NCBI GenBank assembly: GCA_003017855.1 | Contig: PYER01000004.1 | Span: 1 to 64,000, forward strand | Length of the DNA stretch: 64,000 nt | DNA from: a filamentous cyanobacterium CCT1 | GTDB taxonomy: Bacteria > Cyanobacteriota > Cyanobacteriia > Phormidesmidales > Phormidesmidaceae | Direction: 5' to 3' | Translations under genes and position numbers: made by a program | The notes under the pieces: model-generated | Databases searched by the model: none | What the model was told of the DNA's origin: nothing | The model's input: the letters and a program-made list of their open reading frames with translations, nothing else | Part shown: positions 1-64,000 of the stretch, piece after piece | Numbering within the stretch: the first letter of the stretch is position 1 | Layout: the number at the start of each line of letters is the position of its first letter

Positions 1-1
1 G

Positions 2-244
2 TTGGGGGGTGGGGCGCTGGGGCTGTCGGTCTTTTTAGAGGCTCGGCACGCTGCTGTCGATACAGGCATTGGTTTGCTGCTGCTCGGCCAGGGCGTAACC
101 GTGTTTGGCTGGCTGACCCTTTGGGAAGCTTTGGCCAACGTGCTCTGGCACTGGCGGCCCCTGTATCAGCAGCTGCGCATGAGCCAGCGATTGCAGAGCG
201 CGCCGCTAGAACTCACCACCCACCAGACCCTGACGATTACATAG
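2..244 (+). CDS. C-terminal fragment of a membrane protein (truncated by window start)
   Basis: Open from the window edge to the stop at 244; hydrophobic segment GIGLLLLGQGVTVFGWLTLWEAL. Confidence 0.5.
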   Translation: MGGGALGLSVFLEARHAAVDTGIGLLLLGQGVTVFGWLTLWEALANVLWHWRPLYQQLRMSQRLQSAPLELTTHQTLTIT

Positions 245-258
245 AAACCAAGAATTTT

Positions 259-1113
259 ATGACTTCTACCGACAATCGTTTGACCAAACCCGCCGACTCC
301 CCAACCCTGATGCCGATCGCTCATCTGGACTGGGCCAGCAAAGAAACCATCCTGGCTCGAGCCAGCATTGTGGGTGAGCGCCTATCGCTCAAAACCCTGG
401 ACCGTACCGAGCTGTTGGCCACCAATCCACTCATTATTCGAGCTGGTGCCACGGGCTGTGCCGTACTGCTGCGTTACGGCGTCATTATTACCTTTGATCT
501 CGGTACCGATGAGGAAAATGCCCTGCTCAACATGCTGCGGCCCCACATTATTGAACCGATCGACTCAGCCATTTCAGAAGAACTGGCGATCGCCTTTCGA
601 CCCCAGGCCAAAGAGCGCCTGGAGGGCAGCGTGCTCTGGCTGCAAAGTTACAGCGCTGAGCGCCTGCAGGTGGTGGCCGAAGCCCTGGGCAAGAGCGTTG
701 TGTTGAACTATTACGAGATCGAGATTGCCGACATCTTTCAATCGCTCAAGCCCTTCACCATTGGCATTCAGGGTAAGAATGTGCGATCGCCCAAAGAAGA
801 AGACCTGCTCAACTACATTGGCGGCACCCTGCTGATTCAGCAAAAGATGTTTGGCATTGTGGAGGTGGGCGAAAAGCCCGACCCAGTTTGGGATGACCCC
901 ACCCTCGATCGCCTCTATCTCCGGCTTGAGGATGAATACGAGCTGCGGGAGCGATTGGTCATTTTGGAGCAAAAGCTGGCGCTGATTTCAAAGACGGTAG
1001 AAACGTCGCTCAACCTCCTGCAGCGCAACAGCAGCCACCGGGTAGAGTGGTACATTACGATTTTGATCGTGATTGAGATTGGGCTGGCCATCTACGAAAT
1101 TTTGACGCGATAG
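259..1113 (+). CDS. RMD1/YagE family (DUF155) protein
   Basis: Internal ATG (MTSTDNRL) of the ORF 121-1113; DUF155-like GVIITFDLGTDEEN... and C-terminal RVEWYITILIVIEIGLAIYEI TM segment. Confidence 0.8.
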   Translation: MTSTDNRLTKPADSPTLMPIAHLDWASKETILARASIVGERLSLKTLDRTELLATNPLIIRAGATGCAVLLRYGVIITFDLGTDEENALLNMLRPHIIEPIDSAISEELAIAFRPQAKERLEGSVLWLQSYSAERLQVVAEALGKSVVLNYYEIEIADIFQSLKPFTIGIQGKNVRSPKEEDLLNYIGGTLLIQQKMFGIVEVGEKPDPVWDDPTLDRLYLRLEDEYELRERLVILEQKLALISKTVETSLNLLQRNSSHRVEWYITILIVIEIGLAIYEILTR

Positions 1114-1135
1114 CAGAGTATTAATGGAGTAGGCG

Positions 1136-1963
1136 ATGGACATCCTCAAAATCGCGGCGTTTTCCGATGGCGATACCGGTGGCAACCCGGCGGGCGTGCT
1201 AATTGCTGATGCCCACCCCAGCGAAGCCGAGATGCGGCAAATTGCAGCAGAGGTCGGCTTTTCAGAAACGGCGTTTGCGGCCCCGGCTGGCTCTGGCTGG
1301 CGAGTGCGCTACTTTTCGCCCGAGTCTGAGGTGCCCTTCTGCGGCCACGCCACGATCGCTCTGGGGGCGGCTCTGGCCCTGCAGCAGGGCGACGGCGTGT
1401 TTCCCCTCAGCCTCAACGCCGCCGAGATCACCGTAGAGGGGCAGCGCAGCCCTCTGTCTGCCGCGCTGCAGTCGCCGCCTACGCGCAGTGCCGCCGCCCC
1501 GCCACAGCTGGTGGCCGACGTACTCAATTTATTTGGCTACAGCGAGGCCGACCTCGACCCCAAGCTGCCGCCTGCCCTGGCCCACGGCGGTGCCGACCAC
1601 CTGGTGCTGGGGCTTACAACCCGCGCCGCCCTCAGCGCCATGCGCTACGACCTGGCCGTCGGTCGCGACCTGATGAACCGCGAGGGCCTGGTCACCATCT
1701 GCTGGGTCTACGCCGAAACTCCGCAGCGGTTTCACACCCGCAACCCGTTCGCGTCGGGCGGCGTGTACGAAGACCCGGCAACCGGGGCGGCAACGGCGGC
1801 GCTGGCCGGGTACCTGCGCGATATCGGCTGGCCCCACGGCGGCGCGATCGAGGTTACTCAGGGCGAAGACATGGGCATGCGATCGCGCCTGCAGGCCGAA
1901 ATTTCGCCCACTCCCGGCAGCTCCATTCGGGTGTCGGGCACCGCTCGCCTGATGGAGAGCTAG
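1136..1963 (+). CDS. PhzF family phenazine biosynthesis-like isomerase
   Basis: GDTGGNPAGV, EVPFCGHATIALG and EDPATGAAT motifs of the PhzF family. Confidence 0.9.
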   Translation: MDILKIAAFSDGDTGGNPAGVLIADAHPSEAEMRQIAAEVGFSETAFAAPAGSGWRVRYFSPESEVPFCGHATIALGAALALQQGDGVFPLSLNAAEITVEGQRSPLSAALQSPPTRSAAAPPQLVADVLNLFGYSEADLDPKLPPALAHGGADHLVLGLTTRAALSAMRYDLAVGRDLMNREGLVTICWVYAETPQRFHTRNPFASGGVYEDPATGAATAALAGYLRDIGWPHGGAIEVTQGEDMGMRSRLQAEISPTPGSSIRVSGTARLMES

Positions 1964-2017
1964 GGCCGGGGTTGTGAATGAAAAACAGACCTCTAGTGCT
2001 CTGTCAAGCCTAAGGTC

Positions 2018-2074
2018 GTAGATTGGGTGGCGCGCTAGCAGAACTTAACAAGGCTGACTGCTAACAAGCTAGTT
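2018..2074. repeat. Partial/degenerate copy of a 76-bp MITE/REP-like element
   Basis: GTAGATTGGGTGGCGCGCTAGCAGAAC (2018-2044) matches the reverse complement of 62308-62334 at 26/27 positions; degenerate similarity continues. Confidence 0.7.
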
Positions 2075-2099
2075 CCACCATCCCACTTCCCTTCACCCC

Positions 2100-2447
2100 T
2101 CACCCTTCACCCTTCGGCAAATACTTCACCAACGCCTTCATAACCTCATCAGGGCCAAACTGAAGGGGGCGATCGGCGTTGGGGGCTGAGAGAAAGTCTG
2201 TCCACTCGAAGATCTCGGCAAAGCCGAGTTGGTGCAGGGCAACAACGATGGAGCTGACGGACTGTTTGCTGCCGATGACGAGGATTTTGACGGGTTCGCG
2301 GTCGGGGTGGGGGTAGCTGTGGAGCTTGAGGGTGAGTTCGAGGTGGAGTGGCCCGGTGGTGTCGGGGTTGAGGATACGGGCACTGTAGCGGGCAGTAGGG
2401 TTGGATTGCATAGCAAGCTCCTGCTTTGGCGTCAAAATGGATGCCAA
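2100..2447 (-). CDS. conserved cyanobacterial hypothetical protein
   Basis: 115-aa ORF with plausible composition (KILVIGSKQSVSSIVVALHQLGF). Confidence 0.6.
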   Translation of the reverse strand: MASILTPKQELAMQSNPTARYSARILNPDTTGPLHLELTLKLHSYPHPDREPVKILVIGSKQSVSSIVVALHQLGFAEIFEWTDFLSAPNADRPLQFGPDEVMKALVKYLPKGEG

Positions 2448-2522
2448 GATTATGGCGTCAGTTTTGACTACGTCAACCCTTTAGATGCTGGAGAGAATAT
2501 GATCCTCTGAAAAGATAGGGGC

Positions 2523-2750
2523 ATGGGAAAAGCCGGAGCCGCCCTCAAGCAAGTGCTTGAGACTTACAACATCAGCCAGTACAGCCTTGCCGCCGTGCTG
2601 GATGTTGAGCGCAATAATGTGTACCGATGGGCGAATGAGAAGCGCGACCCGTCGGCAGAAACAGTAGTTGAAGTTGTCCGAGCACTTAAATCAATGAATC
2701 CTGAAGCGGCTGAGACGTTTGTCAAGCTTTATTTAGGCAACGAAATCTGA
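2523..2750 (+). CDS. XRE-like helix-turn-helix transcriptional regulator
   Basis: ISQYSLAAVLDVERNNVYRWANEKRDPSAETVVEVVRAL is a compact HTH. Confidence 0.75.
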   Translation: MGKAGAALKQVLETYNISQYSLAAVLDVERNNVYRWANEKRDPSAETVVEVVRALKSMNPEAAETFVKLYLGNEI

Positions 2751-2829
2751 CCTATCCGTAGGGAAAAGAAGTCCCAACGTTCTAGGGGTTAAGTATTAAC
2801 GCGGACAGGGCACTGGTTAAGCCCTACTG

Positions 2830-3018
2830 AGAACCCGCAAACGGAAACACAGAACTACTTTGCCCTTAAGCAGAACTATTTAGCGACTAACGAGAACTAA
2901 TTTACGCTTAAGCAGAACTGATTAGCGATTACACAGAACTATTTAGCGACTAACGAGAACTGGTTTACGCTTAAGCAGAACTGGTTAACGACTACACAGA
3001 ACTGGTTAGCGACTAACC
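2830..3018. repeat. 21-bp tandem repeat array (nine units, 63-bp higher-order pattern)
   Basis: Units start exactly at 2830, 2851, 2872, 2893, 2914, 2935, 2956, 2977 and 2998; eight begin AGAACT; last unit contains perfect palindrome CTGGTTAG-CGA-CTAACCAG (3002-3020). Confidence 0.95.
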
Positions 3019-3212
3019 AGTAGGCATTAATCCGGTTTGCTTATGTATTAAGCGTTAAGGTATAAGCGAGCGTGGGTAGGGAGTAGGCGATCGTAGCTAA
3101 GGAGAACTGCTCAAAGCTGAGATAGAAGCTTTAGGGTGCTGGGACTGGGCGATGTTCATTTCATGATGGTGTCGCGATACGATAGGAGTAGGTTCACATC
3201 AGGGAAAGGTGA

Positions 3213-3416
3213 ATGTTACAAGACGCTTCGATTATAAGTACGTCACCTGAGGTAATGAGTGGGACGCCTGTGTTTGCAGGTACCCGAGTGCCTATCGCCA
3301 CGCTGTTTGACTATCTCAATGCGGGTGAGTCGGTTGACGATTTTTTAGAAGGCTTTCCGACGGTAAAGCGGGCGGCGGTGTTTTGTCTACTGGAAGAAGC
3401 CGGTAAGCAACAGTAG
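3213..3416 (+). CDS. DUF433 domain-containing protein (putative antitoxin)
   Basis: SPEVMSGTPVFAGTRVPIATLFDYLNAGESVDDFLEGFPTV is the DUF433 signature. Confidence 0.85.
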   Translation: MLQDASIISTSPEVMSGTPVFAGTRVPIATLFDYLNAGESVDDFLEGFPTVKRAAVFCLLEEAGKQQ

Positions 3417-3501
3417 TCGTATTAGAGTAACGGGACTGAGGCCATGTTTGAGTTAGCCTCTGATATGGGCCATTGAGATTTGTTGTAGTGGGGTTTAAGC
3501 A

Positions 3502-3714
3502 ATGGAAGATAGTCTCACAATTCTACTTACACCAGAACTCAGGGCAGCAGTAGATCGGCTGACCGAAACCGAGGGGCTATCGCCGGAGGGGCTAGTTCAG
3601 AGGGCTTTGCAAGAGTTTGTCTTTGTGCATCAGTTCAGGTCGCTGCGGGAGCAGCTTTTGCAAAAGGCGCAGGCTGACTATACAGACAATGACATCTTTG
3701 AGATGGTGTCATGA
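3502..3714 (+). CDS. putative ribbon-helix-helix antitoxin
   Basis: LTPELRAAVDRLTETEGLSPEGLVQRALQEF; stop overlaps the ATG of a decayed PIN ORF (ATGA). Confidence 0.6.
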   Translation: MEDSLTILLTPELRAAVDRLTETEGLSPEGLVQRALQEFVFVHQFRSLREQLLQKAQADYTDNDIFEMVS

Positions 3715-3855
3715 AGCTGGTATTGGATACTAATTTGAATCGCGGGTAATGTATCCTGCATCGTCACAGGTGATAAGGATCTGCTAACACTCGGCGTGTT
3801 TGAAACCATCGATATCCTGCTACCAGAGATTTTGCAGCTTACGAGGATCGGCTAG
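3711..3855 (+). pseudogene. internally deleted, frameshifted PIN-domain toxin remnant
   Basis: ATG at 3711 reads MKLVLDTNLNRG*; +1 frame from 3739 reads IAGNVSCIVTGDKDLLTLGVFETIDILLPEILQLTRIG*, like a PIN C-terminus. Confidence 0.75.
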
Positions 3856-3958
3856 CTTCTGGTTGAAAATGGCGGCACTGTGCCCTTTGTCAGTGAATGT
3901 ATTGGGTGGTGGGAATTGCCCACCCTACTCACTCTAGTACTGAGTCCTTGCCAAGAAT

Positions 3959-6493
3959 TTATTTCTTTTGATAGTATTTTTCAGAATACTCCGTCCTAAG
4001 AGAATTAATGTCAAGCTTATGGATGCCTAGCCATTCTTGAATCTTTTGATCGCCAATATCATTTGTTTTATAATCTTTGAATTCCTTAAAGAAAGAAGTT
4101 ACACTGCTTTTTAGACTCCTAAGCTTTCCTTTTCGCATAATTTCTGTTTCATATGCGAAATTACCCTGGTTTGAAGCAGTTTTAGTCGGAATAACCAGAA
4201 TCCTTTTAACTTTATTAGTTTTGTATTCTTGCTCAAACCAAGCGCAATGATTATTAAATTGTCCGATTTCACTTTTCGAGATCTCATTTCTTGAATCATC
4301 AACTTCGCTTTTACATTCAAACAAGAAATACTCATTCTCGACACAGCACCATAGGTTATCAGGACCTTTCTTAAATTCCTTATCTGGTCGTTGGCTTAGA
4401 AAACCAATCACTGATCCCAGTTCTTGCAATGACCGCTCAAATTTCTCAGCAGATTCACCAAAACTTAGAGAGGAAAGAATTGCGTTTACTGATAAAGCTA
4501 GTTCCTCATAGCTCTCAAATGAACCAACCCAATCTCTTATTATTTTTACTCGGCTTTCGTTAATATAGCTTAATTTTTTATAGCTTATTCCTTCCTGGGG
4601 TTTGAGCAGTTGCATGTTACTTTTAAATGCACTGATCTGGGTTTTAATTGCATCAAGTCTACTGATTTTATGTTTATACCTAGCAAGAGTTTGAAGATGC
4701 CAGCCTTTTTCCAAAATATCGTCTGTGCAGTGTTCGTCTATAATCTTTTGGATGAAAGCAATAGCCTCTTCAGGCTCACCTCGGAAAAAGCTTTCCTCAG
4801 CTTTTCTCTCAAGCTCTAAAATATCTATAATTTTTGATATTGGGTCGTCTCCTAGAATAGCTGAATCCATTTCATGTTTATAAAACTCCTTCCAACCATC
4901 TTCCCTTCTTAAGCATTGATTAATCAAATCTTTGATTATCTTAAAAGGCTCATCTCTGTATTGTTCATCTTCTTCCCTAGAGAGCTGGATAATCTCAAAT
5001 CCAATATCTATTTGCTTTTTGGTCTGAGAAGAAAAGTATTTACTAGAAGATGAGCTTTTGATGAATTTTACTAAATCATTGCCAACAAGCAAAATAACAC
5101 TATAGTCCTTTTCTCCTCTAACGCTCCTTCCTAAGCCCTGCTCAATTTTTTGGGCAGTCTTTGTATTTATAATCTCACTTGTAGAACGACAAGATTCTTC
5201 GTACCTTTCCGTTAGAGATTCTGCGAATGGACAAGAATCAAGGATAAGAATGCGACATGCATCATCAGGCAAGTCTATGCCATCATATTTGTTGGCAAAA
5301 ACCACGGTCTTTTGAGTGTTGCCTGTTTTTAATTTGCTAACTTCTAAAAAAATGTTGTGTCTATCCGCAATTACTGACCCTAGTTCTTTATAAAAATTCG
5401 TTTTTTTGCCGCTTGGAGTAATGACAACTATCCCTGGCTTAAAGTCCTCATGCGGTTTAGCGAATTTATTGATGATTAAGTTCCTATCTAGATTCTCATG
5501 TATTAAAGATGGAATGAGAATCATTTTTTCGCCAGACCATTTTTCTTTCTCTGAGACAAGCGGACTTTTGACAGCTTTAGAATTTAAGCCTAAGCCTTTT
5601 ATGAAAAAAGAGTCATTTTGCGTCGTAGCTGACATCAGAACTCTATGAGAAGCTTGTGTGAAAGTTCCAAAACTATTGATAGGGTTTAGGAAGGTAGATA
5701 TTTCTACTTCTTTACCACTAAAAAAACATTGGCAATTTTCAATATTGTCTTTGATCGCAGGCCATGCAAACTTAACACTTAGATCTTCAAGGTGTTTTAA
5801 TAAGATTTTTAAGACTTCGGATTTCTTGTCTTGCCAGCTCCAGTATGGCACAGGAAGCAAAGTGTTATACTCGCCACTTTCTATTTCCAAAAAACTTCCT
5901 TCTCCCTGCTCTCTTAAATCATCTTCAAAGAGTCGGAACAGTTTTTTGTAGAGATCGTTATCTTGCTTAGCTTTGATCTTAAAGGATTCGCTTATGGAGT
6001 CTATGCAAGCATGAGAATCATCTATAACAATTGATTCAACTTTTTCATGTTTTCCCCCAAACCCAAATTTTGACCTTCCATTAAAGACTTTTTGAACGTG
6101 AGTGACTAATATATTTTCTGAATTTTGAAATGAATCTGGCAAAACATTATCTTCTCCAACGACAGAATAGGGTATTCCAAATTTCTCTGCTTCTTGGCAA
6201 GTCTGCTGAACCAAGTATATGTTAGGGCATATGTATAAGCAAGGGCCTTTCCCTTCATTCAGTCTTGATTGAAGTATTAGCAATCCAATCAAGGTCTTGC
6301 CTTTGCCAGTATGAAGCTTTATGATTAAGTCTTTGTCTTCTTTGCGACTTTCCCACCATTTGTTTAGTATTTCTTTCTGAACTTCACGTAGTTCTCCTGT
6401 TTCACTTTTTCTATCTAAAGAATCATAGATTTCAATTGGATTCGTTTTCTTCTCAATTGATTTTAAGCCTAATCTTTTTTTGAAATCAATCAT
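3959..6493 (-). CDS. Rad3/DinG-like SF2 helicase with C-terminal PD-(D/E)xK nuclease-like domain
   Basis: Walker A HTGKGKT, Walker B VIDDSHA, VLMSATT, motif VI QGLGRSVRG; C-terminal GPDNLW-x-YFLFECKSE; visibly AT-rich relative to flanks. Confidence 0.8.
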   Translation of the reverse strand: MIDFKKRLGLKSIEKKTNPIEIYDSLDRKSETGELREVQKEILNKWWESRKEDKDLIIKLHTGKGKTLIGLLILQSRLNEGKGPCLYICPNIYLVQQTCQEAEKFGIPYSVVGEDNVLPDSFQNSENILVTHVQKVFNGRSKFGFGGKHEKVESIVIDDSHACIDSISESFKIKAKQDNDLYKKLFRLFEDDLREQGEGSFLEIESGEYNTLLPVPYWSWQDKKSEVLKILLKHLEDLSVKFAWPAIKDNIENCQCFFSGKEVEISTFLNPINSFGTFTQASHRVLMSATTQNDSFFIKGLGLNSKAVKSPLVSEKEKWSGEKMILIPSLIHENLDRNLIINKFAKPHEDFKPGIVVITPSGKKTNFYKELGSVIADRHNIFLEVSKLKTGNTQKTVVFANKYDGIDLPDDACRILILDSCPFAESLTERYEESCRSTSEIINTKTAQKIEQGLGRSVRGEKDYSVILLVGNDLVKFIKSSSSSKYFSSQTKKQIDIGFEIIQLSREEDEQYRDEPFKIIKDLINQCLRREDGWKEFYKHEMDSAILGDDPISKIIDILELERKAEESFFRGEPEEAIAFIQKIIDEHCTDDILEKGWHLQTLARYKHKISRLDAIKTQISAFKSNMQLLKPQEGISYKKLSYINESRVKIIRDWVGSFESYEELALSVNAILSSLSFGESAEKFERSLQELGSVIGFLSQRPDKEFKKGPDNLWCCVENEYFLFECKSEVDDSRNEISKSEIGQFNNHCAWFEQEYKTNKVKRILVIPTKTASNQGNFAYETEIMRKGKLRSLKSSVTSFFKEFKDYKTNDIGDQKIQEWLGIHKLDINSLRTEYSEKYYQKK

Positions 6494-6552
6494 TGCGTAT
6501 CCTCTTAGAGTAAATTTTATTGGATTTGATAAATGAAGTCTTTTGGGAATGA

Positions 6553-7512
6553 TCAGGAAAGGTTCCAGTTTTCTCTATGCCATCTTAAGCTCTCTAGGCT
6601 TGGCATGTTTTTTTGATCCTTTGGTAAGTTAATTTTCTCACCGCCAAACTCATTCATCCTTCGACTCTCTATTGCGGCATCTTCCGTGAACCTGTCCGAT
6701 GGGATCAAGATTCGGTAGTTGTCATCCACCCCAAACCAGCCGTGGTCAAACGCCCAGTGGTGGTTCTTACACAGCGCCAGCCCATTCACAAAGCGATCAT
6801 CCCTAAACTCAGCAAACGGCTTAATATGGGCACCATCCACAATGTCTTGCCCATCCGCACTAATAATCCTCAACCCACAAAACGCGCAGCGCTGGTCATA
6901 GAGCGACACCACAATCTTGCGAAACGCTCCATTCCTGACAACAATATTCTCCTCATCCTTCAGGTCTTCAACCCTGTAGGTCGCCCCACCCTCCCGCAAA
7001 AGCTGAGTTTTCACCAGCTCAAACTCATCGATTAATGATAGCTGCTCAATCTCGTTCGAGCGGCCAGCAAACCAGCTATCAATCAGCACCCGTAGCAAAA
7101 TCACCCGCTGCCCTGGGTCTTGCAAAATCGCAAACAGCTCCGGGTCTAGCCACGCATACTGCACCATACGCCGCACCGCCGTCACCCCCTTGCGGCCCAG
7201 CCCCGTCGGCGTTGCCGTTTCACTATCTGGGTAAAACGCCAGGTGCCAAAACCCATCCCCCGTCAAATGCACAAACGGCAGCGAAATATCCGAGCGGTGA
7301 TCGGTTCTAACCAGACTTCGCCAGTACTTCAAAAACGTCGAAATTAGCTCCGGCGACAGCGGCACCTGATTCAACCGCATCTTGCCCTGCTCAATCAGCT
7401 CCATCACCGAAATCAACAGCACAGGCTTGTGTGGCGCAGCCCCGCGCTCCCGGTGCCGGTTGACGTTCAGCTTTGCAAACTTTTTGGCGTAGTATGGCAG
7501 GTCTTTCGGCAT
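6553..7512 (-). CDS. HNH endonuclease (predicted restriction endonuclease, COG3440-like)
   Basis: CAFCGLRI...DGAHIKPFAEFRDDRFVNGLALCKNHHWAFDHGWF. Confidence 0.85.
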   Translation of the reverse strand: MPKDLPYYAKKFAKLNVNRHRERGAAPHKPVLLISVMELIEQGKMRLNQVPLSPELISTFLKYWRSLVRTDHRSDISLPFVHLTGDGFWHLAFYPDSETATPTGLGRKGVTAVRRMVQYAWLDPELFAILQDPGQRVILLRVLIDSWFAGRSNEIEQLSLIDEFELVKTQLLREGGATYRVEDLKDEENIVVRNGAFRKIVVSLYDQRCAFCGLRIISADGQDIVDGAHIKPFAEFRDDRFVNGLALCKNHHWAFDHGWFGVDDNYRILIPSDRFTEDAAIESRRMNEFGGEKINLPKDQKNMPSLESLRWHRENWNLS

Positions 7513-7784
7513 CGTTCAGCCAGAGGGGGCTTCCAGCGCAAGGCTTCCTTCAGCCTGTCCAGATACAGGCCGTAGGCTTCTCCAAAGTAGCCCGGCAGGT
7601 CTTGAAATTCATCGGTTAGTGAAATTTCCTTAACCTCAGCCAGTCGGCCAGGAAACCAGCGGCCCACCAAAACCGCCAATAAGCTCTCCCGGTAAGTAGT
7701 GGCTTGCCAAAAATCAAACAGGTCTTCATCCACGTAGGCGTAGGCGATCGTCTCCTTGACCTCCGCCATTGCCCTCAGCTTCAC
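7467..7784 (-). pseudogene. truncated paralogue of the HNH endonuclease N-terminal region
   Basis: IAYAYVDEDLFDFWQATTYRESLLAVLVGRWFPGRLAEVKEISLTDEF aligns to VQYAWLDPELFAILQDPGQRVILLRVLIDSWFAGRSNEIEQLSLIDEF of the adjacent HNH protein; no HNH motif. Confidence 0.7.
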
Positions 7785-8026
7785 CTTGGCCGCCAGCCCT
7801 GTTTCAAACCTGGGTAATAGCTCTGCGATCGCTGCATCACCGCAGCAGCAAGACCGGCTGGTGGAGTGCTGTGGGCGCGATCAACCCGCAACCGCTTACC
7901 CCAGTTTTACCCCAATCGTGACTTCAGCTATGCCTAAATTGGTCAAAACGACAAAGGTAAGAGCACATTTGAGTGCAGCTTTCGCCTTTAGATATAAGGA
8001 GTTTGGCCCCTAGACTTATCCTGTAA

Positions 8027-8097
<71 letters not shown>

Positions 8098-8213
8098 ACC
8101 TTATCAGCTTTCGAGTATAGCAAACTCAGGGGTGCAATCAAACGTGCCCTGCCTAGGCGAAGCTCAAGGCCCCGCTCATTGCGGCGGTTTGGGCCGGCAT
8201 CAGGTGGAATCCT

Positions 8214-8429
8214 TTGGGCATTGAGCAGGAGGAACTGTCGCTGCTGGCGGCCCTGGTGCTGGCCTACGGGCTTACCATGGTCGGCCCCTTCACCATTGAG
8301 AAGGTTTTGCCCAATAGCCTCAGCCGCGACCATCACCCCCTGCTGCGCTACGCTCCCTACGTCATGGTGGGGCTGCTGTGGAGCCCGATTCTCAAGGCAG
8401 TGACGGCGGCCCTTCCGTATTCTCGATAG
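8214..8429 (+). CDS. small hypothetical membrane protein
   Basis: 71-aa hydrophobic ORF; overlaps the 3' end of the convergent creatininase gene. Confidence 0.45.
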   Translation: MGIEQEELSLLAALVLAYGLTMVGPFTIEKVLPNSLSRDHHPLLRYAPYVMVGLLWSPILKAVTAALPYSR

Positions 8430-9282
8430 TGGATAGGTCGCTGTCGGTATGAATGGCCTCAACCGCAGCGGCCTGCCCGCTCGCCGCGTGGGGCTGGCGA
8501 AAGCGGTAGATGTCTTCTAGGGCGATCGCCCAGCTGGTGGCCAGAGACGCCAGCAGGCGATCGCCCTTTTCTACCGTAGCTACCGTTGGGTCGCCCAACA
8601 CGCCGCTGGCGCTGAGGTCGCGGGTCACCCAGGCAAAGGGCAGCGCCCCTTCCATCGTCAGCCAGCTATCGGTCGGCAAGTTCTGAGGAAACTCGGCCTG
8701 TGCCCGCTCCATCCGCACCTGGTCGGGCAGTATCGACAGCATCAGGCTGGTTTCGGCATCCCCCGCGTGAATGCCCAGCTCAAGCTCTTTCTCGGTGAGC
8801 AAATCAACCGCGCAGTTGGGCACCGCCCACACAAACAGCGGAAACACCATCAGATCGGCGTGGGCCAGGTGTAGGTCGCGGGCCGCAATTTCGAGCACCT
8901 GGGGCTGCCCGCCGTGGGCATTGAGCAGCACCAGCTTGCGAAACCCGGCCCGGTAAACGCTTTCGGCAACGTCGTGAATGACCCGCAGCAGAGTATCCGC
9001 CGAGAGGGTAATAGTGCCCGGAAAGTGCCAGTGTTCGTTCGATTTGCCGTAGTATAGCGGCGGCAGACTGTAGGCCGGTATCGAAGGATCGAGCTGGGCC
9101 AGGGCCTTGCCCAGCACCGTAGTACAAATGGCACTATCGACCGCTAGCGGCAGGTGGGGGCCGTGCTGCTCGATCGCCCCCATGGGCTGCACAATCACGA
9201 CATTCTCGCGATCGGGCATGGCGTCAATCTCAGTCCAGCTCAGGTAGGGAAAGTAGCGGTGGGGCGGAATGGAGGAATGCAT
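8392..9282 (-). CDS. creatininase family protein
   Basis: VIVQPMGAIEQHGPHLPLAVD...NAHGG...HAGDAETS signature. Confidence 0.92.
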   Translation of the reverse strand: MHSSIPPHRYFPYLSWTEIDAMPDRENVVIVQPMGAIEQHGPHLPLAVDSAICTTVLGKALAQLDPSIPAYSLPPLYYGKSNEHWHFPGTITLSADTLLRVIHDVAESVYRAGFRKLVLLNAHGGQPQVLEIAARDLHLAHADLMVFPLFVWAVPNCAVDLLTEKELELGIHAGDAETSLMLSILPDQVRMERAQAEFPQNLPTDSWLTMEGALPFAWVTRDLSASGVLGDPTVATVEKGDRLLASLATSWAIALEDIYRFRQPHAASGQAAAVEAIHTDSDLSTIENTEGPPSLP

Positions 9283-9330
9283 AGAAACGAAGATAAATGG
9301 ACTAGTGTTATGGTTCTCTGACGAATCGGC

Positions 9331-9365
9331 TTGACAGTCTCAGGTCAAACAGTAACAATGAATAC
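9331..9365 (+). promoter_or_regulatory. promoter (TTGACA...TAACAA) overlapped by an NtcA-type box GTAACAATGAATAC
   Basis: TTGACA 9331-9336; TAACAA 9353-9358 (16-bp spacer); GTA-N8-TAC at 9352-9365. Confidence 0.65.
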
Positions 9366-9373
9366 AGAAACAA

Positions 9374-9428
9374 ATCGTTCATCTCTCTTTGAGAGACGGA
9401 AGTAGAGCTAAAGCTCGAAGGAACGCGC
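9374..9428 (+). ncRNA. glutamine-I (glnA RNA) riboswitch
   Basis: CGTTC(9376-9380)/GAACG(9421-9425) P1; CTCTC-TTT-GAGAG P2; conserved GACGGAAGTAG; GAGC-TAAA-GCTC P3; GAAGGAACGCGCC. Confidence 0.88.
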
Positions 9429-9469
9429 CTCTGTTTATACACCTTCACTCATTTAAGGAGAGGCGAAAG

Positions 9470-9640
9470 ATGTCCTTGAAATATCGCGGCGTTGATTACG
9501 ATCCTGCTACCTCCCAGGTAGCTGTCTCTGAAGAAGTTATTGGCCGCTATCGCGGTGCGGTTGCTACCCGCCACGTTGCCAAGCAGGCTAAGGCCGATCA
9601 CCCCCAGGGTCTCAAGTATCGTGGGGCTGTGGTTCGCTAG
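9470..9640 (+). CDS. DUF4278 domain small protein
   Basis: MSLKYRGVDYDPATSQV...LKYRGAVVR; SD AAGGAG at 9455-9460. Confidence 0.88.
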   Translation: MSLKYRGVDYDPATSQVAVSEEVIGRYRGAVATRHVAKQAKADHPQGLKYRGAVVR

Positions 9641-9668
9641 GTTAAGGTTGCCCGGTTAGGCTAAGCGC

Positions 9669-9716
9669 TGGCCCCAGCTATGGGTTTTTGCCCTTGCTGG
9701 GGCCAATGTTTTTTAA
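9669..9716 (+). terminator. intrinsic terminator
   Basis: TGGCCCCAGC...GCTGGGGCCA followed by a T-rich tract. Confidence 0.75.
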
Positions 9717-9867
9717 AGGGGCGATGGAGATCCTGAATTGCTATGGTAGGCGTTGATTTAGTTGTTTAGTGCGTTTGTGCCAGCAGCACGCCATTACTAT
9801 GGGGCTGCTGCGGTTGAAATTCTGAATTGTTGATTTAATCCAGTATTGATCAACGCAATATTTGGCT

Positions 9868-9894
9868 AAAGCACCTCTAGAGGGGTGCTTTTTT
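9868..9894 (+). terminator. intrinsic terminator
   Basis: AGCACC-TCTAGA-GGGGTGCT followed by T6. Confidence 0.75.
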
Positions 9895-9955
9895 GTGCAG
9901 TAGGCTTGGACAATAGCTAATAGTACTATTGCGTCTACGTCGTCCAGGAGAATCG

Positions 9956-11296
9956 TTGGTTATTTTTGCGTATCTGCTGGGGCTGGCTACTGGGGTACTG
10001 CTGCTGATCTGGCAGCAGCGGCGACAGCGTCGCCGTGAGCAGCGGCTGATGCGAACCTTAAAGACAACCGATTGGCCTACCGCCCTGGGGCAGGTTGAGC
10101 AGCTGGTTCAAACTCAACCCCAGCAGCAGCGGCAGCTGCGATCGCTCGGTACCAGCCGCGATACTCTGGAACGCATTCTGCAGACGGCTCCGATCGGCTA
10201 TCTCCAGGTCGACGAAGAAAATCAGCTGATCTGGTGCAATGAGCAGGCCAATCGGCTGCTAAAGATGAATCAGCCTTTAGCCGGGCCGGTGCAGCGGCGA
10301 CGACTGCTGCTGGAGGTAGCCCGCTCCTACGAACTCGATGCCCTGATCGAAGAAGCCCGCGAAAAGCAGACCTGCTGCCAGCGGGAGTGGATGCTCTACC
10401 AAATTTCCCCTGACCCGCTACATCCCAAAGAAGAGCCGACCTATCCCCTGCGGGGCTATGCTCTTCCCCTGGATAACGGTGAAGTGGGCGTATTTCTGGA
10501 AAATCGTCAGGAGGCGGCCCTGCTGGTGCAGCAGCGCGATCGCTGGACTTCTGATGTCGCCCACGAGCTCAAAACCCCCCTCACCTCCATTCGCCTGGTG
10601 GCGGAAACCCTCCAGACCCGCGTCGATGACGGCCAGCGGCGCTGGCTCGATCGCCTCATCAACGAGACCATTCGGCTCAGCAATCTGGTCGAAGATCTGC
10701 TCAACCTCAGTCGGCTCCAGGGCAACCAGTTTCAGGGGCTCACCCTCGAACCGGTCGATCTGCCCCAGCTAATTCAGCGCGCCTGGGTCAGCCTTGAACC
10801 CCTGGCCGAGGTCAAAGGTTTATCTCTGACCTACGACGGCCCCTCCCACTGTTTAGTCAATTTGGATGAGACTTTATTTCACCGGGTGCTGCTCAACCTG
10901 ATTGACAACGCCATCAAGCATAGCCCCAGCCGCGCCACTATTTTTGTGCACCTGACCGAGCCCGATTGCAAGACTAAATCTGGCGATCGCCCGTCTGACT
11001 CCCTTACCCTTGAGGTGATGGATATGGGGACGGGCTTTAGCGCCAAAGATCTGCCCCACATATTCGATCGCTTTTACCGGGCTGACCCGTCTCGCAGCCG
11101 CCATGATGCGCTGGCTGACCTGCCCACCGTCGACCCTGGTGTCGCCACCGAGGTGAGCCGCGGTACTGGCCTGGGCCTGGCGATCGTGAGCCAAATTGTA
11201 GAAGCTCACAACGGTACGATTACTGCCGCTAACCACCCCGACCTAGGTGGTGGCTGGTTACAGCTGCAGCTGCCAGCTACTGCCCAAATTAACTAG
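9956..11296 (+). CDS. PAS-containing sensor histidine kinase (PhoR/SphS-like)
   Basis: H-box SDVAHELKTPLTSIRLVAETL, N-box, IFDRFYRAD and GTGLGLAIV; TTG start at 9956 preceded by AGGAG (ORF open from 9929). Confidence 0.85.
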   Translation: MVIFAYLLGLATGVLLLIWQQRRQRRREQRLMRTLKTTDWPTALGQVEQLVQTQPQQQRQLRSLGTSRDTLERILQTAPIGYLQVDEENQLIWCNEQANRLLKMNQPLAGPVQRRRLLLEVARSYELDALIEEAREKQTCCQREWMLYQISPDPLHPKEEPTYPLRGYALPLDNGEVGVFLENRQEAALLVQQRDRWTSDVAHELKTPLTSIRLVAETLQTRVDDGQRRWLDRLINETIRLSNLVEDLLNLSRLQGNQFQGLTLEPVDLPQLIQRAWVSLEPLAEVKGLSLTYDGPSHCLVNLDETLFHRVLLNLIDNAIKHSPSRATIFVHLTEPDCKTKSGDRPSDSLTLEVMDMGTGFSAKDLPHIFDRFYRADPSRSRHDALADLPTVDPGVATEVSRGTGLGLAIVSQIVEAHNGTITAANHPDLGGGWLQLQLPATAQIN

Positions 11297-11451
11297 CTTC
11301 AGGTCAAATTAGGGCCAAAATTTAACCGTAATAACATCGAAATCCTGGCCCAAAGACTGAGAGTTTATACTCAGGCAACCTGAATTGCTGGCATACTTGT
11401 TAAGTTGGTTACGTAATCCTGCTGGGCATACATGGCCCTGTTCGTCACGCC

Positions 11452-12237
11452 ATGGCAGAGCGGCTGCAGAAAATTTTGTCTCAGTATGGCCTTGCCTCCC
11501 GACGGCAGGCTGAACAGATGATCGAATCTGGGCAGGTGCGAGTCAATGGTGAAGTCGCGCATCTTGGTCAGCGGGCCGACCCCACCCGCGATCGCATTGA
11601 GGTCAACCGGCAACCCATCCAGGCCCACGGTCGTCCCACCCAGCACTACCTGCTGCTGCACAAGCCCCTGGGCATGGTGTCTACCTGTGCCGACCCCCAG
11701 GGGAGGCCCACCGTGATGACGGTGCTACCACCCGAGCTGCACACCGTGGGGATTCATCCCGTGGGGCGGCTCGATGCCTACAGTACCGGGGCTCTGCTGC
11801 TCACCAACGATGGCGACTTTACATTTCGGCTCACCCACCCTCGCCACGACATTCCCAAAACCTACCGGGTCTGTCTGGAGGGGCAGATGCGACCCGAGGC
11901 CATCGAGGCTTGGCGCAAAGGCATCGACCTCGATAACCGACCCACTCGCCCCGCCAAAGTAACGGTAATAGCCCAAGGCCGAAACCAGACCCAGCTCGAA
12001 GTCGTACTGCAGGAGGGGCGTAACCGACAAATTCGTCGGGTGGCCCAGGCCCTGGGCTACCGGGTGCTAGACTTACACCGAACTGCAGTAGGCTCAGTCA
12101 GGTTGGGCAACCTAGCTGAGGGGTCTTACAGGGCTTTATCATCTGCCGAAATTGAGGCATTATTAGCAGAGTCATCGGTTCAATCAGCCTCCTTTGCTAA
12201 GCTGTCTCCTCCATCAGTAAGCCATTCGCCGTCTTGA
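11452..12237 (+). CDS. RsuA/RluB-family 23S/16S pseudouridine synthase
   Basis: S4 domain MAERLQKILSQYGLASRRQAEQMI; GRLDAYSTGALLLTNDG catalytic motif. Confidence 0.92.
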   Translation: MAERLQKILSQYGLASRRQAEQMIESGQVRVNGEVAHLGQRADPTRDRIEVNRQPIQAHGRPTQHYLLLHKPLGMVSTCADPQGRPTVMTVLPPELHTVGIHPVGRLDAYSTGALLLTNDGDFTFRLTHPRHDIPKTYRVCLEGQMRPEAIEAWRKGIDLDNRPTRPAKVTVIAQGRNQTQLEVVLQEGRNRQIRRVAQALGYRVLDLHRTAVGSVRLGNLAEGSYRALSSAEIEALLAESSVQSASFAKLSPPSVSHSPS

Positions 12238-12253
12238 GCTAGTTTTTCCCTGT

Positions 12254-13042
12254 ATGAAGACAAAAGAGTTGGTTGACCCTAATGCCGTCTATCGAGAGCA
12301 GCTTGTAGAACTGGGTACCCTACTGCGGGCAGCTCGCCAGCAGCAGGGGCTGACCCTAGAAGCTCTGGCTGAAACAACCCTGATTCGCCCTAGCCTGATG
12401 GCGGCCATCGAACAGGGCGACTTAGACGGGCTGCCTGAACCCGTCTACATTCGGGGTCTGATTCGCCGCTATGGCGATGCCCTGCAGCTCGATGGTGAAA
12501 CCCTGGCCAGCCAGTTTTTTACCCCGCCCCGCATTCAGCGCCGCTCCTGGAAAGAGACTCCAGCGGCCCAGCTGCGTCCCCTCCACCTTTACGGGGCCTA
12601 CTTTATGCTGCTGGTAGCGGCAATCAGCGGGCTCTCCTACCTGCTGCGGCAAACCGCTCCCGAGGTGACGGTGCTGCCGCCCCTGAATCCCCTCGAAGGT
12701 GGTACACAGACCGAGTCTGAAGCTACCCCCAGTGTGGGCGATGTTCCTGCCGATCCGACTCCTCAGGCCACAGACCCCCAGTCTCCGATTCAGGTCAAAA
12801 TGACCCTGACGGCTCAGTCCTGGTTGCGCATTACCTCCGATGGCCAAACCGAGTTTGAGGGCATTTTGCAGCCCGGCGATAGCCGCCTGTGGACGGCCGA
12901 TCAGGCCCTAACGATCCGGGCTGGCAACGCTGGTGCCGTCATGGTCAGCTACAACGATCGCCAGGCCGAGGCTCTTGGTCAACCAGGTATGGTCCGAGAG
13001 ATTACCTTTTCGCCCGCAGAAGCGGTTAGTCTGGCCTGGTAA
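12254..13042 (+). CDS. RodZ-like helix-turn-helix / DUF4115 membrane protein
   Basis: N-terminal HTH, single TM, C-terminal SWLRITSDGQTEFEGILQPGDSRLWTADQALTIRAGNAGAVMVSYN. Confidence 0.85.
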   Translation: MKTKELVDPNAVYREQLVELGTLLRAARQQQGLTLEALAETTLIRPSLMAAIEQGDLDGLPEPVYIRGLIRRYGDALQLDGETLASQFFTPPRIQRRSWKETPAAQLRPLHLYGAYFMLLVAAISGLSYLLRQTAPEVTVLPPLNPLEGGTQTESEATPSVGDVPADPTPQATDPQSPIQVKMTLTAQSWLRITSDGQTEFEGILQPGDSRLWTADQALTIRAGNAGAVMVSYNDRQAEALGQPGMVREITFSPAEAVSLAW

Positions 13043-13104
13043 TTGGTCTTTCACCACTCATGGGGCTTTTGAACAGGGGGCACAGAGCATTCTTTAGTTG
13101 AAGA

Positions 13105-13149
13105 TTAGACAGGTTAGACGGGTCCAGCGTTTTAACCTGTCTAATTTTT
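13105..13149. terminator. strong intrinsic terminator (probably bidirectional)
   Basis: TTAGACAGGTTA...TAACCTGTCTAA 12-bp perfect stem followed by T5. Confidence 0.85.
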
Positions 13150-13238
13150 GACGTGCCGACGCTGGCAGCGGCACTGGCGTAGGCATATCGCTTGAGCCCT
13201 CACTGATATCCCTAGCTACTGGGCCAATGCTATGTCGG

Positions 13239-14099
13239 TTAGCTGGGCTGGGCGATCGCCACCTCTTCCTCTGCGGCCTGCTGCATATCCAAAATGAAGG
13301 GTATGTTGCTGCCCTGCCCGACGACCAGCACTCGGGGAACCTGGGCACCGCCGTCTTTCCAGGCTTCGATCGCCTCTTTTTGCAGCACCAGAGACCCGCC
13401 CTTAGCCTTCAGGGTTTCGGCAATCAGCCGTTGGGCCTCGGCACGACCCTTCGCCCGGTTAATTTCGGCCTGGGCCTCCTGCTCGGCTTCCTGAGCAATG
13501 TAGACGGCGCGGCGAGCGCGCTGTTCAGCAATCTGCTTGTCTTCTACGGCCTTGGCAAACTCGGTAGAAAAGGTCAGATCGACCACGCTGGTATCGAGGA
13601 CTAAAATGCCGTACTTGTCGAGCCGAGAGGTCAGGGCGTCGTCAAAGTCTTGCTTGAGCTCAGCCCGCTGGGTAATCGCTTCCTCTACAGTGCGGCGAGC
13701 GGCGGCAATTTTGAATGACTCCTGGGTTTGGGGAGCCACAATTTTAGATACCAAGTTTTCTAACGTGCCCTGGGTGCGGCGAATGTTGACGACCTCGGTG
13801 GGGTCAAGGCGAAAGTTAATGGCAAATCGGCCTGAGAGATCCTGCAGGTCTTTGGTTGAGCTTTGGGCGGGTACCTCAAACTTTTGCACGGTGACGTCGT
13901 ACACATCGACCGTAGAAACCAGGGGCGGTTTCAGATGAATGCCCTCTAGCAGGGCCCCATCCTGCGATTTTCCTAAAATGCTCAGCACACCGGCCTGACC
14001 GGGGTTGATGATGACAAAGCTGCTGGTTACCAGGGCCAAACCGACAATGGCGAGAAAACTCAGCACCACTGGTGGCCAGTTTAGAGTCGAAGATTTCAA
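13239..14099 (-). CDS. prohibitin family (SPFH/Band 7) protein
   Basis: FVIINPGQAGVLSILGK...RRTVEEAITQRAELKQDFDDALTSRLDKYGILVLDTSVVDLTFS. Confidence 0.92.
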   Translation of the reverse strand: MKSSTLNWPPVVLSFLAIVGLALVTSSFVIINPGQAGVLSILGKSQDGALLEGIHLKPPLVSTVDVYDVTVQKFEVPAQSSTKDLQDLSGRFAINFRLDPTEVVNIRRTQGTLENLVSKIVAPQTQESFKIAAARRTVEEAITQRAELKQDFDDALTSRLDKYGILVLDTSVVDLTFSTEFAKAVEDKQIAEQRARRAVYIAQEAEQEAQAEINRAKGRAEAQRLIAETLKAKGGSLVLQKEAIEAWKDGGAQVPRVLVVGQGSNIPFILDMQQAAEEEVAIAQPS

Positions 14100-14240
14100 C
14101 GGAAGTTCCTAATTGTGCTGCCCTTCTACGGTATCGGCTATTTAGCCGAGCGGGGAGGTTCTTCAGCAAGGCTTTGGATTGAGGGCTGTGGATCAAAGGC
14201 TTCGGATCAACTCTGTCAGCTCTAAAAATTCGGGTATGCC

Positions 14241-14316
14241 GTAGCGTGGGTCAAACGAAGTGCGACCTACGAGAGCTTAAGAACCCGTGGGTCTCGTAAA
14301 CTCGACATCACGCTAC
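14241..14316. repeat. 76-bp TIR element (copy C of the MITE/REP-like family)
   Basis: GTAGCGTG (14241-14248) and CACGCTAC (14309-14316); internal TCAAACGAAGTG shared with copy A; same 76-bp length. Confidence 0.7.
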
Positions 14317-14349
14317 TTACTAACCCTAAAATTTAGCCTTGACGCTGCA

Positions 14350-15399
14350 CTAGTCGGGGAGCCCCATCACCTGGCCCGAACCAGCCACCACTTCGCCAAT
14401 GGCGTAGGCGGCTACCTGGTGCTGGGCCAGCCAGGCCAGGGTCTGATCGACATGGTTAGCAGGAACTACCAGAGCAAACCCAATTCCCATATTAAATGTG
14501 TCGTAGAGCGCACTCTCGGGCACCTCGCCTGCCTGTGCTAGCCAGCTAAATACGGGTAGTACAGGCCAGCTACCTACCTCAAGCTGAATACTCTGGTCTG
14601 GCCCCAGGCAGCGAGGCAGGTTTTCGGGTAGGCCGCCGCCGGTAATATGGGCCATGCCGTGGATGGCTAACCCCTCTCGACGCGCCTTCAGCACGGGATC
14701 TACGTAGATGCGAGTGGGGGTGAGCAAGACGTTGGCCAGGCTCAGGTCGCTGAGGGTCGGTACGACCTCGTCCCAGCGGTAGCCGGTGCCACCGTCGGGG
14801 CGCTGGCCCTCGGCAACGACCTTGCGCACCAGGCTAAAGCCATTGCTGTGTACGCCGCTGCTGGCAAGCCCAATGACGCGATCGCCCAGCTGCACCTGGC
14901 TGCCGTCTAAAATCTGAGACTTTTCGACTACACCCACGCAAAACCCTGCCAGATCGTACTCGCCAGGGCCATAAAAACCGGGCATTTCAGCGGTTTCGCC
15001 GCCCAACAGAGCGCACCCGGCCTGGTGACACCCCGCCACAATGCCCTCGACCACTTCTGCTAGGGCAGCAGGTTCTAGCTTGCCTGTGGCCAGGTAGTCG
15101 AGAAAGAACAGCGGTTCGGCCCCGCTGGTGAGAATGTCGTTGACGCACATGGCTACCAGATCAATGCCGACGGTGCTGTGGCGCTGGGTCACCTGGGCAA
15201 TTTTGAGCTTGGTGCCAACCCCGTCGGTGCCCGATACCAACACCGGTTCGCGGTAGCCCGTCGGCAGTTCGCAGAGGCCACTAAATCCTCCTAGGCTGCC
15301 CAGCACCTCAGGTCGACGGGTGCTGTCTACCAGGCTGCGAATGCGCTGCACAAAGCCACGCCCTGCCTCTACGTCTACACCGGCATCCCGATAGTCCAT
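14350..15399 (-). CDS. purM: phosphoribosylformylglycinamidine cyclo-ligase
   Basis: [13 protein letters not shown]...[13 protein letters not shown]...[13 protein letters not shown]. Confidence 0.97.
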
Positions 15400-16024
15400 G
15401 GGGTTTCAAACGTCCTTGCGTGTGGGCCAGTCTCTTACCTTAAAAACGGGGGCGAGCTTCGTCAATGGGCCAGGTCGCTAGCAGCGGCGATCGCCCGACT
15501 TAGCGCAGCTAGTTTTCCTAGCAATTGGATCCGAATGGCGGTATGATTGGGAGCTTTTTCTGGGTCATCAGGGCACTTGCTGGTCTGCCGTCAGGCTGCG
15601 ATCGCCGTCAAAATTTGTGTTGCAAAGTACAGTTCGTGTTCCGCGATCTTTACCTTTTGCTGACAAATCCCTGCCAAACGATGAACAGACTGATTATTTT
15701 TACATAACTCACTTGACTGAATTCATAAATAATTCGAAATTTAACGGAGACTCGTGCAGGACTGTAAAACCCAGTCACAGCAGTTAATTCAGCCATTCAT
15801 GTAGGAAGGGATACTTTTTTATTTTGCGGTGGAGGCATATCCCCTCCATATCTTCCCGGATTTGCAAGTCTGGCTGAACGTGCTAAGTTACATTTCGTCA
15901 AAAAAACCGAAGGCCAATTTGCAATGAGCACGGGCTTTAAGGCGATTCCTGTGTCGCCTGTTCTAGGTCATGGTTGTCAGGCTCAGAATTTTCCCCCTGC
16001 TCTTTCTGTTGAATTCTTTTGGTG

Positions 16025-17053
16025 TACATGAAACATTCCGTATTGGGCGGACTGACGGTTGCCGTCGCTATGTCCGTCTTTGGAGCACCTCTGCCCAGCC
16101 ACGCCCAAGACAGCAGCAATAGCGGTCTTTCTCTGGATCCTGAAGCAGAACTTCATGCCGAAGCTCTGTCGCTTACCGACTACCCCGATGCAGGTCAACC
16201 TGCCGACTCTGACCCTTCAACTTTTGAGCCTGCCGAACCTGCCGAACCTGCCTTACTCATTCAGCCTGCTGATACTTCTGACGAACCCAACCAGGTCTTA
16301 GACACAGCTACAGTCTTTCCCCACGCCCTCGATGCTCGCCAGGCCGCTACGGTCTACATCCGCTCAATCCCTGTTATTACCCTGGTTGGGGGCGAGCTTG
16401 AAACCCTGAGTGCTGGCCAAGGCACGGTGGCAACTCCCCCTGATGCTCAAGAACCCCTGCGGCGGGCGAATGACATCGTTACTCGCCTGCAAATGCTGGC
16501 TGCCGATGGCGATGCCACTGCGATCGAAGCTCGTTGGGAAGACGAAGCTGAGGCTTTTGTGGTGGCCTGGGGCGATGAAACGTTGCTCACCGTCAACAAC
16601 AAAGCCATTCTGCCTGACACTACGGCCAACCCCGGCGAAGACGCGCTTCAAATTGCCAATCGGCTGCGCCGCCTCGTGGGCAATGCTCCTCCGCTAGCTC
16701 GGGTTGAAGGTCTGCCAGAGCCAACTCCTGCGGCTAACCAGGTGGGTGTAGTGACCTCCAGCCTGACCGGCATGGCCTCCTGGTACGGCCCTGGCTTCCA
16801 CGGTCGCCGCAGCGCTAGCGGCGAGATGTTTAACCAAAATGCTTTGACGGCGGCCCACCGCACCCTGCCCTTTGGCACCCAGGTGCGCGTTACCAATTTG
16901 TCTACGGGGCAGTCGGTAGTGGTGCGAATTAACGATCGCGGTCCCTTTGGCCATGGTCGAGTGATCGATCTGTCGTCGGCGGCAGCGGCCCAAATTGGCT
17001 TGAGAGCCAGCGGCGTCGGTCGGGTACAGATCGACGTTTTGTCGGCCCAGTAG
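16025..17053 (+). CDS. rlpA: septal ring lytic transglycosylase RlpA-family protein
   Basis: Signal peptide MKHSVLGGLTVAVAMSVFGAPLPSHAQ; C-terminal DPBB domain GMASWYGPGFHGRRSASGEMFN...RINDRGPFGHGRVIDLSSAAA. Confidence 0.9.
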   Translation, partial: YMKHSVLGGLTVAVAMSVFGAPLPSHAQDSSNSGLSLDPEAELHAEALSLTDYPDAGQPADSDPSTFEPAEPAEPALLIQPADTSDEPNQVLDTATVFPHALDARQAATVYIRSIPVITLVGGELETLSAGQGTVATPPDAQEPLRRANDIVTRLQMLAADGDATAIEARWEDEAEAFVVAWGDETLLTVNNKAILPDTTANPGEDALQIANRLRRLVGNAPPLARVEGLPEPTPAANQVGVVTSSLTGMASWYGPGFHGRRSASGEMFNQNALTAAHRTLPFGTQVRVTNLSTGQSVVVRINDRGPFGHGRVIDLSSAAAAQIGLRASGVGRVQIDVLSAQ

Positions 17054-17097
17054 CTCCCGCTACAAGCCTCTGTCATAGTTCTGCCGAGGCCCAAGTC

Positions 17098-17132
17098 AAC
17101 CCTCTCCATCGCCCTAGCTGGAGAGGGTTTTT
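17098..17132 (+). terminator. intrinsic terminator
   Basis: AACCCTCTCCA...TGGAGAGGGTTTTT. Confidence 0.8.
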
Positions 17133-17309
17133 GGTGGGTTACCCTAGCTGTAAGGCCAGGGTTGTAATGGAGCCAGGCAAAGGTCATGGCAAAGCGGAGA
17201 GTGGGGCGGTATGCTCCCGACTTTAAATCTGGTACGGTAATGCCTTTGGAACGGGGTGGCCAGAAGTTTAGCTGTCACATACGCTCATGCGGCAAAGGAG
17301 TAGAACATT

Positions 17310-18917
17310 GTGCGGGTACTCAAGGCGGTTGAAGGCTTAACGCGCTATTTAGCCCAGGCGCGGCTGGGTCAGCGTGGCGTGCTCGCCAGCGGCACGGGGC
17401 GGCGATCGACTGACCGCCTTGAGGTGGGGCTGGTGCCGACAATGGGCAACCTGCACCGAGGCCATCTGAGCCTGATTGAGCGGGCCCGGCGAGAAAATGC
17501 CCTGGTGGTGGTCAGCATTTTTGTCAATCCGCTGCAGTTTGGTCCCCAGGAAGACCTGGCCCGCTACCCCCATACCCCTGACCAAGATCTGCACCTGTGT
17601 GAGCAGGCCGGGGTAGACGCTGTATTTATGCCTACCCCGGCGGCGTTCTACGGCACGGCAGACCCACAGGCCAGCGACCTGACCCAGGTTGTGCCCCCTA
17701 AGGGCATGATGGCGGTGCTCTGCGGTCCCCACCGACCGGGGCACTTTGAGGGGGTGGCTACGGTAGTGACTAAGCTGCTGAGTCTGGTAGCCCCCGATCG
17801 CGCCTACTTTGGCTATAAAGACGCCCAGCAGCTGGCTATTCTGAAGCGCCTGGCGCAAGATTTGAACCTGCCGGGCCAGATGGTGGGCTGCCCCACGGTG
17901 CGTGAAGCCAGTGGTTTGGCCCTCAGCTCGCGCAATGCTTATTTAAGTGCCGCCGAGCAACCGCAGGCCGCTGCCCTCTACCGGGGCCTGGTAGCCGCTC
18001 AGAGCCGCTTCAAGGCGGGTGAGCGCCACCGCACGGCTCTGGTAGAGGCTGTGCACCAGGAACTCGCCCAGGAGCCCAGCCTGCAGCCGCAGTACGTGGA
18101 GCTGGTGCACCCTGAAACGCTGCAGCCGCTGGAGCGGGTAGAAACCCTGGGCATGGTAGCGGTTGCGGCCTACCTGGGCACCACTCGGCTAATTGACAAC
18201 CTGCTGCTGCGCGATCGCCAGCCGATTGTGGCCATTGATGGCCCAGCGGGGGCAGGCAAGTCGACAGTGGCCCGACGGGTGGCCCAGCGGCTCAACCTGC
18301 TCTACCTCGACAGCGGGGCCATGTACCGGGCAATTACCTGGCTGGCCCTGGAGCGAGGGGTCGATTTGCAGGACGAGGTGGCGATCGCAGAGTTGGTCAG
18401 CGACTGCGACATTCACCTGACCGCCTCGGGCGACGACCCCGCCTTTGCCGCTTTCCCCAGCCGCATCTGGCTAAACGGGCAGGAGGTGACTCAGCTGATC
18501 CGCAGCGCAGCAGTGACCGAGCAGGTCTCGCTGGTGTCGGCCCAGCCCACCGTGCGCCAAACCCTCCTGCGTCAGCAGCAGCAGTACGGCGTTACGGGGG
18601 GGGTGGTCATGGAGGGGCGCGACATCGGCACCCAGGTGTTTCCTCAGGCAGAGCTGAAAATCTTTCTGACCGCCTCGGTGGCAGAGCGGGCCCGCCGCCG
18701 CCAGCGTGACCTGGCCGCTCAGCAGCAGCCAGCGGTATCTCTCAATGATCTGGAGCTAGCCATTGACGAGCGCGATCGCAAAGACAGCAGTCGGCTGGTA
18801 TCGCCCCTGCGCAAAGCCGACGATGCGATCGAGCTGATTACCGACGGCCTCTCGATCGATGATGTCGTCGAGAAAATCGTGCAGTTGTTTGAAGAACGGG
18901 TAGAAAAGAGGGGATGA
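17310..18917 (+). CDS. panC/cmk: bifunctional pantothenate synthetase / (d)CMP kinase
   Basis: PTMGNLHRGHLSLI...FGPQEDLARYP (PanC) fused to IVAIDGPAGAGKSTVARRVAQRLNLLYLDSGAMYRAITW (Cmk). Confidence 0.97.
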   Translation: MRVLKAVEGLTRYLAQARLGQRGVLASGTGRRSTDRLEVGLVPTMGNLHRGHLSLIERARRENALVVVSIFVNPLQFGPQEDLARYPHTPDQDLHLCEQAGVDAVFMPTPAAFYGTADPQASDLTQVVPPKGMMAVLCGPHRPGHFEGVATVVTKLLSLVAPDRAYFGYKDAQQLAILKRLAQDLNLPGQMVGCPTVREASGLALSSRNAYLSAAEQPQAAALYRGLVAAQSRFKAGERHRTALVEAVHQELAQEPSLQPQYVELVHPETLQPLERVETLGMVAVAAYLGTTRLIDNLLLRDRQPIVAIDGPAGAGKSTVARRVAQRLNLLYLDSGAMYRAITWLALERGVDLQDEVAIAELVSDCDIHLTASGDDPAFAAFPSRIWLNGQEVTQLIRSAAVTEQVSLVSAQPTVRQTLLRQQQQYGVTGGVVMEGRDIGTQVFPQAELKIFLTASVAERARRRQRDLAAQQQPAVSLNDLELAIDERDRKDSSRLVSPLRKADDAIELITDGLSIDDVVEKIVQLFEERVEKRG

Positions 18918-18976
18918 ATGCAAAATTCAAAATTGAGAATTCAAGATTTTGAACTTTGCATTTTGAACTTTGCACT
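18918..18976. repeat. AAATTCAAAATT-type intergenic palindromic repeat
   Basis: ATGCAAAATTCAAAATT...GATTTTGAACTTTGCATTTTGAACTTTGCA; similar words at 55481-55543. Confidence 0.7.
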
Positions 18977-19018
18977 CTCCCCCCCTCATCCACCTCACCT
19001 CCCTCATCCCCTCTTGCC

Positions 19019-19888
19019 ATGATCATCACCGGCTCCACTCAACTTCTCGGCGTCATCGGCGACCCGATCGCTCACTCACTGTCGCCCGTTATGCACAATG
19101 TCGCCCTGGCAGAGCTAGGGATTGATGCCGTGTACGTGGCGTTTCCAGTGGCAGCAGCGGGGCTGGAGGCAGCGATCGCGGGGTTTGCGGCCACGGGGGT
19201 GCAAGGGTTTAGCGTCACCATTCCCCACAAGCAGGCGATCGTGCCGCTGCTGGCGGAGCTAACCACCGAGGCTCAGGCCGTGGGGGCGGTCAACACCGTG
19301 TGGCGCACCGAGCAGGGCTGGGCGGGCACCAATACCGATGTGGCTGGGTTTGTTGCTCCGCTCAAAGAGCGGCAGGACTGGACGGGCAAGACGGCTCTGG
19401 TGCTGGGCAACGGTGGGGCGGCCCGAGCGGTGGTGGCGGGCTGTGGGCAGCTTGGCTTTGCCGTTGTTCAGGTCGTGGGCCGCAGTATCGAAAAGCTGGC
19501 TGATTTCAAGCAAAGTTGGGTTGATTCACCCCTGCAACTGGCTCTCACTACCCACAGCTGGGCCGATCTGCCGACTCTGCTGCCAACGGCTGATTTAGTT
19601 GTCAATACCACCCCCGTCGGGATGCACACCTCCGCCGACCAAACCCCGCTAACGGCTGAGCAGCTCGATCGGGTTCCAGAGGCTGCTGTGGTCTATGACC
19701 TCATTTATACCCCTCGCCCCACGCGGCTGCTGACCCTGGCCGCCCAGCGGGGCTTAGGCACTATTGATGGGCTAGAGATGCTGGTGCAGCAGGGGGCGGT
19801 GGCTTTAGAAATTTGGCTACAGCAGCCTGCGCCCGTGGCGACTATGCGCCAGGCGCTGGTGGCATGGCTGGAGAACAAGACAGCTTGA
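19019..19888 (+). CDS. aroE: shikimate dehydrogenase
   Basis: LGVIGDPIAHSLSPVMHN...VTIPHKQAI...VNTTPVGM...DGLEMLVQQGA. Confidence 0.96.
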   Translation: MIITGSTQLLGVIGDPIAHSLSPVMHNVALAELGIDAVYVAFPVAAAGLEAAIAGFAATGVQGFSVTIPHKQAIVPLLAELTTEAQAVGAVNTVWRTEQGWAGTNTDVAGFVAPLKERQDWTGKTALVLGNGGAARAVVAGCGQLGFAVVQVVGRSIEKLADFKQSWVDSPLQLALTTHSWADLPTLLPTADLVVNTTPVGMHTSADQTPLTAEQLDRVPEAAVVYDLIYTPRPTRLLTLAAQRGLGTIDGLEMLVQQGAVALEIWLQQPAPVATMRQALVAWLENKTA

Positions 19889-19910
19889 TTGCCGACAGCC
19901 CCGATCGCGC

Positions 19911-21266
19911 CTAGGGCAAAAAGGTTTGGGGACGGGTGGCGATCGCCTCGTCAGGAGAAACCGCCAGCTCAAAGCCGTTATTGGTGAGCAGGTGTTGAAC
20001 GACTTCGGTCACGAGCGATCGCACGACGGCTTCGTTAGCGCTGCGATCGAGGGTAACGGTAATGATGTAGCGCTGGCCGCCAACGCTAATCGCTGTGGTA
20101 GTGCCCAGCACCTTAGAATTTCTGCCGGTTTTCTCGCCCAGCCAGGTAATGGGGGGGCGCACAGCTTGGTAGCCCAGGTTGCGATCGCGCTGCTCAGCCA
20201 AAGCGGCCTGAATCAGCTCGGCGTGGGGAATCTCCTGGTTATAGATGGCCACCATCATGTCGGTGAGTTCGTCAGTGGTCAGCCGGTTGGGGCCTGTGCC
20301 CGCGTTGGCCGGATAGGTGGATTCGCCAACCAGCTTGGTGCTGATGCGGGTGGCCCGGTACCCTCGTTCCTGCAGACCCTGGTTCAGATTCTCCCAACCC
20401 AGGTAGTCGATCAGCTGGTTGGTAGCAATGTTGCTGCTGGCGCTGACCATATCCGTCATGATTTGAGCGAGGGGATACTCGGTTCTCACCCAGGTGGTGC
20501 CAATATCCTCGGTCCAGTTGCTGGGGTCTACCCAGACTGGCGCGGCGGGGGCGATGTCTGCCCGATCGAGGTGAGTCATCAGCGCGATCGCCACCGGCAC
20601 TTTGATCAGGCTGGCGGGGTTGGCGGGGGGCTGGTTGCCCTGCCAGCGACGACACTCGCGGGCCAGGTTGCACACCGTCAGTCGCACCCGCGCGGCCATC
20701 CCGGTTTGCTCCACAATCGGTACCAAAAACTCGGAGCGGGCGGTGTCGTAGTAGTAGGCAGCGATCGCCCGCTGCTGCTCGTACTGCTTTCGTCGGGTAG
20801 CTGCCTGGGCGGCCCCTAGCGTCTCAGGCGCAATTTGGCTCAGGGCGAAGATGGCCGTATTCCAGTGGGCATAGGCCGCTGCCATCGACTCCTTGGGCAA
20901 TGTCGCCGGGTTGCCCAGGGCGATCGCGGCGGCGGCTGCCTCGTCGGCCCGGTGCCACAGTCGGCGAGCGGCGTCTTCCTGCTGCAAGCGGCGATCGATG
21001 GCCCACAGCTGATCTAGGGTCGTCGCCGGGGCCATGTCTACCCCTGAGCGAGTGGCTACCATCACGGTGGCAGATTGATTCAGCTCGCGGCCCAGGCGAT
21101 CGCGCAGATGGTAGAGGTCAACCAGGGTTTCTACCTGAGGTACAACAGCTTTGGGAGTGTGCCCTTGCTCTGGAGCGGCCACCGGAAACTTAGGCATCAC
21201 CACATTAGCCGCCAGAATGCCAACCATGACAACTGGCTTAAGCGCCTGCAACCACCAAGCGTGCAT
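19911..21266 (-). CDS. serine hydrolase (class A beta-lactamase-like fold)
   Basis: NPASLIKVPVAIAL (SxxK), SASSNIATNQLIDYLG (SxN-like), WLGEKTGRNSKVLG (KTG). Confidence 0.88.
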   Translation of the reverse strand: MHAWWLQALKPVVMVGILAANVVMPKFPVAAPEQGHTPKAVVPQVETLVDLYHLRDRLGRELNQSATVMVATRSGVDMAPATTLDQLWAIDRRLQQEDAARRLWHRADEAAAAAIALGNPATLPKESMAAAYAHWNTAIFALSQIAPETLGAAQAATRRKQYEQQRAIAAYYYDTARSEFLVPIVEQTGMAARVRLTVCNLARECRRWQGNQPPANPASLIKVPVAIALMTHLDRADIAPAAPVWVDPSNWTEDIGTTWVRTEYPLAQIMTDMVSASSNIATNQLIDYLGWENLNQGLQERGYRATRISTKLVGESTYPANAGTGPNRLTTDELTDMMVAIYNQEIPHAELIQAALAEQRDRNLGYQAVRPPITWLGEKTGRNSKVLGTTTAISVGGQRYIITVTLDRSANEAVVRSLVTEVVQHLLTNNGFELAVSPDEAIATRPQTFLP

Positions 21267-21375
21267 ACCCCTCCACTCAGTAGAACGACCGCCACCCTAG
21301 GGCGGTGCTAAGGAATGTAATCGCTTGGCTCAAGGAAAAATGCCAGCCAGGGCACAAAATCGCGGTTTTTACGCC

Positions 21376-21759
21376 TCAACGGGCCGTAGTCGCCAGATTG
21401 CGCTCGAAACTTTGCTCCAGCAACGTCTGCCAGCTCGCGCTTAAATCGTCTTCGCTGCGGTGGGCTTCCCAGGGCCCAGCATCGAAGCCTGAGATGCTCC
21501 ACTGCCCAGTCATGTAGTTGCCATCCTCTGAAACGGTGCCCGTGTAGTCAATAGTGGTCTGGTTTGAGGTCAAGTAGCGCTTCACAAACCGCACCTGGCG
21601 ACCCCAAACTGTACCGCTGAGCTGCGCCTCGCCCAGGTAGCCATCGTCTAGAATGCTGCCGCTCAACGTGTTGCCCCCCTGTACCAGGGTGGCCTCAAAG
21701 CGGGTAGGAGTATCCCGCTGCCAGTAGGTGCCCAGCCACATGCCGCTTAAATCTGCCAT
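21376..21759 (-). CDS. conserved cyanobacterial hypothetical protein
   Basis: 127-aa ORF with beta-rich SGMWLGTYWQRDTPTRFEATLVQGGNTLSGSILDDG. Confidence 0.7.
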   Translation of the reverse strand: MADLSGMWLGTYWQRDTPTRFEATLVQGGNTLSGSILDDGYLGEAQLSGTVWGRQVRFVKRYLTSNQTTIDYTGTVSEDGNYMTGQWSISGFDAGPWEAHRSEDDLSASWQTLLEQSFERNLATTAR

Positions 21760-21872
21760 AGGCCCAACCTTACACGCCCAACCTCACACGTACAATTTGT
21801 ACAATTTAGAGAGATACTGCACAGTGTCTTGCTAAGTAAACGAATTCTGAGCGGTGCAAGGAGCCTAGCCCC

Positions 21873-22466
21873 ATCTATACCCGTCCCCTGGCGCGATTAA
21901 TCGAAGAATTTCAGCGACTGCCGGGCGTGGGGCCCAAGTCGGCTCAGCGGCTGGCGCTGCACATTCTCAAGCGCCCCCAGAGCGAAGTAGAGGCTCTGGC
22001 CCAGGCGCTGCTCGAAGCCAAGGCTCAGGTCGGGCAGTGCTCGGTGTGCTTTCATCTCTCGGCCGACACGGTGTGCGACATCTGCCGGGCGCCCAACCGC
22101 GACCCCAACACCCTCTGTGTGGTGGCCGACTCGCGCGATGTAATTGCGATTGAAAAAACTCGCGAATATCGCGGCCGCTACCACGTGCTGGGCGGTCTGA
22201 TTTCGCCCATGGATGGCATTGGCCCGGAGCAGCTCAACATTGGCCCTCTGGTGCATCGGGTTAACAAAGAGGGCACCCAGGAGGTAATTATGGCCATTAG
22301 CCCCAGCATTGAGGGCGATACCACCACTCTCTACGTTGGCCAGTTGCTCAAGCCCTTTACGCGGGTCACCCGCATTGCCTTTGGGCTGCCTATGGGGGGC
22401 GATTTGGAATACGCCGATGAAGTCACCCTGGCTCGAGCGCTGGAGGGGCGGCGGGATTTGGAATAG
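21873..22466 (+). CDS. recR: recombination mediator RecR, apparent ATC start
   Basis: (M)[26 protein letters not shown]...[16 protein letters not shown]...[15 protein letters not shown]; no ATG/GTG/TTG between TAA and ATC; AAGGAG at 21858-21863. Confidence 0.92.
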
Positions 22467-22532
22467 GCGAGTGGGTGAGTGGATGGGTAGGTGGGTGGAT
22501 GAGTGGATGAGTGGGTGGGTAGGTAGGAGCGT
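22467..22532. repeat. G-rich tetranucleotide-like low-complexity tract (GTGG/GTGA/GATG)
   Basis: gagtgggtgagtggatgggtaggtgggtggatgagtggatgagtgggtgggtaggtagg. Confidence 0.9.
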
Positions 22533-22958
22533 GGAGTTAAACTTCGGTAACCTTTCGTTGAAAACCGATCGCTGACGCAGGGGCAAACGGTGTTTGCCCA
22601 GCGATCTTGGGATTGCTCCACAGATGCGGTCTTAAAGGTTAGAGCGCTTGTGTTTTGGTTGGACGGTTTGAATGTTCGAACTGTTCAACTTGCGGGCTCA
22701 GACGGCGGATGTGGGCTGTGCGCTGATCTTCAGTGTTAGGTGTTGACAGGTTTGCCTAGACCTTTGGGTTCGCCTTGGGGAGGCAAAGTTCGATTGGGAT
22801 CTTTGGCTAGGTCATATACAATTTTGAACCTGTTTTGGGTTACCTGGCGCGTAGGTTAGATTAGGGATGAATGGCCCTCGCTGGGGCTGCTGCTTTGAAG
22901 GCAATGGTTATAGGCCAGTGCTAAGCAGGCGTCGCACTGTCTTTACCGTCAGGCACCG

Positions 22959-23603
22959 ATGGGAGTTTTTCTCTATTTTTTGCGCCATGGCCAGACGGCC
23001 TACAGCCTCACGGGCGGCTACTGCGGCATGCCTGAAAATGATCCTGGCCTGACCCCGGAGGGGGTGTTGATGGCGAAGGAGTTTGCCGCGACCTATGCCC
23101 ACCTGCCCTGGACGGCTGCCTATATCAGTCCTCTGCGGCGGGCTGTGGAGACGGCTCGCCCGCTGTGCGAGTTGGTGGGCCTGGAGATGCAGCTGCGCGA
23201 CGGGTTGCGCGAGGTGATGTATGGTCGCTGGGAGGGCATGCACCCTACAGCGGTCGATCGCGAACACCATGACGAGTACGTGGCCTGGCTAACTGACCCG
23301 GCCTGGTACGCTCCGGTGGGGGGCGAGCGGGCGGTGGATATTGCGCGCAGGTCGGCTCAGGTGCTCGACGAAATTGAGCGCACTCACACCAGCGGTCATA
23401 TTTTGATGGTGTCTCACAAGGCGACGATTCGCATTATGCTGTGCACGCTGTTGGGCATTGACGTGGGCCGCTACCGCGATCGCCTCGATATGCCCGTAGC
23501 CGCCGTCAGCGTTGTCGAACTGGGCCAGCGGGGACCCCTATTTCACACCATTGCCGATCGATCGCACCTGAGCGACCAGCTGCGATCGCTCCCCTGCACC
23601 TGA
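22959..23603 (+). CDS. histidine phosphatase family protein
   Basis: FLRHGQTAYSLTGGYCG...SPLRRAVETARPL; MVSHKATIRIMLC. Confidence 0.93.
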   Translation: MGVFLYFLRHGQTAYSLTGGYCGMPENDPGLTPEGVLMAKEFAATYAHLPWTAAYISPLRRAVETARPLCELVGLEMQLRDGLREVMYGRWEGMHPTAVDREHHDEYVAWLTDPAWYAPVGGERAVDIARRSAQVLDEIERTHTSGHILMVSHKATIRIMLCTLLGIDVGRYRDRLDMPVAAVSVVELGQRGPLFHTIADRSHLSDQLRSLPCT

Positions 23604-23616
23604 GGACATGTGCCCT

Positions 23617-24270
23617 ATGCCCCTGAGGCTTTACCTACTCCGCAACGCCGAAACCGAGTATTGCCGCACGGGCCGCTACTGCAGCCGGGATGGGGTAGCG
23701 CTAACGGCGCAGGGCCAACAGATGGCCGACTATTTTGCCAAGGCCTACCACCACCTCGACTGGAAAGCGATTTTCTGTAGCCCCCTCAGCCATGCCTCGG
23801 CCACTGTCGAGCCCCTGTGCCAGATTACGGGGATGACGGTACAGCTCCGGGCTAGCCTGCGCGAGCTGTCCTTTGGTCAGTGGGAGGGTATGGCCCCTGC
23901 TACGGTCAACTCGACCTTCCACGACGACTACATTCGCTGGCTAGCTGACCCAGCGTGGAATACGCCCACCGATGGCGAAAAGGGCATTCAGGTCGCTCGC
24001 CGCAGCTCTGACATGCTGGCCGAAATTGAAGAAACCTACCCCGATGGCAATGTGCTGGTGGTGTCTCACAAAGCCACCCTGCGGATTATGCTGTGCACCC
24101 TGCTGGGCATCGATGTGGGCCGCTACCGCGATCGCCTGGCCATGCCCGTCACCGCCCTTTCCCTGGTCGAACTGATGGACTATGGCCCCTTCGTGCGGCA
24201 GCTCAACGACTGCTCTCACCTGCCCCTGCACCTGCGCCGCCCCTGGGCCGGCAACGGCTCCGACAGCTAA
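23617..24270 (+). CDS. histidine phosphatase family protein (tandem paralogue; degenerate RHG motif)
   Basis: MPLRLYLLRNAETEYCRTGRYCS (LRNAE instead of LRHGQ); shares HKAT(I/L)RIMLCTLLGIDVGRYRDRL with its neighbour. Confidence 0.92.
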   Translation: MPLRLYLLRNAETEYCRTGRYCSRDGVALTAQGQQMADYFAKAYHHLDWKAIFCSPLSHASATVEPLCQITGMTVQLRASLRELSFGQWEGMAPATVNSTFHDDYIRWLADPAWNTPTDGEKGIQVARRSSDMLAEIEETYPDGNVLVVSHKATLRIMLCTLLGIDVGRYRDRLAMPVTALSLVELMDYGPFVRQLNDCSHLPLHLRRPWAGNGSDS

Positions 24271-24544
24271 TTCTCACCTCTTTTGTGCCCAACTGACGCT
24301 CCGCATCCATCCCCTCTCATCTCCCCACCCTGCATAAAGCCGCTTCACGTCTACATCTTTCCACTTCTCACCTCTTCACATCTTCACCTCCCCCTCTTCA
24401 TCCCGCAGGAAGCACCCCCATGCCTCTGGCTTCCCCATTCACCTGCTCCCCAGCCCCCATTTCAGTCTCTACCCAATGAAATATCCCCCCTGCCAGATGT
24501 CAGCCCCCTGAAAAACGGGTCTGATTAAAGAGCAGAGCAAAGGG

Positions 24545-27500
24545 ATGACCAACATGATTGGCATGATTGGATGGTTAAGCGGGATACAAGGACACGGTAT
24601 GGAGTGGCTGCACCTGGTTCAGGTGCCAGTGGCGCCAGTAGCGCCAGCGCCGCCGATAGCCACCCCAGAAGATGCTGCTCTTATTTTTTCGGGGCCACAG
24701 TTTTTAATTGCTCTAATATCAGGGCTGGTGCTGGCCTTTGGTTTTCAGCTGCTGCTGACCAACCTGTCGGTGGCCGTTGGCATTTCTGCCCTCGGGCGTG
24801 GTAGCTCTAGCAAACACTCCAGCGGCAGTAGTAACAGCCCGCCAATTACCACTGCTGTAGGCCTTTGGACCATCATTACGGTAAGTCTGGCTCTGTTTTG
24901 CGCCTGTCTGCTAGCGGTTAAGCTAAGCCTCCTTAACAGCGCCCTACTGGGAGGTATTACCGGCCTGGTAATTTGGGGCACCTATTTTTGTCTGCTATTT
25001 TGGGTCAGTTCTACCACGGTTGGTTCCCTAATCGGTTCGGTGGTGAAGACAGCTACGTCTAGCTTTCAGTCTTTGATGGGGACTGCAACCTCTGCCTTGG
25101 GCGCTCGAGCCGCCAGCAACCAGGTTGTGGCCACCGCTGAGGCTACGGCTGCTGCCGTGCGTCAGGAGCTAATGTCTGGCTGGGATAACATCGATATAAA
25201 AGATACGCTGCGTGAATATGTTTCAACCCTGCGATCGCCCAGCCTTGATACGACTGCGCTAGAGTCCGAGTTTGAGCGACTGCTGCAGGAGTCTGGGGTA
25301 GCCCGTGCCGATCGCGAGGCTTTAGCCCAGATCGACCGCAGCGCCTTTGAGCAATTAGTCAGTCGTCGCACCGATCTGTCGGCTCAGGAAACTCGCCGGA
25401 TTGCCGATCGCCTGTACCAGAGCTGGTGCCGGGCCGTTGGTCAAACCCCAGATCGCAACTCTCTGGCTGAACTGACTGACTATCTGAAGTCGGCCCAGCG
25501 CGATGATCTGATGTCGGGCCAGCTGCGCGATCGCCTTGACCAGCTGCTATCGAGCAACAAAAACGATCAGTCAGGCTCCGGGCAAGCGCCGGGATGGCTG
25601 CAGCAGGGCATGGGCATGCTGATGGGGGTCGCCATGCAGCGCCTTGACCTCAATGACATGGACATGTCTGATATTCTGGGCCAGCTCAAGCAAGCGCAGA
25701 GCAAGGTGAGTGGTGCCGCAGCTGCGATCGCATCGGGTGACGACAACGGAGCCTATAACGTTGTCAAAGCTGATGTTGAAGCCTATCTCTCCAGCGCCTA
25801 TCCCTGGCAGCTGCAGCCCGAGCGCATGAAGCAGGACTTCTGGCAGGTCATCTACGACCCCACTGCTGACCCCGGGCAGCTGCGTCAGGCCCTGCTGCCC
25901 CTCAATCGCGCGTTCTTTGCCGACATTTTGTCCCAGCGGGGTCTGCTCACTCAGCAGGAAATTTCCCGAGTATCGGCTCAGCTGGAGGATGTTCGTCGGC
26001 ATGTGCTGGCAGAAGTCTCTGAGCGCTACCGGATAGAGGCCGCCAAGACCCTACAAACTCGGGTTTACACCTTCCTGCAGCGCTCCAGCCGCGACGAGCT
26101 GCTGGCTAGCGACAGCGGCGACCGATTTGCCAGCGTCATCGAAGACCCCTACGCCAGGGCCGAGGATCTGCGCGATCGCTACGCGGCCTTTAGCTACGTA
26201 ACCTTCCGCGACGCTCTCCAGGCACGGGGTGACCTCAGCGAAGCCGAGGTTGACCAAATCGCCCACAGCCTGGAGCGCTCGATGAACAATGCTGCTGCCG
26301 ATGCGGCTGGGCTACAGGCTGCAGCTACGGCCCGCATTGACAACCAGTGGCAGGCCGTGCAGGACTACCTGCGCTCTACGGGCCGCTCAGAGCTTAATCC
26401 TGAGGGCATCAAGGCCGACCTTCAAACCCTGCTGTCTGAGCCCGATGCGGGTATGCACCAGGTGCGCCAGCGGCTCGCTCAGTTCGATCGCGATACCTTA
26501 GTGCAGCTGCTGAGCCAGCGCAACGATATGAGCGAGGAGCAGGTTCAGCAAACCATCGATCAAGTCGAGGCCAACTGGTACCGAACCGTTCACGCTCCGG
26601 CTGCCCTGAGTGCCCAGGCCAAAGCCAAGTACAACGAAGCGACTACGGCGATCGAAAGCTACCTGTTGAGGACGGGTAAGCCCGAGCTGAATCCGGCTGG
26701 CATCAAGCGCGACCTGGAGCTGCTGGTGCAGGATCCGAGGCTGGGTCTGCAGGCCGTGCAGACACGCCTGTCCGATATGGACCGCGACACGCTGGTGAAG
26801 CTGCTCAGCCAGCGGGGCGATTTAACCGAGGCTGAGGTCAATCAGACCATCGATGACCTGCAGGGGGCAATCAGAGACTTACTCAAGCTGCCCCAGCGCC
26901 TTGCTCGTCGGGCCAAGACCCAGGTTATATCCTTTGAGACTGCTCTCGAAGACTACCTGCGCAACACCGATAAGGCTGCCCTCAATCCTGACGGCATCAA
27001 GCGCGACCTCAAGCTACTGCTGCAAGACCCCCGCCTAGGCGCCGACCGGCTGCAGACCCGGCTGTCTAGAATCGATCGCGACACCGTGGTGGCCCTGCTG
27101 GCCCAGCGTCCCGATATGACTCAAGCCGAGGCCGAAGCCGCCGTCGACCGGGTGCTAGAAATTCGGCACCAGTTTGTGGCTCAGATTCGCCAGGTGCAGG
27201 ACCGGGTGCAGGGCGTTATCGAGGGCATTCTAGCCCGCGTTCGTCAGTACCTCGACTCCCTCGATCGCCCCGAGCTAGACTACTACGGCATCAAGCGCGA
27301 CCTGCAGCAGCTGATGGCCGACCCCAAAGCCGGTGTCGATGCTCTGCGCACTCGCCTCAGCCAGGTCGATCGCGATACTCTGGTGGCCCTGCTGAGCTCC
27401 CACGATGCCATCTCCGAGGCCGACGCCCAGCGCGTTATTGCCCAGATAGAAGATGTGCGAACTACGGCTCTCAGCAAAGCCGAGCAGCTTGAGCACGAAG

Positions 27501-27652
27501 TTGAGAAGCGACTCAGCGAGATGCGCTACCAGGTCGAGAAGCAGGTGGAAGACACCCGTAAAACCGCCGCCGCTGCCTCCTGGTGGATCTTTGGTACCGC
27601 CACCATATCTGCCGTCTGCGCCGCGATCGCAGGCAGCCTGGCCACTCTCTAG
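24545..27652 (+). CDS. large repeat-containing membrane protein, uncharacterised
   Basis: N-terminal hydrophobic helices, then ~98-aa repeats (YLRxTxxxELNPxGIKRDLxxLLxDPRxGxxxxxxRLSxxDRDTLVxLLSQRxDMTEAEVxxxID) and C-terminal TM. Confidence 0.9.
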   Translation: MTNMIGMIGWLSGIQGHGMEWLHLVQVPVAPVAPAPPIATPEDAALIFSGPQFLIALISGLVLAFGFQLLLTNLSVAVGISALGRGSSSKHSSGSSNSPPITTAVGLWTIITVSLALFCACLLAVKLSLLNSALLGGITGLVIWGTYFCLLFWVSSTTVGSLIGSVVKTATSSFQSLMGTATSALGARAASNQVVATAEATAAAVRQELMSGWDNIDIKDTLREYVSTLRSPSLDTTALESEFERLLQESGVARADREALAQIDRSAFEQLVSRRTDLSAQETRRIADRLYQSWCRAVGQTPDRNSLAELTDYLKSAQRDDLMSGQLRDRLDQLLSSNKNDQSGSGQAPGWLQQGMGMLMGVAMQRLDLNDMDMSDILGQLKQAQSKVSGAAAAIASGDDNGAYNVVKADVEAYLSSAYPWQLQPERMKQDFWQVIYDPTADPGQLRQALLPLNRAFFADILSQRGLLTQQEISRVSAQLEDVRRHVLAEVSERYRIEAAKTLQTRVYTFLQRSSRDELLASDSGDRFASVIEDPYARAEDLRDRYAAFSYVTFRDALQARGDLSEAEVDQIAHSLERSMNNAAADAAGLQAAATARIDNQWQAVQDYLRSTGRSELNPEGIKADLQTLLSEPDAGMHQVRQRLAQFDRDTLVQLLSQRNDMSEEQVQQTIDQVEANWYRTVHAPAALSAQAKAKYNEATTAIESYLLRTGKPELNPAGIKRDLELLVQDPRLGLQAVQTRLSDMDRDTLVKLLSQRGDLTEAEVNQTIDDLQGAIRDLLKLPQRLARRAKTQVISFETALEDYLRNTDKAALNPDGIKRDLKLLLQDPRLGADRLQTRLSRIDRDTVVALLAQRPDMTQAEAEAAVDRVLEIRHQFVAQIRQVQDRVQGVIEGILARVRQYLDSLDRPELDYYGIKRDLQQLMADPKAGVDALRTRLSQVDRDTLVALLSSHDAISEADAQRVIAQIEDVRTTALSKAEQLEHEVEKRLSEMRYQVEKQVEDTRKTAAAASWWIFGTATISAVCAAIAGSLATL

Positions 27653-27670
27653 TCCGCCTCGCTAAGGTAG

Positions 27671-27703
27671 AAGCAGCCGCCCACCGAGGGCGGCTGCTTT
27701 TTG
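27671..27703 (+). terminator. intrinsic terminator
   Basis: AAGCAGCCGCCC-accga-GGGCGGCTGCTTTTT. Confidence 0.9.
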
Positions 27704-27779
27704 GTTGAGGTCACCCTAAGTTCAGACCCTTCAGCCAGTTCGATTTAACCGTTGCGTTTAGTACACCTAACTATTGACT

Positions 27780-28994
27780 ATGGGTTCTTCCTGGTTTAAG
27801 CCTCTTTTTGCTCCCCTGATTGCGAGCCTCGCGCTTGTAAGCTGCGCCGCCTCTACCCCAGAAAATGGCGCAACTCGCGAGACCACCCCCGAACCGACCC
27901 AAGAAACCGCCCAAACCCCGGCTCCTCCAGTGGTCGAGTCGGTCGAGCCTGTCACCCTGATTGAGGGGCTAGAGCACCCCTGGGGCATGGTCTGGCTGCC
28001 CAATGGCGATATGCTGATTACCGAGCGTCCAGGCCGTCTGCGCCGGGTCAGCAACGGCGAACTAGACCCCACCCCCATCGCTGGCGTTCCCGACGTGCTG
28101 GCGCTGAGCCAGGGAGGGTTGTTAGACCTTGCCCTGCATCCCCAGTTCGAATCTAACGGCTTAATTTACTTTGCCTACGCCGACGGTACTCAGCAGACTA
28201 ACCGAACCCAGGTTGCCCGCGCTCGTCTAGACGGCAACACCCTCACCGACTGGACGGCTATTTTTACCAACAACCGCGATAAGTCTGGTGGGCAGCACTT
28301 TGGCTCGCGTCTACTGTGGCTACCCGACGACACGCTGCTGGTGGCCCTGGGCGACGGCGGCAACCCGCCCCTAGAGCTCGAAGGCGAGCTGATTCGCAAC
28401 CAGGCTCAAAACCGTCAGTCTCTCCTGGGTTCGGTGGTGCGCATCACTGACGAGGGCGAGGCCCCTGCCGATAACCCCTTTGTCGACGAGGCCAACGCCA
28501 ACCCGCTGATCTGGAGCTATGGTCACCGCAATATTCAGGGGCTTGCCCTTGATCCTGAGACCAGTCAGGTTTGGTCTACCGAGCACGGCTCTCGGGGGGG
28601 CGATGAACTCAATCGGCTAGAACCCGGTGAAAACTACGGTTGGCCAGTGGTCACCTACAGCGAAGAATATTCTGGCGGCCCCATCTCCACCGAACAGTCG
28701 CGCCCCGGCATGGTTGACCCCATCACCTACTGGACACCCTCCATCGCGCCGTCGGGGCTGGCCGTGTATCGGGGCGATCGCTATCCTCAGTGGCAGGGAC
28801 AGCTCTTTGCCGGTGGCCTGGTCTCCCAGGATGTGAAACGCATTGAGGTCGACGCTAGCGGCAACCTGGTCAACGAAACCTCCATTCCGATTGGTCAGCG
28901 AGTGCGCTCGGTCAATCAGGGCCCCGACGGGTTTCTCTACGTGCTCACCGATGAGCCCAACGGGCGGCTGATTCGCCTTGAGCCAGCCTCGTAA
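27780..28994 (+). CDS. PQQ-dependent sugar dehydrogenase (soluble aldose dehydrogenase family, YliI-like)
   Basis: Lipoprotein-like N-terminus; EGLEHPWGMVWLPNGDMLITERPGRLRRV...SYGHRNIQGLALDPETSQVWSTEHGSRGGDELN. Confidence 0.94.
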   Translation: MGSSWFKPLFAPLIASLALVSCAASTPENGATRETTPEPTQETAQTPAPPVVESVEPVTLIEGLEHPWGMVWLPNGDMLITERPGRLRRVSNGELDPTPIAGVPDVLALSQGGLLDLALHPQFESNGLIYFAYADGTQQTNRTQVARARLDGNTLTDWTAIFTNNRDKSGGQHFGSRLLWLPDDTLLVALGDGGNPPLELEGELIRNQAQNRQSLLGSVVRITDEGEAPADNPFVDEANANPLIWSYGHRNIQGLALDPETSQVWSTEHGSRGGDELNRLEPGENYGWPVVTYSEEYSGGPISTEQSRPGMVDPITYWTPSIAPSGLAVYRGDRYPQWQGQLFAGGLVSQDVKRIEVDASGNLVNETSIPIGQRVRSVNQGPDGFLYVLTDEPNGRLIRLEPAS

Positions 28995-29037
28995 CCATTC
29001 ATCTGCAATCCGTTCATAACTATCTGCAGAAAGAAAA

Positions 29038-29068
29038 AAGGGCACTCCCACTCAGTGGGAGTGCCCTT
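29038..29068. terminator. bidirectional intrinsic terminator
   Basis: AAAAAAGGGCACTCCCACT-CA-GTGGGAGTGCCCTTT. Confidence 0.9.
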
Positions 29069-29233
29069 TGCCTACTGGGCCTCAACCTTCAAAACGACCC
29101 CAAATGGAACAACGAAATGCTTTTGTAGCGGCACGGAGAGAGGCAGTGCGCTAAGATTCCCCCTTGCGATGCCCAACCCTGGAACTGGCTTGCTCTAGAA
29201 AGCCCTGTCGGGATGTTTCGGGGTGCGCCTAGG

Positions 29234-29464
29234 TCAAGCCGCATAGTCGAACACGGCGTCGAGATAGAGGCGGTTAATGCGGCGATCGCTAATGCCGTTC
29301 TGCATCAAAAAGAGCGACAGTGCTGCGCAAAACACTCGATGCTGGCTCCAGGACGGATGGGTCTCCACGTAGTCCCGCATCGCTTCAAACAGCTCCTCTG
29401 GCACCTCCACACTCAGGCTAATTCTCGAGGCCATGGCCGTCATTGATTGTTCACTCATCTCCAC
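29234..29464 (-). CDS. DUF2811-type small protein
   Basis: ISLSVEVPEELFEAMRDYVETHPSWSQHRVFCAALSLFLMQNG. Confidence 0.8.
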   Translation of the reverse strand: MEMSEQSMTAMASRISLSVEVPEELFEAMRDYVETHPSWSQHRVFCAALSLFLMQNGISDRRINRLYLDAVFDYAA

Positions 29465-29970
29465 TTCCCCAATCTAAATTTAGACGCCAAAACACGGCCC
29501 CTGCCAACGTCTTTTGCCGACCGGATCCCTTACTGGTAGGGGATTTGGAGGCCACTCACGAGGTTGGAACAGAAGCGCTGTGTAAGCTGGTCGCACCATT
29601 GTCACCAGACTGCTGGGGGATGTCAATCTTGCCAACCGCTCCCTAATCCGCTAGCCCAAATCTAACCCAGACGAGGCTTTAAGGGTTTCAGCGATCCCCG
29701 CCAAACCCATCTGTAGCTCGTGCTACACAATAGATCGGGTGTACCTGTGGACAACACTAATTCCCCGCCCTAGCTCAAACGACTGTGATGCCGTTCGCGC
29801 CTGGGGAAAACCTGGGCATAACTGGGGAAAAGGCTGGGGAAAACTCGGAAAGAAACCGAAGAAAATATAAAATCCAGCTGGGTTTCAGTTTTTTAATAGT
29901 TTGCCTGATTTCGCTTGCGCCTAGATTGCGCCGTTGCCGCCGGCTAGCTCATAGCCCAGGTGTAGACGAG

Positions 29971-31131
29971 TCAATTCAACTCGTTATCTCCAAGCTGTGG
30001 ATCCAGCACATCCGCCTGGTCCTCGCGCTCGTGGTACAGCGCCTCAAGGGTTTGTTTCTGCTGGCGGCGCGATGGCCGACGGTACTTTTTGGCCTGAAGC
30101 TTAGGTTCCTGGTGCTGCCGCCCCTTTTCGCCCACTCTAACCTTGAGGGCGGCATCGGGGTCTCGCTGTCGCTGTTGGGTTTCCTCGTAGGCCAAAGCCT
30201 CCTCCAGCAGCATCAGGTAAAAGTCGTAGCGCGGCCAGTCAGCATCCACCGCACAGCCGGGGGCACCCCGATGCAGGCAGTCGCTAAACTGGCACTGCCC
30301 CTGGGCCAGCTGCTGCCGCAGCTCTGGAAAACACTGACCTAAGGCGGCTGGGGTAAGATTTAAATCAGGCTGGTTAAAGCCGGGCGTATCGGCCAGCAGG
30401 CCACCTCCCGGTAGCTCAAACAGCTCTACATGGCGGGTGGTATGCCGCCCTCGACTCAGCTTGCCCGAAACCGCTCCCGTTCTCAGGCTAATCTGAGGAA
30501 TGAGCCGATTGATCAGACTGGATTTGCCCACCCCAGACGGCCCAGAAATAACGGTCGTGTGCCCCTGCAGCAGCGGCTGGAGCGTTTTGAGAGGAGCATC
30601 TTCTTCCCGAACGCTCATGATAGTGGCCGCATAGCCCCACTGGCTGAGCTGATCTTGCCAGTACTGTCGAGTGTCGGCGCTGACCAGGTCCTGCTTGTTG
30701 AGCAAGACGCTCACCGGCACACCTGTAGACTCAGCCTGAATTAAAAACCGCCCCAGCTGGTGGGGGTCCAGGTCGGGTTCTGCCAGGGCAAAGACCAGCA
30801 AAATTTGATCGACATTGGCTACCGGCGGACGGTCAAGTATGTTTTGGCGAGGGGCTACGGCTGCGATCGCAGCTCGCCCTCCCGCCCAATCAACTCCTTC
30901 TAGGCTAACCCGGTCTCCCACCATCACCTGCTGACCGATTTTTTTGAGCCGGGCTCGACAGGTGCACAGCAAATCATCTCGTGTGGCCTCAGAAGCCCCA
31001 ACAGAGTCGAGCGCATTAGGGTCGGGCACAACAGAGTCCAACCTAACCCGGTAATAGTTGGCCTGAATCGCCGTCACCAGCCCCCAAAGGCCAGCCTCGT
31101 CAACGCCGTTGGAGCCGCAGGATGCCATCAC
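29971..31131 (-). CDS. rsgA: ribosome small subunit-dependent GTPase A
   Basis: Circularly permuted GTPase: LLNKQDLV...VISGPSGVGKSSLINRLIP...DTPGFNQPDL...CQFSDCLHRGAPGC. Confidence 0.96.
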   Translation of the reverse strand: MMASCGSNGVDEAGLWGLVTAIQANYYRVRLDSVVPDPNALDSVGASEATRDDLLCTCRARLKKIGQQVMVGDRVSLEGVDWAGGRAAIAAVAPRQNILDRPPVANVDQILLVFALAEPDLDPHQLGRFLIQAESTGVPVSVLLNKQDLVSADTRQYWQDQLSQWGYAATIMSVREEDAPLKTLQPLLQGHTTVISGPSGVGKSSLINRLIPQISLRTGAVSGKLSRGRHTTRHVELFELPGGGLLADTPGFNQPDLNLTPAALGQCFPELRQQLAQGQCQFSDCLHRGAPGCAVDADWPRYDFYLMLLEEALAYEETQQRQRDPDAALKVRVGEKGRQHQEPKLQAKKYRRPSRRQQKQTLEALYHEREDQADVLDPQLGDNELN

Positions 31132-31379
31132 GAGGCCGGGCGTCGCACGTGCAGAACAAAATAATCGGTGCAGTCCTCCAGGTGCTCTACGCTATACCCC
31201 TCCATGGTCAAGCTGTCAGGAACCTGTTCTACAGGTTCACCGGCATCAATCCACACTTCTAATAGGGCTCCTGGGGCCATCTTTTCAAGCTGAAGCTTGG
31301 TGCGCACAAAATTGATCGGGCAGGGGGTGCCCCGCAGGTCCAACTGACTATCTACAGGGGTAGACGCTGAATGGTTCAT
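31128..31379 (-). CDS. TusA-family sulfurtransferase
   Basis: [45 protein letters not shown]. Confidence 0.92.
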
Positions 31380-32497
31380 CCTCGAAATAGTCCCCCCAAA
31401 AAGCCTTCGATACCGCCTCGGTTGACCTTCTCGCCGCGAATTTCCGCCAGTTTTTCGACCAGCTCGCGCTCCTCGGGTTTCAGTCGGGTCGGTATATCAA
31501 CCTGGACTGTAATTAAATGGTCGCCCCGGCTCACCGGGTTACCTAACTTAGGCACACCGCGATTGTCTAGGGTGAGCACGGTACCAGGCTGAGTACCGGC
31601 CGGTACGTCAAGTTCCTCAGGCCCATCAACGGTATCAATGGTGAGCTTGCAGCCCAAGATGGCCTGTAGGTAGCTAATTTTTAGGTCAGAGAGAATATTG
31701 ATGCCGTCGCGCTTAAACGCCGCATCTTCAGCTACGAATAAGTAAACGTACAGATCACCCGCTGGGCCACCCCGCAGGCCGGCATCGCCTTCCCCCGACA
31801 CCCGTAGCCGGGTGCCATTGTCAACCCCTGCTGGCACGGTAATTTTGAGCTTTTTGGTCTCCTGGGTTTGGCCGCTGCCGCCGCATACTTCGCAACGGTC
31901 CTCAATGACTTCACCCGTGCCGCTGCAGGTGGGACAGGCCGACACCTGGGTAAAGCTGCCAAACGGAGTACGGGTAGCGCGACGGACCTGGCCGCTACCA
32001 CCGCAGGTGCCGCAGGTCGTGGGTCGAGTACCGGGCTTAGCACCGCTACCGGTACAGGTGCCGCAGGTTTCTAAATGACTAATCTTGATTTCTTTTTCGC
32101 CACCAAAGACTGCCTCTTTAAAGTCGAGGCGCAGGTCGAGGCGCAGGTCATCGCCTCGCGTCGGCCCTCGTCGTCGGGCACCCTGGCCCATACCGCCCGA
32201 GAAGCCGCTAAAAAAGCTCTCAAAGATATCGGCAAAGCCACCCATGTCACCAAAGTCTTGGTAGCCACCGGCGCCAGCCCCGATTCCGGCCTCTCCAAAG
32301 CGATCGTAGCGAGCCCGAGTCTCAGGCTCTGAAAGCACTTCGTAGGCCCGATTGATCTCCTTAAAGGTGTCCTCAGCCCCAGGATCCTTATTGACATCCG
32401 GGTGGTACTTGCGGGCCAATCGGCGATAGGCCCGCTTAATCTCATCCTGGTCGGCGTTGCGCGAAATACTTAGAATGTCATAGAAATCACGGGCCAT
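31376..32497 (-). CDS. dnaJ: molecular chaperone DnaJ
   Basis: J domain with HPD; four CxxCxGxG repeats. Confidence 0.98.
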
Positions 32498-32590
32498 AGG
32501 GGGCTACCTAGACAACTCCAGCAACAATCAAACATTAAACCATTTTAAAAGGAGTGCCCACTTTGACCAGGGGTGATACCCGCCCCAGCC

Positions 32591-34546
32591 CTAGTCAATG
32601 GCTTCATAGTCAGCGGTGACGGTGGCATCTAACTCTGAGTCGTGATCGTAGGTAGCTTCATCATAGTTATCTCCTCCAGCCTCCATGTCGGCAAAATCGG
32701 CCGTCGAAATATCCATATCGATATCGGCACTGCCGTCGGTATCGCGATAGACGTTGGTCCCAACGGCAAAGATGGCCGATTGCAGGGCATCAATACATGA
32801 CTGGAAGGTGCCAACATCAATGCCAGGAGACTGGGTAGCTGCCCGCAGCTCGTTGGCCTTCTCCTCCAGATCAGCTCGGGCTAGGTCGTCAAGCAGGCTG
32901 CCATGGTCACGCAGAGTCGCCTCATAGCTGTAGAACAGGTTGTCGGCCCGGTTCGTGAGCTCTGCCAACTGCCTGCGCCGCTCGTCTTCATCGGCGTAGG
33001 TTTCGGCCTCTAGGCGCATGCGGTCAACCTCGCTGTCGCTGAGGCCACCCGTGTTGGTAATGCAAATGCTCTGGGCCCGACCGGTTCCCTTATCAAGGGC
33101 CGCTACGTTGAGAATGCCGTCGGCGTTAATTTCAAACGATACCTCAATCTGCGGTACCCCACGCGGAGCGGGGGGAATGCCGGTCAGCTCAAACTTACCC
33201 AGGCTCTTGTTATCTTTGGCCATAGCCCGCTCGCCCTGCAGCACATGGATTTCGACAGAGGTCTGGCCATCAGTAGCGGTGGAGAACACCTGAGATTTGC
33301 TAGTAGGAATAGTGGTATTGCGCTCGATCACTTTGGTGAAGACTTCTCCCAGGGTTTCGATCCCCAGGGAGAGCGGTGTAACGTCCAGCAGCAGCAGATC
33401 TTTGACCTCGCCTCCCAGTACCCCCGCCTGGATCGAGGCGCCCAGGGCAACGGCCTCGTCAGGATTTACAGAGCGATCGGGTGCTTTGCCGTTGAAATAG
33501 GCGCTAATAGCCTGCTGCACCGCCGGAATGCGAGTCGACCCACCCACCAAAAGAATGCGATCGATCGCGTCAGGGCTGAGGTCAGCATCTTTAAGCGCCT
33601 GCTTGACGGGGTCTAGCGTAGCCTGTACTAACTCTGAGGCAAATTGTTCAAATTGAGCGCGAGTGAGGGCCATTTCCAGGTGCTTTGGGCCTGACTCATC
33701 GGCTGTAATGAAAGGTAAGTTAATCGAGGTCGAAGGCATACTCGACAGCTCAATCTTTGCCTTTTCGGCCGCTTCACGAATGCGCTGAAGCGCCATGCGA
33801 TCGGCGGAGAGATCGATCCCCTCAGCCTCCCGAAAGGCAGCCGTCATCCACTCAACAATACAATTGTCGAAGTCGTCGCCCCCGAGGTGGTTGTTACCGG
33901 CAGTGGCTTTAACCTCAAAAACGCCGTCGCCTAGCTGTAAAATAGAGACATCAAACGTGCCCCCACCGAGGTCAAACACCAGCACAATCTGGTCCTGATC
34001 TTGCTTGTCAAGCCCATATGATAGGGCGGCGGCTGTAGGCTCGTTAATAATGCGCAGTACTTCTAAGCCCGCAATGGTGCCGGCGTCCTTGGTTGCCTGC
34101 CGCTGGGCATCGGTAAAGTAGGCAGGAACCGTAATAACCGCCTGGGTCACCTCTGCACCCAGGTAGGTTTCAGCATCCTGCTTGAGTTTTTGCAGAATCA
34201 TGGCGGAGATCTCTTGGGGGGTAAATGCCCTGCCTCGAATCTGCACATCTACTGTATTGTCGCGTCCGCTAACGCAGACGTAGGGTACGCGGCTGCGTTC
34301 AGCCTCAGTATCCTCCCAGCGGCGGCCAATAAATCGCTTGATGCTGTAAACCGTATTCTCGGCGTTGGTGACGGCCTGACGTTTGGCCAATTGGCCTACC
34401 AGTCGTTCGCCGTTTTTACCAAAGCCAACAATACTGGGTACCGTACGGCCCCCCTCGGTACTGGCAATAACAGCTGGTTTCCCGCCTTCTAGAACGGCAA
34501 CACAACTATTGGTTGTTCCTAAGTCGATACCGATTACTTTACCCAT
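32591..34546 (-). CDS. dnaK: molecular chaperone DnaK
   Basis: [24 protein letters not shown]... full Hsp70. Confidence 0.98.
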
Positions 34547-34790
34547 AGCCCGCGGTGCTCACTTAATCGTTCGCTATACCCTTCTAAAATCGGCCCAGAT
34601 TGCTTTATATCCGGACTAATGTGACTAGGTTGCCCGCTTACGCTCAGGAAGTTATCGTTTGCAGCGGCAATTTTCAGGGTATGTCACTCAGACTAGGTCA
34701 GCTAGCGGGCAATAGCTCAGTTTAGAGCAGCTCTATCGGCGCGAAAGTAACAGTGCTGAAGTAGGTCGACTGTCGGCAGACAATGACCTA

Positions 34791-35495
34791 TTACGATGCG
34801 TTATCGTCCGCAGAATCGGCGTTGCTGGGACCGTCTTCCGGCGGGGCGGCTACCTTCACCATAGCGTGACGCAGCACCCGATCGCCCAATTGATAGCCCC
34901 GTACAAATTCCTCAATGACCGTCCCCTCAGGATGGTCAGCGGTAGGTTCGCGCATAACGGCCTCGTGCAACAGCGGGTCAAATTCTTGGCCCTCGGCACG
35001 CATGGCCGAGACCCCTAGGCGCTTGAGGGTCTCAACGAGCTGCTTATAGACGCTCTGATAACTTTTGTGAATGGTCATCTCGGCTTCGGTTTGCGGCTTG
35101 ATCTGCGATCGCGCCCGCTCAAAGTTATCTACGACCGGTAACAACTCGATAATAGTGTCGCCTTTAATTTGAGTGACTAACTCGTCTTTTTCTTTGCTAG
35201 TGCGCTTACGGTAGTTCTCAAAGTCGGCAGCAATGCGCATCGACTGGTTAGCTCGATCTTCGAGCTGAGCCTTTAACCCTGCTACCTGACGTTCCAGGTC
35301 GGACACAATGGCGGCATCAACACTGGCCCCCTCTGCGGCAGGTTGTTCAGCAGGCTCAACGGTAGCTGCCGCCGCCTCAACCATTTCGTCAAAGTCGATA
35401 TCAACGGCGTCTTCCTCAAGGAGCTCTTCGATCGCCTCGGTCGCTTCAGGATCAGAAGCTGGATCGTGTTCGGGGTGGTGAATGTCGTCAACCAT
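34791..35495 (-). CDS. grpE: nucleotide exchange factor GrpE
   Basis: ADFENYRKRTSKEKDEL...GVSAMRAEGQEFDPLLHEAVMREPT...QLGDRVLRHAMVKVA. Confidence 0.97.
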   Translation of the reverse strand: MVDDIHHPEHDPASDPEATEAIEELLEEDAVDIDFDEMVEAAAATVEPAEQPAAEGASVDAAIVSDLERQVAGLKAQLEDRANQSMRIAADFENYRKRTSKEKDELVTQIKGDTIIELLPVVDNFERARSQIKPQTEAEMTIHKSYQSVYKQLVETLKRLGVSAMRAEGQEFDPLLHEAVMREPTADHPEGTVIEEFVRGYQLGDRVLRHAMVKVAAPPEDGPSNADSADDNAS

Positions 35496-35856
35496 GCTGA
35501 TACGTAACCCGACGGTGAATGCAACAATTTTGCCTGGACTTAAAGCCTACCCCAACAGGACCTAACCCGGCTGCGGAGGTTTTGCCTTTGGCACTGTCTC
35601 TAATTCTATCGTGGATTGGAATTTCATCGCGGCAAGTTCTTCAGCCCGGCATCAGGCCTTAGCGCCCGACGACTTGGCATCGCCCAGCCAGCATGGTGCA
35701 GATAAATTGGATAAGGGTATTATCGAAACTACGGGGTCAACGCGGGTAGGGCATGCGATCGCGCCAACCAGTAGGTGCAGCCTCCCGTTTAGGGCATACT
35801 GCCTGCATAGGATTGGGTTTAAGCCTTCTTCACATCAGTATTTTGGCATCAGCGCT

Positions 35857-37863
35857 ATGACAAATTCCTCCTCCTCCCGACGAGCTCTGGTACTCCAGCG
35901 GAGCTTTTCGCCCTTCGGCAACAAGCTGATTCAGTCGGGCTATGTTGACTCTGAGCAGATGCAAAAAGCCCTGGCAGAGAGCCGCAAAAGTGGGCGATCG
36001 CTAACTGATGTCCTTGAGTCGCTCACCGGGCAGCAACTCTCCCCCGAGCTGCTGCGGCAGTATAAGAAGCAGCAGCTTTTCGAGCTTAAAATCCTTTACG
36101 GCGTGGAGTCGCTCGATCCGGAACTTGACAACATCTCCCCGGCCCAGATTGGCCACCTGATCGATACTCTGGTGACCGTTGATATCTGCCGTCGTCACCG
36201 TCTGGTGCCTCTGTCTAAGGATGAAGGCGAGACTTCATCGGTGCTGGTGGCCATGGTTGATCCCGAAAACCTGGAGGCCCAGGACGATCTCAACCGCATC
36301 TTGCGGCCGCAGAATCTGGCGCTCAAGCGCATGGTGATCACCGTTGAAGACTATCAACGGCTGATGTCGACCTATTTAGACGATGCCGTTGCCAAGCAGA
36401 AAAAAGAAGAACTGGACGCCGCTGTAGACGTTAACACCAGTCTGGAAGAGCTTGATTTTGGTGAGGGCAGCCTAGAAGACGTCATTGATGAAGAGGCTGA
36501 CCTGGGAGCAGCCCTCAAAGATGCTGGCGCAGCTCCGGTTATTGCCCTGGTCAACAAAATTCTGGCTAAGGCGCTGCAGGAAGGTGTTTCTGATATTCAC
36601 ATTGAGCCCCAGGAAGAGTTTTTGCGGGTGCGCTTCCGCAAAGATGGCGTGCTCAAAGAAGCTCTGCCCAAAATGCCCAAAAAGATTATCCCTGCCGTTA
36701 CCGCTCGCTTTAAAATCATTGCTGAATTAGATATTGCTGAGCGTCGAGCACCCCAAGATGGCCGGATTCGGCGGGTGTTTCAGGGCCGTAAAGTCGACTT
36801 TCGGGTCAATACCCTGCCCAGCCGCTGCGGTGAAAAAGTTGTGCTGCGGATTCTCGATAACTCCGCTACGCAGCTCGGCCTCGACAAGTTGATTACCGAT
36901 CCTGACTCGCTGCGCATTGTGCAGGACATGGCCTCTCGCCCCTTTGGCCTGCTGCTTGTGACAGGACCGACGGGTTCAGGTAAGACGACGACCCTGTACT
37001 CAGTGCTCTCAGAACGCAACGACCCCGGCATCAATATCAGCACCGCCGAGGACCCGATTGAATACACGCTGCCAGGCTTGACCCAGGTGCAGGTGATTCG
37101 CGAAAAAGGGATGGATTTTGCCTCGATCCTGCGTGCCTTTTTGCGGCAGGACCCGGATGTCATTCTGGTAGGTGAAACCCGCGATCGCGAAACGGCTAAA
37201 ACGGCGATCGAAGCCGCCCTGACCGGGCACTTGGTGTTGACAACCCTACACACCAACGATGCGGCTGGTGCGATCGCCCGCCTGGACGAAATGGGGGTTG
37301 AATCCTTTATGGTCTCCAGCGCTCTGATTGGGGTGCTGGCCCAGCGCCTGGTGCGAAAAGTCTGCTCTGATTGTCGCATTGCCTACCATCCTAGCCACGA
37401 AGAGCTAGCTCACTTTGGCCTCGCTGCCGCCTCTGAGGCCGATATCACCTTCTACAAAGCCAATACGCTGACGGCCGAAGAGATTGCCGCCGCTAAAGAA
37501 AACAACACGCTCTGCCCCCTCTGCCAGGGCGGGGGTTACAAAGGCCGGGTTGGAGTATACGAAGTCTTGCGCGTTACCGAGCGGCTGCAAAAGCTAATTT
37601 CTGAGGGGGCGCCCACCGAGGTGATCAAGGAGGCGGCAGTAGAAGACGGCATGCAGACTCTGCTGGCCTACAGTCTAAACCTGGTGCGCCAGGGATACAC
37701 TACTCTGGATGAAGTAGAACGAGTAACCTTTACCGATACAGGCCTAGAGGCCGAACTCAAGGCTAAGCGCAAGGCTTCCCTAACCTGTGCCTGCTGTGCA
37801 GCCGAGCTTCAGCAAGACTGGCTCGACTGTCCCTACTGCCTCACCCCTCGTTTTCAAGATTAG
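35857..37863 (+). CDS. pilB: type IV pilus assembly ATPase PilB (GspE/PulE family)
   Basis: Walker A GPTGSGKTTTLYSVL; LRQDPDVILVGETRD; tetracysteine CSDCRI...CPLC; ATG 35857 within the longer ORF. Confidence 0.95.
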   Translation: MTNSSSSRRALVLQRSFSPFGNKLIQSGYVDSEQMQKALAESRKSGRSLTDVLESLTGQQLSPELLRQYKKQQLFELKILYGVESLDPELDNISPAQIGHLIDTLVTVDICRRHRLVPLSKDEGETSSVLVAMVDPENLEAQDDLNRILRPQNLALKRMVITVEDYQRLMSTYLDDAVAKQKKEELDAAVDVNTSLEELDFGEGSLEDVIDEEADLGAALKDAGAAPVIALVNKILAKALQEGVSDIHIEPQEEFLRVRFRKDGVLKEALPKMPKKIIPAVTARFKIIAELDIAERRAPQDGRIRRVFQGRKVDFRVNTLPSRCGEKVVLRILDNSATQLGLDKLITDPDSLRIVQDMASRPFGLLLVTGPTGSGKTTTLYSVLSERNDPGINISTAEDPIEYTLPGLTQVQVIREKGMDFASILRAFLRQDPDVILVGETRDRETAKTAIEAALTGHLVLTTLHTNDAAGAIARLDEMGVESFMVSSALIGVLAQRLVRKVCSDCRIAYHPSHEELAHFGLAAASEADITFYKANTLTAEEIAAAKENNTLCPLCQGGGYKGRVGVYEVLRVTERLQKLISEGAPTEVIKEAAVEDGMQTLLAYSLNLVRQGYTTLDEVERVTFTDTGLEAELKAKRKASLTCACCAAELQQDWLDCPYCLTPRFQD

Positions 37864-38021
37864 CGATTTGTTAGTCCCTGGTGTTGACAGGATCTCGCTT
37901 CAAACTGGGAATCTTGTTACCAGCCCTTGGCCCTGGGCCACTAACTATTGTTTTGATTTCGCCTAAACTGCTCTGACGCGGCATTCTTTACACATTGCTT
38001 AACCCCCCATGAGGTAATTCT

Positions 38022-39146
38022 ATGGAATTGATGATTGAAGACTTGATGGAAGAGGTGATTGAGCGAGGCGGCTCTGACCTACACCTATCGGCGGGGTTGC
38101 CCCCCTACATCCGTATTAGCGGTAAACTGACGCCTACTGAGCACGAGCCGATGACGCCTGAGTCCTGTCAGCGGTTGATTTTTAGCATGCTCAACAACAC
38201 TCAGCGTAAGCAGCTAGAGCAAACCTGGGAACTCGACTGCTCCTACGGCGTCAAGGGCCTGGCTCGCTTTCGGGTTAATGTCTACAAAGACCGAGGCACC
38301 TATGCGGCCTGCTTGCGGGCGCTCAGCTCCAAAATTCCCAGCATGGAAACGCTGGGGTTGCCCAACATTGTGCGAGAACTGTCCGAGAAGCCGCGTGGGC
38401 TGATTCTGGTGACGGGGCCAACTGGGTCTGGTAAGTCAACCACCCTGGCTTCGATGATCAATAACATCAACATGACTCGGCCTGAGCACATTCTTACGGT
38501 CGAAGACCCGATCGAGTTTGTCTACGAGCCCATTAAGAGCTTGATTCACCAGCGCCAAATTGGGGAAGACACGAAGAGCTTTGCCAATGCCCTGCGCGCC
38601 GCCCTGCGGGAAGACCCTGACGTCATTCTGGTGGGTGAAATGCGGGACCTGGAAACTATCTCGCTGGCCATTTCAGCGGCAGAAACGGGTCACCTGGTGT
38701 TCGGCACGCTGCACACCAGCTCAGCCGCTCAGACCGTCGACCGGATGATCGATGTGTTTCCTCCCGAGCAGCAGCAGCAAATTCGGGTTCAACTGTCGGG
38801 CTCTCTGGTAGCGGTGCTGAGTCAGACCCTGGTACCTAAGGCGAACGTCAAACCCGGCGAGTATGGCCGCGTTATGGCGCAGGAGATTATGGTTATCACC
38901 CCTGCTATCGCCAACATGATTCGAGAGGGCAAAACCCCTCAAATTTATGGCGCTATTCAGACTGGGGGCAAGCTGGCTATGCAAACTTTAGAAAAAGTGC
39001 TGGCCGACTTGTACAAAGCAGGCACGATTTCCTTTGAAGCGGCCATGTCTAAAACCTCTCGTCCCGACGAATTGCAGCGGCTCATTGGGGGAGCACCAAC
39101 ACCCAATGCCGCAGCGCGCCAAGGGGCGGCAGCGGGTCGCCACTAG
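38022..39146 (+). CDS. pilT: type IV pilus twitching motility ATPase PilT
   Basis: GGSDLHLSAGLPPYIRISG...GPTGSGKSTTLASMI...AIRxGKTPQIYGAIQTG. Confidence 0.97.
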   Translation: MELMIEDLMEEVIERGGSDLHLSAGLPPYIRISGKLTPTEHEPMTPESCQRLIFSMLNNTQRKQLEQTWELDCSYGVKGLARFRVNVYKDRGTYAACLRALSSKIPSMETLGLPNIVRELSEKPRGLILVTGPTGSGKSTTLASMINNINMTRPEHILTVEDPIEFVYEPIKSLIHQRQIGEDTKSFANALRAALREDPDVILVGEMRDLETISLAISAAETGHLVFGTLHTSSAAQTVDRMIDVFPPEQQQQIRVQLSGSLVAVLSQTLVPKANVKPGEYGRVMAQEIMVITPAIANMIREGKTPQIYGAIQTGGKLAMQTLEKVLADLYKAGTISFEAAMSKTSRPDELQRLIGGAPTPNAAARQGAAAGRH

Positions 39147-39250
39147 CACCCCAGAGTACAAAGCACGCGAGTTTGGCTAGATTTGGCGGGTTCGGTCCAC
39201 CGAACCCATCGCTATAATTGCAGTACCTTAAGCCACTGAGCCCTTGAGCT

Positions 39251-40471
39251 ATGCCTACCTACGTTGCCATTGGTCGCGATACCAGCGGAGCCCAGCGCAA
39301 AGAGCGCGTTTCTGCTGAGACTCCCAGCGATGCCCGCAATCTTCTCAAAGATCAGGGCCTCTACGTGATGGACCTGAAGGAGGAGTCTGGGTTCAACCTT
39401 GACATGGAGAGTATCAAAACCTCCATGACCAAGGTGACCGTGAAAGATAAAGCCATCTTTTCTCGGCAGTTTGCAGCTCTGGTCAATGCTGGGGTTGCTC
39501 TGGTACGGGGATTGGGTGTACTGGCAGACGACTGCTCTAACCCTAAGCTGAAGAAGGCGCTGCTGGCGATCAATGCCGATGTGCAGCAGGGCACCAACCT
39601 ATCGGACGCGATGCGCAAGCACCCCGCCTGCTTTGACAACCTCTATGTGGCGCTAATTCAGGCTGGGGAAGTTGGGGGTGTGCTCGATGAGGTGCTGAAC
39701 CGCCTCGCCAAACTATTAGAAGATCTAGCTCGATTACAGAACCAGATCAAGTCAGCTATGGCCTATCCGGTCACGGTAGGGTTTTTGGCGGTGATTATCT
39801 TTGTCGGGATGACGGTGTTTTTGCTGCCGATCTTTGCCGATATGTTTGAGGACCTAGGTGCTGACCTGCCGGTCTTTACTCAGGTCATGATGATGATCAG
39901 CCGTTTCTTGCGCCAGCCCCTGAATTGGGTCTTTATGATAGCGGGAATTTCGGCGGCGGGCTTTGCCTACCGACGATACTACGCCACTCTTAACGGGCGT
40001 CGCGTGATTGACCGCCTTTCTTTGAAGATGCCCCTGTTTGGCGACCTGATTCAAAAAACGGCTACCGCTCGCTTCTGCCGCACGTTTGGCTCATTGTCGA
40101 AGTCGGGGGTACCTATTTTAACGGCCCTAGAAATTGTGCGGGATACGGCTGGTAATCAGGTGATTGCTGAGGCTGTAGATGAGGCCCGTAAGGATGTGCA
40201 GGGCGGCGGCATGATCAGTCTGGCGCTTCAAAAGCATGCGGTCTTTCCGGCCATGGCGATTCAAATGATCAGCATTGGGGAAGAGACTGGGGAACTAGAC
40301 GCAATGCTGATGAAGGTGGCTGACTTTTACGAGGATGAGGTGGAGCAGGCGGTGAAAGCCCTGACCAGCGTGATGGAGCCGCTGATGATTGTTGTGCTGG
40401 GGGGTATGGTAGGTTCGATTCTGATCTCGATGTACCTGCCGATGTTTAAAATTATGGATGCGATTGGCTAA
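39251..40471 (+). CDS. pilC: type IV pilus inner membrane protein PilC (GspF family)
   Basis: FSRQFAALVNAGVALVRGLGVL...FCRTFGSLSKSGVPILTALEIV...EPLMIVVLGGMVGSILISMYLPMFKI. Confidence 0.97.
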   Translation: MPTYVAIGRDTSGAQRKERVSAETPSDARNLLKDQGLYVMDLKEESGFNLDMESIKTSMTKVTVKDKAIFSRQFAALVNAGVALVRGLGVLADDCSNPKLKKALLAINADVQQGTNLSDAMRKHPACFDNLYVALIQAGEVGGVLDEVLNRLAKLLEDLARLQNQIKSAMAYPVTVGFLAVIIFVGMTVFLLPIFADMFEDLGADLPVFTQVMMMISRFLRQPLNWVFMIAGISAAGFAYRRYYATLNGRRVIDRLSLKMPLFGDLIQKTATARFCRTFGSLSKSGVPILTALEIVRDTAGNQVIAEAVDEARKDVQGGGMISLALQKHAVFPAMAIQMISIGEETGELDAMLMKVADFYEDEVEQAVKALTSVMEPLMIVVLGGMVGSILISMYLPMFKIMDAIG

Positions 40472-40522
40472 GGTGCGATCGCATTTTTGGTCAGTCCTTA
40501 ACCATGACCAGTGACGACTCAT

Positions 40523-40556
40523 AGCCAAGGCAGGCTTGCCTTGGCTATTGTTTTTT
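40523..40556 (+). terminator. intrinsic terminator downstream of pilC
   Basis: AGCCAAGGCA-ggct-TGCCTTGGCT followed by TTTTTT. Confidence 0.88.
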
Positions 40557-40582
40557 CGGCTGCGGGACTTTAGGTTACAGAA

Positions 40583-41710
40583 TTAGGACAGCATGCCGAC
40601 ACTCAAGCGGCGGATCGCCCGGTGGGCTACCTCACCATAGCTGACCTCTCCGCAAAATATCTGGGCCATAGTGAGGGTGCTGGAGGGGCGTTTAATGCCA
40701 GCTTTGTAGGCCAGGGCTGGTGCCTGGTAGACCAGGCGGGCAAGGCGTCTGGCCCAGCGCATTTCCTCACCCCACTCCCGATTAATGACATCGGTATAGG
40801 CTGCGAGGGCAGTATCGCTACCCTGAAGCGCTTGGGCGATCGCCTCAGCAGCTTTCATGCCACTAAAGATGGAGGGCCGAATACCTTCGGCGGTAAACGG
40901 GTCAACGACGCAGGCGGCCTCGCCCGCCAGTACGGCTCGGTGGGTGTGCAGTGTTTGTGGTCCATCCCAGATGAAAATAGGATGTCCGAAGTGCTGCACC
41001 CTGCTGGCATCGACATCGAAGGCAGCGGCGTAGTTGGTTACCGGAGTCCGCAGATCTTGCTTGCGCTGGGCCCCAGTGCGAAACACCCCACCGCCAATGG
41101 AGTAGCCATCGGCTTTTGGAAAGTTCCATAGGTAGCCCTGCTGTAGCAGGCCAAGGTCGAAATGAATAACGGGCTCTTCGGGCACCTCCAGTCGGGGCTC
41201 GGCCTCCAGGGCAGCGGCTAGCTTGTACCTGCGTTCGGGAAAGCCTAACCATTTAGCCATTGCCCCACGCGCCCCGTCTGCCGCAATCAAAAATTGTCCC
41301 TGTACAGGTCCCTGGTTGGTATTGACCTGCCAGTAGTCAGCCTGCTTTTCAACGCCCTGGGCCTTGGTGCCGTCCCACAGTGTGGCCCCCTGCTTTTGGG
41401 CCTGTTGGACAATAAAGTGGTCAAACTCGTCGCGTCGCACCATCCATAGAGCTTTTTCAGCGGGTAGCTCGGCCTCAATCGGGTCGGCTAGGTTAAAGGT
41501 ATAGCGCACCTTGCTTACCCTGACTGAGATAACGGGAGAGAAGTCAAAGTCAAACCACTGCCCCACCTGGGGCGATACGCCACCGCCGCAAGGCTTGTAG
41601 CGGGGCAGTTTGGCGGCATCGAGCAGCAGTACCGAGTGGCCTGCTTTGCTGAGATGGTAGGCGGCGGTGGCCCCGGCCGGGCCAGCCCCTACGATAATGC
41701 AGTCGTACAT
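40583..41710 (-). CDS. geranylgeranyl reductase family FAD-dependent oxidoreductase
   Basis: MYDCIIVGAGPAGATAAYHLSKAGHSVLLLDAAKLPRYKPCGGGV. Confidence 0.9.
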   Translation of the reverse strand: MYDCIIVGAGPAGATAAYHLSKAGHSVLLLDAAKLPRYKPCGGGVSPQVGQWFDFDFSPVISVRVSKVRYTFNLADPIEAELPAEKALWMVRRDEFDHFIVQQAQKQGATLWDGTKAQGVEKQADYWQVNTNQGPVQGQFLIAADGARGAMAKWLGFPERRYKLAAALEAEPRLEVPEEPVIHFDLGLLQQGYLWNFPKADGYSIGGGVFRTGAQRKQDLRTPVTNYAAAFDVDASRVQHFGHPIFIWDGPQTLHTHRAVLAGEAACVVDPFTAEGIRPSIFSGMKAAEAIAQALQGSDTALAAYTDVINREWGEEMRWARRLARLVYQAPALAYKAGIKRPSSTLTMAQIFCGEVSYGEVAHRAIRRLSVGMLS

Positions 41711-41742
41711 GGCTTTAGGCTCCTTTTCGCCAGTCGATTGGC

Positions 41743-42741
41743 TTAAGCTAGCCAGCAGGCGAGGGGAAATAGTAAATATTGGAGAAAGAAGAGTTTCCAA
41801 ATGAACTGGTAAAACCGGGGGTAAGCGAGCTTGCTCTGGCCTGCAGCCATCGGATTACCATGGGGTACTCGTAGGCTCGCATACCACAACAGCCCCAGCA
41901 CCAGCAGGTGAGACCCGGCTAGAAACAGTCGATTGATACCCGTTAGCCAGGGAGCGACTAGCACCATGCCCAGGTAGCAGGCGGTTAGAATGCCTCTGGC
42001 GAGGTTGAAGACCGTGCGCTGCCCCAGCTTGACCGACAGGGTACTGATACCGTAGCGGCGATCGCCCTCAATATCAGGAATATCTTTAAACAGGGCGATG
42101 GCAATGCTAAAGAGCAGAATAAACGCCGTCAGAGCCCAAATGGTGCCTGGAATGGTGAGCGGCAGGTCGAGGCGATCGCTCATATGCAGAAATAAGCCCA
42201 GGTTCACAATCGCTCCCCGTACGGACAAAATGCATACCGAGGCCCAGAAGGGGAACCGCTTCAGGCGCACGGGCGGCAGCGAGTAAGCGGTGCCAATGGC
42301 CAGGCTGAGGCCCACGGTGGCCAGCAACCACGGGCCGCCAATCAGGGCTAGCACTATCGCTCCCAGGCCCGCTACCGCCACAATCAAGCTGCCGTCAGCC
42401 ACAGAAAATTCTCCTGCCGCCAGGGGCAGGTGGGGTTTATTGACGCGATCGATCGCAATGTCTTCGAGCTGATTGAGTCCAACAATGTAGAGATTGCCGA
42501 GTAGGCAGGCTGCTGCGGTAAATCCCACTATCTTCAGAAGTAGCCCAGGGGCAGGAATACCATCACTCCCTGGGGCGGCCAGGACAATGGCGGCAATGCC
42601 CAGCACGCTGAGGCTGGTGCCAATAACGGTGTGGGGGCGCCAGAATTTCCAGAGGGCGTAGAGCCAGGGTAGGGGAGCCTGGGTAAAGCGCAGCCGCTTC
42701 CCATGAGGAATAGAGGAATCTGGCGGAGCAGCGTTGGGCAT
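41743..42741 (-). CDS. homogentisate phytyltransferase (UbiA family)
   Basis: WKFWRPHTVIGTSLSVLG...NLYIVGLNQLEDIAIDRVNKPHLPLAAGE...FKDIPDIEGDRRYGI. Confidence 0.92.
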   Translation of the reverse strand: MPNAAPPDSSIPHGKRLRFTQAPLPWLYALWKFWRPHTVIGTSLSVLGIAAIVLAAPGSDGIPAPGLLLKIVGFTAAACLLGNLYIVGLNQLEDIAIDRVNKPHLPLAAGEFSVADGSLIVAVAGLGAIVLALIGGPWLLATVGLSLAIGTAYSLPPVRLKRFPFWASVCILSVRGAIVNLGLFLHMSDRLDLPLTIPGTIWALTAFILLFSIAIALFKDIPDIEGDRRYGISTLSVKLGQRTVFNLARGILTACYLGMVLVAPWLTGINRLFLAGSHLLVLGLLWYASLRVPHGNPMAAGQSKLAYPRFYQFIWKLFFLQYLLFPLACWLA

Positions 42742-42831
42742 AAGTCGAAGAAAATCACCAGGGGGGTCAATGTTCTAGCTTATCGGCTGATGGCGTATTT
42801 ATTGGCCCAGCTGTGCTAAATTCGGTGGTTT

Positions 42832-43917
42832 TTAGTCTTGGCTAGGTTTGCCCCGCATGGCTTCAATATCAAGCCAGGTAATGATGACCCCAGCTACAGG
42901 TACGGCCAGAAAAAGCCCCAGCACCCCGGCTACAGTGGCCCCTACAATTAGCGCAAAAAACATGACTACCGGGTTAATATCCAGTGAGTCCTTCATTACA
43001 TAGGGCAGCAGCAGGTTTTCTTCAATTTGCTCCACCGCAACGCAAATAACAACTGCCTGAATGGCTAACCACACGCCTTGAGACAGCAGTAGCAATGTCA
43101 CGATCCCTATGCCCAGGGTGGCACCGATCCCGGGGATTAGATTAAATATCCCGGCAATAAAGGCCAGCACAAGCGGGAAGGGCATGCCTAAAATTGCAAA
43201 CACCACAAACGTGGAGGTGATAGAAAAAACGGCTAGCAGCAGCCGCCCCCAAAAGAAACCCAGCAGATTGTGCTGAATTACGTTGTTAAACCGAACCTTG
43301 TTGCGGATGGGTAAATGGTTGAGTAACCACCACCAAATCTTGGCGCCGTCGAGCATCATGAACAGGGTAACTACCGCAATTAGGATGGCGAGCACCAAAT
43401 TAGCCAGGGTCGATTGCAGCAGCCCCAGCCCTGTGGTCAGGATGGCGACGGCCTGGTTTTGCAGCTGAGGTTCAAGACCCTGCAAATTGATGGGAAGATT
43501 CAACCGCTCTAAAAGATCTTCAAAACTGCCGAGCCAGGGAATGACAGAGGCAGAGAAATCTTGCAGGCTAGCAGCCAGCTGCTGACCCTGTGATATGACG
43601 GCCATACCCAGCGTTAGCGACAGGCTAGTGACAACAGCTAAACAGGCCAAAAATACCGCGATCGCGGCTACTCCACGCGGCATCCACTGGCTCAACCAAC
43701 TGGCAGGGTAGTTCAGCAAAAACGCCAGAATAGTGGCAGTTACAAACACCACCACCAGTACCTCGAAGTAGGCCAGCAGCTGAATTGCGGCCCAGCCACT
43801 GGCAAACAAGAGCAAAAAATTGACCAAGTTTTTGGTGCCTAAAACGGCCCAAAATCTGTCTCGGCTAGGAGACTCTGTACCTTGGGCAGACTGTCCCTGG
43901 GGCTCCTCAATTTTCAT
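42832..43917 (-). CDS. AI-2E family transporter
   Basis: Multi-TM; FNLIPGIGATLGIGIV...QIEENLLLPYVMKDSLDINPVVMFFALIVGATVAGVLGLFLAVPVAGV. Confidence 0.94.
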   Translation of the reverse strand: MKIEEPQGQSAQGTESPSRDRFWAVLGTKNLVNFLLLFASGWAAIQLLAYFEVLVVVFVTATILAFLLNYPASWLSQWMPRGVAAIAVFLACLAVVTSLSLTLGMAVISQGQQLAASLQDFSASVIPWLGSFEDLLERLNLPINLQGLEPQLQNQAVAILTTGLGLLQSTLANLVLAILIAVVTLFMMLDGAKIWWWLLNHLPIRNKVRFNNVIQHNLLGFFWGRLLLAVFSITSTFVVFAILGMPFPLVLAFIAGIFNLIPGIGATLGIGIVTLLLLSQGVWLAIQAVVICVAVEQIEENLLLPYVMKDSLDINPVVMFFALIVGATVAGVLGLFLAVPVAGVIITWLDIEAMRGKPSQD

Positions 43918-44212
43918 CAGTAGTACAGTCTTGCACTAGCACGAAAGGTTGAACGATCAGGGATTGGAACTGTTTTTTTGCCGTTTGATCCCAAATTTCG
44001 AGCTGAAAGGGTGAGGGCTTGGTAAGCAGGGCTTCAGCTATCCAGCGGTCGACCATCGGAACGTTGTCTGTGGCGATCGCCAATCCCACCTCCGCCAGAT
44101 CCAAACTTTTATCGACCACCACTACAGCCCCTCGATTAGCGTGGGGGCTAATCCAGGCCCAGTCGGCGGGGGCAACCATTTCTTCGAGTTCGTGCCTGAG
44201 GTCTTGGGTCAT
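43907..44212 (-). CDS. DUF2288 family protein
   Basis: ELEEMVAPADWAWISPHANRGAVVVVDKSLDLAEVGLAIATDNVPMVDRWI. Confidence 0.88.
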   Translation of the reverse strand: MTQDLRHELEEMVAPADWAWISPHANRGAVVVVDKSLDLAEVGLAIATDNVPMVDRWIAEALLTKPSPFQLEIWDQTAKKQFQSLIVQPFVLVQDCTTDEN

Positions 44213-44295
44213 GGTGGCAGGGAATGCGATCGCGGCTCTGTTTTAGGCTACCAGATGGAGATGGGGGTGGGTAGGCGAGCCAGTGAGTCGGTGAG

Positions 44296-44934
44296 CTAGC
44301 GGCCCAGGTCGTGGAGGCGGTGAATTTCATTAGCACATGCCGCTGTGATCGTCTCCAGTCCTAAGCGGTCAGTGGAAGGGGGTGGATCAATTGGGGTACC
44401 AATGCGAATGGTAAGAGGGACGGGACGGGGGATAGCGGCTCCTTTCTTGAAAATGCGCTGCGTACCCCAAAGGCTGACGGGCAGCAGCGGTGCATGGGCT
44501 TTGGCGGCAATCAACGCCGCCCCAATTTTTGGCTCTGAAACGCGACCATCGGGCGTGCGGGTGCCCTGAAGAAAGATGCCCACAGCCCAACCCTGCTCAA
44601 GCTGCTTGAGGGCCTCGCGAATAGCGCTGCGATCGGCACTGCCCCGCTTAACCGGGTAGGCCCCGTAGAGGCGAATGGCCTGGTTTAAAACAGGCACCTT
44701 AAACAGCTCTTCTTTGGCCATATAAGATACCGGGCGACGCACGGCGGCAGAGAGCAGCGGCGGGTCGAAGTCGCTGGCGTGATTGGCCACCACAATCAGC
44801 GGACCAGCCTTGGGTACCTGGTCGGCACCGTAGACCCGACCCCGAAAATACAGGCCCAGCATGGGGCTCACCACCGACCATTTAAATAGGTGGTACCACA
44901 GCAGATTGACGGGCGGTTCGCGATCGCGGCTCAT
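44296..44934 (-). CDS. plsC: 1-acyl-sn-glycerol-3-phosphate acyltransferase
   Basis: VVANHASDFDPPLL (HX4D), FLQGTRTPDGRVSEPKIGAALIA; ATG at 44934. Confidence 0.92.
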   Translation of the reverse strand: MSRDREPPVNLLWYHLFKWSVVSPMLGLYFRGRVYGADQVPKAGPLIVVANHASDFDPPLLSAAVRRPVSYMAKEELFKVPVLNQAIRLYGAYPVKRGSADRSAIREALKQLEQGWAVGIFLQGTRTPDGRVSEPKIGAALIAAKAHAPLLPVSLWGTQRIFKKGAAIPRPVPLTIRIGTPIDPPPSTDRLGLETITAACANEIHRLHDLGR

Positions 44935-45001
44935 CAGCGTGATTTTGGAGTTTGGATTTGCGATTTTGTAGTCATGGTGGGGTGGGGTGTCAGCGCTTTC
45001 C

Positions 45002-45892
45002 TCAAGTCGTAAAACCGTCGACCTGCTCCCAATTACCCACATTCACCAGCGCCAGGTCTTTACAGGTGCGCTTGGTCAACCCAGTGAGGACATTTCCGGG
45101 CCCCACTTCTACCACCATATCAACGCCCAAGTTTGGCAGCGCCAGCGTAATTTCGCGCCAGCGCACTGAGCCTGTCATCTGCTGCACCAGGCGCTGTCTC
45201 AATATCCCCCCATCGGTAGCGGGGGTAGGGTCGACGTTAGAGAGCACTGGCACCTGCGCCGTAGCGAAGGGTGTTGGCTCCAGCATTTGTTGAAAGGTAG
45301 CGGCAGCATCCGCCATCAGCGGCGAGTGGAAGGCTCCGCTGACATTCAGCTTCACGGCGCGTTTGGCCTTCACGCCTTCCATAACGGCGGTGACGGCCTC
45401 AGGCGTTCCCGAAATCACTACCTGGCCGGGGTTGTTGTCGTTGGCCAGCACGACCCCAGGCGTTGCCTTAATTTTGGCGGTCAGTTCGTCGGCATCAAAC
45501 CCCAGCAGCGCTGCCATCATGCCGTCAGAGGTCTGGGCCATCAGCTCGGCCCGGCGCTGCACCAGGGTTAACCCAGTCGCGAAGTCAAACACGCCAGCGG
45601 CGTAGAGCGCCACGTATTCTCCTAGGCTGTGGCCAGCTACCACGGCGGGCTGATGCCCCTTAGCTTTAAGTAGGTCAACCAGAATGCTTTCGATGACGTA
45701 CAGACAGGGCTGGGTGTAAAGCGTGCTGGAGACCTTGTCGTCGGCATCTCGCACGATGTCGAGCACCGACCAACCTAGCACCGACTCAGCCTTGGCAAAG
45801 CGCTCCTGGGCTAGGGGAACTGTCGCTAAGTCTGCACCCATACCAACCGCCTGGGAACCCTGCCCAGGAAATACCCACGCTGCGTTTGCCAT
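45002..45892 (-). CDS. fabD: malonyl-CoA:ACP transacylase
   Basis: FPGQGSQAVGMG...VVAGHSLGEYVAL. Confidence 0.97.
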   Translation of the reverse strand: MANAAWVFPGQGSQAVGMGADLATVPLAQERFAKAESVLGWSVLDIVRDADDKVSSTLYTQPCLYVIESILVDLLKAKGHQPAVVAGHSLGEYVALYAAGVFDFATGLTLVQRRAELMAQTSDGMMAALLGFDADELTAKIKATPGVVLANDNNPGQVVISGTPEAVTAVMEGVKAKRAVKLNVSGAFHSPLMADAAATFQQMLEPTPFATAQVPVLSNVDPTPATDGGILRQRLVQQMTGSVRWREITLALPNLGVDMVVEVGPGNVLTGLTKRTCKDLALVNVGNWEQVDGFTT

Positions 45893-45958
45893 GCCGGTAC
45901 CTTACTTACTCTGCAAAGCAATACTGTCTCACAAAATGTTCGTCAGAAACAGGTCTGG

Positions 45959-46954
45959 CTAGCGCCACTGAATAATGGCAGCCCCCCAGGTGAGGCCGGC
46001 CCCAAAACCGGCGGTAGCGATCACATCGCCAGGCTGAATCTTACCCGCCCGCACGGCTTCATCGAGGGCGAGGGGAATGGAAGCGGCAGAGGTATTGCCG
46101 TGACGGGCCATATTGCTGACCACACGATCGGAGGGTACACCGAGGCGATCGGCTACGGCGTCAAGAATGCGCTGATTGGCCTGGTGCAGCACCATCCAGT
46201 CGATATCGGCAGTGGTAAGGCCAGCCCGGAAGAGGGCTTTTTCAATGACTTCAGGGACGCGGCTAACAGCGAACTTGTAAACTTCGCGCCCGTTCATGGT
46301 GATCGGCGAGAAGGTGCCCATTTGAACGTTGATATCCCCCACCAGGGGAGCTGTTTCGGGCTGGTAGGCCAAGTTGAGGCAGTGGTTGAGGGAACCATCA
46401 CTGCACAGCTCAAAGCCTAGCAGGCGATCGCGTTCACTAGCCCGCAGCACCACCGCTCCGGCCCCATCACCAAAGAGCACGCAGGTGGTGCGATCGTCCC
46501 AGTCGGTCCAGCGGGAGAGCACGTCGGCCCCAATCACCACCACGTTCTTAAACACCCCGGTGCGGATATACTGCGCCGCTGTGACCAAGGCAAACACAAA
46601 CCCAGAGCAGGCGGCAGTGAGGTCAAAGGCTACGGCCCGAGTAGCGCCCAAAGCCGCTTGGACCTGGCAGGCGGTGCCGAATAGGTCGTCAGGCGTCGAG
46701 GTGGCGAGCAAAATTAAATCCACCTCCTCGGCGCTCAAATCGGCCATAGCCAACGCATTCCGAGCAGCTTCAGTCGCGAGGGACGAGAGAGAATCTGTAG
46801 CCGCAGCTAAGTGCCGCTGGCGAATGCCGGTACGGGCCGCAATCCACTCGTCGGAAGTGTCAACGCGCTGGCTGAGGTCGTCGTTGGTGAGCTGTACGGT
46901 TAAGCAGGCCGAACCGCTGCCCACCAGTGACACGCCGGGCATAAACTGTTCCAC
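45959..46954 (-). CDS. fabH: beta-ketoacyl-ACP synthase III
   Basis: [18 protein letters not shown]...[14 protein letters not shown]...[18 protein letters not shown]. Confidence 0.97.
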
Positions 46955-46957
46955 GGG

Positions 46958-47992
46958 TTATTCTCCGTCTGCTGTGGGCATGGCCACCCGCTGGTACTGG
47001 GCCTGAATGCGGTCTTGAACGCGGTTGTCGACCGCCTCTTTAGCCAGGCGAATGGCATTAAATACCGACGGCGCCTGGGAGCTACCGTGGCTAATCACCG
47101 TAACCCCAGCAACACCCAGCAGCAAACCGCCGCCGTGTTCGGCATGGTCTACCCGCTGCTTAATGCGGCGCAGGTTGGGCTTCAGAATGGAGGCTCCAAT
47201 TTTGCCGCGCACGCCCTGGGGCAGTTCTTCGCGCAAAATCTGCAGCACCGACTCGCCTACGGCCTCGGCAAACTTAAGCAGCACGTTGCCGACAAAGCCG
47301 TCGCAGACTACCACATCAAATTGACCCGAGAGAATATCGCGCCCCTCCGCGTTACCCGCAAACGGAATGTTGGGGTTTTCGGCTAGAAGTTTGTAGGCGC
47401 TGAGGGCGAGGTCGTCTCCCTTACTGGGCTCTTCCCCAATGTTGATCAGACCGACCTGGGGCTGATCAACCCCCAGCACATAGCGAGAGTAGATCGTGCC
47501 CATCATGGCGAACTGCTCTAGATACCTGGGCCGACAGTCCACGTTGGCCCCCACATCGAGAATCAACACCGACTTGCCTGCCACCACGGTCGGAAATACC
47601 GCCCCGATCGCTGGTCGGTCGATGCCCTTGAGCCGCCCCAAGCGCAGTAAAGCTGCCGCCATCGCCGCCCCCGAGTGCCCTGCCGAGACAACGGCATCGG
47701 CCTCGTTGCGTTTGACCAAATCCATCGCCACATTGATCGAGGCCTGAGGCTTACGACGCAGAGCGCTGAGGGGCTCTTCGTGCATTTCAATACTGCCTTC
47801 GGCGGGCACAAGCTCAATACCCTGGAGCTGATCGACATTGGCCGTGGAAGCTTTAATTTGATCGATATCGCCAACCAGGGCGACCTCGACATCTAGCTCG
47901 GCCTTGGCGCGAATGGCCCCTGCGACAATTTCGCCAGGGGCAAAGTCGCCCCCCATCGCGTCAATGGCAATGCGTGCCCGGTTAAAACCCAT
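46958..47992 (-). CDS. plsX: phosphate acyltransferase PlsX
   Basis: RIAIDAMGGDFAPGEIVAGA...VSAGHSGAAMAAALLRLGRLKGIDRPAI. Confidence 0.97.
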   Translation of the reverse strand: MGFNRARIAIDAMGGDFAPGEIVAGAIRAKAELDVEVALVGDIDQIKASTANVDQLQGIELVPAEGSIEMHEEPLSALRRKPQASINVAMDLVKRNEADAVVSAGHSGAAMAAALLRLGRLKGIDRPAIGAVFPTVVAGKSVLILDVGANVDCRPRYLEQFAMMGTIYSRYVLGVDQPQVGLINIGEEPSKGDDLALSAYKLLAENPNIPFAGNAEGRDILSGQFDVVVCDGFVGNVLLKFAEAVGESVLQILREELPQGVRGKIGASILKPNLRRIKQRVDHAEHGGGLLLGVAGVTVISHGSSQAPSVFNAIRLAKEAVDNRVQDRIQAQYQRVAMPTADGE

Positions 47993-48043
47993 CTGCTAAA
48001 TCTGTTAAAAACCTGAGCAAATTCTAGCAGACTACCCTACCGA

Positions 48044-48781
48044 CTATTCTTCGCCCGGTTCCACTATCCGCTGAAACAGGTAGCCGGTACCCCGGGCTGT
48101 AAGGATCAGTTCGGGGTTGCTGGGGTCGTCTTCGAGCTTGGCCCGCAGGCGAGAAATGTGCACATCAACCACGCGGGTATCAACGTGGCGCTCGGGGGTG
48201 TAGCCCCACACTTCCTGCAAAATTTCAGAGCGAGAGAAGGGCTCACCAGAACGGCTGACCAGCAGCTCTAGCAGGCTAAACTCCATACCGGTCAGCCGAA
48301 TGCGCTCGTCGCCCTTGTACACCTGGCGCTTGTTGGTGTCAATGCGAATGGTGTTGACGGAGATGACGCCGGAGCTGGGAATGCCGGTCATGCCGGTCTT
48401 GTCGACCCGGCGCAGCACCGAGCGAATGCGGGCTTCTAGCTCTTTGGGCGAGAAGGGTTTGACCACGTAGTCATCGGCTCCCAGCTCCAGGCCGGTGATG
48501 CGATCGGCCACGTCGCCCAGGGCCGTGAGCATAATAATCGGGATATCAGATTCTTTGCGCAGCTCTTGACAGACGCCGTAGCCGTCGAGCTTGGGCATCA
48601 TTACATCGAGCACTACCAGGTCAGGGGCGGCATTGCGGAAGGTTTCCAGGGCTTCTTCGCCATCGGCAGCGGTGACAACGTCGTAGCCAATCATCGACAA
48701 ACGAGTTTCGAGGATGCGCCGAATGCTGGCTTCATCGTCGACCACAAGAATTTTTTCTTTGTTGTTTTCCAAGGCTTTCAA
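48044..48781 (-). CDS. rpaB: OmpR-family response regulator RpaB (Ycf27)
   Basis: KEKILVVDDEASIRRILETRLSMIGYDVVTAADGEEALETFR...RLRAKLEDDPSNPELILTARGTGYLFQRI; adjacent to radA. Confidence 0.94.
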   Translation of the reverse strand: MKALENNKEKILVVDDEASIRRILETRLSMIGYDVVTAADGEEALETFRNAAPDLVVLDVMMPKLDGYGVCQELRKESDIPIIMLTALGDVADRITGLELGADDYVVKPFSPKELEARIRSVLRRVDKTGMTGIPSSGVISVNTIRIDTNKRQVYKGDERIRLTGMEFSLLELLVSRSGEPFSRSEILQEVWGYTPERHVDTRVVDVHISRLRAKLEDDPSNPELILTARGTGYLFQRIVEPGEE

Positions 48782-49065
48782 AGCTCCCTACGTAACGTCA
48801 TATTCTATAAATAATCGCAACATTTAATGATTAACTTTTGAAAGCTAATGAGTTGATCGCGCTGCGCAGCCAGAGGCACCATTGGCAAACTGCATCAAAG
48901 CTCTATCGAGACAGGGCTTGAAACATTTGTTTATTCTATGTGTATTGATTCATGCTGAATGCCAGGAACACCTGTGCTTCAGGCTTTTTTAAGGTTTATG
49001 ACTAGCGCAAAGTACGTCCTGAGGCGCTAAGCCAGTCTTAACCGATTCATCGAGCAAGGGTAGTA

Positions 49066-50586
49066 ATGGCGAAATCGCGCTCAATTTTTGTCTGTAACGA
49101 ATGTGGGGCGGAGTCGCCCCAGTACTTTGGGCGCTGCCCAGTTTGCAATAGCTGGAACGCCTTAGTGGAGCAGGCTCAGCCCGCTAAGGAGACCACCGTA
49201 AGGGCTTCGGCTCTGGGGCGCAGCCGGGGCGGGGCAACAACGACTAAGGCCAGCCAGCCGCGCCTGGCGATGACCCTCAACCAAATTCAAGACCATCCCC
49301 AGGCCCGGCTGCCCTCAGGCTACGGAGAGCTAGACCGGGTGCTAGGCGGCGGCATTGTCCCAGGGTCGCTGGTGCTGCTGGGGGGCGATCCGGGGATTGG
49401 CAAGTCGACTTTACTCTTGCAGGTGGCCAACCAGCTGGCGGCTCGGCAGCGCGTGCTGTACGTGTGTGCCGAGGAGTCGGGCCAGCAGGTGAAGCTGCGA
49501 TGGCAGCGGCTGGGGCCAGTGGGAAACGGAGGGAATGAGAGGATAGAGAGTGGGGTGGAGAAGGCCAAAGGCAAAGGGCCAAAGGCAAGAAAAGAAGTAG
49601 TTGAGGATTCTGAAGACTACGAGCCCTCTGGGCTGGAGGCGGTGGATTCGCAGCTATTTTTGCTGCCGGAAATTGATTTAGAGACCATTTTGATGGAACT
49701 GGAGTCGCTGAAGCCGACGGTGGCAATTATCGACAGTATTCAGGCGCTGTACTACGCAGCACTGACCTCGGCACCGGGGTCGGTGTCGCAGGTGCGGGAA
49801 TGTACGTCGGCGCTGATGCAGCTGGCGAAGCGAGCGAATATTTCGCTGTTTATTGTCGGTCACGTGACCAAGGAGGGGGCGATCGCAGGCCCGAAAGTGC
49901 TTGAGCACCTGGTCGATACGGTGCTGTACTTCGAGGGCGATCGCTTTGCCAGCCACCGCCTGCTGCGCTCCGTCAAAAACCGCTTTGGGGCTACCCACGA
50001 GCTGGGCGTGTTTGAAATGGTCGATCGCGGTCTGGCTGAGATCAGCAACCCCTCAGCCTTGTTTTTGGGCAACCGCGACGAGCAGGTGCCGGGCATTGCC
50101 ACAATTGTGGCCTGCGAGGGCACAAGGCCCCTGGTGGTGGAGCTGCAGTCGCTGGTTAGCCCCACCAGCTACAGCTCGCCCCGGCGTTCGACCACGGGAG
50201 TAGAGTACAACCGGCTGCTGCAAATTTTGGCGGTGCTGGAGAAGCGGGTGGGCATTCCCCTGTCCAAGCTGGATGCCTATGTGGCGTCGTCAGGGGGGCT
50301 GGCAGTGGGAGAACCGGCGGCAGACTTGGGCATTGCAATTTCTGTTGTAGCTAGCTTTCGCGATCGCCTGGTCGATCCAGAACTGGTGCTGATCGGCGAA
50401 GTGGGCCTGGGCGGCCAGGTAAGGCCCATTTCTCAGCTGGAGCTGCGGCTGAAGGAGGCGGCCAAGCTGGGCTTTAAGCGAGCGATCGTGCCCAAGGGGC
50501 AGTCGGTGAAGGTGGGCGGGCTGGAGATTGTGGCGGTGTCGCGGGTGGTGGATGCGATCGCCCACGCACTCAAGGGGAGCGGCTAG
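49066..50586 (+). CDS. radA: DNA repair protein RadA
   Basis: CNECGAESPQYFGRCPVCNSWN zinc finger, GGDPGIGKSTLLLQVA; contains a ~40-aa polar insertion. Confidence 0.97.
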   Translation: MAKSRSIFVCNECGAESPQYFGRCPVCNSWNALVEQAQPAKETTVRASALGRSRGGATTTKASQPRLAMTLNQIQDHPQARLPSGYGELDRVLGGGIVPGSLVLLGGDPGIGKSTLLLQVANQLAARQRVLYVCAEESGQQVKLRWQRLGPVGNGGNERIESGVEKAKGKGPKARKEVVEDSEDYEPSGLEAVDSQLFLLPEIDLETILMELESLKPTVAIIDSIQALYYAALTSAPGSVSQVRECTSALMQLAKRANISLFIVGHVTKEGAIAGPKVLEHLVDTVLYFEGDRFASHRLLRSVKNRFGATHELGVFEMVDRGLAEISNPSALFLGNRDEQVPGIATIVACEGTRPLVVELQSLVSPTSYSSPRRSTTGVEYNRLLQILAVLEKRVGIPLSKLDAYVASSGGLAVGEPAADLGIAISVVASFRDRLVDPELVLIGEVGLGGQVRPISQLELRLKEAAKLGFKRAIVPKGQSVKVGGLEIVAVSRVVDAIAHALKGSG

Positions 50587-50723
50587 AGGCGCTTGAAGTT
50601 GAGGTTCACAAGGTCAGAACGATGGAATTGACCTAAAACCTCAAACCTGCGACCCTTACGCCTCTCCAACGTTAAAGACTAAAATAATGTAAAGAACTTG
50701 AAACATTACCTCGGAGGCGTGCC

Positions 50724-50996
50724 ATGAACCCCACCGTCGAAATTTACACCTGGAGCAGCTGCCCCTTCTGCATTCGAGCTAAGCGACTGCTCGATCAAAA
50801 GGGTATTGACTACACCGAATACTGCATTGATGGGGATGAGGCGGCCCGCCGTGAGATGTCTGAGCGGGCTAACGGACGGCGATCGCTGCCGCAAATCTTC
50901 ATCAACGACCACCACGTGGGTGGCTGCGACGACCTGTTCGCCCTCGATGCCCAGGGCGGCGTAGAACCCCTGCTGTCGGCCCCTTCCGCTAGCTAA
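50724..50996 (+). CDS. grxC: glutaredoxin 3
   Basis: VEIYTWSSCPFCIRAKRLLDQKGIDYTEY...RSLPQIFINDHHVGGCDDL. Confidence 0.96.
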   Translation: MNPTVEIYTWSSCPFCIRAKRLLDQKGIDYTEYCIDGDEAARREMSERANGRRSLPQIFINDHHVGGCDDLFALDAQGGVEPLLSAPSAS

Positions 50997-51017
50997 GAAC
51001 CTCCTATTCAAAAACAA

Positions 51018-51050
51018 AAGCCCCAGATTTCGCCAAGAAATCTGGGGCTT
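51018..51050. terminator. bidirectional intrinsic terminator
   Basis: AAGCCCCAGATTTC-gccaa-GAAATCTGGGGCTT. Confidence 0.85.
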
Positions 51051-51074
51051 GGTATTGGCGATAAACGCCAAGGA

Positions 51075-51728
51075 CTAGCTGTGGGCAGTCGCTTCAGCCG
51101 GGTGCTTAGCTTTGCTGCCATTGCCGTTGAGGTGACCGTTTTGATGGGCCTTGCGGGGCTGAATTAGGCCGTAGCCGCCGTGGTTGCGCTCGTAGATCAC
51201 GTTCATTTCCTGGGTTTCTGCGTTGAGGAACATGTAGAAATCGTGATCGATCAGGGCCAGCTGCTCCAGGGCTTCGGCTACCGTCATGGGGGCCATAGCA
51301 AAGTACTTGGTACGAATGACCTCGTCGGGCAGCTGGGGCTCACTGGTGCTGAGCACGTGGGAGACATCGGTGGTTGGGGCTTCGTTGAGGTAGGCTTCGG
51401 TAGTTTTGCCTAAGTTGCCCTGCATGCGGTTGTTGCGCTTTTCTTTGAACTTGCGCAGCTGGCGGCTGATTTTGTCGGCGACCAGGTCGATGCTGGCGTA
51501 GAGGTTTTCGCTGCTTTCCTGGGCTCTAACAACGGCACCGTCTACAAATAGCGTGACCTCAGCGGACTGGCTGGCCCCAATTCTGGGGTTTTTTGCGACG
51601 GATAAATGAACGTCTACCTCGTTGGTGAGGTGTTTGAAGTGGCTCACCGCCTTGAGGATTTTTTGCTCTACATGCTCCCGAATCGCGTCTGTGATCTCAA
51701 TATTTCTGCCATGGATTACCAGCTTCAT
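51075..51728 (-). CDS. hpf: ribosome hibernation promotion factor, long form (LrtA)
   Basis: MKLVIHGRNIEITDAIREHVEQKILKAVSHF...YASIDLVADKISRQLRKFKEKR...VIRTKYFAMAPMTVAEALEQLALIDHDFYMFLNAET. Confidence 0.95.
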   Translation of the reverse strand: MKLVIHGRNIEITDAIREHVEQKILKAVSHFKHLTNEVDVHLSVAKNPRIGASQSAEVTLFVDGAVVRAQESSENLYASIDLVADKISRQLRKFKEKRNNRMQGNLGKTTEAYLNEAPTTDVSHVLSTSEPQLPDEVIRTKYFAMAPMTVAEALEQLALIDHDFYMFLNAETQEMNVIYERNHGGYGLIQPRKAHQNGHLNGNGSKAKHPAEATAHS

Positions 51729-51882
51729 AAAGCGGACTCCTTGATACGTCGGCTCATGGTTTCACCCTAACACCTTGTATTCTGCACAACAGCGTCCGTT
51801 AGAATCCTTTGCATGGGTTGATAATTCTTGATTGCCAAACGCTAAAAAATAGAGCATTTGCGCTAATCTACGGTTGACAAAC

Positions 51883-52566
51883 ATGGAGCAAAACGGTCGG
51901 GGATCAAGGCCCTTCTGCGATGTCTATAGCTTGGGATTAGTGCCCTTTGCCGAAGTTTGGGCATTGCAAAAAAACTTAGTGCAGAGCCATCGCGACTCGC
52001 CCCAGCCCGATCGCCTACTGTTGGTCGAGCATCCTGGGGTCTACACCCTGGGCCAGGGCTCCACGCTCGACCACCTCAAGTTGCCAGCCAATGCACTCCC
52101 CTATCCGCTATTTCGCACTGAGCGAGGCGGCGAAGTTACCCACCACTGCCCAGGCCAGCTGGTGGGCTACCCCATTCTCAACCTCAAGCGGCACCAGCCT
52201 GACCTGCACTGGTATCTGCGCCAGCTCGAAGAGGTGCTGATTCAAACCCTAGCCGCCTTCGGCGTGACCGCAGGACGACAGGCGGGGCTAACGGGGGTAT
52301 GGGTCGGCGACCATAAGCTGGCGGCGATCGGCATCAAAGTGAGCCGCTGGGTGACGATGCACGGCTTTGCCCTGAACGTATGCCCTGACTTGAGCGGGTT
52401 TGATGCGATCGCCCCCTGCGGTATTACCGACAAGCCCGTGGGCAGCCTGGCCCAGTTTTGCCCAGGCATTACAGTGGCGACGGTGCTTCCAGTCGTTGTA
52501 ACGAGCTTTGCGCAGGTGTTTGGCGTCAAGCCCGTTATACAGAATGCCTTCCCACCGGGCCTTTGA
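51883..52566 (+). CDS. lipB: lipoyl(octanoyl) transferase
   Basis: [16 protein letters not shown]...[22 protein letters not shown]...[17 protein letters not shown]; start could be 51874. Confidence 0.96.
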
Positions 52567-53128
52567 GACCTTTGATGGCGCAAATGCTGCACCGTCCCCA
52601 GCGCTTGAGTTCCCCTGTAGGGCAGTGGCACTGGCACTGGGGGCAAAGGGGCTGCTGGGCGGCAAGCTGCTGGGTCATGCCTGCCCAACGCTCAAAGCTT
52701 TCTTCTGGCGTTTGGGGCCGCTGGAGCGATCGCGGAATAGCGCGGGGCTCATAGCTGGGGTGCTGCCGCAGCCACTCGGGCAACTCTGCGGCAGATGAAG
52801 CTGGGGCAGCGGTGATTTTACCGGACTTGTTTTGCCGGTACCAGTCACCACTAGAGAAGCGAATGTCGCTGAGGTTGAGGTTGAGGCGATCGTTGAGCTT
52901 GGCGAGAATGCGCAGGCGCTCCAGGGTCAGCGTTTGCGCCCACATGGGGTTGACCACCGCCACGTGCAGCACATCCTGGTCGAGGCGCACCGGGGCCGCC
53001 TGTCGAGCTACCCCTTCGCCGACCACAGCCGCCCACTGGTTAAGCACCTGTCGAAACAGCCCCCGACTGCGCCAGCGGGGCTGCTGCTCTAGCTGGCGAA
53101 TAACGGCGTGAATAGAATCGAGGGGCAT
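52535..53128 (-). CDS. DUF721/DciA-like protein with C-terminal zinc-ribbon-like cysteines
   Basis: [52 protein letters not shown]-terminal [25 protein letters not shown]. Confidence 0.85.
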
Positions 53129-53229
53129 GGGTGAAGAGCAATTTTAAGGAAGTCAGTTTACCCTGAGTTTACGGCGCTTTTTCGTTAGGCCAGCTATTTA
53201 CCGCCACGCAACCATCATTGGCAGGACCC

Positions 53230-54810
53230 ATGGCTTCCATTCTTGACCCGCCCATTTTGCTCAAAGTCGCCAAAATGAAGGAGCGCGTGTGCTGGCAGCA
53301 CCCGGCCCTGCGGGAACGCCACATTGACCAAACCCGCTTGATTTTAGACGATGGCCGCAGCGAGGACCGAGAATTTTCGTTTTTAGTCATTGGCGATAGC
53401 GGCTCTGGGCCACACCCCGACCACCACCCCCAGCGTCGCATTGCCCAGCAAATGCTGCCCCACCTGCAGGACTGCCGCTTTTTGCTGCACACGGGCGATG
53501 TGGTGTACCAGGTCGGCTCTAGTGAGCAGTATCCAGAAAATTTTATCAAGCCCTACCGCGAGTGGCTGGTAGGGGGCGATCGCCCCGGTCAGGTGGCCTT
53601 TGACGAAATGCTGTTCCGCTTTCCGTTTTTGGCCGTGCCGGGCAACCACGACTACTACAATTTGCCCCGGCTCTACAGCATTTTGGTGCAGCTCAGCCGG
53701 CCCGTTCGCAAAGTGCTGCGGCTCAACCTCAACCCCAACGTGGGCTGGCGTGGCTCTGGGGTAGGCGACGCCTACGCCCGTGCTTTTTTAGATTACTTGA
53801 GGACTTTGTCAGACGACGAGTTGGCGACCCACCTCGATCGCCACTACGGCCCCTGGGATGACAAGACCTGGGGGCTGCGCTACCAGCCGGGGCAGTTTAC
53901 TCGCCTGCCCAACCGCTACTACACCTTTCGCTACGGCAGCATTGATTTCTTTGCCCTCGACTCCAGCACCTTTAACGACCCGGCCCTATCGCCCCAGCGG
54001 GCTGCCAGCAGCCACTACCACCAGCGACTGGTGGCCCAGCGGCAGGCTATTTTGCGCGAGCAACAGCAGGTGCGTGACGAGGCTATTCACCTACAGCCCA
54101 ATGATCCCCATACCCAGGAGCGCTTAGACGACCTCCAGGCCAAGGTCGAGCAGCTGGAGGAAATGCTGCTGGATATTGAGAAACAGGCTAACCCAGGACC
54201 CACTACGCTGGTCGATACCGAGCAGCTGCTGTGGCTGCGCGACGGGCTGATTGCCTCCTGGCAGGACAAGTCGGTGCGGGGGCGAGTGCTCTTTTTTCAC
54301 CACCCGCCCTACGTGACAGAGGCTACTAAGTGGGCCCAGGCGCAGACTATGGCCATTCGCCAAAACCTGCGCTGGGTGCTCGATCAGGTGGCGGCGGCCG
54401 TGCCCGAAATTAGCACCGATCGCCCCCCGGTCAACCTGGTGCTGAATGGTCACGCCCACTGCTTTGAGTACATTAAAACCGAGGCTACGGGCTACGCCGA
54501 CAGCCACATGAACTGCGTGGTCTGCGGCGGCAGCGGCCTGAGTCTGAGGCGACAGCGGCCCGAAGGCACTATGCTCTACGAACCTCTGGGCACTGATCCT
54601 GATGGGCAGGTGGCGTTTAGGCTAGTGGCCAAGTCGCAGTTGTATATGGGGCTGACGGGCCACAAAACCGAGCGGCGACGGCCCTATTCGTTTGTGCGCA
54701 TCGATGTTACCGGGGATGACTCGCCGCAGTTTGTGCTGACCCCTTATATATCGGAGCGCTTTCATCAGGGGTGGGAGGATTATGCGATGGATCCGTTGGT
54801 GTTGAGTTAG
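53230..54810 (+). CDS. metallophosphoesterase
   Basis: FLVIGDSGSGPHPDHHP...HTGDVVYQVG...VPGNHDYYN...LNGHAHCFEYI. Confidence 0.92.
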   Translation: MASILDPPILLKVAKMKERVCWQHPALRERHIDQTRLILDDGRSEDREFSFLVIGDSGSGPHPDHHPQRRIAQQMLPHLQDCRFLLHTGDVVYQVGSSEQYPENFIKPYREWLVGGDRPGQVAFDEMLFRFPFLAVPGNHDYYNLPRLYSILVQLSRPVRKVLRLNLNPNVGWRGSGVGDAYARAFLDYLRTLSDDELATHLDRHYGPWDDKTWGLRYQPGQFTRLPNRYYTFRYGSIDFFALDSSTFNDPALSPQRAASSHYHQRLVAQRQAILREQQQVRDEAIHLQPNDPHTQERLDDLQAKVEQLEEMLLDIEKQANPGPTTLVDTEQLLWLRDGLIASWQDKSVRGRVLFFHHPPYVTEATKWAQAQTMAIRQNLRWVLDQVAAAVPEISTDRPPVNLVLNGHAHCFEYIKTEATGYADSHMNCVVCGGSGLSLRRQRPEGTMLYEPLGTDPDGQVAFRLVAKSQLYMGLTGHKTERRRPYSFVRIDVTGDDSPQFVLTPYISERFHQGWEDYAMDPLVLS

Positions 54811-54893
54811 TGCGTGGGTGCGTGGGTGCGTGGGTGTGTGAGGGGGTTAGGGAAGAGGGGGGAGAGTCAGATTTTGTGACGGGGTGAGCTGAG

Positions 54894-55481
54894 ATGGAGC
54901 GGGTGGAGGAGATTCTGCGGTTTTGGTTTGGGGATCCGGCGGATTCGGAGGGGGAGTATGGCCAGCAGCGTAAGGTGTGGTTTAAGAAGGACCCAACTTT
55001 TGATGATGCGATTCGGCGGCGGTTTTTAGGGGATGTGGAACGGGCGATCGCGGGCGAACTTGATGCCTGGCGATCGCAGCCCCGCTCTTGTCTAGCTCTG
55101 GTGCTGCTGCTCGATCAGTTTCCGCGCAATCTGTTTCGGGGGGAGGCGAGAAGTTTTGCGGGCGATCGCGCCGCCTTAGACACCGCCTACTACGCCCTCG
55201 AGCGCAGCTACGACCAGCAGGTGCTGCCGGTGGAGCGCATGTTTTTTTACCTGCCTCTAGAGCACAGCGAGAACCTGGCCGACCAGGAGCGCAGTGTGGA
55301 ACTGGTGCGATCGCTCCATGCCGTCGATCCCGAAAAATTTGAATCTACCCTCGACTACGCCCTGCGCCACCGGGACGTGATTGATCGCTTTAGCCGTTTC
55401 CCCCACCGCAATGACGTGCTGGGACGGGAAACAACGCCGGAGGAGGCGGAGTTTTTGCGGCAGCCGGGGTCGAGGTTTTGA
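54894..55481 (+). CDS. DUF924 family protein
   Basis: ILRFWFGDP...LVLLLDQFPRNLFRGEARSFAGDRAAL...YLPLEHSENLADQERSVELV. Confidence 0.94.
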   Translation: MERVEEILRFWFGDPADSEGEYGQQRKVWFKKDPTFDDAIRRRFLGDVERAIAGELDAWRSQPRSCLALVLLLDQFPRNLFRGEARSFAGDRAALDTAYYALERSYDQQVLPVERMFFYLPLEHSENLADQERSVELVRSLHAVDPEKFESTLDYALRHRDVIDRFSRFPHRNDVLGRETTPEEAEFLRQPGSRF

Positions 55482-55543
55482 ATTTTGATTTTTTCCTTTT
55501 GAACTCCAATGGATTACCAAATTCAAAGTTCAAAATTCAAAAT
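55481..55543. repeat. AAATTCAAAATT-type intergenic palindromic repeat (second copy)
   Basis: TTTTGAATTTTGATTTTTTCCTTTTGAACT...AAATTCAAAGTTCAAAATTCAAAATTGG. Confidence 0.7.
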
Positions 55544-55546
55544 TGG

Positions 55547-56224
55547 CTACCCGCCTAACCGATACCCCTTGCCGTAAACCGTATGAATAATCGGGAGTGT
55601 GCCTTTGGGTTCGATCTTGCGGCGCAGCAGGCGCATTTGAGCGGCGACTACGTTGCTGCTGGGGGCTTCTTGATCGCCCCAGACGCCCTGGTAGATCTGC
55701 TCGTGGGTGAGCACCTGGTTGGCGTGGCGCAGCAGGTAGGCCAGCAGGCGGGTCTCTTTTTCAGAGAGTTCGGCGGGTTGGCCCTGGCGGTGAGCGCGCT
55801 GGTTGGCTTCATCCAGGGTCAGATCGTCGTAGGCAAGACGGGTTGGGGGAGCTGACTCTAGGTTGGGCGATCGCCGCAGCAGCGCCCGCACCCGTGCCAG
55901 CAGTTCGCGCAGCTCGAAGGGTTTGACTAGGTAATCGTCGGCTCCAGCATCGAGCCCATCAACGCGATCGTTGAGGGTGTCTTTGGCGGTGAGAAAGAGG
56001 ACGGGGGTGCTGTCGTGGCGCGATCGCACCTGCCGACAGATCTCCAACCCGCTCAGCCCCGGCAGCATCCAGTCGAGAATCAGCAGGTCGTAGCCGCCCT
56101 GGCTGGCCAGCTCAGAACCCGCTGCACCGTCAGTGGCCACATCCACCTGGTAGCCCTCGCGATTGAGCAGGCGACTCAGCGGGTCGGCGAGTTCTACTTC
56201 GTCATCAACCAGCAGAATTTTCAT
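55547..56224 (-). CDS. OmpR-family response regulator (RppA-like)
   Basis: MKILLVDDEVELADPLSRLLNREGYQVDVATDG; winged-helix C-terminus VVAAQMRLLRRKIEPKGTLPIIHTVYGKGYRL. Confidence 0.92.
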   Translation of the reverse strand: MKILLVDDEVELADPLSRLLNREGYQVDVATDGAAGSELASQGGYDLLILDWMLPGLSGLEICRQVRSRHDSTPVLFLTAKDTLNDRVDGLDAGADDYLVKPFELRELLARVRALLRRSPNLESAPPTRLAYDDLTLDEANQRAHRQGQPAELSEKETRLLAYLLRHANQVLTHEQIYQGVWGDQEAPSSNVVAAQMRLLRRKIEPKGTLPIIHTVYGKGYRLGG

Positions 56225-56276
56225 GGGAAGGCTTTAGGCGGGTGAGCGGGTAGCGGGGTGGATGAGTGAGGGGTGC

Positions 56277-56735
56277 TTAACGCCAGGGTTCCTCGGTTAG
56301 TAAAGCCTGTAGCTCTCTGCTAAAGGGATAGGCAGCGGAGAATTCGCTGGCGGGGTAGGCAGTTGAGGCTTCAGCCAGGGCATCTTGATAGACCTCATCC
56401 AGCACATCCTGAAAGTAGCCTTTAAGGCTGGGGGATTGCTTGAGTAACCGCTTGAGGGCGTTGCGCTGCTCCACGATGGTGAGCTGCCAGCCACGATAGT
56501 CATTGGGTGAGTTGACGTAGCAGCGCTTGAGCAAATGGACGAGCAAAACACTGAGGCGGCTCTCTAGCTCTCGCCTGGCCGATTTTCCCAAGTCTGCAAT
56601 CTCCTCAATTAGCCCTTCCCAATCGAGTTGGTCAACGTCTCGCGCCTCTAAACAGGCAACAGTAGCCTCGACCCAGCGGACAAAGTCCTCATCGTAAAGC
56701 TGATGCAGCGGCGTTTGCAGCGGAGACTTGGGCAT
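56277..56735 (-). CDS. DUF29 family protein
   Basis: LYDEDFVRWVEATVACLEARDVDQLDWEGLIEEIADLGKSARRELESRLSVLLVHLLK. Confidence 0.93.
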   Translation of the reverse strand: MPKSPLQTPLHQLYDEDFVRWVEATVACLEARDVDQLDWEGLIEEIADLGKSARRELESRLSVLLVHLLKRCYVNSPNDYRGWQLTIVEQRNALKRLLKQSPSLKGYFQDVLDEVYQDALAEASTAYPASEFSAAYPFSRELQALLTEEPWR

Positions 56736-56795
56736 AGCACCAAGGCCTGGGAGAACTAATCATTAGTTTATGCTACGCCGACGGGAGCTTCTCAA

Positions 56796-58163
56796 CTACA
56801 GACAATCGCGGATAGCCTGCTCCAAGATGGCTAACCCTTCGTCTAGCTCAGCTTGGGTCACAGTTAAGGGCGGCGCGATCCGCCAGACGCTGCCCATGCC
56901 GGGCAGGGCGGTAATGTTCATGCTCAGCCCTAGCTCCAGACAGCGGCGGGTAATGGCGGCCCCGGTTTCTGGGTCGGGTTCACGGGTGGTTCGATCTTTC
57001 ACCAGTTCTACCCCCAGCAGCAGCCCGCGACCCCGCACATCGCCGATCGCCTCGTAGCGATCCTTGAGCTTGAGCAGGCCATTCTTCAAGTAGGCTCCCA
57101 TCGTCGCCGCCCGGTCGGCCAGATTTTGGTTAGTCAGCACCCGCAGCACCGCCAGCCCTACCTCCGCTGGCATCGGATCCGAAACATGGGAGGTGTAGTA
57201 AATAAAGCCTTTTTCGTAGCAGTCTGTCTCAATGGCATCGCTGGTAACGGTTGCGGCCAGCGGCAGGCCACCCCCTAGGGTCTTCGACAAGGTGAGAATG
57301 TCGGGCACCATGCCCAGCTGTTCGAAGGCAAAGAAGCTGCCCAGGCGGCCAAAGGCGGTTTGGGCTTCATCCAAAATCAGCAGCATGCCCCGCTCCTGGC
57401 AGTAGGCCTGCAGCCGCTGAAAGTAGCCCTCGGGCGGCACGACAACCCCTCCGGCGCTGAGCACCGGCTCGGCAATCACGGCGGCATAGGCCCCCACTGA
57501 TTGGCTGTCGACCAGGTCAAACCCTATTTCCAGGCAGGCCATGTCGCACTGGTCTTGGCAGTGGCGAATGGGGCAGCGGTAGCAGTTTGGCGTGGGCAGC
57601 GCGAGGTTGCCGGGAATGGTAGGGCCGTAGCCCTTGCGGGCCGAGACAAAGGTGCTGGCGCTGGCTCCGGCGGTCATGCCGTGCCAGGAGGCGCTTAACC
57701 CTACCACCTCAAAGCCGCCGGTATGCAGCTTGGCCATTCGCAGTGCGGCTTCGTTGGCTTCGCTGCCGGTGTTGAGAAACAGAGCCTTTTGCAGGTTTGG
57801 CGGCAAAATCTGGCAGAGCGAATGGGCCAGTTCTACTACCGATGGAGACAGCATGCCGCTAAACAGGTGCAGCACGTCCTCACAGGCTTTGTGGATGGCC
57901 TGCACGATGTCGGGGTGGTTGTGGCCCAGGGTGGCGCACATTTGCCCAGAGGTAAAGTCGAGAATCTTGCGGCCCTGGCGATCGTACAGGTAGCTACCTT
58001 TTGCTCGCTCAATCAGCCGAGGCGTGAATCTGCCGCCGTAACGCACCAGGTGATGCTCAACGATGTCCCACATCTCCGCTTCGGAGGGGGCGGTCGGCGG
58101 TTGCGAAACAGAACTTGCGGTTGGGGCAGGCGTAACGCTGACATTGTAGATAGAGTCGGGCAT
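56796..58163 (-). CDS. class III aminotransferase (dialkylglycine decarboxylase-like)
   Basis: PLP-lysine motif DILTLSKTLGGGLPLAA; FLNTGSEANEAALRMAK; ATG 58163. Confidence 0.88.
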   Translation of the reverse strand: MPDSIYNVSVTPAPTASSVSQPPTAPSEAEMWDIVEHHLVRYGGRFTPRLIERAKGSYLYDRQGRKILDFTSGQMCATLGHNHPDIVQAIHKACEDVLHLFSGMLSPSVVELAHSLCQILPPNLQKALFLNTGSEANEAALRMAKLHTGGFEVVGLSASWHGMTAGASASTFVSARKGYGPTIPGNLALPTPNCYRCPIRHCQDQCDMACLEIGFDLVDSQSVGAYAAVIAEPVLSAGGVVVPPEGYFQRLQAYCQERGMLLILDEAQTAFGRLGSFFAFEQLGMVPDILTLSKTLGGGLPLAATVTSDAIETDCYEKGFIYYTSHVSDPMPAEVGLAVLRVLTNQNLADRAATMGAYLKNGLLKLKDRYEAIGDVRGRGLLLGVELVKDRTTREPDPETGAAITRRCLELGLSMNITALPGMGSVWRIAPPLTVTQAELDEGLAILEQAIRDCL

Positions 58164-58231
58164 GGTAGAGGCGGCAAAGAGGAATATTCCCCTTAGATTA
58201 GCGGGAATTCCACTGGCTGCAGCTCTGACGG

Positions 58232-59746
58232 CTAGCAAGCCCAGTTTTTGGCGCGCTCAACGGCTTTCATCCACATTCCGAAGTTCTCTTGAGCGGTGCT
58301 CTGCCCAGCGCCAGGCTCAAAGACGCGATCGATGGGGCGACCCTCAACCAGGGTACGGTAGTCATTCCAAAAGCCCACGGCCAAACCGGCGGCAAAGGCA
58401 GCCCCCTGAGCGGTGACATCGAGCACCTGGGGCCGCTCCACCGGAATGCCCAGCACATCGGCCTGGAACTGCATTAAAAAGTCGTTGTTGCAGGCCCCGC
58501 CGTCGACCTTGAGCTGGCGAATGGGGGTGCCGCCATCCTGGTTGACGGCATCGACGACTTCTTTGACTTCGTAGGCGATCGCCTCCAATACCGCCCGCAC
58601 CATGTGTTCGCGCTGGACCCCGCGAGTCAGTCCCAAAAACGCACCGCGAGCGCTCATATCCCAATGGGGGGCACCGAGGCCGCTGAGGGCGGGCACAAAA
58701 TAAACTCCGCCATTGTCGGCGGCTTGTCGGGCGACAATTTCAGTTTCGGCGGCGCTGGAGATTACCTGCAGGCCGTCGCGCAGCCACTGAATGCAGGCCC
58801 CAGCGGTGAACATACTGCCCTCGATCGCATAGCCAATGTGGGGCTGCTTCGCATCGTCCGTTGCTTCCGACCAGGCCACGGTGGAGAGCAGCTGATTCTG
58901 CGATCGCACTACTTCATCGCCCGTGTGCGACACCAGAAATGCGCCGGTGCCATAGGTGCACTTGAGCAGGCCGGGGCGATCGCAGCCGTGGCCGTAGAGA
59001 GCGGCCTGCTGATCGCCAAAAATAGCCGTAATCGGAATTTCGGCCCCAAACAGCTTCGGGTCGGTGTGGCCAAACACGCCAATGCTGGGCTTGATCGCAG
59101 GCATCATGTGGGGCGGAATGTCGAACAGCGACAGCAGCGTGTCATCCCACTGGCCGCTGGCGATGTTAAGCAACATGGTGCGGCTGGCATTGCTGTGGTC
59201 GGTGGCGTGCACCTGCCGTCCGGTCAGGTTCCACAGCACCCAGCTGTCGACCGTACCCGCCAGTACCTGATCAAAGTCCGCAGGCGGGTCCATTTCTTTC
59301 TTAGCCTGCTCTAGCAGCCAGGCCAGCTTGGTAGCCGAGAAGTAGGCATCGAGCACCAGGCCGGTACGATCGTAGATTTCCTCGGCCTTACCCGCTTCGC
59401 GCAGCTGGTTGCACAGGGGCGCGGTGCGGCGGTCTTGCCAGACAATGGCGTTGGCCAGGGGGCGGCCGGTGCTGCTATCCCACAGCAGGCAGGTTTCGCG
59501 CTGTACGGTCAAGCCAATGGCGGCAATATCGGTGGGCTTGAGCCCGGCTTTAGAAATGGCAGACCCCATAGCCCACTCTATTTCTTCCCAAATTTCGCGA
59601 GCGTTGTGCTCAACCCAGCCCGGCTGCGGATAGTACTGGGTTAGCTCACGGTATGCCTGACCTGCGATCGCGCCCTCCCGGTCAAAGATAATCGCTCGGT
59701 TGCCGGTGGTGCCCAGGTCCAGGGCCATGATGTAGTTAGCAGTCAT
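58232..59746 (-). CDS. glpK: glycerol kinase
   Basis: YIMALDLGTTGNRAIIFDREG...KCTYGTGAFLVSHTG...GGACNNDFLMQFQADVLGIPVERP. Confidence 0.95.
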   Translation of the reverse strand: MTANYIMALDLGTTGNRAIIFDREGAIAGQAYRELTQYYPQPGWVEHNAREIWEEIEWAMGSAISKAGLKPTDIAAIGLTVQRETCLLWDSSTGRPLANAIVWQDRRTAPLCNQLREAGKAEEIYDRTGLVLDAYFSATKLAWLLEQAKKEMDPPADFDQVLAGTVDSWVLWNLTGRQVHATDHSNASRTMLLNIASGQWDDTLLSLFDIPPHMMPAIKPSIGVFGHTDPKLFGAEIPITAIFGDQQAALYGHGCDRPGLLKCTYGTGAFLVSHTGDEVVRSQNQLLSTVAWSEATDDAKQPHIGYAIEGSMFTAGACIQWLRDGLQVISSAAETEIVARQAADNGGVYFVPALSGLGAPHWDMSARGAFLGLTRGVQREHMVRAVLEAIAYEVKEVVDAVNQDGGTPIRQLKVDGGACNNDFLMQFQADVLGIPVERPQVLDVTAQGAAFAAGLAVGFWNDYRTLVEGRPIDRVFEPGAGQSTAQENFGMWMKAVERAKNWAC

Positions 59747-59843
59747 TAGCTCGGTATATTTGCAGCGCCAAAAGCGTAGCAAATTATGCCAAATTTCGCC
59801 TCATCCTTAAGGAAGGCTTTGCGCTTTCCACCCATGTGGGAAC

Positions 59844-60134
59844 TTATTCAAAGATGGCCTCAAGATTTCTATAACCGCTTAATACTCTAACGATTACGAC
59901 GTCCTCACCGACTAGCTTGTAGAGAATGATAAAGTCCATTAAGGGAAGGCCACGGAGACTGGGTCTAACATTCTCATAGGATTTTCCCATGTTGGGGAAT
60001 TGCAGTAGTCGCTCACACTTACGATTGAATTCCTGTACAAACCGCTCCCCAGCGTTGACGTTTCTACTTAAAAAATAATCAACAATTTCTTGCAAATCGC
60101 GACTAGCTTCAAGGGTGATAACGTATCGATTCAT
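59844..60134 (-). CDS. RelE/ParE family toxin
   Basis: YVITLEASRDLQEIVDYFLSRNVNAGERFVQEFNRKCERLLQFPNMGKSYENVRPSLRGLPLMDFIILYKL. Confidence 0.92.
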   Translation of the reverse strand: MNRYVITLEASRDLQEIVDYFLSRNVNAGERFVQEFNRKCERLLQFPNMGKSYENVRPSLRGLPLMDFIILYKLVGEDVVIVRVLSGYRNLEAIFE

Positions 60135-60397
60135 CCGGCGTCTTCCTGGGCCTTCTGAATTTTCTCCCTTAGCTGGGCCATCACGATTTCTCCATCTAAA
60201 ACCTCACCTGTTTCAATTTGCCGTAGACCTTCATCTACTTTTTGGCGGGTCTCTTGCAGCCACTGATCGTAGCTTTTTTCCCACTCTGCCAATAGCGACA
60301 GAGCCCGATCAATGACTTCTTCAGGATCTCCATAGCGACCCTTGCTAATTTGAGCTTCAATGAATTTGGTTTGTTCGGGTCCGAGAGAAACGTCCAT
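60131..60397 (-). CDS. ParD-like antitoxin
   Basis: VSLGPEQTKFIEAQISKGRYGDPEEVIDRALSLL; 4-bp overlap with the toxin gene. Confidence 0.92.
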   Translation of the reverse strand: MDVSLGPEQTKFIEAQISKGRYGDPEEVIDRALSLLAEWEKSYDQWLQETRQKVDEGLRQIETGEVLDGEIVMAQLREKIQKAQEDAG

Positions 60398-60649
60398 TCT
60401 CGATAGCCTTTGGAGAAAATATTAACCAACCACATGGGCGAGATAGTAAGAATTACTTACCACCTTCCTGTCCCTGACCGTTCTTGATGCTTTCCTAATA
60501 GTATCAACCACCCGTTGGCGAAATACGGGCCTTCGGCACAGCCCACCTGAGAGTTCGGTATCCCCCTCTCCCAGGCGGCAGGCTCTTGTGAAACAATTCT
60601 GGTTATCGACGGGATACTACCCCGGCTGTTGCGCCCCGACGTTGCGTTT

Positions 60650-61831
60650 ATGAGGCTTGCTCCCTTGAAAGGATTCTGGATACCCCTGAAGCGGCTGCTG
60701 GCGACGATCGCCGCCACTGTGATGATGTGGACAGGGGCAGTCGCGCCCCCCGCCTATGCTCAATCGTCAGCGCCATCGGCAGCTGCGGCAGCCATTGGTG
60801 GCGAAAGTTTTGTCGCCGCTGCCGTACGCCAGGTTGGCCCAGCGGTGGTTCGCATCGACACCGAAAAAACCATCACTCGCCAGGCGCGGGATCCGATCTA
60901 TGAGGATCCATTTTTGCGCGATTTCTTTGGCGGCGGCTTTCCTCGCCAGCCCCAGGAAGAACTGCTGCGGGGGCAGGGGTCAGGGTTCATCATCGACAAT
61001 ACCGGCAATATTCTCACCAATGCCCACGTGGTCAACGGGGCCGACCGGGTGGTCGTCACCCTCAAAGATGGTCGCAGCTTTGACGCTGTGGTTGAAGGGT
61101 TTGACGAAGTCACTGACCTGGCTGTGGTCAAAATCGACGATGGTGAGGACGATGTTTTGCCCGTGGCTACCCTGGGCGACTCGGATGCGGTAGAGGTGGG
61201 CGACTGGGCGATCGCCGTGGGCAACCCCCTGGGCCTCGACAACACAGTGACTTTGGGCATTGTCAGCACCCTCAAGCGCACCAGCAGCTCTGTGGGCATC
61301 CCCGGCAAGCGGCTGGAGTTTATTCAAACCGATGCGGCGATTAACCCCGGCAACTCGGGCGGGCCGTTGGTTAACCAGCGGGGCGAGGTGATCGGCATCA
61401 ACACCGCCATTCGCGCCGACGCTATGGGCATTGGCTTTGCGATCCCCATCAACAAGGCCAAGGAAATCAAAGACATGCTGGCTCGGGGCGAAACCGTTGC
61501 CCACCCCTACATCGGCGTGCAGATTGCCAACCTCACCCCTGAGCAGGCCAGGCTCAACAACGCAGATATCAATTCCGGCATGTACCTGCCCGAGGTGAAC
61601 GGGGTGCTGGTGATTCGGGTGCTGGAGGGTACCCCCGCAGCGGCGGCCGGTCTGCGGCGTGGCGACGTGATTTTGCAGGTGAATGGCACCCCCATTCGCA
61701 GTGCCGATGGGCTGCAAATCAAGGTTGAAAATACCAAGATTGGCGATGCTCTGGAGCTTCAAATTCAGCGCGGCGATCGCCCCATGAGCGTGCGGGTCAA
61801 AACCGCCGAACTGCGCGAGCAGGCCGAGTAA
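60650..61831 (+). CDS. HtrA/Deg-type trypsin-like serine protease with PDZ domain
   Basis: GSGFIIDNTGNILTNAHVV...AINPGNSGGPLVNQRGEVIGINTAI; PDZ GLRRGDVILQVNGTPI. Confidence 0.95.
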   Translation: MRLAPLKGFWIPLKRLLATIAATVMMWTGAVAPPAYAQSSAPSAAAAAIGGESFVAAAVRQVGPAVVRIDTEKTITRQARDPIYEDPFLRDFFGGGFPRQPQEELLRGQGSGFIIDNTGNILTNAHVVNGADRVVVTLKDGRSFDAVVEGFDEVTDLAVVKIDDGEDDVLPVATLGDSDAVEVGDWAIAVGNPLGLDNTVTLGIVSTLKRTSSSVGIPGKRLEFIQTDAAINPGNSGGPLVNQRGEVIGINTAIRADAMGIGFAIPINKAKEIKDMLARGETVAHPYIGVQIANLTPEQARLNNADINSGMYLPEVNGVLVIRVLEGTPAAAAGLRRGDVILQVNGTPIRSADGLQIKVENTKIGDALELQIQRGDRPMSVRVKTAELREQAE

Positions 61832-61895
61832 TTTAGTCCTTAAAGGACTAGCCAAATTTCAAGATTGTAAATCCAACATTCTCAGGAGATTCCCC

Positions 61896-62240
61896 ATGCA
61901 TTCCACCGAAGACACCGGCACCCGCAAGCTACTTTCTGCCCTTAGCCACGGCTCTATTTTCTTCAATACTCTGATTCTTGCTGTCGGCGTTCCCATTGCC
62001 ATTCTGCTGATTTCTAAGGATTCAGTCATTAAGGAAAGCGCCAAAGAGGCGATCAACTTTCACATCAATATGTGGTTCTGGTGGACTGTGGCAGGCATTC
62101 TGGCCTGGGTGTTGATCGGCATCCCGCTTTTGTTTGTGCTGGGCATTGTGAACTTCATCATGCCGATTGTGGCTATCTTTTACAGCCTCAGCCAGCCCAA
62201 TACCGTGTTTCGCTATCCGCTCATTCTGCGGCTGTTTTAG
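61896..62240 (+). CDS. DUF4870 domain membrane protein
   Basis: LSALSHGSIFFNTLILAVGVPIAILLISKDSVIKESAKEAINFHINMWFWW. Confidence 0.9.
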   Translation: MHSTEDTGTRKLLSALSHGSIFFNTLILAVGVPIAILLISKDSVIKESAKEAINFHINMWFWWTVAGILAWVLIGIPLLFVLGIVNFIMPIVAIFYSLSQPNTVFRYPLILRLF

Positions 62241-62258
62241 AGCATCGGTACAGTTCTC

Positions 62259-62334
62259 GTAGGTTGGGTGAAACGAAGTGGAACCCAACATTAGTCAACT
62301 TTGTTGGGTTCTGCTAGCGCGCCACCCAACCTAC
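62259..62334. repeat. 76-bp TIR element (copy A, best preserved)
   Basis: 12-bp perfect TIR GTAGGTTGGGTG...CACCCAACCTAC with nested AACCCAACA/TGTTGGGTT. Confidence 0.88.
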
Positions 62335-62454
62335 AACTGGCTCTGGTGCCCTAGCTCTGCTTGGGCACCCTAATTCGCGGCTCTGCCGCTCAGGCTAGGC
62401 GGCAGAGCCGACGATGAGCATTCCCACGCAGAGCGTGGGCACGAGGGAATATCA

Positions 62455-62492
62455 AAAAAGCCCCCAGAATTTAGATTTCTGGGGGCTTTTTG
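62455..62492. terminator. bidirectional intrinsic terminator
   Basis: AAAAAAGCCCCCAGAAATCTAAATT-type hairpin read as AAAAAAGCCCCCAGAA...TTCTGGGGGCTTTTT. Confidence 0.85.
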
Positions 62493-62511
62493 TAGTGTTG
62501 GTCTGGGCAGC

Positions 62512-62871
62512 TTAGGCGGCGCGGCGGCGGGGGCGTTTGCGTTCAGACTTTTTCTTGTAGCCGATGGCCTGGGCTTCGTCGCTGTCAGCGCCAAAGTGAC
62601 CGCGTACCGCTGATTTCATGGCGATGACGGCGTTGTGAAATTCCCACTCGGCCAGGCGGGCTTTGTCGGCGGCGGCTTTGGCTTTGGCCAACAGCTCGGT
62701 CTCTTGCTGCTGCATGGCCTGCATGGTTTGTAGGGCGGCCCGCAGAGATTCGGGGCTGGCTTCGGGGCGGGCGGTGGGGAAACTGGGAACGGCCACTGAG
62801 CCCTCAAAGGACTCGATATCTTGCAGAATGTAGCGGCTGGACAGGCGGCGGCTGGTATCGACAATGGCCAT
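62512..62871 (-). CDS. hypothetical protein with basic C-terminal tail
   Basis: MAIVDTSRRLSSRYILQDIESFEGS...YKKKSERKRPRRRAA; ATG 62871. Confidence 0.75.
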   Translation of the reverse strand: MAIVDTSRRLSSRYILQDIESFEGSVAVPSFPTARPEASPESLRAALQTMQAMQQQETELLAKAKAAADKARLAEWEFHNAVIAMKSAVRGHFGADSDEAQAIGYKKKSERKRPRRRAA

Positions 62872-63084
62872 AGAGGCACCTCTATAAAAGAACAAAATTA
62901 ACGGTTTCGGCGAGTCTGCAACGGTGGGGGATTGGTTTGGTGATCAGCATCAGAGTGGCACAGGTGGCTCTGGGCTAAGCGGGGCACTGCGTTGCTGTTG
63001 ATAGAATTGCCTGCCGAAGCTGCGATCGCGACAAACGCTCTAATGGTTTAGCAAATATGCGTCAAATGGCTTAGAAACATAGCG

Positions 63085-63510
63085 ATGCAGACGCAGGTAG
63101 TCAATGAGATTGATCTAGAGGTGCCGTGCAGCAGGATAACGCTACACAGCTGTGCCACTTCTCTACACAGCTGTGCCAGTAAAGCTGATCGCGGGGTCGA
63201 TATGCTTGATCGCAGGGTCGATCTTTTTGATCGCGGGGTCGATATGCTTTACAGCTGTGCCACTTTACTACACAGCTGTGCCAGTAAAGCTGATCGCGGG
63301 GCCGATATGCTTGATCGCGGGGTCGATCTTTTTGATCGCGGGGTCAATATGCTTGATCGCAGGGTCAACATGCTTCATTGCGGGGTCAATATGCTTAATT
63401 GCGGTCTCGAGGTTTTATACGAAATCCGTATTGAGAAACCCTTGATTCAAAACAGACCTGTAGGGTGGGCACCGCCCACCTTCCACCTCCCGCTCCTATC
63501 GGAGATTTGA
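63085..63510 (+). CDS. possible heptapeptide-repeat protein encoded by the array (doubtful)
   Basis: 141-aa ORF: KADRGVD MLDRRVD LFDRGVD MLYSCAT LLHSCAS..., but a second frame (63152-63445) is also open across the array. Confidence 0.3.
   Translation: MQTQVVNEIDLEVPCSRITLHSCATSLHSCASKADRGVDMLDRRVDLFDRGVDMLYSCATLLHSCASKADRGADMLDRGVDLFDRGVNMLDRRVNMLHCGVNMLNCGLEVLYEIRIEKPLIQNRPVGWAPPTFHLPLLSEI
63146..63418. repeat. 21-bp tandem repeat array (13 units) with 105-bp higher-order duplication
   Basis: Unit types ACAGCTGTGCCACTTTACTAC, ACAGCTGTGCCAGTAAAGCTG and ATCGCGGGGTCGATATGCTTG; 63146-63250 duplicated as 63251-63355. Confidence 0.97.
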
Positions 63511-63566
63511 TGGGGAGGGTTTGGTGGTGGGTGAATGAGTAAGGTGGTGGGCAATGCCCACCCTAC
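63460..63566. repeat. 107-bp MITE/REP-like element with 12-bp TIRs
   Basis: GTAGGGTGGGCA (63460-63471) and TGCCCACCCTAC (63555-63566). Confidence 0.75.
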
Positions 63567-63676
63567 GTTTTGACTTATGGCGATTCCGGGACGGATACTC
63601 GTTCCGAGTCGGGTTCCGAACGCTGCGCGAATCGCAGCCCCCGACAGTCATAGATGGACCATCGGGACGGGCGATG

Positions 63677-63955
63677 TTACTCAATCAGCACGGTTTTGGT
63701 GAGAATCGCCATCCAGGTTTGAGGCTCGCCAGGTTGCCCTGGCTCGATGCCGCTGGGCGGCGCGGGAATGGGTTCGCTCCAGTCGTTGGGGTCGGCGTAG
63801 CCGAGGGCGTGGAGGATTTTGATGGTGCGATCGATGGCGGCAAGGCTGCCGTAGAGCATGTGGCGCACCCGCTCTGGGCGAGCTTGAGGGTTGCTGCGTG
63901 AAGACGGCGGAAGATGAGATGCCCCGCTGGCATCGGGTTCGAGATATTCAAACAT
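63677..63955 (-). CDS. hypothetical protein
   Basis: 92-aa ORF MFEYLEPDASGASHLPPSSRSNPQARPERVRHMLYGSLAAIDRTIKILHALGYADPNDWSEPIP. Confidence 0.65.
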   Translation of the reverse strand: MFEYLEPDASGASHLPPSSRSNPQARPERVRHMLYGSLAAIDRTIKILHALGYADPNDWSEPIPAPPSGIEPGQPGEPQTWMAILTKTVLIE

Positions 63956-64000
63956 CGGTTCTGTTTTCCTTTTGCGTGTAGGAAGACAGAACGCGAAAAC

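What the first reader, a model, noticed from the sequence alone, without database searches (positions are those of the whole stretch)
9331..9640. Glutamine riboswitch plus NtcA box controlling a DUF4278 small protein
The sequence shows all conserved parts of the glutamine-I/glnA RNA: CGTTC/GAACG P1, two short hairpins, GACGGAAGTAG and GAAGGAACGCGCC. It lies just downstream of TTGACA-N16-TAACAA. An exact GTA-N8-TAC box (GTAACAATGAATAC, 9352-9365) overlaps that -10, the layout expected for NtcA repression. Established knowledge: glutamine riboswitches control gifB in Synechocystis, NtcA represses gif genes, and the small PII-interacting regulator PirA is, to my recollection, DUF4278-related. Inference: this gene is a nitrogen-excess-induced small regulator under two nitrogen inputs, with transcription released when NtcA is inactive and expression raised by glutamine.
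Basis: partly seen in the sequence, partly recalled or inferred. Interest (0 to 1): 0.82.

Follow-up and report, generated by a model that had tools for sequence, protein, structure and literature searches.

The report
Glutamine-sensing RNA controls tiny nitrogen-brake-like protein
A filamentous cyanobacterium related to Nodosilinea carries a 56-residue protein gene whose promoter has a binding site for the nitrogen regulator NtcA and whose message begins with a glutamine-sensing RNA switch; the arrangement is of a known kind, but this protein belongs to its own conserved branch, and its genome shows the same switch attached to a second known nitrogen brake, PirA.

Summary
Window 9374-9429 is a glutamine-I riboswitch aptamer (RF01739, 60.8 bits against a 35-bit cut-off). 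Promoter, NtcA box, aptamer, SD-masking hairpin and 56-aa DUF4278 gene are conserved in 27 same-genus orthologs (NtcA box exact in 26). The likely mechanism is a two-input nitrogen-excess gate: NtcA blocks the promoter when 2-oxoglutarate is high, and glutamine opens a translational ON switch, in which CGCCUCU (9426-9432), starting at the aptamer's "linchpin" C, otherwise pairs with AGAGGCG around the SD (9459-9465).

This is a known kind: such aptamers are mostly linked to DUF4278 genes (gifB/IF17; Prochlorococcus PMM1846). Still, the only PirA domain found in this genome is a DUF4278-PirA fusion under its own glutamine riboswitch and NtcA box. In relatives, 38 of 45 such fusion loci carry the aptamer, against 0 of 10 short PirA genes. 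That link was not found in the paper library and is the most useful new result.

The parts
9331..9359 (+). Sigma-70-type promoter: TTGACA 9331-9336, -10 TAACAA/AACAAT 9353-9359 (16-17 nt spacer)
   Evidence: TTGACA kept in the same-genus orthologs while the spacer varies
9352..9365 (+). NtcA box GTA-N8-TAC over the -10 element; centre 9358.5, which is -7.5 if transcription starts at 9366 (start site inferred)
   Evidence: gifB of Synechocystis has its site at -7.5
9374..9429 (+). Glutamine-I riboswitch aptamer: P1 9376-9380/9421-9425, P2 9382-9387/9391-9396, P3 9405-9408/9413-9416
   Evidence: RF01739 60.8 bits; compensatory changes in P2 and P3
9426..9432 (+). Anti-SD strand CGCCUCU; its first base C9426 corresponds by position to the ligand-dependent linchpin C60 of the crystal structure (inferred)
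   Evidence: linchpin from PMC11477058
9455..9465 (+). Shine-Dalgarno region AAGGAGAGGCG; AGAGGCG 9459-9465 pairs with 9426-9432
   Evidence: pairing nearly invariant in orthologs, CGCC/GGCG pairing kept in most other riboswitch leaders
9470..9640 (+). Stand-alone DUF4278 protein, 56 aa, with stop codon; three YRG motifs and core EEVIGRYRGAVATRH
   Evidence: PF14105 50.8 bits; alignment; tree
9663..9715 (+). Strong hairpin followed by T-run: probable terminator, so the gene is probably transcribed alone
   Evidence: z-score -5.0; terminator-like hit 9690-9703

Best explanation
The locus is a single-gene nitrogen-excess gate. When nitrogen is scarce, 2-oxoglutarate-bound NtcA sits on the -10 region and blocks transcription, and any message made stays untranslated because 9426-9432 pairs with the SD region 9459-9465. 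After an ammonium upshift NtcA leaves; glutamine then binds the aptamer, locks P1 and takes C9426 into the linchpin pair, which weakens the masking hairpin and opens the SD. The product is a 56-aa DUF4278 protein of a separate conserved branch, most likely a small protein-binding regulator that acts during nitrogen excess. Shown: the aptamer, box, hairpin complementarity, gene and their conservation. Inferred by homology to gifB and Prochlorococcus PMM1846: glutamine binding, ON direction and NtcA repression. Not known: the protein's target.
For: Covariance-model hit. Leader and promoter conserved in 27 same-genus orthologs and aptamer present in 32 of 34 named loci of Nodosilinea, Leptolyngbya and relatives; of the two exceptions, one has only 19 nt of upstream sequence and one lacks the aptamer. 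Minimum-energy and consensus folds both mask the SD. An NtcA gene is present (385 bits). The same promoter-box-aptamer order occurs at the IF17-like and PirA-fusion genes of the same genome. gifB precedent: NtcA at -7.5, glutamine ON switch. Codon-position bias shows a protein under selection.
Against: The single-strand fold is not clearly more stable than shuffled sequence (z -1.0). Forcing P1 alone does not open the SD in the energy model; the SD hairpin is lost only when all of 9426-9429 is blocked, and even then the SD re-pairs elsewhere. So the switch rests on tertiary effects that this model cannot show. The masking helix hardly varies in orthologs, so it has no covariation support there. 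No transcript start, binding or expression data.
Confidence: 0.8

Rival explanations
1. The stand-alone DUF4278 protein works in trans on the DUF4278 parts of IF17-like and PirA-fusion proteins, for example by pairing with them or competing for the protease that removes them, and so tunes the other brakes instead of having its own enzyme target.
For: Co-regulated DUF4278-IF7 and DUF4278-PirA genes in the same genome; a review reports that the N-terminal part of IF17 is dispensable for function but promotes stability.
Against: No direct evidence of DUF4278-DUF4278 contact; the structure model is of low confidence (pLDDT 68, pTM 0.32). The window protein's clade is well separated from the fused DUF4278s.
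Confidence: 0.3
2. The protein is a GS inactivating factor or a PII-binding PirA homologue.
For: Same regulation as gifB; small protein rich in arginine.
Against: No IF7 or PirA domain, while NF052599 and NF050139 detect these domains in the other riboswitch-controlled proteins of this genome. Separate clade.
Confidence: 0.08
3. The gene is a decaying fragment of an IF17-like gene that lost its C-terminal effector.
For: DUF4278 alone; more than ten DUF4278 matches in the genome.
Against: 40 stand-alone sequences form one supported clade (98/98), with strong third-position bias and an intact leader; a terminator-like hairpin follows directly.
Confidence: 0.03
4. The aptamer controls transcription termination or message decay instead of translation.
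For: Not excluded by sequence alone.
Against: No terminator-like hairpin between aptamer and start codon; the SD lies inside the masking helix.
Confidence: 0.1

Closest known systems
gifB (IF17) leader of Synechocystis sp. PCC 6803, type 1 glutamine riboswitch (Klahn et al. 2018, as reviewed in PMC6316151)
   Same: Glutamine-I aptamer in the 5'UTR, NtcA site over the core promoter (-7.5), DUF4278 at the N terminus of the product
   Different: The window protein ends after DUF4278 and has no IF7 part that inactivates GS
PMM1846 of Prochlorococcus MED4 (small DUF4278 protein with glutamine riboswitch and NtcA motif, PMC6316151)
   Same: Small DUF4278 protein under glutamine riboswitch and NtcA motif; function unknown
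   Different: Type 2 (RF01704) aptamer in that lineage, type 1 (RF01739) here
[quoted passage not shown]
   Same: NtcA-repressed small nitrogen-excess protein
   Different: Different protein family; relates to this locus only through the DUF4278-PirA fusion elsewhere in the genome

Membership tests
Glutamine-I riboswitch (RF01739) | Covariance-model score above gathering cut-off, three-stem aptamer with GACGGAAGUA and GAAGGAACG | tested here: met
   60.8 bits against 35, positions 1-53 of 53
Glutamine-I riboswitch (RF01739) | Selective binding of L-glutamine | not testable with these tools
   Needs in-line probing or ITC
DUF4278 (PF14105) | Profile match above gathering score | tested here: met
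   50.8 bits against 25.3, profile 1-55 of 57
GS inactivating factor (IF7/IF17) | IF7-type C-terminal domain (NF052599) | tested here: not met
   No NCBIfam match in the window protein; found in C483 and C323 proteins
PirA | PirA domain (NF050139) | tested here: not met
   No match in the window protein; only PirA domain found in the genome is at C326
NtcA-repressed promoter | GTA-N8-TAC overlapping -10 or start site, conserved | tested here: met
NtcA-repressed promoter | NtcA binding and derepression in ammonium | not testable with these tools
   Needs EMSA, RT-qPCR or an ntcA mutant

The most novel reading that the evidence does not exclude
NtcA-box promoter, glutamine-I riboswitch and DUF4278 coding part travel together as a 5' cassette that has been joined to different nitrogen brakes: to IF7 (GS), to PirA (PII/arginine), or left alone as in the window. 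In this lineage the arginine brake PirA is thereby put under direct glutamine control, and the stand-alone DUF4278 protein is a further nitrogen brake or a trans-acting partner of the fused ones.
Probability: 0.4. Interest if true: 0.65.

Novelty: new member of a known kind. Interest (0 to 1): 0.42.

Why it matters
The window locus is an instance of an established design, which lowers its own surprise. It becomes useful through its context. Bolay et al. 2021 (PMC8092223) left open whether N-terminally extended PirA proteins exist at all or are annotation errors. Here DUF4278-PirA fusions follow a conserved glutamine riboswitch and NtcA box, which argues that they are real and that arginine synthesis in these cyanobacteria is braked by glutamine directly. 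The stand-alone DUF4278 clade gives a clean test of what DUF4278 does without an effector domain.

Tried and rejected
Structure prediction of the 56-aa protein from 34 sequences gave a low-confidence all-beta model (pLDDT 68, pTM 0.32), so no fold search was made. No solved structure matches by sequence. No relative in phage records or viral contigs. Klahn et al. 2018 is not held in the library, so its full list of riboswitch-linked genes could not be checked. A simple energy model of ligand-free and P1-locked states did not show SD release from P1 alone. The 89-aa riboswitch-led protein was considered as NirP1 but dropped: NirP1 homologs have one conserved Cys and three conserved Trp, and this protein has too few Trp.

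Full report
Observation. Rfam finds a full-length glutamine-I aptamer at 9374-9429 (60.8 bits, E 5.7e-11). The open reading frame 9470-9640 encodes 56 residues and is a complete DUF4278 domain. A hairpin with a T-run follows at about 9663-9715, so the gene is probably transcribed alone.

Conservation. The genome is close to Nodosilinea: the nearest named relatives are Filamentous cyanobacterium CCP3 (98% protein identity), Nodosilinea nodulosa PCC 7104 (95%) and other Nodosilinea and Leptolyngbya. In 27 same-genus genomes, counting its own, the ortholog has the aptamer directly upstream. In the alignment TTGACA, the box GTA-N8-TAC and the leader stay while the promoter spacer and the upstream DNA diverge. 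The box is exact in 26 of 27 (L040 reads GTA-N8-CAC). Substitutions in the gene fall mostly on third codon positions (0.41 against 0.10 and 0.07).

Switch anatomy. With or without comparative data, the predicted fold pairs CGCCUCU 9426-9432 with AGAGGCG 9459-9465 and hides the SD; in the consensus fold CCUU also pairs with AAGG of the SD. C9426 follows the 3' strand of P1 directly. In the solved glutamine-I aptamer the base that I place here, C60, makes a Watson-Crick 'linchpin' pair with G23 only when glutamine is bound (PMC11477058; the equivalence of C60 and C9426 is by position, not by a structural alignment). The proposal is therefore that glutamine takes C9426 away from the masking helix. 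This is inference: the energy model keeps the SD masked with P1 formed, and gives up that hairpin only when 9426-9429 are all unavailable. Glutamine riboswitches are reported to activate expression, which fits an ON switch.

Two inputs as a rule. Among 144 distinct glutamine-I riboswitch loci with a readable downstream gene in 60 related genomes, 125 have an exact NtcA box within 75 nt upstream of the aptamer, against a background of about 0.04 boxes per 75 nt. The double control is thus general and not special to this gene. The gifB promoter of Synechocystis has its NtcA site at -7.5; the window box would be at -7.5 if transcription starts at 9366.

What the riboswitches control. Of 146 loci, 68 precede DUF4278-IF7 (IF17-like) genes, 48 DUF4278 without a recognised effector, 8 DUF4278-PirA, 1 an IF7 gene without DUF4278, and 21 other or unreadable genes. 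The window's own genome has six aptamers: the window gene; a paralog on contig C96; two IF17-like genes (C323, C483); a DUF4278-PirA fusion (C326; NF050139 60.1 bits, cut-off 50); and a 38-aa hydrophobic protein (C15). The C323 protein's IF7 match is below that model's curated cut-off (63.1 against 70) although its E-value is 2.2e-17. The association of these aptamers with DUF4278 was already reported by Klahn et al. 2018, as told in PMC6316151, so the window locus is a new member of a known kind.

The window protein. It has neither the IF7 nor the PirA domain. In a tree of riboswitch-led DUF4278 domains it lies in a clade of 40 stand-alone proteins (support 98/98), apart from the IF17-like and PirA-fused ones (only 60 columns, many forks open). 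All members of this clade come from the window's own family of cyanobacteria. It is therefore a distinct subfamily and not a broken IF17. Its target is unknown.

PirA link. NF050139 finds exactly one PirA domain in this genome, inside the fusion; in the genus nearly every genome has one, always in a long frame. Of 45 DUF4278-PirA loci examined (a few are duplicates or cut by contig ends), 38 have the aptamer and 42 have a box; of 10 short PirA genes none has the aptamer. Bolay et al. 2021 knew of N-terminally extended PirA but could not exclude annotation error and did not connect it with DUF4278 or a riboswitch in the text found here; no paper in the library holds both 'PirA' and 'DUF4278'. 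The conserved riboswitch directly upstream supports the long form as real.

Limits. No expression, binding or transcript-start data exist here. The original Klahn paper could not be read. The genome is a draft (546 contigs, 96.8% complete, 4.0% contamination), so absence of a separate pirA is likely but not proven for this strain; the same absence in nearly complete relatives supports it.

Noticed in passing
L006 / L285 (G000:C326:29164-29700): Glutamine riboswitch plus NtcA box upstream of a 138-aa DUF4278-PirA fusion; only PirA domain found in the genome. 38 of 45 such fusion loci in relatives carry the aptamer, 0 of 10 short PirA genes do.
   Followed up: yes
L005, L133, L149, L170, L173, L176, L137, L164, L090, L151, L162: Glutamine riboswitch directly upstream of a 38-53 aa hydrophobic protein (MDTALVAGLEIIAAVTVM...WVLP type) without DUF4278 and without a family-library match for the members tested; possibly an unrecognised small membrane protein of the glutamine regulon.
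   Followed up: partly
L082, L095, L111, L131, L051: Glutamine riboswitch upstream of an 89-aa protein of no known family, usually without the NtcA box (1 of 5 has it).
   Followed up: partly
L177 (G028:C2:1066000-1068200): Three tandem DUF4278 genes, each with its own glutamine riboswitch.
   Followed up: partly
L181 (G000:C506:11337-11432): gifA (IF7) homologue that looks cut short (41 aa from the likely start); the other IF7 matches in the genome are both in DUF4278 fusions.
   Followed up: no
L002 (G000:C96:1-2646): Second stand-alone DUF4278 with riboswitch on a 2.6-kb contig that encodes the same protein as a locus of CCP5 (G031:C611, L043); may be a paralog or cross-contamination.
   Followed up: partly
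L248: DUF4278 copy in a MAG labelled PVC group without any aptamer upstream, although its near-identical relative L246 has one.
   Followed up: no
window 5694-59266: GTA-N8-TAC occurs 11 times in the window against 4.4 expected from shuffles (0 of 100 shuffles as many).
   Followed up: no
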